A DNA stretch of 38,735 nt, taken from assembly GCA_028289885.1 (NCBI GenBank), contig JAQGKX010000014.1:1-38735 (forward strand). Direction: 5' to 3'. Position 1 is the stretch's first letter; each line of letters opens with the position of its first letter. A program made the translations under genes and the position numbers. Positions 1-38,735 of the stretch are shown here, in pieces. Source of the stretch: Sphingomonadales bacterium (GTDB taxonomy: Bacteria; Pseudomonadota; Alphaproteobacteria; Sphingomonadales; Sphingomonadaceae). Under the pieces are notes generated by a model. It was not told the origin of the DNA and made no database searches. It saw only the letters and a list, made by a program, of their open reading frames with translations.

Positions 1-370
1 AATAATCGTGATGCGGCTTGAACTGCTGGCCGATGGCGTAACGCTGGCCCTGCATCGTCTCACCCTGTTTGGGTTTCATGCCCATCAGCGCACAAATCCG
101 GCGGTCGATACTTTCGACAAACGGGTCCCATCGTTCCAGGTCGCAGCTTTCACTCGTCCGGAATTCGGCGTCATCGGTTTCCGACAGCAATTTGGACGGC
201 ACGCGGTTGGCGTCGATCATCGCGACCAGCCCGGCACATTCCTCGGGCGTCAGGAAATTTTGATAGACGTATAGGTCGATGCCCTGTCCTGCGACCATCT
301 GCACGGCGGGGTTGCGGTTCAGCCGCGCGACGGTGTTGCGCCCGATTTCGGCGAGACGATCTTTGGCCAT
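1..370 (-). CDS. 2OG-Fe(II) oxygenase, prolyl 4-hydroxylase-like (partial, C-terminus outside window)
   Basis: The minus-strand frame opens at ATG 370-368 and runs off the window edge without a stop, giving the first 123 residues. The segment LYVYQNFLTPEEC (residues 33-45) followed by a region ending in the GQQFKPHHDY stretch matches the N-terminal half of prolyl 4-hydroxylase-type dioxygenases; H120-x-D122 would be the first two iron ligands of the HxD...H facial triad, the third lying beyond the window. Family knowledge: these enzymes hydroxylate substrates using 2-oxoglutarate, O2 and Fe(II). The bacterial substrate cannot be told. The start follows CAGGAC, a weak ribosome site. A strong terminator lies just upstream on the same strand (390-418), so this gene is probably transcribed apart from the RcnB-like gene before it. 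Family assignment is fairly sure; exact function is not. Confidence 0.8.
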   Translation of the reverse strand, partial: MAKDRLAEIGRNTVARLNRNPAVQMVAGQGIDLYVYQNFLTPEECAGLVAMIDANRVPSKLLSETDDAEFRTSESCDLERWDPFVESIDRRICALMGMKPKQGETMQGQRYAIGQQFKPHHDY

Positions 371-383
371 GTCCTGCGCGCTA

Positions 384-418
384 ACGAAACGGCCCGGGGT
401 CGCCAAGACCCCGGGCCG
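384..418 (-). terminator. Rho-independent terminator after the RcnB-like gene
   Basis: A perfect 12-bp GC-rich stem (390-401 pairing with 407-418) with a 5-base loop is followed on the minus strand by TTTCGTT. It starts about 25 bases after the stop codon of the gene ending at 444 and sits before the start of the dioxygenase gene at 370. Confidence 0.75.
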
Positions 419-443
419 ATATTTGCACCTTCAGTCGCAAGTA

Positions 444-1376
<933 letters not shown>

Positions 1377-1491
1377 TTTCTTTGCTCCAGGTGGATGTGC
1401 GAGCACGATCGTCGCCTCATCCTTATGTGCCCATTAACGACCCAGCGCCTGAGCCGATCCTTAATCACCCTGTCAGCTTTCTGTAATGATT

Positions 1492-2037
1492 CTACCGTGC
1501 AGGTGCAGGGGTCAGTCCCGGAACGGCACGTGCGGCGTCGGCGGGGTCGATGCCCGGTGGAGGCGCGGCGACAATCATTTCCTCGCCACGGATCGCGGCG
1601 GCGGCGTGGTGAATGGCGCGGCGCACGCGGTTATACGTCCCGCACCGGCAAAGGTTGGTAATTGCCGCGTCGATATCGGCGTCGGTCGGGCGCGGATTGT
1701 TTTTCAGGAGCACCGACACCGCCATGATCATCCCCGGCTGGCAATATCCGCACTGGACAACCCCTTCGGCAGCCCACGCCTGTTGCACCGGATGGCTGCG
1801 GTCGCGGGACAAGGCTTCGATTGTGGTGACGAAGCTGCCCTCGACCTGTGCGATGCTGACCTGGCAAGATCGCACCGCGCGCCCATCGACATCGACCGTA
1901 CAGGCCCCGCAGTCGCCCGTTCCGCAGCCGTATTTGGTGCCCGTCAAATTGGACGCATCGCGCAATGCCCATAACAGCGGCGTTTCGGGATCGAGCGCAT
2001 AGCGGATAGGCTGGCTGTTAACGGTGAGAGCGGTCAT
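1492..2037 (-). CDS. (2Fe-2S)-binding small subunit of a molybdenum hydroxylase (IorA-like)
   Basis: 181 residues, the normal size for the small subunit of xanthine-oxidase-family enzymes. The N-terminal plant-ferredoxin-type cluster site has C38, C43, C46 and C58 (in YGCGTGDCGACTVD and RSC); the C-terminal helical cluster domain has C96-x2-C99 (QCGYCQPG) and C130-x-C132 (NLCRCGTY). Family knowledge: this subunit passes electrons from the Mo-cofactor subunit (IorB/CoxL type) during hydroxylation of N-heterocycles or aldehydes. No large subunit lies downstream; the next gene is the unrelated RcnB-like gene. ATG 2037 was chosen because homologues begin near the TLTVN-like strand; upstream in-frame sequence to 2484 shows no recognisable domain and overlaps the divergent dioxygenase gene. 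No good Shine-Dalgarno site is visible. Confidence 0.85.
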   Translation of the reverse strand: MTALTVNSQPIRYALDPETPLLWALRDASNLTGTKYGCGTGDCGACTVDVDGRAVRSCQVSIAQVEGSFVTTIEALSRDRSHPVQQAWAAEGVVQCGYCQPGMIMAVSVLLKNNPRPTDADIDAAITNLCRCGTYNRVRRAIHHAAAAIRGEEMIVAAPPPGIDPADAARAVPGLTPAPAR

Positions 2038-2124
2038 GGCCGCAAGTCTAATACATTGTGGCGCGCCGGGAAACGCATCGTTTCGCGCTTGTATCGACCT
2101 GGAGGCATACCGATCTGTAGCCCC

Positions 2125-2922
2125 ATGAAACAGCCAACTCTCTTCATCCCGCACGGCGGCGGCCCCTGCTTCTTCATGAACCCCGATGGTCCGTGCGATG
2201 CGGTCTGGCAGCCGATGGAAGCCTATTTGCAGGGGATCATCGCCGACCTGCCCGAACGTCCGACCGCAATCCTGATCGTATCGGGCCATTGGGAGGAGCC
2301 GGTCTTCACCGTCCATACCGGCGAAAAGCCCGCGCTTTTGTACGATTATGGCGGCTTCCCCGAACATACGTACCGGCTGTGTTTCGATGCACCCGGAGCG
2401 CCCGACCTTGCTCGTCAGGCGGCAGTTCTCCTGAACAAAGCTGGCTTTCCCACCATCGAGACCAACACGCGCGGCTGGGATCATGGCGTCTTCATTCCGC
2501 TGAAGGTCGCACTTCCCGATGCAGACATCCCCGTCGTCCAGCTATCGCTCCGCGCAGACCTCGACCCCGCAGCGCATATCGCCGCCGGTCGCGCGCTGGC
2601 ATCCTTGCGCGATCAGGGCGTGCTGATCATCGGTTCAGGCATGAGCTTTCACAACATGCGCGTGCGGGGAAGTGCCGCCACGCCCCCGTCCGAAATATGG
2701 GATGCCGCCCTGACCGCCGCGGTTACTGATCCCGACGCGACAGAGCGCGCGGCCCGCGTTGCTGCATGGTCCGAGCTTCCTAACGGCGCCTTTGCCCACC
2801 CGCGTGAAGAACATCTGCTGCCACTTATGATCGCCCTCGGCGCTGGCGGGGACGATGCCGCCGTCCGTACCCACAACAGCAACGTCCTTGGCTGGGAGGT
2901 GTCGGGCTACCGCTTCGGTTAA
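2125..2922 (+). CDS. DODA/LigB-type extradiol ring-cleavage dioxygenase family protein (YgiD-like)
   Basis: 265 residues, typical of the 4,5-DOPA dioxygenase/YgiD family (catalytic LigB fold). It begins MKQPTLFIPHGGG, as family members do. Candidate metal ligands are H10, H55 (in IVSGHWEE) and H230 (in HPREEHLLPL), with H176 (SGMSFHN) in the place of the catalytic histidine; WDHGVFIPL around residue 120 is a further family signature. These enzymes open catechol rings with O2; the natural substrate here is unknown. An in-frame start exists at 2056, but the homologous sequence begins at 2125. A GGAGG at 2101-2105 is about 19 bases upstream, too far to be a good ribosome site, so initiation is unclear. 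The stop overlaps the stop of the convergent aldolase gene through the palindrome TTAA (2919-2922). Confidence 0.85.
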   Translation: MKQPTLFIPHGGGPCFFMNPDGPCDAVWQPMEAYLQGIIADLPERPTAILIVSGHWEEPVFTVHTGEKPALLYDYGGFPEHTYRLCFDAPGAPDLARQAAVLLNKAGFPTIETNTRGWDHGVFIPLKVALPDADIPVVQLSLRADLDPAAHIAAGRALASLRDQGVLIIGSGMSFHNMRVRGSAATPPSEIWDAALTAAVTDPDATERAARVAAWSELPNGAFAHPREEHLLPLMIALGAGGDDAAVRTHNSNVLGWEVSGYRFG

Positions 2923-3680
2923 TCCCGCCAGCCCCGGTCGATCCGGTCCACCCGTCGCACCATGGCTGCAAGTTCGGCGACGCCCGGCCCCCCCGGCGGC
3001 GCGGTCTGGCTCAGATCGCGTTGATGGACCGCGACGACCTCCTCGGTCACATGGATGGCTTGCCCCATAGACAGCGTCGCCACCTGTATCTCGCAGGCCC
3101 GCTGCAGCGCCCAATATTTCTGGAACGCCTCCGGCAGCGTGCGCCCAATCACCACCGGCCCATGGTTGCGCAACATCAGCACGGTCTTGTCGCCGAGATT
3201 GCGCAGCAGGTTCGGCCCCTCTTCGTCGCGCACCGTCACGCCTTCGAAATCGTGATAGCCGATTTGCCCGGCGAAATTGCAGGCATAGAAGTTGATCGGC
3301 AACAGACCGCCCTCCAGCGCGCAGACCGCCATCGTGGCCGTCGTATGCGTGTGGATGATCGCATGGGCGTGCGTCAGATGGCGGTGGAACAGCGCGTGCT
3401 GGACGAAGCCCGCACGATTGACGGCCCATGGATTGTCGGCGTCGAGCTTGTTCCCATCGATGTCGATCTTGACGAGGCTGCTTGCCGTCACCTCGCTGAA
3501 GTGCATCCCGTACGGGTTGATCAGGAACGCGCCCTCCTCACCCGGCAGCTTCACGGTAATGTGATTGTAGATCATCTCGTCCCAACCCATCATCGCGAAC
3601 ACCCGGTAACAGGATGCCAGTTCCTGACGCGCTGTCCATTCGGCCTCGCTCATGCCCTGCTTCGCCGGCGCAGTTGCCAC
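2919..3680 (-). CDS. Class II aldolase/adducin family protein
   Basis: 253 residues covering one complete class II aldolase/adducin domain. Zinc ligands are visible as H110 and H112 (IIHTHTTATMA) and H173 (LRNHGPVVIG). The family includes fuculose- and ribulose-phosphate aldolases and also proteins of unknown substrate; the NHITVKLPGEEGAFLINPYG segment near residues 39-57 is shared with the adducin-like bacterial group, so a specific aldol reaction cannot be assigned. The start is GTG at 3680-3678: it has AAGGAG seven bases upstream, while the nearby ATG is out of frame. It converges on the dioxygenase gene and shares a TTAA double stop with it. Confidence 0.85.
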   Translation of the reverse strand: MATAPAKQGMSEAEWTARQELASCYRVFAMMGWDEMIYNHITVKLPGEEGAFLINPYGMHFSEVTASSLVKIDIDGNKLDADNPWAVNRAGFVQHALFHRHLTHAHAIIHTHTTATMAVCALEGGLLPINFYACNFAGQIGYHDFEGVTVRDEEGPNLLRNLGDKTVLMLRNHGPVVIGRTLPEAFQKYWALQRACEIQVATLSMGQAIHVTEEVVAVHQRDLSQTAPPGGPGVAELAAMVRRVDRIDRGWRD

Positions 3681-3687
3681 CGCATCT

Positions 3688-3693
3688 CTCCTT
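3688..3693 (-). promoter_or_regulatory. Ribosome binding site fixing the GTG start of the aldolase gene
   Basis: AAGGAG on the minus strand lies 7 bases before GTG 3680. It decides between this GTG and an out-of-frame ATG five bases upstream of it. Confidence 0.7.
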
Positions 3694-3766
3694 CATCTTT
3701 GTATTACCGAAGTCTGGCATATATTGGTGTTTGGCGTCCATCTTGCGGTGCCGTAAAGGCCCCCGA

Positions 3767-6520
3767 ATGTCAGACCGTTTCGATACGATCCCCAGCCGCC
3801 GTGCCATCATCGACCGGCGCACCCTTGCCGACGCACTCGCGGGACTCGAGGGCGATGCCGGTGGCTTGCGCGGAAAGGCCGCGGCGTTGCTCAAGCCCGC
3901 GCTCGAGGCCGGTCGTATTGAAGTGTCCCGTCGCCTTGCCGAACACCCGCAGCGTGGGCGCGATGCCACCAGTGCACAGGCGTTCCTGATCGATCAGATC
4001 ATTCGCCTCGCCTATGATTTCACGACGCAGCGCCTTTATCCGCTGAACAATGCAACGTCGTCCGAACGTCTCACCATCGCCGCCGTCGGGGGCTATGGCC
4101 GCGCCGAAATGGCGCCCTTCTCCGACGTCGATATCGGGTTCCTGACGCCGTATAAACCAACCGGCTGGACCGAGCAGGTCATCGAATCGATGCTCTACCT
4201 GCTCTGGGACCTCGGCCTGAAAGTCGGGCAGTCGAGCCGCTCGCTCGACGAGATGGTCCGCATGGCAAAGAGCGACCTGACCATCCGCACGGCCTTGCTC
4301 GAGGCGCGCTATGTCTGGGGCGACCAGACGCTCTACGACGAAGCCGCCGCCCGATTCGACAATGAAGTCGCGGCAGGGACCGCGCGCACTTTCGTTTCCG
4401 AAAAGCTCGCCGAACGCGACGCCCGGCATAAACGCATGGGCGATAGCCGCTACGTCGTCGAACCCAATGTGAAAGAGGGGAAGGGCGGTCTCCGCGACCT
4501 CCAGACATTGTTCTGGATCGGCAAATACGTACATCGCGTGCGCTCGGTTGCCGAACTGGTGGACAAGGGATTGCTCACCCGCGAGGAATTGCGTCGCTTT
4601 CAAAAGGCCGAGAATTTCCTGCTCGCCGTCCGCTGTCACCTTCATTTCGTTACGGGTCGCCCGGAGGACAGGCTGACCTTCGACGTCCAGCCCGAGATCG
4701 CGCGGCGGATGCAGTATAACGACCGCCCCGGACGTTCAGCGGTCGAACGCTTCATGCAGCATTACTTCCTGACCGCGAAAACCGTTGGCGACCTGACCGG
4801 CGTCTTCCTCGCGCATCTCGACGACAGCATGGCACCAAAGGGGCGGCGCTTCGGCCTGTCCAGCTTCAAGCGTTCGCCGCGCAAATTGTCGGGCTTCGTG
4901 CTCGATCGCGGGCGGCTCGCGCTTCCCTCCGAGGACTGGTTCCAGCAGGACCCCGTCCGCCTTATCGAGATCTTCGCGCTGGCTGACCTGCACGGCGTCG
5001 AGATCCACCCGCAAGCCATGCGCATCGCCAATCGCGACGCCCGGCTGATCAACGCGAAAATCCGCAACGAACCGCGTGCCAACGCGCTGTTCATGGATGT
5101 GCTGACGTCCCCGCGCGATCCCGAAACCGTGCTGCGCTGGATGAACGAGGCCACGGTCTTCGGTCGATTCGTGCCCGATTTCGGTCGCGTGGTCGCACAG
5201 ATGCAGTTCGACATGTATCATCATTATACGGTCGACGAACACTCGATCCGCGCCATCGGCCTGCTCTCCCGGATCGAACATGGCATTTTGAAAGAGGACC
5301 ATCCGCTCGCCAGCATCATCATGGAGCAGATCGTTTCGCGCCGCGTCCTCTACGTCGCGGTCCTGCTCCACGACATCGCCAAGGGTCGCGGCGGCGATCA
5401 TTCGGTGTTGGGTGCCGAAGTCGCCATGCAGCTTTGCCCGCGCCTCGGCATGACGCCTGCTGAGACCGAAACGGTCGCATGGCTGGTGTCCAAACACCTC
5501 ATCATGTCGGCAACCGCCTTCAAGCGCGATCTGTCGGACTATAAGACGATTATCGATTTTGCCGAACAGGTGAAGTCGCCCGAACGCCTGCGCTTGCTGC
5601 TGGCACTGACAATCGTCGATATTCGCGCGGTCGGTCCGGGCGTCTGGAACGGCTGGAAGCGGCAATTGCTCGGCGACCTCTACCAATCGACCGAGGAAGT
5701 ATTGCGGCTCGGCCACAAGCAGACCGGACGTTCCGACCGGGTGAGCATCAAGCAGCAAGTGCTGGAAACTGCGCTCGGCTGGGATCAGGCGCGTTTCGAC
5801 AAATACCGCAAGCGCTTTTCCGAAAGTTACTGGATCGCCGAACCCGACGATATCATCGCCAGCAACGCGCGCGTCATCGAGGAAGCGGGCGACCGTTCGC
5901 TGCACGTCGCCGCGCAAGTCTATCCGGCGCGGGGTGCCACGTTGATTTCGGTTTATGCGAGCGATCACCCCGGCCTGTTCTTCCGGCTGGCGGGGGCCAT
6001 CCATCTGACGGGCGCGAGCATCATCGATGCGCGCATCCACACCACGCGCGATGGGATGGCGCTCGACAATTTCCTTGTGCAGGACCCGTTTGGCCGACCT
6101 TTCGACGACGCGGACAGGCTGAAGCGCCTCGAGATCGGCATCGAGGATGCGCTCGCCAATCGTAACAGGCTGAAGGACAGGCTCGACGCCCGGCCTCTCG
6201 CCCGCCCGCGCGCCGATGCGTTCGAGATCGAACCGAACGTGCTGATCGATAACAAGGCATCGAACCGCTACACCGTGCTCGAAGTCAACGCCCGGGACCG
6301 GCCTGCGCTGCTCAATGCGCTCGCCTATGCGCTGTTCCAGTCACGGGTAACGATCAGTTCGGCCCATATCGCAACCTATGGCGAGCGTGCAGTCGATACG
6401 TTTTACGTCACCGACCTGATCGGCGACAAGATAGAAGGCACGGCACGGTTGAAGACGCTCGAAAAGCGGTTGCTGGACGCGGCTGCCGGGATCGCCATGG
6501 AAGAAAGCGCGGCGGCCTAA
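3767..6520 (+). CDS. glnD: Bifunctional uridylyltransferase/uridylyl-removing enzyme (PII uridylyltransferase)
   Basis: 917 residues, full length for alphaproteobacterial GlnD. Domains in order: nucleotidyltransferase with GGYGRAE (108-114) and DVD (120-122) metal-binding aspartates; a GlnD/GlnE-type helical linker; an HD hydrolase domain with HDIAKGRGGDH at about 535-545; and two C-terminal ACT domains starting near residues 723 (ATLISVYASDHPGLF) and 834 (YTVLEVNARDRPALL) that bind glutamine. Known role: uridylylates PII proteins (GlnB/GlnK) when glutamine is low and removes UMP when it is high, controlling glutamine synthetase and NtrBC. The frame is open further upstream to 3614, but homologues begin MSDRFD-like at 3767, and the extra part overlaps the divergent aldolase gene. 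Its stop is six bases from that of convergent crtZ. Confidence 0.95.
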   Translation: MSDRFDTIPSRRAIIDRRTLADALAGLEGDAGGLRGKAAALLKPALEAGRIEVSRRLAEHPQRGRDATSAQAFLIDQIIRLAYDFTTQRLYPLNNATSSERLTIAAVGGYGRAEMAPFSDVDIGFLTPYKPTGWTEQVIESMLYLLWDLGLKVGQSSRSLDEMVRMAKSDLTIRTALLEARYVWGDQTLYDEAAARFDNEVAAGTARTFVSEKLAERDARHKRMGDSRYVVEPNVKEGKGGLRDLQTLFWIGKYVHRVRSVAELVDKGLLTREELRRFQKAENFLLAVRCHLHFVTGRPEDRLTFDVQPEIARRMQYNDRPGRSAVERFMQHYFLTAKTVGDLTGVFLAHLDDSMAPKGRRFGLSSFKRSPRKLSGFVLDRGRLALPSEDWFQQDPVRLIEIFALADLHGVEIHPQAMRIANRDARLINAKIRNEPRANALFMDVLTSPRDPETVLRWMNEATVFGRFVPDFGRVVAQMQFDMYHHYTVDEHSIRAIGLLSRIEHGILKEDHPLASIIMEQIVSRRVLYVAVLLHDIAKGRGGDHSVLGAEVAMQLCPRLGMTPAETETVAWLVSKHLIMSATAFKRDLSDYKTIIDFAEQVKSPERLRLLLALTIVDIRAVGPGVWNGWKRQLLGDLYQSTEEVLRLGHKQTGRSDRVSIKQQVLETALGWDQARFDKYRKRFSESYWIAEPDDIIASNARVIEEAGDRSLHVAAQVYPARGATLISVYASDHPGLFFRLAGAIHLTGASIIDARIHTTRDGMALDNFLVQDPFGRPFDDADRLKRLEIGIEDALANRNRLKDRLDARPLARPRADAFEIEPNVLIDNKASNRYTVLEVNARDRPALLNALAYALFQSRVTISSAHIATYGERAVDTFYVTDLIGDKIEGTARLKTLEKRLLDAAAGIAMEESAAA

Positions 6521-6526
6521 ATCGTC

Positions 6527-7024
6527 TCAGCGCCCAACCGAACCCCGAACTCCAGCATTCCCGCGCCGCTTCAACTCGGCCTTCAAATCCTCAGGCTTCG
6601 GCGCCCACAAAAATCCGAAACTCACCGTTCCGTGCTTGGTCTCGACGACGTGGTGCAACCGGTGCGCCTGCACGATGCGCTTCATATATGTTGATCGCGG
6701 CACATAATGCGCGTTGATCCGCTTGTGGACGATGATGTCGTGGAACCCGAAATAAATTGCGCCATAGGCCGCGATCCCCGCCCCGACCCATGTCGCCCAG
6801 TCGCCCCAGCCCAATTGAACGCCGCCCAGCAGCAACAGGATCGACGGGCCTGCAAAAATCACCGCATACAGGTCATTGAGTTCCCACAACCCCGGTCGCG
6901 CGCGGTGGTGCGACTCGTGCAGGAACCATCCGAAGCCGTGCATCACCCAACGGTGCGCGACATAAGCAAAGCCCTCCATCCCGATGACGGTGGCAAGAAA
7001 CAGCAGAGGGCCCGAAAAGGTCAT
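6527..7024 (-). CDS. crtZ: Beta-carotene hydroxylase (fatty acid hydroxylase superfamily)
   Basis: 165 residues, the usual length of bacterial CrtZ. The di-iron histidine boxes are complete: H24-x4-H29 (AHRWVMHG), H36-x2-HH (HESHH, 36-40), H95/H100 (FHDIIVHKR) and H121-x2-HH (HRLHHV). Two or three hydrophobic segments (about 3-22, 52-70, 78-96) make it an inner-membrane protein. Known reaction: 3- and 3'-hydroxylation of beta-carotene to zeaxanthin, the base of nostoxanthin-type pigments in sphingomonads. No other crt gene is nearby. GTG 7030 is an alternative start, but a TATACT box ends at 7031, which would put transcription start almost exactly at ATG 7024, so the message may be leaderless. 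It converges on glnD. Confidence 0.92.
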   Translation of the reverse strand: MTFSGPLLFLATVIGMEGFAYVAHRWVMHGFGWFLHESHHRARPGLWELNDLYAVIFAGPSILLLLGGVQLGWGDWATWVGAGIAAYGAIYFGFHDIIVHKRINAHYVPRSTYMKRIVQAHRLHHVVETKHGTVSFGFLWAPKPEDLKAELKRRGNAGVRGSVGR

Positions 7025-7030
7025 GAACAC

Positions 7031-7036
7031 AGTATA
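7031..7036 (-). promoter_or_regulatory. Possible -10 box of crtZ
   Basis: TATACT on the minus strand ends 6 bases before ATG 7024. No convincing -35 box is visible at 17-base spacing, so this is a weak inference; if real it implies a leaderless crtZ message. Confidence 0.3.
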
Positions 7037-7101
7037 GTCATTCGCACGCGAGCGCGGGAGGGACTTCTTCTTTTTCTCGTCAGGACCTAAAGACCCGATT
7101 C

Positions 7102-7407
7102 ATGAAGAAGTTGCTCCTTTTGGCAATCCTGGCCCTCTCGGCCTGTGCCAGCCCCGAATCGCGCATTCGCACCGGCCTCATCAGCGCAGGGATATCGCCG
7201 TCGGTCGCCACCTGCATGGCGCAGCGCATGATCGACCGATTGTCGCTTCAGCAACTCCGCCGACTTCAATCGATTTCGACTTCGGGCGATCATCGAGTCG
7301 GGGATTTGACTGTGACCCAGTTCCTTCACCGGGCCCGCGCGCTCGGCGATCCGGAGATCGTCAGCGTCGTCGCCAGCGCCGGAATACGCTGCGCCATCAC
7401 AAGCTAG
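7102..7407 (+). CDS. Small hypothetical lipoprotein
   Basis: 101 residues. The start MKKLLLLAILALSAC is a lipoprotein signal peptide with lipobox LSAC, lipidated on C15. The mature part is a short mostly helical domain with two further cysteines (C37 and C97 by count) that could form a disulfide. I do not recognise the family; similar small lipoproteins are common upstream of sucC in related genomes only by inference. It lies divergent from crtZ and about 60 bases before sucC in the same direction, with its own candidate promoter for sucC in between, so it is probably a separate unit. Confidence 0.7.
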   Translation: MKKLLLLAILALSACASPESRIRTGLISAGISPSVATCMAQRMIDRLSLQQLRRLQSISTSGDHRVGDLTVTQFLHRARALGDPEIVSVVASAGIRCAITS

Positions 7408-7410
7408 AGG

Positions 7411-7439
7411 TTGGCAAACCGGCCCAAGTCATGCTTTAG
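7411..7439 (+). promoter_or_regulatory. Candidate sucC promoter
   Basis: TTGGCA (7411-7416), a 17-base spacer, then CTTTAG (7434-7439) precede the CAGGAG ribosome site and GTG start of sucC. The -35 fits the consensus in five of six positions; the -10 fits poorly. Confidence 0.3.
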
Positions 7440-7469
7440 GCCCCATAACTTTCTCAGGAGCACTGCCCC

Positions 7470-8666
7470 GTGAACATCCATGAATATCAGGCCAAAGAAC
7501 TGCTCGCCAAATTTGGCGTGCCAATTCCGGCGGGCATTGCCGCAATGACCGTCGAGGAAGCCGTGGCTGCAGCAGCCCAGCTTCCCGGGCCTCTCTACGT
7601 CGTAAAGGCACAGATCCACGCCGGTGGCCGCGGCAAGGGCAAGTTCAAGGAACTCGGCCCCGACGCAAAGGGCGGTGTCCGCCTCGCCAAGACCGCCGAT
7701 GAAGTTCGTGCGGCTGCAACCGACATGCTCGGCAACACGCTCGTCACGATCCAGACCGGCGACGCTGGCAAGCAGGTTAACCGCCTTTACGTCACCGACG
7801 GCGTCGACATCGCCAAGGAGTTCTACCTCGCGCTGCTGGTCGATCGCGTTTCGGGCAAGATCGCAATCGTCGCCTCGACCGAAGGCGGCATGAACATTGA
7901 GGACGTCGCGCACGATTCGCCTGAGAAGATCGTGTCGATCACCGTTGATCCGGCAACCGGCATCATGCCGCACCACGGTCGTTCGGTCGCTGCCGCGCTC
8001 GGCCTGTCGGGCGACCTTGCCAAGCAGGCCGCTAACGTCACTGAAAAACTCTACGCTGCATTCATCGGCACCGATGCCGAGCAGATCGAAATCAACCCGC
8101 TGGCGGTGACGGACGATGGCAAGTTGCTCGTCCTCGACGCCAAGGTCGCTTTCGACGGCAACGCCATGTTCCGTCACAAGGATCTGATGGAATTGCGCGA
8201 TCTGACCGAAGAAGATCCCGCCGAGGTCGAAGCTTCGAAATACGACCTCGCCTATATCAAGCTCGACGGTAACATCGGCTGCATGGTCAACGGCGCCGGT
8301 CTCGCGATGGCGACGATGGACATCATCAAGCTGAACGGCGAATTTCCTGCCAACTTCCTCGATGTTGGCGGCGGTGCCACGACTGAAAAGGTGACTGCGG
8401 CGTTCAAGATCATTCTTGCCGATCCTGCGGTAAAAGGTATTCTCGTCAATATCTTCGGCGGCATCATGAAATGCGACATCATCGCCAACGGCATCGTGAC
8501 CGCCGCGCGCGAAGTGAACCTTTCGGTGCCGCTGGTCGTTCGGCTCGAAGGCACGAACGTCGAAGAAGGCAAGGCCATCCTCGCCAGCTCGGGCCTGAAG
8601 ATCGTCGCCGCGAACGACCTTGGTGACGCAGCCAAGAAGATCGTCGCCGAAGTCCGCGCTGCCTGA
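7470..8666 (+). CDS. sucC: Succinate-CoA ligase [ADP-forming] subunit beta
   Basis: 398 residues, the family's usual length. It begins [16 protein letters not shown], the SucC signature. An ATP-grasp domain (1-240) includes [16 protein letters not shown] (about 46-61), and the C-terminal CoA-ligase domain carries [15 protein letters not shown] and [13 protein letters not shown]. Known role: with SucD it converts succinyl-CoA to succinate with ATP or GTP formation in the TCA cycle. The start is GTG 7470, with CAGGAG nine bases upstream. Unusually, sucD does not follow; the next genes are etfB and etfA. A malate-CoA ligase (MtkA) is the closest alternative, but MtkA is also followed by its partner. 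Confidence 0.93.
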
Positions 8667-8704
8667 GAAGTTTTGGGCTTAAAGTTTCTGAGAGAGAGAA
8701 GCAG

Positions 8705-9454
8705 ATGAAGATTCTGGTCCCCGTAAAGCGGGTCATCGATTATAATGTGAAACCGCGCGTCAAGGCTGACGGTTCGGGCGTCGATCTGGCCAACGTCAAG
8801 ATGAGCATGAACCCGTTCGACGAAATCGCCGTCGAGGAAGCCCTGCGCCTTCGTGAAAAAGGCGTTGCGACCGAGGTGATCGTGGTTTCGATCGGGGAAC
8901 AGAAATCGCAGGAAACGCTGCGCACCGGCCTCGCCATGGGAGCCGACCGTGCGATCCTGATCGTCAGCGAAACCGAAGTCGAACCGCTTGGCGTTGCCAA
9001 ATTGCTCGCCAAGATCGTCGAGGAAGAACAGCCTGGTCTGGTCATCCTCGGCAAGCAAGCCATCGATGACGATTCGAACCAGACCGGCCAGATGCTGGCT
9101 GCGCTGCTCGGCCGTCCACAGGGAACCTTCGCCAGCGCCGTCGAAGTCGATGGCGACACGGTCAAGGTCACGCGCGAAGTGGATGGGGGTTCGGAAACGG
9201 TTTCGCTCAAGATGCCCGCAATCGTCACCACCGACCTTCGTTTGAATGAGCCGCGCTACGCGTCGCTGCCGAACATCATGAAGGCGAAATCCAAGCCGAT
9301 GGCGCAGAAGACGCCTGCCGATTACGGCGTCGATGTCACCAAGCGCCTGACCACGCTGAAAGTGGTCGAGCCATCGAAGCGCAGCGCCGGCGTCAAGGTC
9401 GCCGATGTCGATGAACTGGTCGCCAAGCTGAAGACACTGGGAGTATTAGCATGA
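8705..9454 (+). CDS. etfB: Electron transfer flavoprotein subunit beta
   Basis: 249 residues, full length. It starts [19 protein letters not shown] and has the ETF beta signature region ending [20 protein letters not shown] (about 169-188), plus AMP-site segment [16 protein letters not shown]. Known role: with EtfA forms the soluble FAD/AMP heterodimer that accepts electrons from acyl-CoA and other dehydrogenases and gives them to ETF:ubiquinone oxidoreductase. It lies 38 bases after sucC and overlaps etfA by four bases (ATGA), so translation of the pair is coupled. The purine-rich GAGAGAGAGAAG before the ATG serves as ribosome site. Confidence 0.95.
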
Positions 9455-10380
9455 AGACTCTGGTCTGGGTCGAACACGACGGCAGCACGGTCAAGGACCC
9501 AACGCTCCCCGTCGTCACCGCCGCCGCCTTGCTCGGCGAAGTGCATCTGATCGTAGCGGGCAAGGGCGTTGACGCCGTTGCCGCCGAAGCCGCAAAGATC
9601 GCTGGCGTGGGCAAGGTCCATGTCGCCGACGATGCCGCGTTCGAACACGCATTGGCTGAAAACGTCGCACCGCTGATCGTCGCACTGATGGGCGAACACG
9701 ACGCGTTCCTCGCGCCCGCGACCGCGATCGGCAAGAACATCGCACCGCGCGTCGCTGCCCTGCTCGACGTCATGCAGATCAGCGAAATCCTGTCGGTCGA
9801 TGGTCCCGACACGTTCACGCGCCCGACTTACGCCGGTAACGCGATCGCCACCGTCCAGACATCGGATGCCAAGAAGGTCATCACCGTTCGCGGTACTGCC
9901 TTTGCAAAGGCCGAACGTGAAGGCGGCAACGGCACGATCGAAGCCGTGACTTCGACCGGCGACGCTGGCCTCGCCACCTTCGTCAGCGCCGAGATCGCAA
10001 AATCGGAACGCCCCGAACTGACCAGCGCAAAGATCATCGTCTCGGGTGGCCGCGCGCTCCAGAACGCCGAAAACTTTCACTCGATCATCGAACCTCTTGC
10101 CGACAAGCTCGGCGCAGGCGTCGGCGCATCGCGTGCAGCGGTCGATGCGGGCTATGTCCCCAACGACTATCAGGTCGGCCAGACCGGCAAGATCGTCGCT
10201 CCCGAAGTCTATATCGCCATCGGTATCTCGGGCGCGATCCAGCATCTTGCGGGCATGAAAGATTCAAAGATCATCGTTGCCATCAACAAGGACGAGGATG
10301 CCCCGATCTTTCAGGTGGCGGACGTTGGACTGGTGGGTGACCTGTTCAAGCTGGTGCCTGAATTGACCGGAAAAATCTGA
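9451..10380 (+). CDS. etfA: Electron transfer flavoprotein subunit alpha
   Basis: 309 residues, full length. The C-terminal FAD-binding domain is clear: [52 protein letters not shown] and the ADAPIF-like stretch [10 protein letters not shown] before the closing [11 protein letters not shown]. It forms the heterodimer with EtfB, whose gene overlaps it by four bases. The stop is 18 bases from the stop of convergent nhaA; a 7-bp stem (10391-10397 with 10408-10414) sits in that gap but lacks a T-tract, so it is only a doubtful terminator. Confidence 0.95.
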
Positions 10381-10398
10381 ATCGAGCCGTCGGGTGGT

Positions 10399-11595
10399 CT
10401 AGTCGGGCCACCCGGCATCTTGCTTCGTGCCGGTGACATACAGCACCGCACATCCCGCGATCGCCGACGCCACCGATCCCATCAGCACACCGATCTTCAC
10501 TGCATCGGCCTGCTCGGGCGCGGTGAAGGCCAGCCCGCCGATGAACAGGCTCATCGTGAAGCCGATACCGCACAATAGCGCGACGCCGTAAACCTGCGCC
10601 CACGAAGCGCCCGCCGGAGGCACCGCCACTCCGGCCTTCGCCGCCGCCCAGACGGCCCCGAAAACCCCGGCCTGCTTACCAACGAACAACCCCAGCGCAA
10701 TTCCCAGCGGCAGAGGTGCAAGCGCTGCTCCAGCACCGCTCAGCGAAACCCCCGCATTGGCAAGCCCGAACAACGGCACGATTGCGAACGCCACCCATGG
10801 TTGCAGGCCATGTTCCAGCCGGTGCAGCGTCGATTGGACATCATCGGGCGCACCCGGCGTCCGCGTCACCGGCACGGCGACAGCTGCCAGCACCCCCGCG
10901 ACCGTCGCATGAACGCCGGACAACAGCATCGCATACCAAAGCAGCGCGAACCCCACGAGATACCAGCGCACCCGGACCACTCCCATCCGGTTCATCGCCA
11001 GCATTGCCATGAAGACCAGCACCGCCGCCCCCAGCGCCAGCCAGTTCAACGAGGCGGTATAAAACAGCGCGATGATCGCCACAGCCCCGACATCATCTAC
11101 GATCGCAACCGTCGTCAGGAACAGCTTCAGCGATGTCGGGGCACGCTTGCCGAGCAATGCCAGCAGCCCGAGCGCAAATGCGATGTCGGTTGCTGCCGGT
11201 ATTGCCCAGCCGCGCGTCAGGCCGACGTCCCCATGCGTTACCGCCAGATAGACGAGTGCAGGCACGACCATCCCCGCCGCTGCCGCGATGAACGGCAACC
11301 TCCTGTCAGCCCATGTCGAAAGATGCCCATCGACGAACTCGCGCTTGATCTCCAGCCCGACGAGCAGGAAAAACACTGCCATCATGGCATCGTTGATCCA
11401 GAGATGCACGGCCATCGGACCGATCGAGGGGCTGAGTGTCGGTCCCGTCTCAAGATGCAATAAATGGAAATAGGCAGGGGCCAGCGGTGAGTTGGCGATC
11501 AGCATTGCCAGGACCGCCGCGCCGATCAGCAATATGCCGCCAGCAGCTTCGGTGGCCAGAAAGTCCCGCAGGATCGATTGTGGACGGATCGGCAT
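10399..11595 (-). CDS. nhaA: Na+/H+ antiporter NhaA
   Basis: 398 residues with about 11-12 membrane segments, as expected for NhaA. Family signatures are visible: GGILLIGAAVLAMLIANSPL near the start, INDAMMAVFFLLVGLEIKREF (about 68-88), ATDIAFALGLLALLGKRAP, and the Asp pair in TVAIVDDVGAVAII that binds Na+/H+. Known role: electrogenic exchange of one Na+ (or Li+) for two protons at the inner membrane for pH and salt control. It stands alone, convergent with etfA and divergent from the glycosyltransferase gene; the 188-base gap 11596-11783 holds no gene I can support. Confidence 0.93.
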   Translation of the reverse strand: MPIRPQSILRDFLATEAAGGILLIGAAVLAMLIANSPLAPAYFHLLHLETGPTLSPSIGPMAVHLWINDAMMAVFFLLVGLEIKREFVDGHLSTWADRRLPFIAAAAGMVVPALVYLAVTHGDVGLTRGWAIPAATDIAFALGLLALLGKRAPTSLKLFLTTVAIVDDVGAVAIIALFYTASLNWLALGAAVLVFMAMLAMNRMGVVRVRWYLVGFALLWYAMLLSGVHATVAGVLAAVAVPVTRTPGAPDDVQSTLHRLEHGLQPWVAFAIVPLFGLANAGVSLSGAGAALAPLPLGIALGLFVGKQAGVFGAVWAAAKAGVAVPPAGASWAQVYGVALLCGIGFTMSLFIGGLAFTAPEQADAVKIGVLMGSVASAIAGCAVLYVTGTKQDAGWPD

Positions 11596-11783
11596 GACAT
11601 TGCATAGCCCGGAAGTTCCGACCGCGTCACCCTGGACTTGTGTAAGCCATCGATCAGCGATGAACCGCCCCCAACACGCGCAACGCTGTCATTATTTTGC
11701 CTTTTTGTTGCAGGTGCGAAACAAACGCTTGCGCTGTTTCCGATAGTCGTCAAGCACAGCCATGCTGGGGAGCAATTTCCAAG

Positions 11784-13163
11784 ATGGTTGAACTAATCGA
11801 TATCGCAAATTTCGTTGCGCGCGAACTCATGCTGTTTTCGGTCATCGGTTTCCTGATCGGCGGCGCGGACGATTTGCTCATCGACCTGATCTGGCTCGTG
11901 CGGACAGTGGCGCGGCAGTTGACCATCTATCGTCGCCAGCCCCGTTCGGACAGCGCGACCTTGGCCAAGCCTCGGGCTCCGGGGCGTGGCATCGTCTTCA
12001 TTCCGGCCTGGGACGAGGGTAATGTCATCGGGCAAATGCTGGCGCACACCGTAGCGGCCTATGGCGAACAGGATTATCGGATCTACGTCGGCTGCTATCC
12101 CAACGACGTGCCCACGCAGCTGGGCGTCCTGACCATCGACAACGCTCGCATCCGGATGGTGGTGGGAACGGTTGCCGGGCCAACGACAAAGGCCGACTGC
12201 CTCAATACATTATGGTGCGCTTTGACCGCTGACGAACTGGCGGAGGGGTGGCGCGCGAAGTCGATCATCCTGCACGACGCGGAAGATCTGGTGCACTCGG
12301 GCGAACTTCGCGTGTTCGACACGTTGATCGAGCGGTTCGACTTCGTGCAATTGCCGGTGTTGCCGCTGGTCGATGCCCGGTCGCGCTGGATCGGCGGTCA
12401 TTACATCGACGAATTTGCCGAAGCGCACGGCAAGACCATCGTCGTCCGTGAAGCCATCGGAGCAGGGATACCGGCGGCGGGCGTCGGTTGTGCCTTTGCC
12501 CGGGACATGATGCAGCGGATCGCCGACCTGCGCGGTGGCAACCCGTTCGACCATGACAGCCTGACCGAGGATTATGAACTGGGCCTACGCGTTGCGGAAC
12601 TTGGTGGGCATGGCATTTTCGTACGGCTGAGTCATCCGGGCGGAGGGCTGGTTGCCGTTCGCGCACACTTTCCCGCAACACTCGACGAGGCGGTGCGGCA
12701 GAAGTCCCGCTGGATTGCCGGCATTGCGCTATCGGGTTGGGATCGACTGGGGTGGCACGGCGGCATCGCCGAAAGCTGGATGAGACTGTATGACCGGCGC
12801 GCACTGGCAAATGCAACGGTGTTGCTGGCGGCCTATGCGGCGATGGTCCTGACACTGGCGCTGCGGCTCTTGAGCTATGGGTTATCACTTCCCGGCCATC
12901 CGATTACGCCGCTCATGCAAGACTGCCTGATGGTCAGCGGCGTGTTGCTCTGCTGGCGGACGGTCATGCGCTTTGCCTTCGTCACTCAAAGCTATGGCTG
13001 GCGCGAGGGGCTGCGGGCCGTCCCACGCACCTTCGTCAGCAACATTGTTGCCATGATTGCGGCACGGCGCGCGCTGTCGATCTATCTTCGCATGCGCCGT
13101 GATGGCGTGGTCAGGTGGGACAAGACGACCCACGCGTTTCCGCTCGTCATCCCGGGCGAGTGA
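11784..13163 (+). CDS. NfrB-like membrane glycosyltransferase (GT family 2)
   Basis: 459 residues. One N-terminal membrane helix (about 15-40), a cytoplasmic GT-A domain, then two or more C-terminal helices (about 340-365 and 375-400). Processive GT2 motifs are present: IVFIPAWDEGNVIGQM at the start of the domain, DAED (165-168), TEDYELG (261-267) and QKSRW (306-310, the QxxRW motif). This pattern and the helix-GT-helix layout match NfrB, the phage N4 adsorption protein B family. E. coli NfrB is about 745 residues and adds a c-di-GMP-binding MshEN domain; that domain is absent here. The start ATG 11784 has GGGGAG about 11 bases upstream; a longer open frame begins at 11697 but adds no recognisable sequence. 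It overlaps the next gene by GTGA. Function as exopolysaccharide synthase is inference. Confidence 0.8.
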   Translation: MVELIDIANFVARELMLFSVIGFLIGGADDLLIDLIWLVRTVARQLTIYRRQPRSDSATLAKPRAPGRGIVFIPAWDEGNVIGQMLAHTVAAYGEQDYRIYVGCYPNDVPTQLGVLTIDNARIRMVVGTVAGPTTKADCLNTLWCALTADELAEGWRAKSIILHDAEDLVHSGELRVFDTLIERFDFVQLPVLPLVDARSRWIGGHYIDEFAEAHGKTIVVREAIGAGIPAAGVGCAFARDMMQRIADLRGGNPFDHDSLTEDYELGLRVAELGGHGIFVRLSHPGGGLVAVRAHFPATLDEAVRQKSRWIAGIALSGWDRLGWHGGIAESWMRLYDRRALANATVLLAAYAAMVLTLALRLLSYGLSLPGHPITPLMQDCLMVSGVLLCWRTVMRFAFVTQSYGWREGLRAVPRTFVSNIVAMIAARRALSIYLRMRRDGVVRWDKTTHAFPLVIPGE

Positions 13164-14170
13164 GTGTCCAGCGGGTTCGCGTGAGCCGCCCGCTACGGGC
13201 ATTCACAATTGTCATCACCGGCTGGGTTGCGATACGCGGACTGGTTATCTGGCATGCCTCCGTCTTGCTGGCGGCGCCGTTAGGACAAGCCGTGGCTTCG
13301 ATGGCCCCGGCTGTTGCTGCGAAACCTGCAGTCGCGACTATGCTGCACCAGCCGTTCGAGGTTCCGGTTCGCACGATGCAGATCATCGCCAGACCGATAG
13401 TGCGGCCGAACACGGTCCGGCCATCATTCGAACGGAGCGAACAGGCCGCCACCTTCGCACCCGTAAGGCTTATGCGCGCTGTGGAAATGCATTCCAGCCC
13501 GGAAATGACGCCATTTTCGTTATCCTCGCCAGTCAGTACCGCAAGTCGGCTGTCCGGATCGGTCTGGGCATTATATCGTCCGGATAGCGGCGGGGCGGCG
13601 CTGGGCTCGGGCGGGACACTCGGCGGGTCGCAGGCTGGAGCGCGGATTTATTACGAACCCGGGCCAAGGGGAGTGGCGCTTACAGCCCGGATCAGTGCGC
13701 CCCTCGCAGTGCGCGATGGTCGTGAGGCCTCGGTAGGCGTCGGCCTGCGCGGGCGGTCGGTGGGGATATTGGTCGAGAGGCGGGTCGCGCTGGACCGGGG
13801 CGGTCGCAACGCGATGTCGGTCACGGCCTATGGCGGACTTTATGACGTCGTCCTGCCCGAGGATTTCAGCTTGAGTGGATATGTCCAGTTCGGCGTCGTC
13901 GGCGCGCGTCGTCGGGACCGATTCGTCGATGGCGCGGTCCGCGTCATTCATCCGCTGGCGGGAGCGGGAGGGGTAAAGATTTCCGCCGGTGCGGCAATTT
14001 CCGGGGGCGCGCAGCCCGGCGTCCTGCGCGGTGATATCGGCCCCGAATTGATTGCCGACGTTCCTGTCGGTGCCCGCCACGTCCGGATCACCGCGGGCTG
14101 GCGCGAGCGCGTGGCCGGGCGCGCGGCGCCTGGGTCAGGTCCGTCAGTGACGACCGGCTTCGACTTTTAA
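13160..14170 (+). CDS. NfrA-like C-terminal-domain protein, partner of the glycosyltransferase
   Basis: 336 residues. The start is GTG 13160, which overlaps the preceding TGA (GTGA), so it is translationally coupled to the NfrB-like gene; GTG 13115 upstream is less likely. Residues about 11-45 form a hydrophobic signal/anchor; residues 50-130 are Pro/Ala/Ser-rich linker; from about 135 the sequence is beta-rich with repeated Gly-aromatic strands (WALYRPDSGG, GGSQAGARIYYEP, VALTARISAPL, SVTAYGGLYDVVLP, LSGYVQFGVVGARRRD) ending in ITAGWRERV...GFDF. This resembles the outer-membrane C-terminal domain of phage N4 adsorption protein A and suggests a small barrel or barrel-like exit component. The assignment relies on pattern and on the coupled NfrB-like gene; it needs a profile search. 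Confidence 0.6.
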   Translation: MSVQRVRVSRPLRAFTIVITGWVAIRGLVIWHASVLLAAPLGQAVASMAPAVAAKPAVATMLHQPFEVPVRTMQIIARPIVRPNTVRPSFERSEQAATFAPVRLMRAVEMHSSPEMTPFSLSSPVSTASRLSGSVWALYRPDSGGAALGSGGTLGGSQAGARIYYEPGPRGVALTARISAPLAVRDGREASVGVGLRGRSVGILVERRVALDRGGRNAMSVTAYGGLYDVVLPEDFSLSGYVQFGVVGARRRDRFVDGAVRVIHPLAGAGGVKISAGAAISGGAQPGVLRGDIGPELIADVPVGARHVRITAGWRERVAGRAAPGSGPSVTTGFDF

Positions 14171-14220
14171 GCCGTAAAGCGCTTTCGCCTTTGTTCCCAT
14201 GCCGCTAGTCCTGCCGGTCA

Positions 14221-15135
14221 ATGGACATATATCTGCCCATCGCCAATCTGTCGGTGAACGCGCTCGTCATTGTCCTGCTGGGGGCTGGCGTAGGCTTGCT
14301 GTCGGGCATGTTCGGCGTCGGCGGGGGGTTCCTGACGACACCGTTGCTGATCTTCTATGGCATCCCGCCGACCGTGGCCGCCGCTTCTGCCGCGACGCAG
14401 GTCACCGGCGCAAGCGTATCGGGAGCGCTGGCGCATTATCGGCGCGGCGGGGTCGATCTGCGCATGGGCGCGGTGTTGGTCGTCGGCGGGATTTTCGGAG
14501 CAATCGCAGGGTCGACGATCTTCAAGCTGCTACAGGCGGGTGGCCAGATCGATACCGTCATAGCGGTGTTGTACGTCGTCCTGCTCGGCTCGATCGGGTC
14601 GCTGATGGCGAAAGAGGCCTGGACCAGTGTCAGGGCGGCACGGCGCGGGGTCGCGTTGCCGCCAAGCAAGCGCCGCCATCATCCGCTTGTCGCCGCGCTC
14701 CCGATGCGGTGGCGGTTCTATGCATCGGGGCTTTACATCTCGCCGCTCGCGCCACTGCTCCTCGGATTTGCGACCGGCATATTGACGGTCTTGCTGGGCG
14801 TCGGCGGCGGTTTCATCATGGTGCCTGCGATGCTTTACCTGCTCGGCATGGCGACCCGCGTAGTGGTCGGCACGTCGCTGTTCCAGATCCTGTTCGTCAC
14901 TGCGGTCACGACGATGGTGCACGCGCTGACGACCCATGCGGTCGATATTGTGCTGGCCGCACTCCTGCTGCTCGGCAGCGTCGTCGGTGCGCAGGTTGGC
15001 GCGCGCCTCGCCCAGAAGTTCAGGCCCGATTATTTGCGGCTGCTGCTGGCGATCATCGTCCTGCTGGTGGCGATCCGCATGGCGGTGGGACTGGGGTTTC
15101 GCCCTGACGAGATATTCTCGGTGCAGCAACAATGA
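14221..15135 (+). CDS. TSUP family exporter (TauE/SafE-like)
   Basis: 304 residues with eight or so membrane helices in two homologous halves, each opening with the family's glycine motif: FGVGGGFL (31-38) and LGVGGGFIMVP (around residue 196). Known for the family: movement of sulfite, sulfoacetate or other small organic and sulfur anions across the inner membrane. The substrate here is unknown. The stop overlaps the start of the TIGR02186 gene by ATGA, so both are translated together. No ribosome site is evident before ATG 14221; a GCTAGT box at 14204-14209 could be a -10 element giving a near-leaderless message. Confidence 0.85.
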   Translation: MDIYLPIANLSVNALVIVLLGAGVGLLSGMFGVGGGFLTTPLLIFYGIPPTVAAASAATQVTGASVSGALAHYRRGGVDLRMGAVLVVGGIFGAIAGSTIFKLLQAGGQIDTVIAVLYVVLLGSIGSLMAKEAWTSVRAARRGVALPPSKRRHHPLVAALPMRWRFYASGLYISPLAPLLLGFATGILTVLLGVGGGFIMVPAMLYLLGMATRVVVGTSLFQILFVTAVTTMVHALTTHAVDIVLAALLLLGSVVGAQVGARLAQKFRPDYLRLLLAIIVLLVAIRMAVGLGFRPDEIFSVQQQ

Positions 15136-15887
15136 AACGCCTGTTCGCGACATTGGCGTTCGTCCTGCTCGTCGGCGCACGGGAACCGGTTCTCGTCCCT
15201 GATGTTTCGCAAAGCGAAGTCGAGATCGTCTATAGTTTCACCGGCGCGGAATTACTTCTGTTCGGCGCAATCGTCTATCCAAACGGGCGCGTTCCCGATG
15301 GCCACACCGATGTCGCCGTTGTCCTGAAAGGGCCACCACAGTCGATCCTGGTACGCGAGAAAGAGAAGATCGGTGGCCTAATCTGGGCCAACACCGACAG
15401 CGCTCGGTTCCGGTCCGCACCGACATTCTACGCCATCGCCTCGTCGCGTCCGCTTCAGGCGTTGGTCGATGAACGGACTGCCGCGATTTACGAACTCGGT
15501 CTGGGCAACATCCATCTTTCGCCCGCCAGCAGCGACGAGCCGGCCGAACAGAGGCGGTTCGAAACCGGCTTCGTCGATCTGCGCGAACGCGGTGGCCTGT
15601 ATGTCAGCAAGCCATCGAGCGTCGAAATTCGTCAGGGTGTCCTGTACCGCGCCCGGATCGCCATTCCCGCGCGCGTGCCTGTGGGGCGCTACACCGCCGA
15701 AACTTTTCTGATCCGCGACGGCAAGATCATAGCCGCTGCGACCCGCGATATTGAAATCCGGAAATCGGGCTTCGAGCGATTCGTGGCATCGGCGGCAACG
15801 CACTGGCCGTTCACCTATGGGCTGGTTGCGGTCCTGTTATCCCTCGGGTTCGGCTGGGCGGCAGGAGCGGTGTTTCGTAAAACCTGA
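15132..15887 (+). CDS. TIGR02186/Alph_Pro_TM family membrane-anchored protein
   Basis: 251 residues. An N-terminal signal sequence (MKRLFATLAFVLLVGAREP), a periplasmic beta-rich domain with the start VSQSEVEIVYSFTGAELLLFG and DVAVVLKGP typical of the family, and a C-terminal membrane helix (about 226-246) followed by RKT. The family is named from alphaproteobacteria and has no known function; members are often next to TauE/SafE genes. Here it overlaps such a gene by four bases, so a joint role in export or in sensing an exported sulfur compound is a reasonable inference but is unproved. Nothing looks truncated. Confidence 0.8.
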   Translation: MKRLFATLAFVLLVGAREPVLVPDVSQSEVEIVYSFTGAELLLFGAIVYPNGRVPDGHTDVAVVLKGPPQSILVREKEKIGGLIWANTDSARFRSAPTFYAIASSRPLQALVDERTAAIYELGLGNIHLSPASSDEPAEQRRFETGFVDLRERGGLYVSKPSSVEIRQGVLYRARIAIPARVPVGRYTAETFLIRDGKIIAAATRDIEIRKSGFERFVASAATHWPFTYGLVAVLLSLGFGWAAGAVFRKT

Positions 15888-15941
15888 AGCGTTACCGCTC
15901 TGTTTACGCTTTCGCGCTAGATGATCCGTTCTGAATAGAGG

Positions 15942-17627
15942 GTGGTGATTGCGACGATGGATATGCAACGAAGCGGCGATTTTGAGGGTTCTGCAGCCTT
16001 GTCCCTGCCCGTCGAGGCACCGGGGTCGGTGTCCCGCGACCCCATCGGCGTCGTTATCGAAATTTCGGGCTCTGCTTCGCAGATACGACTCGATGCGACT
16101 GCTCTGGCGCGTCTCGTCGACAATGACGATGCCAGCCTTGCCATGGGTGGTCAGGTCGGCAGCCTTATCAAGGTCAAGGTTGGATCGAACTGGCTGATGG
16201 CCAACGTCCGTACCTTGAAAGCCGACGGCGAAGGCAATGGGATCATCGGTTTCATCGACTTTCTGGGCGAAGGCGATGAAGAACGTCTCACCGGTAAGAT
16301 TTATAATTTCCGCCGCGGCGTAACGCGTTATCCGGTACCGGGGTCGGGCGTTTATCCCGTGACGAGCCAGGATATGCGCCAGATGTATGCAGCCGAGGAT
16401 CGGCCGCATATCGAAATCGGGACCGTCTATCCGACCCGCGACATCCGCGGCGCCCTGTTCATCGACGCGCTGCTCGGCAAGCATTTCGCACTTTTGGGTT
16501 CGACCGGTACGGGTAAATCGACCAGCGCCGCGTTGATCCTGCACAGGATCTGCGAGATGGCACCGCAGGGTCACATCGTCATGATCGATCCGCACGGAGA
16601 ATATTCGGCGGCATTCAAGACGAACGGAGCGCTGTTCGACGTGTCCAACCTTGCGATGCCGTATTGGTTGATGAACTTCGAGGAACATTGCGAGGTCTTC
16701 ATCTCGGGCAACAGGGAGGAACGACAGCTCGACGTCGATATTCTCGCGAAATGCCTGCTCGCCGCCAAGGCCAAGAGCCGCGCTGCGGAGGGCATTGCCA
16801 AGCTGACGGTCGATTCGCCGATCCCGTATCTGCTGAGCGACCTGACCTCGAACATTCAGGCTGAAATGGGCCGTCTGGACAAGGCGGGCGACAGCGCGCC
16901 GTACATGCGGCTGAAGACGAAGATCGACGAGATCAAGTCCGATCCGCGGTACAGCTTCATGTTCTCGGGGATGTTGGTCGCCGACACGATGGCGGGGTTT
17001 CTGGGCCGCGTGTTCCGCTTGCCGGGCGATGGCAAGCCGATCTCGATCATCGACGTTTCGGGCGTGCCCTCCGACATCACATCGGTCGTCGTTGCGGTGC
17101 TCGCGCGGCTGGTATTCGATTATGCGATCTGGTCGCGGAACGAACCGCAGCGCCCGATCCTGCTCGTTTGCGAAGAGGCGCATCGCTATGTTCCGGCGGA
17201 AAACGGCGGCGCGGTCAGTTCGGTGGGCAAGATACTTGGCCGGATCGCCAAGGAAGGTCGTAAATACGGGGTCTCGCTCGGGCTGATCACGCAGCGCCCG
17301 TCCGATCTGGCAGAAGGCGTGCTGTCGCAATGCGGCACGATCATCGCCATGCGCCTGAACAATGAACGCGATCAGGCCTATGTCCGGTCCGCCATGCCAG
17401 AAGGCGCGCGCGGGTTTCTTGATACCATCCCGGCCTTGCGCAATCGCGAATGCATCGTCTGCGGGGAAGGCGTCACCATTCCCATCCGTGTCGCCTTCGA
17501 TGCGCTCGAAGAAGTCAAACGTCCGGCGTCCACCGATCCACTGTTTTCGAAACTATGGACCGAGTCAGGCGGCGAGGACGAGATGCTCGGCCGTGTCATC
17601 AAGCGGTGGCGCAGTCAGGGCCGATAG
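15942..17627 (+). CDS. HerA-like ATPase (DUF87/HerA-FtsK superfamily)
   Basis: 561 residues from the first GTG. An N-terminal HAS-barrel-like beta domain (about 30-165) precedes a RecA-like motor: Walker A GSTGTGKST (186-194), IDPHGEYS, Walker B LLVCEEAH (407-414), sensor-like LITQRPSDL and a C-terminal arginine-rich segment. HerA proteins form hexamers that translocate on DNA, in archaea with the nuclease NurA for end resection; no NurA or other nuclease gene is adjacent. Starts at GTG 15942, GTG 15945, ATG 15957 and ATG 15963 are all possible: a GGTGGTGA stretch could serve ATG 15957 as ribosome site. Followed 15 bases later by the methyltransferase gene in the same direction. Confidence 0.82.
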   Translation: MVIATMDMQRSGDFEGSAALSLPVEAPGSVSRDPIGVVIEISGSASQIRLDATALARLVDNDDASLAMGGQVGSLIKVKVGSNWLMANVRTLKADGEGNGIIGFIDFLGEGDEERLTGKIYNFRRGVTRYPVPGSGVYPVTSQDMRQMYAAEDRPHIEIGTVYPTRDIRGALFIDALLGKHFALLGSTGTGKSTSAALILHRICEMAPQGHIVMIDPHGEYSAAFKTNGALFDVSNLAMPYWLMNFEEHCEVFISGNREERQLDVDILAKCLLAAKAKSRAAEGIAKLTVDSPIPYLLSDLTSNIQAEMGRLDKAGDSAPYMRLKTKIDEIKSDPRYSFMFSGMLVADTMAGFLGRVFRLPGDGKPISIIDVSGVPSDITSVVVAVLARLVFDYAIWSRNEPQRPILLVCEEAHRYVPAENGGAVSSVGKILGRIAKEGRKYGVSLGLITQRPSDLAEGVLSQCGTIIAMRLNNERDQAYVRSAMPEGARGFLDTIPALRNRECIVCGEGVTIPIRVAFDALEEVKRPASTDPLFSKLWTESGGEDEMLGRVIKRWRSQGR

Positions 17628-17641
17628 TTCGGGAACGGAGA

Positions 17642-18871
17642 ATGTCCCATCCGATCCTCACAAGGCCGAAATCCGCCGTCAGCACCGGCGTCGGTCTCTC
17701 AGGGCTTGCAGGGCTGCTACTCTGGTTCGTTGTTGCACGCACTTACGGGTTGAGTGGTCCGATGTCCGCGCTGGCCAATGTCGTGGCGTGTGGAATCCCG
17801 ATGGTTTTATGGTCCGTCCTGATCGACCGGGTGCATCGCAATCCCTCGACGGGAATCGACTGGGACAACCCCGCGCGATCGCTCTCCGAAACGCTCGATA
17901 TCAGCATATCGAAGCTGGCCGGGCTGTGGGCGACATGGGCACTGATCGCCTGCCTTTATGGGGTCAGCCGCTTTTACTGGGTTGATAATTATTACTTTTC
18001 GATGCGCCTGCTGACCGTAACAGCGCCGTTCCTGTTCGTGGCGTCTGTGCCCTACGTCATCTGGATCGACACGCGGTTGAAACACCCGCGCGATGGTGCG
18101 TGGGCGCTCGGCCAATGGCTGATGGGAACAGGGCAGGCCGACAGCGCCGCAATCGGCGACCATTTGCGGAGCTGGGCGGTAAAGGGCTTTTACCTCGCCT
18201 TCATGCTGTCGATCGTGCCGGGCGGATTCGGCGATGTCGTGTCGCATCCGTGGGCCGACATCATCAGTTCGCCGGTTTCCGTGACCAATTATCTGGTGTC
18301 GTTCATGTTCGTCATCGACGTGGCGCTGGCGACGGTCGGCTATATCCTGACCATGAAGCCGCTCGACGCGCACATCCGTTCGGCGACCCCCTATGCCGAC
18401 GGCTGGGTTGCGGCGCTGATCTGTTATCCGCCATTTATCCTGATGGGGAATGGTGGGCCGCTCGACTATCATCCCGGCACGATGGACTGGAACTTCTGGA
18501 TCGGAGACCAGCCGGTGGTGCTGATGATCTGGGGGGGCGCGCTGGTCGTGCTGACAGCAATCTATGCCTGGGCGACAGTGGCTTTCGGCATCCGTTTTTC
18601 CAACCTGACGCATCGCGGTATATTGACGCACGGTCCCTATGCCTTTGCCAAACATCCCGCCTATCTGTCGAAGAACGCCTTCTGGTGGCTATCGACGCTG
18701 CCATTTCTCGTGACCACGGGAAGCACGACCGACAGCATCCGCAACACCGTCATCATGGCGATGGTCAGCGGCGTCTATTACTGGCGCGCGAAGACCGAGG
18801 AGAAGCATCTCGGCAACGATCCCGACTATCGAGCCTATGCGCGATGGATGAAGCAGCGCTGGTCGCGCTAG
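17642..18871 (+). CDS. ICMT-like integral membrane methyltransferase
   Basis: 409 residues with about eight to nine membrane helices. The C-terminal fifth carries the phospholipid/isoprenylcysteine methyltransferase signature: RGILTHGPYAFAKHPAYL (near 327-344), then EEKHLGNDPDYRAYARWM, where H-P and EE-x-L-x-x-D bind S-adenosylmethionine in characterised members. The N-terminal 250 residues are longer than in simple ICMTs and are not recognised. The substrate is unknown; bacteria lack prenylated CAAX proteins, so a lipid or small-molecule acceptor is more likely. ATG 17642 has GGAG a few bases upstream. It may be cotranscribed with the HerA-like gene. Its TAG stop overlaps the gshA stop through CTAG (18868-18871). 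Confidence 0.72.
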   Translation: MSHPILTRPKSAVSTGVGLSGLAGLLLWFVVARTYGLSGPMSALANVVACGIPMVLWSVLIDRVHRNPSTGIDWDNPARSLSETLDISISKLAGLWATWALIACLYGVSRFYWVDNYYFSMRLLTVTAPFLFVASVPYVIWIDTRLKHPRDGAWALGQWLMGTGQADSAAIGDHLRSWAVKGFYLAFMLSIVPGGFGDVVSHPWADIISSPVSVTNYLVSFMFVIDVALATVGYILTMKPLDAHIRSATPYADGWVAALICYPPFILMGNGGPLDYHPGTMDWNFWIGDQPVVLMIWGGALVVLTAIYAWATVAFGIRFSNLTHRGILTHGPYAFAKHPAYLSKNAFWWLSTLPFLVTTGSTTDSIRNTVIMAMVSGVYYWRAKTEEKHLGNDPDYRAYARWMKQRWSR

Positions 18872-20241
18872 AAACTCATGTCCTGATAGACGCGTGAGAG
18901 GTCGCCGTTCCACTCACCATGATAGCTGTCGAGCAGGCGCTGGGCAGGGACCTTGCCGCTTGAAATGATCTCGCGCAGTGGGTCGAGAAACCCCTGTTCG
19001 CTTTCTCCAATGCCGTTAAGCCGGTTGCGCGCCTTCAGGCCACTGTCGGCAATATCGAGTACAATTTTGCCAAGTTCGCGAAGTGACCGGCCACGTGGCC
19101 CCTTGGCGTCGAGCGCGATGCGCGGCACGTCGTCACGGATGCGCTGGTGGTCCTCGATCGTCCAATGCTTGACGAGATCCCATGCGGCATCGAGCGCGGT
19201 CTGGTCATAGAGCAACCCCACCCAGAATGCAGGCAGCGCGCAGATCTTGTCGTGCGGCCCACCATCGGCTCCGCGCATCTCCAGGAAGCTTTTCAGCCGA
19301 ACTTCGGGAAACGCGGTCGACAGATGATCGGTCCAGTCCGACAAAGTCGGCTTTTCACCGGGCAGGACGGACAACTCACCTTTCAGGAAGTCACGGAAGC
19401 TGAGGCCTGCCGCATCGATATATTTGCCGTCCCGGAAGACGAAATACATCGGCACGTCGAGCATATACTCAGCATAGCGCTCATACCCAAAACCATCTTC
19501 GAATACGAACGGCAGCATGCCGGTGCGGGCGCGGTCGGTGTCGGTCCAGATGTGGCTGCGGTACGACAGGAACCCGTTGGGTTTGCCTTCGAGGAAAGGC
19601 GAGTTGGCGAACAGCGCGGTGGCAAGCGGTTGCAACGCCAGCGAAACCTGGAACTTCTTCACCATGTCGGCCTCTGACGAATAGTCGAGGTTGGTCTGGA
19701 TCGTGCAGGTCCGCAGCATCATGTCCAGTCCCATCGTGCCGACGCGCGGCATGTGGTTCAGCATGATCTCGTAGCGACCCTTGGGCATGATCGGCATTTC
19801 AGACCGGAACTTGTCCGGCCAAAGTCCAAGGCCAAGGAACCCGAGGCCGAGTTTCTCGCCGATTTCGGTTACCTGCTGCAGATGGCGACCGGTCTCGGCG
19901 CACGTCTCATGCAGATTGTCGAGTGGTGCGCCCGACAGTTCGAACTGACCGGCGGGTTCGAGGCTGATATTGCCGTCCGGACCGCCCAGCGCGATGATGT
20001 TCTCGCCCTCATAGATCGGTTCCCAGCCATAGCGGGTCATGCCGATCATCAGCGCGTGGATGCCGCCCTTTTCCTCATAGGATGGCGCGCGCTTATCCTC
20101 GGTGAAATAGACGAACTTCTCGTGCTCGGTGCCGATGCGCCAGCGTTCCTTGGGCTTTTCACCGTCAGAGAACAGTCCGATCATGTCCGCACGATTTTCC
20201 ATCGGCGGCTCGAGGTCTTCGGTCGTGGCACGTGTCGTCAT
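18868..20241 (-). CDS. gshA: Glutamate-cysteine ligase
   Basis: 457 residues, matching the proteobacterial/plant-type class of glutamate-cysteine ligases. Signatures include GTEHEKFVY (about 37-45, metal/ATP site), GGPDGNISLEPAGQFELSGA (about 86-105), the MPKGRYEIMLNHMPRVGTMG region and TIQTNLDYSSEADM. Known role: the first, ATP-dependent step of glutathione synthesis, joining Glu and Cys in the cytoplasm. ATG 20241 is the start; homologues have the same acidic leader before ENRADMIGLF. It converges on the methyltransferase gene with a shared CTAG double stop, and it lies downstream of rsmE on the same strand but is separated from it by an oppositely directed gene. Confidence 0.94.
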   Translation of the reverse strand: MTTRATTEDLEPPMENRADMIGLFSDGEKPKERWRIGTEHEKFVYFTEDKRAPSYEEKGGIHALMIGMTRYGWEPIYEGENIIALGGPDGNISLEPAGQFELSGAPLDNLHETCAETGRHLQQVTEIGEKLGLGFLGLGLWPDKFRSEMPIMPKGRYEIMLNHMPRVGTMGLDMMLRTCTIQTNLDYSSEADMVKKFQVSLALQPLATALFANSPFLEGKPNGFLSYRSHIWTDTDRARTGMLPFVFEDGFGYERYAEYMLDVPMYFVFRDGKYIDAAGLSFRDFLKGELSVLPGEKPTLSDWTDHLSTAFPEVRLKSFLEMRGADGGPHDKICALPAFWVGLLYDQTALDAAWDLVKHWTIEDHQRIRDDVPRIALDAKGPRGRSLRELGKIVLDIADSGLKARNRLNGIGESEQGFLDPLREIISSGKVPAQRLLDSYHGEWNGDLSRVYQDMSF

Positions 20242-20344
20242 GTCGCGCCCTTAATCCGGCGCGTGGCGAATGGAAACGATAATGAAGCGAGGGCCAACGG
20301 TGCATCCTTAACATTTGTTCGCTAGTGCGATCTCGTCAACCGGT

Positions 20345-20352
20345 GGGGGAGG
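20345..20352 (+). promoter_or_regulatory. Strong ribosome binding site for a TTG start
   Basis: GGGGGAGG ends 7 bases before TTG 20360. It is the only good ribosome site in the region and the TTG opens a clean signal peptide, so it fixes the start of the secreted protein gene. Confidence 0.7.
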
Positions 20353-20359
20353 CATAGTT

Positions 20360-21583
20360 TTGAGTTCTGGCGCGGGATCGAATCCGGCTGATATCATTTT
20401 ACGATTGGTTGCCGCCACTGTGCTGGCCACGGGTTTTGTCGTCCCGGCCGTCGCGCAAACGAGCTGCAATGCGACCAACATGTTCAAGCTGGACTGGGAT
20501 ACGCAGCCCACCAAGGCCAACCTCGGCACCGGCGCGCGGGTCTATGCGGTAACGAACGCGGCGGGAGCGACGGTCAATGTGACGATGAGCTTTGCGGGCG
20601 ACACAACGCATTACATCGATTCGGGATTCGGGCAGACGCCGAACATCTCGGTCCAGAATTCAGGCGGCATTACGTCCGGCGAGTACACGCTTTTCCTCGC
20701 GACAACTTTTGGCGGCTATTCGTCCGATATTGCCACGACTAGCAACGTGGCCGTCGTTCGCTTCGGCTTCGGTACGCCGGTGCGCGAGGTGACGTTCAAG
20801 GTTCTGGACGTCGATTATGCGGCCGGGCAATTCCGCGACTGGGTCCGGATCAGCGGCACCAATGGCGCGAGCTATGTCCCGGCGATCGCGACGCCATATG
20901 GACGGAACAACAGCACCAATCCCGGCCTCACGAATCCGGGCGTGACTTACGTTGGGCCGGGAACGAATGGCGGCTATGCCTTTCCGGCGACCGATGGCGA
21001 GGGAACCGCAGCATCGTCGCCGACGCAGGATATTGGCAATTTGAGCGTGCAGTTCGCGGCACCCATCACGCAGGCCGAAATCCGATATGGAAACGGGCCG
21101 AGTGCTGGAATGAATGGGACCGCAGGCGTCCAGTCGATCTCTGTGCACGACATCAGCTTTTGCCCGATGCCGGTTATCGGCATGACAAAGACGTCGTCCC
21201 CTGTGTCGGTCGTCGCGAACGATCCGAACCGTTTCAACATTCCCGGTGCCGACGTGGATTACACGATCACGGTTACGAACACCGGGGGCAGCACGGTGGA
21301 CCTCAGCACGACACTGGTTGCGGACTCACTGCCGGTTGGAGTCACTTTCTATAACGGCGATATCGATACGGCGACTGCGGGCGTACAGAATTATGTGTTC
21401 GTTCCGGGCACGAGCGGACTGACACTCGGAGCCGCTAACGTCACTTATCAAAACGCAGCGAACGCTTCGGTTGTGCCGGTGTCGGGTTACGACACGGCGG
21501 TTCGGTCGGTCCGCTGGCTGCCGCAGGGGACGATGGCGGCAAACAGCAGCTTTTCAATCCGTTTCCGGACCAGCGTCAACTAG
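20360..21583 (+). CDS. Secreted DUF11-type surface protein
   Basis: 407 residues from a TTG start (chosen for its ribosome site; the open frame reaches back to TTG 20315). Residues 12-32 are a signal peptide ending AVA before Q33. The mature protein is Thr/Ser/Asn/Gly-rich and beta-strand-rich: an N-terminal domain (about 36-275) bounded by the only two cysteines (C36 and the one in SFCPMP), then a DUF11-like Ig-fold domain (from about 280) with VDYTITVTNTGGS, the DUF11 hallmark. There is no LPXTG, PEP-CTERM or other C-terminal anchor, so it may be released or surface-bound by other means. Function unknown; adhesion-type roles are inference. Its TAG stop overlaps the rsmE stop through CTAG. 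It lies between rsmE and gshA, against their direction, suggesting insertion. Confidence 0.72.
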   Translation: MSSGAGSNPADIILRLVAATVLATGFVVPAVAQTSCNATNMFKLDWDTQPTKANLGTGARVYAVTNAAGATVNVTMSFAGDTTHYIDSGFGQTPNISVQNSGGITSGEYTLFLATTFGGYSSDIATTSNVAVVRFGFGTPVREVTFKVLDVDYAAGQFRDWVRISGTNGASYVPAIATPYGRNNSTNPGLTNPGVTYVGPGTNGGYAFPATDGEGTAASSPTQDIGNLSVQFAAPITQAEIRYGNGPSAGMNGTAGVQSISVHDISFCPMPVIGMTKTSSPVSVVANDPNRFNIPGADVDYTITVTNTGGSTVDLSTTLVADSLPVGVTFYNGDIDTATAGVQNYVFVPGTSGLTLGAANVTYQNAANASVVPVSGYDTAVRSVRWLPQGTMAANSSFSIRFRTSVN

Positions 21584-22326
21584 GCGGGCGGCACGTCCGA
21601 AAGCGCCATCCAGACCGCGACAGCGGCGATGGCAGCGGTATCGGCGCGCAGGATGCGGGGGCCGAGGGTAATTGCCACTGCACCGGGCGTGGCGCGAATG
21701 GCATCGCGTTCGGCATCGTCGAAGCCACCTTCTGGACCGATCAGGATTGCGGCGGGGCCGGGATTGGCGGCAATTGCAGCGGGAAAGGGTTGCCCGCCAG
21801 CTTCATCGGCAAAGAACAGCGTGCGATTTTCCAGCGATGCCAGCCAGTCGCCGAGTTTGATCTGCGACCCGATTTCGGGAAGCGCGGTGCGACCGCATTG
21901 TTCGGCAGCTTCGATCATGTGCGCGCGCAGGCGGTCGTCCTTCACCTTGTCCACGACCGAGCGGCGCGTGAGAACAGGCACGAACCTGGCAACACCAAGC
22001 TCGCAGGCTTTCTCCGCGACCCAGTCATAGCGCGCGCGGCGAATCGGGGCGGCGGCAAGCCACAGGTCAGGCACCGGCTCACGCGCTTTCAGATGCGCGA
22101 TGACGTTCAGCGTGATGTCTCGCTTGCCCACCATGATCGCCTCGGCCAGCCATTCGCCGGTCGCATCGTCGAACAGCTTGACGTGTTCGCCGACTTTAAT
22201 CCGCATCACCGAAACAAGGTAGTGCGCCTGAGCGCCATCGAGACGGATTTGTGCATTTTCGGAGAGGCGCGTCTCGACAAACAGGCGGACGCTGCTTTCG
22301 GGTGGCCATGCGGGTGTTGCGGGCAT
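21580..22326 (-). CDS. rsmE: 16S rRNA (uracil(1498)-N(3))-methyltransferase
   Basis: 248 residues from ATG 22326, the usual RsmE length. An N-terminal PUA-like part (VRLFVETRLSENAQIRLDGAQ, HYLVSVMRIKVGEHVKLFD) is followed by the SPOUT knot with AVEKACELG-type WVAEKACELGVARFVPV, EAAEQCGRTALPEI, ILIGPEGGFDDAERDAI and LGPRILRADTAA, all family signatures. Known role: methylates U1498 of 16S rRNA using S-adenosylmethionine. In-frame ATGs at 22386 and 22341 exist, but AGGGGG lies 4-5 bases before ATG 22326 and the longer forms overlap the start of divergent ubiA. Its stop overlaps that of the secreted-protein gene. Confidence 0.93.
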   Translation of the reverse strand: MPATPAWPPESSVRLFVETRLSENAQIRLDGAQAHYLVSVMRIKVGEHVKLFDDATGEWLAEAIMVGKRDITLNVIAHLKAREPVPDLWLAAAPIRRARYDWVAEKACELGVARFVPVLTRRSVVDKVKDDRLRAHMIEAAEQCGRTALPEIGSQIKLGDWLASLENRTLFFADEAGGQPFPAAIAANPGPAAILIGPEGGFDDAERDAIRATPGAVAITLGPRILRADTAAIAAVAVWMALSDVPPA

Positions 22327-22339
22327 ATGGCCCCCTAGC

Positions 22340-23287
22340 ATGACCGGAGACGCTGTCACTACGCCCGCCGTTACTACGCCGGCCATTACGACCCCGGATA
22401 GCGAATTGCGCGGACTGGTCCGGTATCTGCCGCGCGTGGCCCGACCGTTTGCTCTGCTCGCGCGATTCGATCGACCGATCGGCTGGTGGCTGCTGTACTG
22501 GCCGGGTGCTTGGGGGTTGCTTCTCGCAGGAGGCTTGCGCGAACATTGGCCGCTGCTCCTCTGGCTCCTTCTCGGCGCAATCGCGATGCGCGGCGCGGGT
22601 TGTGTTTATAACGACATCGTCGATCGCGATCTGGATGCGCAGGTCGAACGAACGCGCAACCGGCCCTTGGTGAGCGGCGTCGTCAGCGTAAAAGCTGCTT
22701 GGGTATGGCTGGTTGCCCTGAGTCTCGTTGGCTTGCTCGTGCTGGTGCAACTGCCCTTGCTGGCGGCGGTGATCGCCGTCAGCAGTTTGGCCCCGGTCGC
22801 CGCCTATCCGTTCATGAAGCGCATAACATGGTGGCCGCAAGCATGGCTCGGTATTGTCTTTTCGTGGGCGCTGCTGGTTGGCTGGACGGCAGTCGCAGGC
22901 CGCGTCGAATGGCCGATGTTCCTGCTCTATGGCGGCAGTATCGCCTGGGTCATCGGCTATGACACGATCTATGCACTACAGGACCGCGAGGACGACGCGT
23001 TGATCGGCGTGCGCTCGTCGGCGCGCCGGATGGGCGGCCATGTGCGCGGCGGCGTCGCGGCGTTTTACACGTTCGCGATGGCGCTATGGGCTGCGGCGTT
23101 CTGGATGGTGCGCCCCGACGTCTTTGCGATTGCCGCGCTGGTGCCAATGGCCGGACAATTGGGGTGGCAGACAGTGACCTTGAGAGTCGAAGACGGTGGG
23201 GACGCGCTGGCAAAATTCCGCTCGAACCGCTTTGCCGGTTTATTGATGGCGCTTGCTTGCGCTGCGGTCGGCACCGCAAGTCTTTGA
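22340..23287 (+). CDS. ubiA: 4-hydroxybenzoate octaprenyltransferase
   Basis: 315 residues with eight to nine membrane helices. The two Asp-rich prenyl-diphosphate motifs are present: YNDIVDRDLDAQVERTRNRPL (about 90-110; NDxxDxxxD) and YDTIYALQDREDD (about 212-224), with RFDRPIGWWLLYWPG as N-terminal family signature. Known role: attaches the polyprenyl tail to 4-hydroxybenzoate in ubiquinone synthesis at the inner membrane. The first 20 residues contain a short imperfect TTPA repeat and are not conserved-looking, so a later start is possible. The gap to divergent rsmE is only 13 bases, so the promoters of the two must lie inside each other's 5' coding regions. Confidence 0.93.
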   Translation: MTGDAVTTPAVTTPAITTPDSELRGLVRYLPRVARPFALLARFDRPIGWWLLYWPGAWGLLLAGGLREHWPLLLWLLLGAIAMRGAGCVYNDIVDRDLDAQVERTRNRPLVSGVVSVKAAWVWLVALSLVGLLVLVQLPLLAAVIAVSSLAPVAAYPFMKRITWWPQAWLGIVFSWALLVGWTAVAGRVEWPMFLLYGGSIAWVIGYDTIYALQDREDDALIGVRSSARRMGGHVRGGVAAFYTFAMALWAAAFWMVRPDVFAIAALVPMAGQLGWQTVTLRVEDGGDALAKFRSNRFAGLLMALACAAVGTASL

Positions 23288-23318
23288 CGCGAACCTTCGC
23301 CGTGCCTAAGAAAAAGCG

Positions 23319-24665
23319 ATGCTTACCCGTGAACAGGCGCTGACACGCGCCACCGATCTCGTTGTCCGCGCCGTCGAGGCCGGAGCAAATGCCGCCGATA
23401 CCGTCTATGCCGCCAATGCCTCGACGGGGGTCGAAATCCGGCTCGGCGCGCTGGAGGGGGTGGAACGCTCCGAGAGCCAGGAAATCGGCCTGCGCGTGTT
23501 CGTCGGCAAGGGTTCGGCAACCGCGTCCTCTTCCGACCTGTCCGACGACGCCCTTGCGCAACTGGTCGAGCGCACGGTGGCGATGGCGCGGCTGGCCCCC
23601 GAGGATCAGTTTGCAGGCCTTGCCCCCGATGAACTCATCTCTCACGGCCCGTTCCGCGACCTCGACATCGACGACGGCGGGGAGGCTGGCCCCGAAGTCC
23701 TCCGCGCCGCCGCTCTCGAAGCAGAAGACGCAGCCCGCGCCGTTTCCGGCATCACCAACAGCGAAGGCGCCAGTGCCAGCGCGGGACGTAGCATGATGGC
23801 ACTCGCCACCAGCGCCGGGTTCTCGGGCTACTCAAGCGGTTCGAGCCACGGTGTATCGGCCAGCGTCCTTGCCGGCGAAGGCTCGACCATGCAGCGCGAC
23901 TATGCCTCGCACGCGGTCCGCCATCGCAGCGATCTCGACTCGCCTGCCCTGGTCGGCCTGAAGGCAGGCAACCGCGCCATCGACCGCATGAACCCTGTCC
24001 GCCTTAAAAGCGGCCCGATGACCGTCGTCTACGACCCCCGCGTCGGCGCGTCGCTGATCGGCCATCTGGTCGGGTCGATCACCGGCTCCGGCATCGCGCG
24101 CAAGACCAGCTTCCTGCTCGACGCACTCGGCACCGCGATTTTCGATTCGGGCATCACGATCTGCGACGATCCATGGCTTGTCCGTGGCCTCCGCAGCCGC
24201 GCCTTCGACGGCGAGGGCCTTGCGACCAAACCATCGAAACTAATCGACAAGGGCGTCCTGACCGCATGGATCGCCGAAAGCGCGTCTGCGCGGCAGATCG
24301 GCATTGCCCCCACCGGACACGCCTCACGCGGAATATCGGGCGCACCGGGCGCGGGGCCGAGCAATGTTCATATGGAGGCCGGAACGGTCACTCCCGAAGC
24401 GCTGATGGCCGACATCAAGGATGGGTTCTACGTCACCGAATTGATCGGCATGGGCGTTAACGGCCTGACCGGCGATTATAGCCGTGGCGCGTCGGGTTTC
24501 AGAATTGTGAATGGAGAGATTGCAGGCGCGGTTTCCGAGGTTACCATAGCCGGAAACCTGAAGGATATGTTCCGCGTGCTGATCCCCGCCAACGATCTGG
24601 AATTCCGCCACGCGGTCAACGTACCGACGATCCGGGTGGACGGGATGACGCTTGCTGGTGAGTGA
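23319..24665 (+). CDS. pmbA: TldE/PmbA family metalloprotease subunit
   Basis: 448 residues, the normal TldE/PmbA length. Matching features: N-terminal AADTVYAANASTGVEIRLG and LEGVERSESQEIGLRVFVGK; central MTVVYDPRVGASLIGHLVGS; and C-terminal NVHMEAGTVTPEALMADIKD with GFYVTELIGMGVNGLTGDYSRGASG. The HExxxH zinc motif of TldD is absent, as expected for the TldE partner. Known role: with TldD forms a protease that degrades unfolded or small peptides, including CcdA and microcin B17 precursor in E. coli. TldD is not in the window. It starts 31 bases after ubiA and is followed by a palindromic repeat. Confidence 0.9.
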   Translation: MLTREQALTRATDLVVRAVEAGANAADTVYAANASTGVEIRLGALEGVERSESQEIGLRVFVGKGSATASSSDLSDDALAQLVERTVAMARLAPEDQFAGLAPDELISHGPFRDLDIDDGGEAGPEVLRAAALEAEDAARAVSGITNSEGASASAGRSMMALATSAGFSGYSSGSSHGVSASVLAGEGSTMQRDYASHAVRHRSDLDSPALVGLKAGNRAIDRMNPVRLKSGPMTVVYDPRVGASLIGHLVGSITGSGIARKTSFLLDALGTAIFDSGITICDDPWLVRGLRSRAFDGEGLATKPSKLIDKGVLTAWIAESASARQIGIAPTGHASRGISGAPGAGPSNVHMEAGTVTPEALMADIKDGFYVTELIGMGVNGLTGDYSRGASGFRIVNGEIAGAVSEVTIAGNLKDMFRVLIPANDLEFRHAVNVPTIRVDGMTLAGE

Positions 24666-24695
24666 AGGAAAGCCCAGCGACCTCTACCCCCTTCA

Positions 24696-24774
24696 CCTTG
24701 TGTCGAGCCTAGTCGAGACACGTCCTCAACGCGTCGCTACCGTTGCCCGTGTCTCGACTTCGCTCGACACAAGG
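24696..24774. repeat. Intergenic palindromic repeat (27-base arms)
   Basis: Arms 24696-24722 and 24748-24774 are inverted copies with 25 of 27 positions matching, around a 25-base loop. The arm core is TGTCTCGACTTCGCTCGACA. The right arm is nearly the same (25 of 27) as 26976-27002 inside ileS. It fills the gap between pmbA and the next gene and could also fold as a large hairpin in RNA. Confidence 0.85.
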
Positions 24775-24785
24775 GGGGTGGCTGG

Positions 24786-25559
24786 ATGAGCTTGTTATCC
24801 CAAGTCTCCGAGGCCGCCCGCGCCGCCGGAGCCATGGCCTTTGCCCGCTGGCGTGGTGAGTTCGCAAGCTGGGACAAGGTGCCCGGCGAGATCGTCTGCG
24901 AGATCGACCTCGCCGCCAACGACATGCTGCGGCAGGCCTTGAACAAACTCGACCCCGAAGCAGGCTGGTTCTCCGAGGAAACCGCCGACTCGGCCGAACG
25001 CCTGCTCGGTAGCCGGGTGTGGGTGGTGGACCCCATCGACGGCACCCGCGATTTCGTGCGTGGCCGGCCCGGCTGGGCGGTGTCGGTGGCGTTATGCGAA
25101 GGCGGGCGCGCGGTGCTCGGGGTCCTCGACGCTCCCGCTCGAAACGAACATTGGGCCGCCGAACTTGGCAAGGGCGCCACGCTGAACGGCGAACCGCTCC
25201 ACGCAAGCCAGCGCACCGAACTGCCCGGCGCGCGCGTTCCAGCCGACGTGCTGCCCAAGGCGGACGCCGATTTGACGATGGTGTTCCGCCCCAACTCGAT
25301 CGCGCTGCGCATGGCGATGGTGGCTAGCGGAGAGGCCGATTTGCTCGCCGCGATACGCTGGGGCCATGAATGGGACATAGCGGCGGCGACGCTGATCGCA
25401 CAGGAAGCGGGGGCGACCGTCACCGATGCGCGCGGCCAGACGCTGCGGTTCAACTCCACCAAGGGCGAAATGTTCGGCGTCCTGTGCTGCGCCCCCGGCA
25501 TCCATGCTGCTGCGGTCGAGCGCCTGCGCGAACGCGCGGTGGTTGCGGTGGTGCGCTAG
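24786..25559 (+). CDS. Inositol monophosphatase family protein
   Basis: 257 residues. Metal-dependent phosphatase motifs: EE (64-65, in GWFSEETADS), WVVDPIDGTRDFVRG with DPIDGT (82-87), and HEWDIAAATLIAQEAG near residue 197, whose WD carries the last metal ligand. Known family activities are Mg2+-dependent, Li+-sensitive hydrolysis of inositol phosphates, 3'(2'),5'-bisphosphate nucleotides (CysQ) or histidinol phosphate (HisN). The sequence does not settle which; CysQ-like and HisN-like are both possible. The gene lies 120 bases after pmbA, beyond the palindromic repeat, and 21 bases before ileS. Confidence 0.85.
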   Translation: MSLLSQVSEAARAAGAMAFARWRGEFASWDKVPGEIVCEIDLAANDMLRQALNKLDPEAGWFSEETADSAERLLGSRVWVVDPIDGTRDFVRGRPGWAVSVALCEGGRAVLGVLDAPARNEHWAAELGKGATLNGEPLHASQRTELPGARVPADVLPKADADLTMVFRPNSIALRMAMVASGEADLLAAIRWGHEWDIAAATLIAQEAGATVTDARGQTLRFNSTKGEMFGVLCCAPGIHAAAVERLRERAVVAVVR

Positions 25560-25580
25560 GGTCTTTAAGCCGCGCCCGAT

Positions 25581-28500
25581 ATGACCGACACACCAGCGAC
25601 CGAAAAGCGCGACTATCGCGACACCGTCTTCCTGCCGAAGACCGATTTCCCCATGAAAGCCGGGCTCCCCGCCAAGGAGCCGGTCATTCTGGAACGTTGG
25701 AAGGCGGCTGGCCTGTACGACAAGCTCCGCGACGCGCGGCGCGGGCGTGAAAAGTTCATCCTCCACGATGGCCCGCCCTATGCGAATGGCGATATGCACA
25801 TCGGCCATGCGCTCAACCACATCCTGAAGGACATGGTTGTCCGCACGCAGACCCTGCTCGGCAAGGACGCGCCCTATGTCCCCGGCTGGGATTGCCACGG
25901 CCTGCCGATCGAGTGGAAGGTCGAGGAAGCGTATCGCAAGAAAAAGCTGAACAAGGACGAGGTTCCCGCCGCCGAGTTCCGCGCCGAATGCCGTACCTAT
26001 GCGAGGGGCTGGGTGGATGTTCAGCGCGAGCAGTTGAAGCGGTTGGGCATCAACGCCGACTGGGATCACCCCTATCTGACGATGGATTTCGAGGCCGAAG
26101 CGACGATCGTGTCCGAACTGATGAAGTTCGCCGACAGCGGCCAGCTTTATCGCGGTGCCAAGCCGGTGATGTGGTCGCCGGTCGAGAAGACGGCTTTGGC
26201 GGAAGCCGAGGTCGAATATGAGGACGTGGTTTCTACGCAGATCGATGTTGCGTTCGAGATTGTTGAGTCGGCGATCCCGGAACTGGTCGGCGCTTATGCG
26301 GTGATCTGGACGACGACGCCGTGGACGATTCCGGTCAATCAGGCTTTGGCTTATGGGCCTGAGATTGAGTATGTTTTGGCCAGCGACGGCAGCCGGAGAT
26401 ATCTCGTCGCACGAAATCTAATTGCCGACTTTCTGTCGCGAATGAAGGCTGAAGATGATCGCCGCCGATCGCTCGACCTTGGTTTGCGCGAGTGGAAATT
26501 TCAGCAGCCCACTTCAAATTCAATAGGCGTTTTCAAGGGTTCCGACCTAGCCGGAACCATCGCCCGCCACCCAATGCACGAACTCGGCGGCTTCTTCGCG
26601 CGCCCACGTCCGCTCCTCGCTGGCGATTTCGTCACGACAGAGACCGGCACCGGCCTCGTGCATATGTCACCCGACCACGGCGAAGATGATTTCCTGCTGT
26701 GCAAGGCCAACGGCATCGAACCCGTTTTCGCGGTCGAGGGCGACGGCAAATACCGCGCCGACTGGGCATGGCTCGGCGGGCAGGGATCGGTCATCAACGC
26801 AAAGTTCGTTGCGGCCGATGGCCCGATCTGCAACGACCTGCGCGAAGTCGGCGGCCTGCTCGCGGCCTCGGCAGATTACAAGCACAGCTATCCGCATAGC
26901 TGGCGCTCGAAAGCCAAGGTCATCTTCCGCTGCACGCCACAATGGTTCATTCCGATGGATGAGGCGGTTGCGGGACGTGTTTCGACTTCGCTCGACACAA
27001 GCGGAGAGGGGCCTGTTTCTAGTCCGTTAGTCCCGAGCGAAGGCTCTCTTGAGCGAAGTCGAAAGATCGCGGGACGGGCCACACCCACCACCCTCCGCCA
27101 GACAGCCCTGAAAGCCATAACCGACACCCGCTGGATCCCCGAAAAGGGCCGCAACCGCATCAACGCCATGGTAGAGGGCCGCCCGGATTGGGTCATCAGC
27201 CGCCAGCGCGCATGGGGCGTGCCGATCACCCTGTTCGTCGATCGCAAGACCGGCGCATACCTCAACGACCCGGCAGTCAACGCCCGGATCGTCGCCGCCG
27301 TCCGCGAAAAGGGCGTCGACGCATGGACCAACGAGGCGGCACAGGGCTTCCTCGGCAACGAATATGACGCCGCCGATTACGAGCGGCAGGTCGACATCCT
27401 CGACGTGTGGTTCGACAGTGGCTGCACCCATGCGTTCGTGCTGGAATCGGGCAAATGGCCCGACCTGCTGCGTCCGGAAGGCTACACTGGTCCCCCCGCC
27501 GACCTGTATCTCGAAGGCAGCGACCAGCATCGTGGCTGGTTCCAGTCGTCGCTGCTCGAAAGCTGCGGCACGCGCGGTCATGCACCTTATAAAGCGGTCC
27601 TGACCCACGGCTTCACGATGGATGCGAAGGGCATGAAAATGTCCAAGTCGCTCGGCAACACCATCGACCCTCAGATGCTGATGAAGGACAGCGGTGCCGA
27701 CATATTGCGTCTGTGGGCGCTGAGCATCGATTTCACCGAAGACAATCGCATCGGCAAGGAAATCCTCAGCGGCATTTCGGACCAGTATCGCAAACTCCGC
27801 AACACGTTCCGCTATCTGCTCGGCGCGTTGGAAGGGTTTTCCGAAGCCGAACGTGTGCCGGTCGCGGAAATGCCCGAACTCGAACGCTATATTCTACATT
27901 TATTGGCAGAAATGGACTCAAAACTGCGTCTCGCAGTGGACGCTTTCGACTTTAACACTTACGTCCGCCTGCTGAGCGACTTCGCCAACAACGACCTCAG
28001 CGCCTTCTTCTTCGATATCCGCAAGGACTCGCTTTATTGCGACGTCGGGCCAGCGTTGCCGGAGGGTAAGCCGAAGCGGCGGGCTTATCGGACGGTATTG
28101 GATACAGTGTTCGAGGCTTTGGTGCGGTGGGCTGCGCCGGTTCTGGTGTTTACGGCGGAGGAAGTGTGGATGACGCGTCATCCTGAAGCCGGGTCGGTGC
28201 ATTTGTTGGAGTGGCCTAATCTTCCAAATATCGACGAAAACGAAAGACTGATAGGAAAGTGGGGGCGTTTCCGAGAACTGCGCTCAATGGTATCGGAGGC
28301 TGTAGAACCGTTACGGCGAGAGAAGATTGTAGGCTCAAGCTTAGAGGCGAACGTTCAACTTTACATTGACGAGTCTGAGCGCACATCAATCGATCTGCCT
28401 GAATTTGCAGAGACATGCATTGTGTCGAAAGTGTTTTGGAGCGCTATCACTTACAATCAAGATCAGGTTTCGAGCGTCGTTAAGAACACAGAACAAAAAT

Positions 28501-28589
28501 GCGGTCGCTGTTGGCGTCACCTTCCCGAAGTCGTGGAAGACGGCGACCTGTGTGACCGTTGTACCGAAGTTGTCGGCGAACTCGCATGA
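25581..28589 (+). CDS. ileS: Isoleucine-tRNA ligase
   Basis: 1002 residues. Class I synthetase motifs HIGH (73-76) and KMSKS (686-690), the CP1 editing domain between, the anticodon-binding helical domain (about 790-960), and C-terminal zinc fingers CGRC (974-977) and CDRC (991-994). Known reaction: ATP-dependent charging of tRNA-Ile with editing of valine. Two oddities. Residues 464-496 are a 33-residue in-frame insertion coded by a palindromic element, placed between PMDEAV and the conserved TLRQTALKAI. Also the stretches about 26220-26530 and 28220-28500 use visibly more A/T-ending codons than the rest. The reading frame is intact, so the enzyme is presumably functional. ATGA overlap with lspA. 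Confidence 0.96.
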   Translation: MTDTPATEKRDYRDTVFLPKTDFPMKAGLPAKEPVILERWKAAGLYDKLRDARRGREKFILHDGPPYANGDMHIGHALNHILKDMVVRTQTLLGKDAPYVPGWDCHGLPIEWKVEEAYRKKKLNKDEVPAAEFRAECRTYARGWVDVQREQLKRLGINADWDHPYLTMDFEAEATIVSELMKFADSGQLYRGAKPVMWSPVEKTALAEAEVEYEDVVSTQIDVAFEIVESAIPELVGAYAVIWTTTPWTIPVNQALAYGPEIEYVLASDGSRRYLVARNLIADFLSRMKAEDDRRRSLDLGLREWKFQQPTSNSIGVFKGSDLAGTIARHPMHELGGFFARPRPLLAGDFVTTETGTGLVHMSPDHGEDDFLLCKANGIEPVFAVEGDGKYRADWAWLGGQGSVINAKFVAADGPICNDLREVGGLLAASADYKHSYPHSWRSKAKVIFRCTPQWFIPMDEAVAGRVSTSLDTSGEGPVSSPLVPSEGSLERSRKIAGRATPTTLRQTALKAITDTRWIPEKGRNRINAMVEGRPDWVISRQRAWGVPITLFVDRKTGAYLNDPAVNARIVAAVREKGVDAWTNEAAQGFLGNEYDAADYERQVDILDVWFDSGCTHAFVLESGKWPDLLRPEGYTGPPADLYLEGSDQHRGWFQSSLLESCGTRGHAPYKAVLTHGFTMDAKGMKMSKSLGNTIDPQMLMKDSGADILRLWALSIDFTEDNRIGKEILSGISDQYRKLRNTFRYLLGALEGFSEAERVPVAEMPELERYILHLLAEMDSKLRLAVDAFDFNTYVRLLSDFANNDLSAFFFDIRKDSLYCDVGPALPEGKPKRRAYRTVLDTVFEALVRWAAPVLVFTAEEVWMTRHPEAGSVHLLEWPNLPNIDENERLIGKWGRFRELRSMVSEAVEPLRREKIVGSSLEANVQLYIDESERTSIDLPEFAETCIVSKVFWSAITYNQDQVSSVVKNTEQKCGRCWRHLPEVVEDGDLCDRCTEVVGELA
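26970..27076 (+). mobile_element. In-frame palindromic insertion element within ileS
   Basis: The 8-base sequence GCGGGACG occurs at 26970-26977 and again at 27069-27076, exactly 99 bases apart, as a target-site duplication would. Between them are perfect 14-base inverted repeats, TTTCGACTTCGCTC (26980-26993) and its complement (27051-27064), and an inner GAGAG/CTCTC pair. The left part (26976-27002) matches the intergenic palindrome at 24748-24774 in 25 of 27 bases. It adds 33 codons without a stop to IleRS. It codes no protein of its own and is likely non-autonomous. Confidence 0.75.
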
Positions 28590-29092
28590 CTGGCACCCCT
28601 GCCAACCGCCGCCTTGGCTTCATCCTCGCGATCCTTGTCTTCGCAGCCGACCAGTTCGTCAAATACATGGTCGCGGTCCCCTTTGGCCTGAAGGAGCGCG
28701 GGCAAATCGTGATTACCTCGTTCTTCAACCTGACGTGGGTCGAGAATCCCGGCGTGTCGCTGGGCATGCTGACCGCCACCGGTGACACCGGTCGCTGGCT
28801 GCTTGTCGGCCTCACCGCGCTCATCTCCATAGGCGTCACCGTCTGGCTCTGGCGCGAACGCAACCAGCAGGACGCGTTCGGGCTGGGGCTCGTTCTTGGC
28901 GGCGCGCTTGGCAATATCGTCGATCGGGCACGTTTTTCCTACGTCGTCGATTTCGCCGATTTGCATTTTGGCGAGTTTCGTCCTTTCCTGGTGTTCAACG
29001 TCGCCGATGCCGCTATTACCATCGGCGTTCTCATATTGCTGTTCCGTGCGCTTTTGGTGCGCGACAAGACGAAAGAAGTCCAAGATGCGTAA
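28586..29092 (+). CDS. lspA: Lipoprotein signal peptidase (signal peptidase II)
   Basis: 168 residues with four membrane helices. The catalytic aspartates are D113 (GNIVDRARFSYVVDF) and D141 (FNVADAAI), and N-terminal AADQFVKYMV and FNLTWVENPGVSLGML are family signatures. Known role: cleaves the signal peptide of prolipoproteins after lipid attachment at the inner membrane. Its start overlaps the ileS stop (ATGA), the classical ileS-lspA arrangement, and its end overlaps the next gene, which itself encodes a lipoprotein, by eight bases. Confidence 0.95.
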   Translation: MTGTPANRRLGFILAILVFAADQFVKYMVAVPFGLKERGQIVITSFFNLTWVENPGVSLGMLTATGDTGRWLLVGLTALISIGVTVWLWRERNQQDAFGLGLVLGGALGNIVDRARFSYVVDFADLHFGEFRPFLVFNVADAAITIGVLILLFRALLVRDKTKEVQDA

Positions 29093-29513
29093 GACAATCG
29101 TAGCAAGCGTCGCCGTTCTGGCGGTTGCCGCCAGTCTGGCAAGCTGTGGCAGTTCGAAGGGCGGCGGCGTTTTCAACCGTGCGCGACCCGATGAACTGGC
29201 CGTTTCGCGCGCCCAGCCTTTGGTGGTGCCGCCCGATTTCGCTCTGACCACGCCAAAGCCCGGGGCGGCGCGACCGCAGGAAGTGGACGCATCGACACAG
29301 GCGTTGCAGGCGATGTTCGGTGGCCCATCGCCCCGTAGTGCGGCGGAGACCGGTGCGGTCGATCAGGCAGGCGGCGCGCGAGCCCAGGCCGGTATCCGGT
29401 CCGAAGCTGGCGATCCGGGCACGACCGTCGTCGACAAGGGGTCGACGACCCGCGACATCGTTGCCGCACCCGTTGGTGACGGACAGGGCGCGCGGGCAAC
29501 CGCTCCGAACTAA
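29085..29513 (+). CDS. DUF3035 family lipoprotein
   Basis: 142 residues. Signal peptide with lipobox LASC, lipidation at C21. The conserved core RPDELAVSRAQPLVVPPDFALTTP-type segment (about 33-56; RPDEL and PPDF) identifies the DUF3035 family, followed by a low-complexity Ala/Gly/Thr tail. The function is unknown; members regularly follow lspA in alphaproteobacteria, as here. The start lies inside the end of lspA (eight-base overlap), making it part of the ileS-lspA operon. A strong terminator begins 19 bases after the stop. Confidence 0.82.
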   Translation: MRKTIVASVAVLAVAASLASCGSSKGGGVFNRARPDELAVSRAQPLVVPPDFALTTPKPGAARPQEVDASTQALQAMFGGPSPRSAAETGAVDQAGGARAQAGIRSEAGDPGTTVVDKGSTTRDIVAAPVGDGQGARATAPN

Positions 29514-29531
29514 GTTTCACGCCCAATCAAT

Positions 29532-29580
29532 ACACGAAAAAGGGGCAATCCGGATCGACCGGACTGCCCCTTTTTCGTGT
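29532..29580. terminator. Strong bidirectional rho-independent terminator
   Basis: A perfect 16-bp stem (29532-29547 with 29565-29580) containing AAAAAGGGGC/GCCCCTTTTT, continued by five more pairs after one mismatch, gives A- and T-tracts on both sides. It serves the ileS-lspA-DUF3035 operon on the plus strand and the porin gene on the minus strand. Confidence 0.9.
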
Positions 29581-29589
29581 TTCGCAATA

Positions 29590-29613
29590 CCCTCTCCCCC
29601 GAAAGGGAGAGGG
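29590..29613. repeat. GC hairpin with CCGAAAGG core
   Basis: CCCTCTCCC (29590-29598) pairs with GGGAGAGGG (29605-29613). It lies just after the porin stop codon. The same loop core occurs in the hairpin at 35353-35374. Confidence 0.55.
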
Positions 29614-29622
29614 TGATGTGGT

Positions 29623-30417
29623 TTAGTAGCTTACGCCGACCGAACCGACAACGCCTTCTTTGGCAACGTCCTTGCCGAATGGCGTGAAATAGCCAGTCGG
29701 GACATCGCTGCCGACATAGTTCACGCCGAACGTGATCTGCTTATAGGTGTAGTTCACGCCAGCACCCCAGTCGGTGTACTTCTTAAGGCCGAGCGACAGA
29801 ACGCTGCTCGTCCAGTTGTGACCGATATGAGCCGAGACACCAACGCCGGAAGCGATCGAACCACTAAGGTCGAAAGCTGTGTAGAGGTTGTCGTCTTTTT
29901 TCTGCGTACCGTTGGCATTGGCAACCAGGCCGAGAGCCTTCTGCTTGAATGCATAGTTCGCAGTTAACTTTGCAGTCGCAGGACCGAAAGTGTGTGCAAC
30001 CGAGAGGTAAGGCTCAGCGAAATCGGAGTTGTACTTGCCGCCGGCAAACACTGGTCCCAGCTTCTGCGACTCAGGGTAGAAATAATAGAGAACGCCGCCG
30101 TCAAAAGTCGTGCCGCCGAACGTGCGCTTGTAGCCGGCAATCAGATCGATTTCCTGGTTCGAACCGTTGGCGACATATTCCGAAATCGAGCTGCCCCAGA
30201 CCGAAACATACAGGCCCGACGAATGGGTGGCTGTGAGCGAACCCTGGACGGCAAAGTTCTTGTTGGTCTGCGAAATGCCGCGGAAGCGATAATCGGTGAC
30301 GAGCGTCGCGCTGCCGTTGATGGTGATTGCTGCTGGTGGAGCAGCGTCGTCAGCCAGTGCGGGCGATGCCACGGCAATAGCGAGCAGGCTGACAGTGCAG
30401 CCGATAAAAGTGCGCAT
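29623..30417 (-). CDS. TorF family putative outer-membrane porin
   Basis: 264 residues. Signal peptide 1-22 ending ALA before DD. The mature protein is a run of alternating amphipathic strands with the TorF-type start GSATLVTDYRFRGISQTNKNFAVQG, further strands such as LYVSVWGSSISEYV, GVLYYFYPE and WGAGVNYTYKQITFGVNYVG, and a terminal VGSVGVSY; a C-terminal aromatic residue is the usual signal for outer-membrane barrel assembly. Two cysteines are absent from the mature part. Substrate unknown. The start has AAAGGGA upstream. The leader (30418-30603) is unusually structured. A bidirectional terminator lies downstream. Confidence 0.85.
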   Translation of the reverse strand: MRTFIGCTVSLLAIAVASPALADDAAPPAAITINGSATLVTDYRFRGISQTNKNFAVQGSLTATHSSGLYVSVWGSSISEYVANGSNQEIDLIAGYKRTFGGTTFDGGVLYYFYPESQKLGPVFAGGKYNSDFAEPYLSVAHTFGPATAKLTANYAFKQKALGLVANANGTQKKDDNLYTAFDLSGSIASGVGVSAHIGHNWTSSVLSLGLKKYTDWGAGVNYTYKQITFGVNYVGSDVPTGYFTPFGKDVAKEGVVGSVGVSY

Positions 30418-30435
30418 GAATTGATCCCTTTCAGT

Positions 30436-30492
30436 GGATATGCTTTTGCATTCCAACCTGCGTAGAGGCTCACGGCCTCTATGCGGGCCGTG
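30436..30492 (-). promoter_or_regulatory. Structured leader of the porin gene with competing hairpins
   Basis: Three inverted repeats crowd the 75 bases before the porin start: CACGGCC/GGCCGTG (30471-30477 with 30486-30492), TAGAGGC/GCCTCTA (30463-30469 with 30475-30481), and GGATATGC/GCATTCC (30436-30443 with 30448-30454). The first two share bases 30475-30477 and so cannot both form. Further up are a 7-bp hairpin (30576-30593) and GACAT/ATGTC (30558-30571). The rest of the 186-base gap holds no gene I can see. Confidence 0.45.
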
Positions 30493-30603
30493 ATTGCTTC
30501 GACCCCCGCCAAGTGACAAACTATGGTGCGACGCACAACACGAAAAGGTTCCCAAACGACATATTAATGTCATAGTGTTGCGCAAACGCAACAATGTCGC
30601 ATA

Positions 30604-31809
30604 TCAAATAAGCAAGAAGGCCTGACCCAGATCGTCGATCAGGTCACGCACGTCTTCGAGACCGATCTGTAGCCGAATTACCGGCCCTCGTGTCCAGGGG
30701 TTGACGCTACGGCAGCGCCCCGGATCAGCGGGGAGGGCGAGGCTTTCGAAACCACCCCAGCTATAGCCTATACCGAAATGGCGAAGGGCATCGACAAACC
30801 TGTCGGCGTTCCCACGGGCCAGCATGAACGAGAATAATCCCGTCGAGCCACGGAAGTCGCGCTGGAATATTTCATGCCCGGAACAATCGCTTATGCCGGG
30901 GTGCAGCACGGAATCGACGTCCGCTCGTGCTTGTAGCCAGTGTGCAATTTCGAGCGCAGAATCGCGGTGCCGCGCCAGCCTGACATCGAGGGTGCGCAAC
31001 CCGCGCGCCGCCAGCCAGGCATCGTCGGGACCGACATGCTGGCCCAAAACCTGTGCGGTAAGGCGGAGGTCGTTCCACGTCGCGGCGGAACTCGTGACCG
31101 ACCCGATCATCGCGTCGGAATGGCCGACGATATATTTGGTGCAGGCGATAATCGACAGATCGACGCCCATGCCGATGACTGGCAGATACAGCGGTGTCGC
31201 CCAGGTATTATCGATCAGCGTCACCAGCCCGCGATTTTTGGCGACTGCAACGATGGCGGGCACGTCTTGGACTTCGAAGGTCAGGCTCCCCGGACTTTCC
31301 ATGAAGATCGCGCGCGTGGCGGGCTGGATCAGAGCCTCGATCCCGGCTCCGATCAGGGGGTCGTAATAGGTCGTCGCAACACCACGCTCCGCCAGATATG
31401 CGTCGCAGAGCCGTCGCGTCGGGTCGTAGACGCTGTCGACCATCAGCAAATGATCGCCCGACTTCAACACGCTGGTCAGCGCGACCGCGACGGCCGCCGC
31501 ACCCGATGGGAACAGCATCGTACCCACAGCCCCCGGCTCCAGTTCGGTCAGTGCGTCGGCCAGCGACCATTGCGTCGGCGTGCCCCGACGACCGTAGAAC
31601 AGCTTGCCGTCCTCGTTGGTTTTCAGGCCAGCTTTCAGCGCGGCAGTATCGTCGTACAGGATCGTGGACGCGCGCCACACCGGCGGATTGACGATCGCGC
31701 CACCGCTTTCAAGACCAACCCAATCCTTGCGACGACCGCCCTGAACTACTTTCGTTGCAGGGCGGCGGAAATCGGTCGGCCTCTCGTCGTCCGAGAACTC
31801 GTGGCTCAT
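30604..31809 (-). CDS. metC: Cystathionine beta-lyase (Cys/Met metabolism PLP enzyme)
   Basis: 401 residues, full length for the Cys/Met metabolism PLP family. The PLP lysine is K225 in IIACTKYIVGHSDAMIG; FYGRRGTPTQWSLADALTELE near 71-91 is the tyrosine/arginine region of cystathionine beta-lyases; LIDNTWATPLY carries the Asp that contacts the pyridine nitrogen. Known reaction: cystathionine to homocysteine, pyruvate and ammonia in methionine synthesis. A cystathionine gamma-synthase or gamma-lyase role is less likely given the RRGTPT motif. ATG 31809 overlaps the stop of the sulfurtransferase gene (ATGA), so both are coupled in a sulfur-metabolism operon. A longer open frame to 31860 is not needed. 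Confidence 0.87.
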   Translation of the reverse strand: MSHEFSDDERPTDFRRPATKVVQGGRRKDWVGLESGGAIVNPPVWRASTILYDDTAALKAGLKTNEDGKLFYGRRGTPTQWSLADALTELEPGAVGTMLFPSGAAAVAVALTSVLKSGDHLLMVDSVYDPTRRLCDAYLAERGVATTYYDPLIGAGIEALIQPATRAIFMESPGSLTFEVQDVPAIVAVAKNRGLVTLIDNTWATPLYLPVIGMGVDLSIIACTKYIVGHSDAMIGSVTSSAATWNDLRLTAQVLGQHVGPDDAWLAARGLRTLDVRLARHRDSALEIAHWLQARADVDSVLHPGISDCSGHEIFQRDFRGSTGLFSFMLARGNADRFVDALRHFGIGYSWGGFESLALPADPGRCRSVNPWTRGPVIRLQIGLEDVRDLIDDLGQAFLLI

Positions 31810-32642
31810 GCGGCTCCGATGGCCTTGGGGGTCGAGGCATCGGCACCCCATTCGCTCCACGAGCCGTCATAGATGGCAACCTTGGTGTTACCGAGGATAT
31901 GCGCTGCGAATACGACCGCAGCGGCGGTGATGCCCGATCCGCAGGTTGCCGCAATCGGCTGGTTGGGATCGACGCCAGCGGCTTCGAACGCTGCTTTCAG
32001 GGCTCCGGCGTCCTTCCATGTGCCGTCAGCATTGAACAAATTGCCCATCGGCAAATTTTTGCTGCCGGGGATGTGGCCCGGATGCACGCCGAGCCGTGGC
32101 TCAGCCTCTCGCCCCTCGAACCGTGCGGCCGAACGGGCATCGACGATCTGTTCCGCTTTCGAATCGGAAAGCGCTGCAATCTGGTCCATGGTGCGGACGT
32201 GCGCCTCGTCCTTCCAGACAGTGAAATGGCGATGGCGAAGCTGTTCCTTGCCGGTCGCGACGTCGCGTCCCTCGGCTTTCCATTTGGCAAGGCCGCCATC
32301 GAGGATCGCGACATCGTGCGCGCCGAACAGGTTGAGCATCCACCAAGCGCGCGCCGAAGTGTGCAGGGCGCTGTCATCATAAAGGACGATACGACTCCCG
32401 TCGCCAAGGCCCAGCGACTGCATGCGGCTCGCGAACTTCTCTGCCTTGGGCAGCATCATCGGCAATTCGGATGTGGTGTCCGAGACGGCGGCAAGGTCCA
32501 TGAAAACCGCGCCCGGAATGTGTCCGGCTTCATATTCGGCGGCGGGGTCCCGGGCCTCCAGATGCCAGCTTGCATCGACGATGCGCAGGTCCGACGCGCC
32601 AAGTTCGTTCGCAAGCCACTCAGTCGATACCAACGCGTCCAT
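31806..32642 (-). CDS. sseA: 3-mercaptopyruvate sulfurtransferase
   Basis: 278 residues with two rhodanese domains. The active-site loop CGSGITA at C234 fits the mercaptopyruvate group (CGSGV/IT) rather than thiosulfate sulfurtransferases. Domain one has the GHIPGAVFMDL signature (40-50), domain two PGHIPGSKNLPMG (188-200). Known reaction: transfer of sulfur from 3-mercaptopyruvate to thiols or cyanide. ATG 32642 has GGAG six bases upstream; TTG 32645 directly before it is less likely. It is translationally coupled to metC. Confidence 0.9.
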   Translation of the reverse strand: MDALVSTEWLANELGASDLRIVDASWHLEARDPAAEYEAGHIPGAVFMDLAAVSDTTSELPMMLPKAEKFASRMQSLGLGDGSRIVLYDDSALHTSARAWWMLNLFGAHDVAILDGGLAKWKAEGRDVATGKEQLRHRHFTVWKDEAHVRTMDQIAALSDSKAEQIVDARSAARFEGREAEPRLGVHPGHIPGSKNLPMGNLFNADGTWKDAGALKAAFEAAGVDPNQPIAATCGSGITAAAVVFAAHILGNTKVAIYDGSWSEWGADASTPKAIGAA

Positions 32643-32735
32643 CAAACTCTCCGATGTTTAAACGATATGTTCTGGTCTTAATCGTCCGCTCCGGGCGCGT
32701 CGAGTGTTTGCGGCCCGAACGCTGCAGAGGGTGTC

Positions 32736-33212
32736 ATGTCCGCCAGTCCACCCTACATACACGGCATGACTCCAAAACATCTCGGCCAGACCAGCACGCT
32801 TCCCGCCACTCCAGAAGAGGCGACGCTCGATTATGTTCCCAATCCACGGCTTGGGCGGCCCTATCTCGTGCGCTTTGCCGTACCCGAATTCACGTCGCTC
32901 TGCCCGGTCACCGGGCAACCCGATTTCGCGCATCTGGTAATCGATTATGCCCCGCACGAAACGATCGTCGAATCCAAGTCGCTGAAGCTCTTCCTTGGCA
33001 GTTTTCGCAATCACGCTGCATTCCACGAAGATTGCACAGTCGGCATTGGGGAGCGCCTGTTCGCGGAAATGGACCCCCACTGGCTGCGAATCGGTGGCTA
33101 TTGGTATCCACGCGGCGGCATACCCATCGATGTTTTCTGGCAGTCGGGCGAGCCTCCCGCTGGACTTTGGCTGCCTTCTCAAGACGTTCAAGGATATCGT
33201 GGCCGGGGGTAA
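32736..33212 (+). CDS. queF: preQ1 synthase (7-cyano-7-deazaguanine reductase)
   Basis: 158 residues, the short single-domain (YkvM-type) QueF. Catalytic Cys C56 in [14 protein letters not shown] with D63 in the same segment; the NADPH-binding motif ESKSLKLFL (79-87); and FHEDC (96-100). Known reaction: NADPH-dependent reduction of the nitrile preQ0 to the amine preQ1 in queuosine synthesis. ATG 32736 has GAGGG just upstream; ATG 32766 is a second possibility. The 93-base gap before it, shared with divergent sseA, shows no recognisable preQ1 riboswitch. Confidence 0.93.
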
Positions 33213-33251
33213 GGGATGGAAAACTTAATGACATTGGTGTAAGCAAAAGCC

Positions 33252-33647
33252 ATGACGACCGCGCGCATACATCACCATATCATCGGGATTCTTCCGGACG
33301 ACATCGACTTCATGGGCCACGTCAACAATGCGCGCTACCTAAGCTGGGTTCAGGACGCCGTCGTGGCGCACTGGCAAAAGCTTGCCCCGCCGCAAGCGGT
33401 GGCCGAGCACCTGTGGGTCGCGCTGAAGCACGAGATCACCTATCGCAAGCCGGCGTTCCTCGACGACGACGTGATCGCGACCGTCATCCTTGAAAAGGTC
33501 GAGGGAGCGCGGGCGTTTTATGAAACGTTGATCAAGCGTGGCGAGGTCGTGCTGGCCGAGGTCAAGTCGAGCTGGTGCTGTATCGATGCAAAGACGCTGC
33601 GACCAGCGCGGGTCGCCAAGGACATCGTCGCGCACTTTTTCAGCTGA
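33252..33647 (+). CDS. Acyl-CoA thioesterase, hotdog fold (4-hydroxybenzoyl-CoA thioesterase-like)
   Basis: 131 residues, one hotdog domain. DDIDFMGHVNNARYLSWVQDA (16-36) is the signature of the YbgC/FadM group, with D19 as probable catalytic residue, followed by the long hotdog helix and HEITYRKPAFLDDDVIATVILEKV. Family role: hydrolysis of acyl-CoA or aryl-CoA thioesters; the substrate is unknown. It starts 39 bases after queF in the same direction and may be cotranscribed. It converges on the DUF853 gene across a 48-base gap with no clear terminator. Confidence 0.85.
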   Translation: MTTARIHHHIIGILPDDIDFMGHVNNARYLSWVQDAVVAHWQKLAPPQAVAEHLWVALKHEITYRKPAFLDDDVIATVILEKVEGARAFYETLIKRGEVVLAEVKSSWCCIDAKTLRPARVAKDIVAHFFS

Positions 33648-33695
33648 GCGCTGCTTCGCTTCCTTAAATCCTCCCTGTTTTGGGAAGGAATAGGG

Positions 33696-35306
33696 CTACC
33701 GGAACAACCCGCCCAATATCCCGCGCAGCAATTGACCCCCCACTTTGCCGGCAATTTGGCGTCCAACCGAACTCGCCACCGACCGCGCCGCCGACTTCAT
33801 CATGCCGTCGAGTATTGTCGGCTTGGCGGCTTCGCGCGCGGCGATGGCGGCCTGGCGATCGGCGGCTGCCTGAACTCGTACTGCTTCACGATTTGCGATG
33901 GCCTGCGTCTGCGCATTGACCTTGGCGGTTTGCGCATCAAGCTTGGCTTGAGCGGCGGCGGCCTTTGCGGCTTCGCCCTGTGCCTTCGTCTCGGCGGCTG
34001 CGGCAGAGGCTGCGGTCGATTTCGCGGCAAGGATTTCCTCGGCCGACTCGCGGTCGATCAGCGTGTCGTACTTCGATCCGATAGCGTCGGTCGTAATCAT
34101 TACGCTGCGTTCCTGCAGCGTAATCGGTCCGACGCGCGAGGCGGGCGGCTTGATCAAGGTGCGCTCGACAGGCGTCGGCGCACCGTCCGCCTGCAGCAGC
34201 GACACCAGCGCCTCACCAACTTTCAACTCGGTGATGATCGTCGCGACATCGACGCCCGGGTTGGCACGGAAGGTTTCGGCGGCGGATTTCACCGCAGCTT
34301 GATCGCGTGGGGTGAATGCCCGGAGCGCATGCTGGACGCGGTTGCCCAACTGGCCAGCCACGGTGTCGGGAATGTCGATAGGATTTTGGGTGATGAAGTA
34401 AACGCCGACGCCCTTCGACCGGATCAGGCGGACGACCTGTTCGATCTTGTCGAGCAACGCCTTGGGCGCGCCATCAAACAGCAAGTGCGCTTCGTCGAAA
34501 AAGAAACAGAGCTTCGGCTTGTCGGGGTCGCCAATCTCGGGAAGCGTCTCGAACAATTCGCTGAGCAGCCATAGCAGGAAGGTCGAATAAAGCTTCGGAC
34601 TCGCCATCAGTTTATCGGCAGCGAGTATATTGACGACGCCGCGACCATTCTCGTCCAGCGCAATGAAATCCATCATGTCGAGCGCGGGTTCTCCAAAGAA
34701 ATGCTCGGCCCCCTGGCTGCGAAGCTGGAGCAGCGACCGCTGGATAGTGCCGACGCTCTGCTTGGAGACATTACCGTAAGTGGTCGTCAGTTCGTCCGCG
34801 CGCTCGGCACAGTGAACGAGCATCGACTGAAGATCGTCGAGGTCGAGCAGCAGCAATCCCTCTTTGTCGGCGACGTGGAATGCGATGGTCAGCACGCCTT
34901 CCTGAACTTCGTTGAGGTCCATCAGGCGCGCGAGCAGTACCGGACCCATTTCGGAAATTGTCGCGCGGATCGGGTGGCCCTGTTCGCCGAACAAATCCCA
35001 GAATTGGGTTGGTGTGTCCTTATACGCCCAGTCGGTGTCGCCGATCTCGGCAGCGCGCGCCGCGAAAATCTCGTGGGTCTTTGCAGTGGGCGATCCGGCC
35101 ATGGCGAGACCCGATAAATCGCCTTTCACGTCGGCAACGAAGCATGGCACGCCGTCGTTCGAAAAACCCTCGACGATGCCCTGCAGGGTGACGGTCTTCC
35201 CGGTGCCGGTCGCGCCCGCGATCAGGCCGTGGCGGTTGGCGCGTTTCAGGTTCAGTATTTGTCGCTGGCCACCGCCAGTACCGATGAAAATGCCGTCTTC
35301 CGCCAT
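33696..35306 (-). CDS. DUF853 HerA-like ATPase
   Basis: 536 residues. Walker A GATGTGKT (31-38), [11 protein letters not shown], Walker [12 protein letters not shown] (near 270), [11 protein letters not shown] and the sensor-like [14 protein letters not shown] mark the HerA/VirB4-type DUF853 family (YjgR-like). About residues 450-510 form an alanine-rich charged helix, likely a coiled coil, and the last 40 residues are Gly/Ala-rich and basic ([21 protein letters not shown]). The function is unknown; DNA pumping is inferred from the fold. ATG 35306 has GGAG five bases upstream; the open frame reaches 35378 but adds nothing recognisable. It lies 75 bases after degP on the same strand, beyond a GC hairpin. 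Confidence 0.85.
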
Positions 35307-35352
35307 GTCCGCTCCCTCGAAAATCTGGTCGAGCGGATGTCTAGCGCAACTG

Positions 35353-35374
35353 GCCCCTCCCCGAAAGGAGGGGC
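35353..35374. repeat. GC hairpin after degP
   Basis: GCCCCTCC (35353-35360) pairs with GGAGGGGC (35367-35374) around CCGAAA. It lies 8 bases after the degP stop. No T-tract follows on the minus strand, so termination is doubtful; its core resembles the hairpin at 29590-29613. Confidence 0.5.
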
Positions 35375-35381
35375 GCACTCG

Positions 35382-36917
35382 TTACTTGGTGTTGAACTTC
35401 ACCGCGATGTACCGCGCCGGTGTCGCGCCACGCTGGACTTGAAGCAAAACGTTTTCACGCCCGGCTGCCTTTGCGGCCTTGACGATGGCGGCAACCTCGG
35501 CTGGCGTCAGCACCGGGCGCTGGTTGACTGAAATGATGACATCCCCGCGCTGGAAACCCTTGGCACCGGCATCGCTGGATGGATCGACCGCACCGATGAC
35601 GACGCCCTTGGTCCCGGCAGGCAGACTGAGCTGGCGCGCGATAACGGGGGTCAGCGCCTGTACCGAAAGGCCGAGCGAGTCCTGCGTCGCCTGTTGCGTC
35701 GTCTTGTCGTCGGTCGGTGGCAGGCCATTGTCGTCGCCATCACCGCCGCCCACGATCGAGGCAAGCTGTTCATCGGTCGGGCGTTCGGTCAGGACCGCCG
35801 TTACCGACAGCCGATTGCCGCCGCGTATCAGTTCGATCGGGACGCGCGAACCGATCGGCAGGTTCGACACGATGAACGACAGTGTCTCATCCGGTGTCAC
35901 GTCGCGCCCATTGACCTTGACGATCACATCGCCCTGCTGGATCCCAGCGCGCGCTGCTGGCTGGTTCGGCTCGACCTTTGCCACCAGTTCTCCGCGATTT
36001 TTAGGGAGTCCGAGTGAGTCAAAGATGCCCGGGTCCATCGGGTTGAGCTGGATGCCGAGATAACCGCGCTTGACCTTCGCGCCACCCTTCAGCGTTTCGA
36101 CGATCGGACGCGCGAGTTCGGCAGGGATCGCGAAGCCGATGCCGACATTGCCGCCGGTCGGTGAATAGATCGCCGAATTGATGCCAATAACGTTGCCGTT
36201 CAAATCGAACATCGGGCCACCCGAGTTGCCCTGATTGATCGCGGCATCGGTCTAGATGTAGCGGTCGAACGGCCCCGAACCGATGTTACGATGAAGCGCG
36301 GAAACGATACCTGCCGTCACGCTGCCGCCCAAACCATAGGGGTTGCCGATCGCGACGACCCAGTCACCAACGCGCGATTTCGAGGAATCGCCGAACTTCA
36401 CGAAGGGCAGGCCGTGACCGTCGATCTTCAGCACTGCAAGATCGGACGAACTGTCACGCCCGACGACCTTGGCCGAATATTCCTTGCGGTCGGGCATCGT
36501 CACGGTGATCTGGCCGACCGGGCCATTGCCCGGCTTGCCACCTGAAATCACATGGTTGTTCGTGACGACATAACCGTCTTCGGAAATGATGAAGCCCGAG
36601 CCGAGCGACGTCGCCTCACGCGTGACCGGTGCGCCGCCGCCCTGGCCCTGTCCGAACAGGTCGCCGAACGGCGTTCCGGCGAACGGATTATTGGCCTGGA
36701 CCTCGACCTTTGAAGTGGTCGAAATGTTCACCACCGCAGGCTGCAGTCGTGCCGCCAGATCGGCGAAGCTCATCGGCGCTCCGGGAGCAGCGGGTGCTGC
36801 ATGGATCGTGCCCGGCTCGTTCTGGGCGACCTGCGCGCCCGATGGCGACTGCAGGGTCATTGTTGCAGCGGTTCCGGCAATCAGCAGTCCGGTCGTAATT
36901 GCATAGGCGTAACGCAC
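35382..36917 (-). pseudogene. degP: Do-family serine protease DegP/HtrA interrupted by an in-frame amber codon
   Basis: 511 codons from GTG 36917 (AAGGA nine bases upstream), full length for Do proteases, but TAG stands at codon 222 (36254-36252). N-terminal membrane/signal segment, trypsin-like domain with H122 (TNNHVISGG) and D159 (SDLAVLKID); after the stop the frame goes on unchanged with TDAAINQGNSGGPMFD, where the catalytic serine would be S232, and two PDZ domains (GYLGIQLNPMDPG... and VQALTPVIARQLSLP...). Homologues read DRYIQTDAAINQGNSGGP, so the stop sits exactly at the Gln codon: one C-to-T change, CAG to TAG. The truncated product has no catalytic serine and no PDZ domains. Last gene of the hflK-hflC-degP operon. 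It could be a real mutation, a sequencing error, or partly suppressed. Confidence 0.85.
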
Positions 36918-37004
36918 TTGAGGTGATCCTTCCGACTTGGTCGCGCGCGGTGATTGCTTCCACACGGCTTAACAGGATTTGAATAGCATGCACCGATTTC
37001 GGGG

Positions 37005-37868
37005 TTATTTATCACCCCGGAACTGGCGCAGATAGTCGTTGCTTGGGCTCAGGATGATCGAAGACTGTCCCGATGGATTGCTGCCATCGGCACCGAAGGT
37101 GTGACGATAGGACTGCATGGCCCGGTAAAAGTCATAAAATGAGGCATCCTTGTTGAAGGCGGCCGCATAAATACCGGCGGCCTGGGCATCGGCGTCGGCC
37201 CGGATGATCTGGGCATCGCGCAACCCCTTGGCCCGCAGCGTCAGCGCCTCCTGCGAACGGGCGGTCCGCATTCTTTCATAGGCCGAATCAAGCGGCGTAC
37301 CCTCGGGCAAATCCGCCTTCTTGATCCGCACGTCGATTATCTCAGCACCATATTGGCCTGCGATTCTGTTCAGGCCGATGCGGATATTATTCATGACCGC
37401 GCCGCGTTCGGGGCTGAGCAGCAACGCGAACTGCCGCTTGCCAAGTTCGTTGCGCAGCGCCGAACCGAGGATCGGCTGCAGGGCTTCCGAGACATTCTCC
37501 TCCTTGCCTGCAGTCTTGAACATGCGCAGCGGATCGACAATCCGATAGCGCGCGAACGCATCGATGTTCAGGCGCAACTGGTCAGTCGACAGCACCTGCT
37601 GGCGCTCCATCTCGACATCGCGAACGCGCTTGTCGATCCAGATGATCTGTTCGGCAAACGGAATATGCGCGATCAGCCCGGCACCGGTATGGCCGAACTG
37701 CTCGCCACGTTCATACCCATTGATGATCCGCACCGGTTCACCGAAGCGGAGCACCACGCCCTGCCGTGTTTCGGGAACGATGGCGAATGTGTTGGAGGCG
37801 AGGAACAATACGATCAGCGCGACGATCGCCAGCGCTATCGGATTGCGGAGGAAGATGGAGCCGTTCAT
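37005..37868 (-). CDS. hflC: Protease modulator HflC (SPFH/band 7 domain)
   Basis: 287 residues. An N-terminal membrane helix (about 9-30), then the SPFH domain with VVLRFGEPVRI, IPFAEQIIWIDKRVRDVEMERQ-type segment and LNIDAFARYRIVDPLRMF, and a C-terminal helical part with SQEALTLRAKGLRDAQIIRADADAQAAGIYAAAFNKD. Known role: with HflK forms a large periplasm-facing cage around FtsH that limits its access to membrane proteins. ATG 37868 overlaps the hflK stop (ATGA). degP begins 87 bases downstream on the same strand. Confidence 0.94.
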   Translation of the reverse strand: MNGSIFLRNPIALAIVALIVLFLASNTFAIVPETRQGVVLRFGEPVRIINGYERGEQFGHTGAGLIAHIPFAEQIIWIDKRVRDVEMERQQVLSTDQLRLNIDAFARYRIVDPLRMFKTAGKEENVSEALQPILGSALRNELGKRQFALLLSPERGAVMNNIRIGLNRIAGQYGAEIIDVRIKKADLPEGTPLDSAYERMRTARSQEALTLRAKGLRDAQIIRADADAQAAGIYAAAFNKDASFYDFYRAMQSYRHTFGADGSNPSGQSSIILSPSNDYLRQFRGDK

Positions 37869-38735
37869 TGGGCCGCTCCTGCCTGCGCAACGGGTGCCGG
37901 AACCTTCTTAGCGCCGGGCAGCGGCAGATATGGCGTCACGCCCGCGGGCTCGACGACCGTCTTGTCCACCTTCGACAGGACCTCCTCCATGGTTTCATAA
38001 TACATACGGCGACGGGTAACCTCCGGAGCCAGTTTATATTGGGTATAGACGCGGTCGAACGCGGCGGCTTCACCCTGCGCGCGGGCGATAACCTGCTGCG
38101 CCAGTGCGTTGGCCTGGTTGACCGAAGTCTGCGCCGCCTGTTGTGCCGCCGACACCTCCTTGAAGGCATCGTTCACGGCTTCCGGAGGACCGGCGTTCTT
38201 GACCGCGACACCCTGGATTTTCACGCCCGAACGATATTTGTCGAGCAATGCCTGCATCCGCTGCGTCACTTCGGCTTCGATGCCGGTACGGCCCGAACCG
38301 ATTGCGTCGTTGAGCGAAATATTGGCAATGGCCGCGCGCATGGCGCTTTCGGCAACGGCCTTGATCGTCGCATCGGGGTCGGCAAGCTGGAACAAATAAA
38401 GCTCCGGATCCTTGATCGACCAGCGAATCGAATAGTCGAGGTCGATGATGTTCTCATCGCGCGTCAGGACCAGCTTTTCACCGGCACCGTCGGGGATGTC
38501 GATCAGGCGGATGTTCTGCACATCGATGGTCTGGACCCGCTCGATCGGGGCGGGGAAGGTCAGGCTGACACCCGGCTCCAGTGTCCGCGAATATTTACCG
38601 AACATCGTCACGACGCCGCGTTCCTGCGGGTCGATCCGGTGAACGCAGCTGAACGCGAGCCAGAGAGCAACTGCGGCGACCGCGACATATTTCCAGATCG
38701 GACCTGCGGTCCACGTCGGCATCCTGCCACCGCCG
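37865..38735 (-). CDS. hflK: FtsH protease modulator HflK (partial, N-terminus outside window)
   Basis: At least 290 residues; the frame stays open to the window edge and the codons before ATG 38722 read Gly-Gly-Gly-Arg, matching the Gly-rich cytoplasmic N-terminus of HflK, so the true start lies outside. A membrane helix (WKYVAVAAVALWLAFSCV), then the SPFH domain with FGKYSRTLEPGVSLTFPAP, LVLTRDENIIDLDYSIRW and AQGEAAAFDRVYTQYKLAPEVTRRRMYYETMEEVL-type C-terminal part are family features. It partners HflC in the FtsH-HflKC complex. The tail is Pro/Ala-rich. The end overlaps hflC by four bases. Confidence 0.93.
   Translation of the reverse strand, partial: GGGRMPTWTAGPIWKYVAVAAVALWLAFSCVHRIDPQERGVVTMFGKYSRTLEPGVSLTFPAPIERVQTIDVQNIRLIDIPDGAGEKLVLTRDENIIDLDYSIRWSIKDPELYLFQLADPDATIKAVAESAMRAAIANISLNDAIGSGRTGIEAEVTQRMQALLDKYRSGVKIQGVAVKNAGPPEAVNDAFKEVSAAQQAAQTSVNQANALAQQVIARAQGEAAAFDRVYTQYKLAPEVTRRRMYYETMEEVLSKVDKTVVEPAGVTPYLPLPGAKKVPAPVAQAGAAQ

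Follow-up and report, generated by a model that had tools for sequence, protein, structure and literature searches.

An in-frame amber codon ahead of the catalytic serine of degP in a draft sphingomonad genome

The window described here is the whole stretch of 38,735 nucleotides that was analyzed. It is contig C147 of a genome (G000) of 3,078,751 bases in 211 contigs, which is 83.99% complete and 6.17% contaminated and which its relatives identify as that of a sphingomonad. The contig count and the quality figures suggest that the genome was probably assembled from a metagenome. The part of the window that carries degP, the gene of a periplasmic serine protease, is organized as follows.

35382 to 36917, minus strand: degP (Do-family periplasmic serine protease, TIGR02037), 511 codons including one internal TAG.
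36252 to 36254, minus strand: the in-frame TAG, codon 222 of degP, a Gln codon in relatives.
36255 to 36917, minus strand: the upstream product if translation stops, 221 amino acids with the catalytic His and Asp, lacking the Ser, with a predicted N-terminal export signal.
35382 to 36251, minus strand: the downstream part of degP, containing the end of the protease domain with GNSGGP and then two PDZ stretches.
37005 to 38722, minus strand: an hflC-like gene and hflK, upstream of degP, both open in comparison with the relatives G006 and G001.

The degP frame runs from a GTG at 36917, picked to match the frames of G006 and G001, to a TAA at 35384-35382 and is otherwise open. The plus-strand letters at 36252-36254 are CTA, which gives TAG on the minus strand. 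Upstream of this codon lie a His in the motif TNNHV (codon 122) and an Asp in SSDLAV (codon 159). The serine of GNSGGP, the predicted catalytic residue, is codon 232, ten codons past the TAG. The roles of the three residues, which we take to be those of the HtrA family, were assigned on that basis, and the three motifs also align in the PDB matches. As Ser 232 lies beyond codon 222, the His-Asp-Ser triad is not contained in one uninterrupted frame. The first-pass annotation had described an amber codon at 36252-36254 within a 511-codon frame, ten codons ahead of the catalytic serine, and re-reading of the sequence agrees with it.

The two parts of the gene belong together. The TIGR02037 profile is matched from position 2 to 172 upstream of the TAG and from 174 to 428 downstream, so that the halves together span one family. 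With the stop read through, the product scores 449.5 bits against a cut-off of 416.2 and is thus a member of the Do family, while the single halves score 182.4 and 249 bits, both under the cut-off. The trypsin-like domain (PF13365 and PF00089) is found mostly before the TAG, and PDZ_2 (PF13180) is found twice after it. Scanned by codon usage, 238,735 bases contained 1,060 stops with open flanks, eight of which passed the filters with the degP TAG at their top. A larger scan, for stops only, covered the window and 30 further stretches in a non-random choice (547,320 bases, 17.8% of the genome). It contained 2,777 open-flank stops, of which 14 were flagged; the degP TAG ranks third among them, and the two stops that outrank it are, by reading, ordinary gene ends. 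The match of both halves to one profile and the ranks in these scans show that the TAG sits inside a true coding frame and is no chance reading. The gene resembles other Do-family DegP/HtrA genes in that a trypsin-like domain is followed by PDZ (two stretches) and in its position beside hflK and an hflC-like gene, but differs from them in that its frame is broken ahead of the catalytic serine.

Of these two neighbors, hflK has a product that scores above its NCBIfam cut-off, whereas the hflC-like gene finds its best match in HflC without reaching the cut-off (109.1 bits, cut-off 134.4). Elsewhere in the window, a HerA-like ATPase is encoded at 15942-17627 on the plus strand (strong PADLOC HerA match, E 9.7e-115), and a second one, with a weak PADLOC match (best HerA model E 3.4e-11), at 33696-35306 on the minus strand. 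A Gln/Gly-rich protein encoded at 444-1406 on the minus strand has a run of 13 Gln, and its dN/dS of 0.20 against G001 is among the highest in the window.

A palindromic repeat found in ileS is more unusual than the degP stop. The ileS gene (25581-28589, plus strand; TIGR00392 above cut-off) carries at 26967-27074 a stretch of 36 extra in-frame codons with a palindromic REP-like repeat, which is absent from G006; in ileS of G001 the missing stretch at this position is slightly longer. The core of the repeat occurs in 31 copies in the genome (at most two mismatches), as opposed to zero or one in each of 20 relatives, and the reversed control pattern occurs in none of the 21 genomes. The segment 26970-27090 folds as a hairpin with a z of -2.1, four of 200 shuffles folding equally well. 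A further copy of the repeat, arranged as an inverted pair, occupies an intergenic position at 24697-24773. A Y1 (REP-type) transposase was not found in the genome, which is 84% complete. Palindromic elements are inserted in genes of Rickettsia, and the ileS repeat resembles them.

The codon replaced by the TAG is strongly conserved. All 112 degP places fetched from relatives, some genomes being counted twice, have Gln at this site (101 CAG and 11 CAA), in agreement with the conserved Gln proposed earlier, and in an alignment of up to 105 distinct sequences the column is invariant except in the window. A degP match at E <= 1e-90 is present in 389 of the 397 genomes of the family, and degP was found in 358 of the 360 with a completeness of 90% or more and a contamination of 5% or less. 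Among the 150 degP places listed from this family search, which were checked for stops, only that of the window has an internal stop. A comparison of 59 genomes, counting that of the window, gave no further degP match of E <= 1e-90 with a stop inside. The nearest relatives are G006 and G001, whose DegP proteins are 97% and 94% identical, respectively, to that of the window. Pieces of the window are 69-91% identical to them at the DNA level, and both are therefore taken as other species.

Several apparent lesions in other genomes have been set aside. The TAG in G142 is at query residue 511 and is the gene's own end; the split of degP in G005 falls at a run of N, which is an assembly gap; and the stop-bearing weak matches in G046 (E 1.4e-11) and G007 (E 4.3e-4) are taken for other proteins. 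The degP of G013 has a frame change, by reading, in a genome that is 86% complete and 7% contaminated. A literature search gave no report of a degP nonsense mutation in sphingomonads among the matches listed, and the accessible part of one of the sources (PMC8629427) contains no statement on sphingomonads.

The degP gene is under strong purifying selection. Its dN/dS (Nei-Gojobori) is 0.024 against G006, the third lowest among 24 comparable genes of the window, and 0.037 against G001. Against G006 the ratio is 0.011 before the stop and 0.033 after it and is thus low on either side, so that no relaxation of constraint is visible. Lineage-private changes number 8 in the window, the stop itself being one of them, 8 in G006 and 20 in G001. 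The alignments to G006 and G001 contain no further stop or frame change. The earlier description of a single transition in an otherwise undamaged gene therefore holds. Signs of long-standing decay are absent, although with a synonymous distance as large as 0.85 a recent loss would escape dN/dS.

A true loss of DegP should be costly, as it is the only Do-family protease above the cut-off in the genome and neither G001 (98% complete) nor G006 (100% complete) has a second Do-like match. Another Do protease, for which the first-pass annotation had advised a search, was not found above the TIGR02037 cut-off in the genome. The next match, on contig C141, has a trypsin-like domain but scores 75.1 bits against 416.2 and has no PDZ match at E 0.1; matches of this type also occur in G001 and G006. 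If the TAG were real and obeyed, the product would be a protein of 221 residues with the His and Asp and no Ser. The first start codon past the TAG is the ATG at 36212, which is beyond the codon of the catalytic serine. A product restarted there would have neither the Ser nor the predicted export signal, and the predicted DegP activity would be lost. In Escherichia coli, degP is dispensable under mild conditions.

Other interruptions are few in the part of the assembly sampled. Comparison with G006 or G001 reveals, by reading, no break in any other window gene compared, and the remaining stops flagged there fall within shadow frames or ahead of gene starts. The 14 stops flagged in the larger scan include, by reading, two internal ones (in degP and in a gene for a Rieske-type ring-hydroxylating oxygenase), six gene ends shortly before the next gene, and five that resemble shadow frames or weak signals. 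A Pfam search was made with 10 pieces from the list of the first scan and one more. For the fourteenth stop, at L173:6003 (TAA), the piece before it matches DUF7065 at 26.5 bits, just under the cut-off of 27, and the piece after the stop has no Pfam match at E 0.1. The scan would flag 2086 of the 3148 codon positions tested in known genes. In control stretches one stop was flagged in G006 (44,000 bases) and one in G001 (46,000 bases), the latter being a gene end by reading.

The stop in the Rieske-type oxygenase gene is the second in-frame TAG (L173:16209, at about 96,209 of contig C55, plus strand). PF00848 is matched from 1 to 143 before it and, weakly, from 169 to 207 after it (E 0.00048, below the Pfam cut-off). 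The places in 11 of 12 relatives, at 34-40% identity, align on beyond the TAG, and the residues at the site vary; in the same search a TGA is reported inside the match for the place in G023. The Rieske TAG shows that the lesion in degP is not unique in the assembly. Sites that are otherwise invariant show no excess of private changes: there is one in degP (the stop), none in hflC, none in the HerA-like gene, one in a thioesterase-like gene and two in hflK, which ties with the highest among its 71 relatives. Two clear internal stops over the 547,320 bases sampled are a modest rate; the assembly shows no obvious load of errors, and the rate by itself does not convict it.

TAG is an ordinary stop in this genome, as it terminates 10 of the 34 window genes, release factor RF1 is present (prfA, 491.4 bits against a cut-off of 423.25), and no tRNA with a CUA anticodon was found among 41. 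Neither avoidance of TAG nor loss of RF1, the marks of recoding, is observed. The 41 tRNA matches were obtained with Rfam; the anticodons come from ARAGORN for 30 of them and for nine of the other 11, and from alignments for the last two, which are cut by contig ends and read as GAC and CAU. The amber-suppressor tRNA that the first-pass annotation had suggested looking for is thus missing from the 41 matches in a genome that is 83.99% complete. The absence of CUA is no proof, because the set is without several essential members (tRNAs for Phe, Tyr, Ile and Gln-CUG were not seen among the matches, by reading), in line with the 84% completeness. TAG is the commonest one-step nonsense codon: in 25 window genes it is the outcome of 1399 of 2512 single-base routes to a stop and of 366 of the 643 that are transitions. 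That both internal stops are TAG is therefore unremarkable.

By combining these observations it is possible to weigh the readings of the degP stop. It is rather probable that degP is functional and that the record has one wrong base, introduced by a consensus error, by base calling or as a minority variant in the consensus. In a fragmented draft assembly, such an error or variant might enter the consensus and appear as a TAG in the degP record, while the bacterium's own degP most likely encodes full-length DegP. We infer that the TAG base is absent from the DNA of the cell. This reading is built on what the data show: a TAG in an otherwise intact gene, a Gln codon at this site in relatives, strong purifying selection, TAG in its ordinary role as a stop, and the quality of the draft. 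It is preferred for three reasons: 1) errors strike genes regardless of selection; 2) real null alleles should seldom occur in a gene that is near-universal and strongly constrained and for which no Do-family paralogue was found; 3) false internal stops have been described in assemblies (PMC11017572). Cooley and Wright (2024, PMC11017572) report that many internal-stop pseudogenes are assembly errors, linked to the coverage, the platform and the assembler. The degP stop is like the spurious draft pseudogenes described there in being one base in a sound, conserved gene of a modest draft with no decay. It differs from them in that the error is inferred here from the sequence, where proof would take reads and near-identical assemblies. 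The preference for a base error is moderate, and a genuine nonsense mutation of recent origin would produce the same picture.

Such a mutation, arisen very recently in the population or strain sequenced and stopping translation at codon 222, is a tenable reading of lower probability. One transition explains it, the remaining degP is sound, no CUA tRNA is among the 41 matches, and other internal stops are few in the 18% of the assembly sampled; the dispensability of degP in E. coli, mentioned above, also speaks for it. However, degP is near-universal, has a low dN/dS and is accompanied by no second Do protease, which makes a dominant null less likely than a base error, and the quality of the draft is modest. 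With known single-mutation nonsense pseudogenes the gene shares the one step to a stop, the sole lesion and a product that is likely inactive, but it is near-universal, under strong purifying selection and without a Do-family paralogue found. The suggestion of a laboratory-adapted or stressed strain is not borne out, since the genome is a fragmented, incomplete and mildly contaminated draft with no sign of a cultured line.

Read-through of a genuine TAG, whether by an amber suppressor tRNA or by partial recoding, to give full-length DegP is very unlikely. Both clear internal stops sampled are TAG and a suppressor may be encoded in sequence that the assembly lacks, but no CUA is among the 41 tRNAs, RF1 is above its cut-off, TAG ends 10 of 34 window genes, and two of two carries little weight for the commonest one-step nonsense codon. 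Still more improbable is that in-frame TAGs are tolerated in several genes by means of a suppressor tRNA encoded outside the assembled contigs, TAG serving both as stop and as sense. The gene does not look like a decayed pseudogene, with a dN/dS of 0.024 against G006 and no further lesions in the alignments to G006 and G001. The first-pass annotation had thus named the right set of options (a recent event, an error or read-through), and the tRNAs, RF1 and the use of TAG allow them to be ranked, with error ahead of recent mutation and read-through far behind.

The degP stop is at present above all a warning: where a conserved gene of a draft genome is damaged at a single base, the reads should be consulted before any biological interpretation is attempted. 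A real TAG would represent a rare loss of the sole Do protease found in a sphingomonad.
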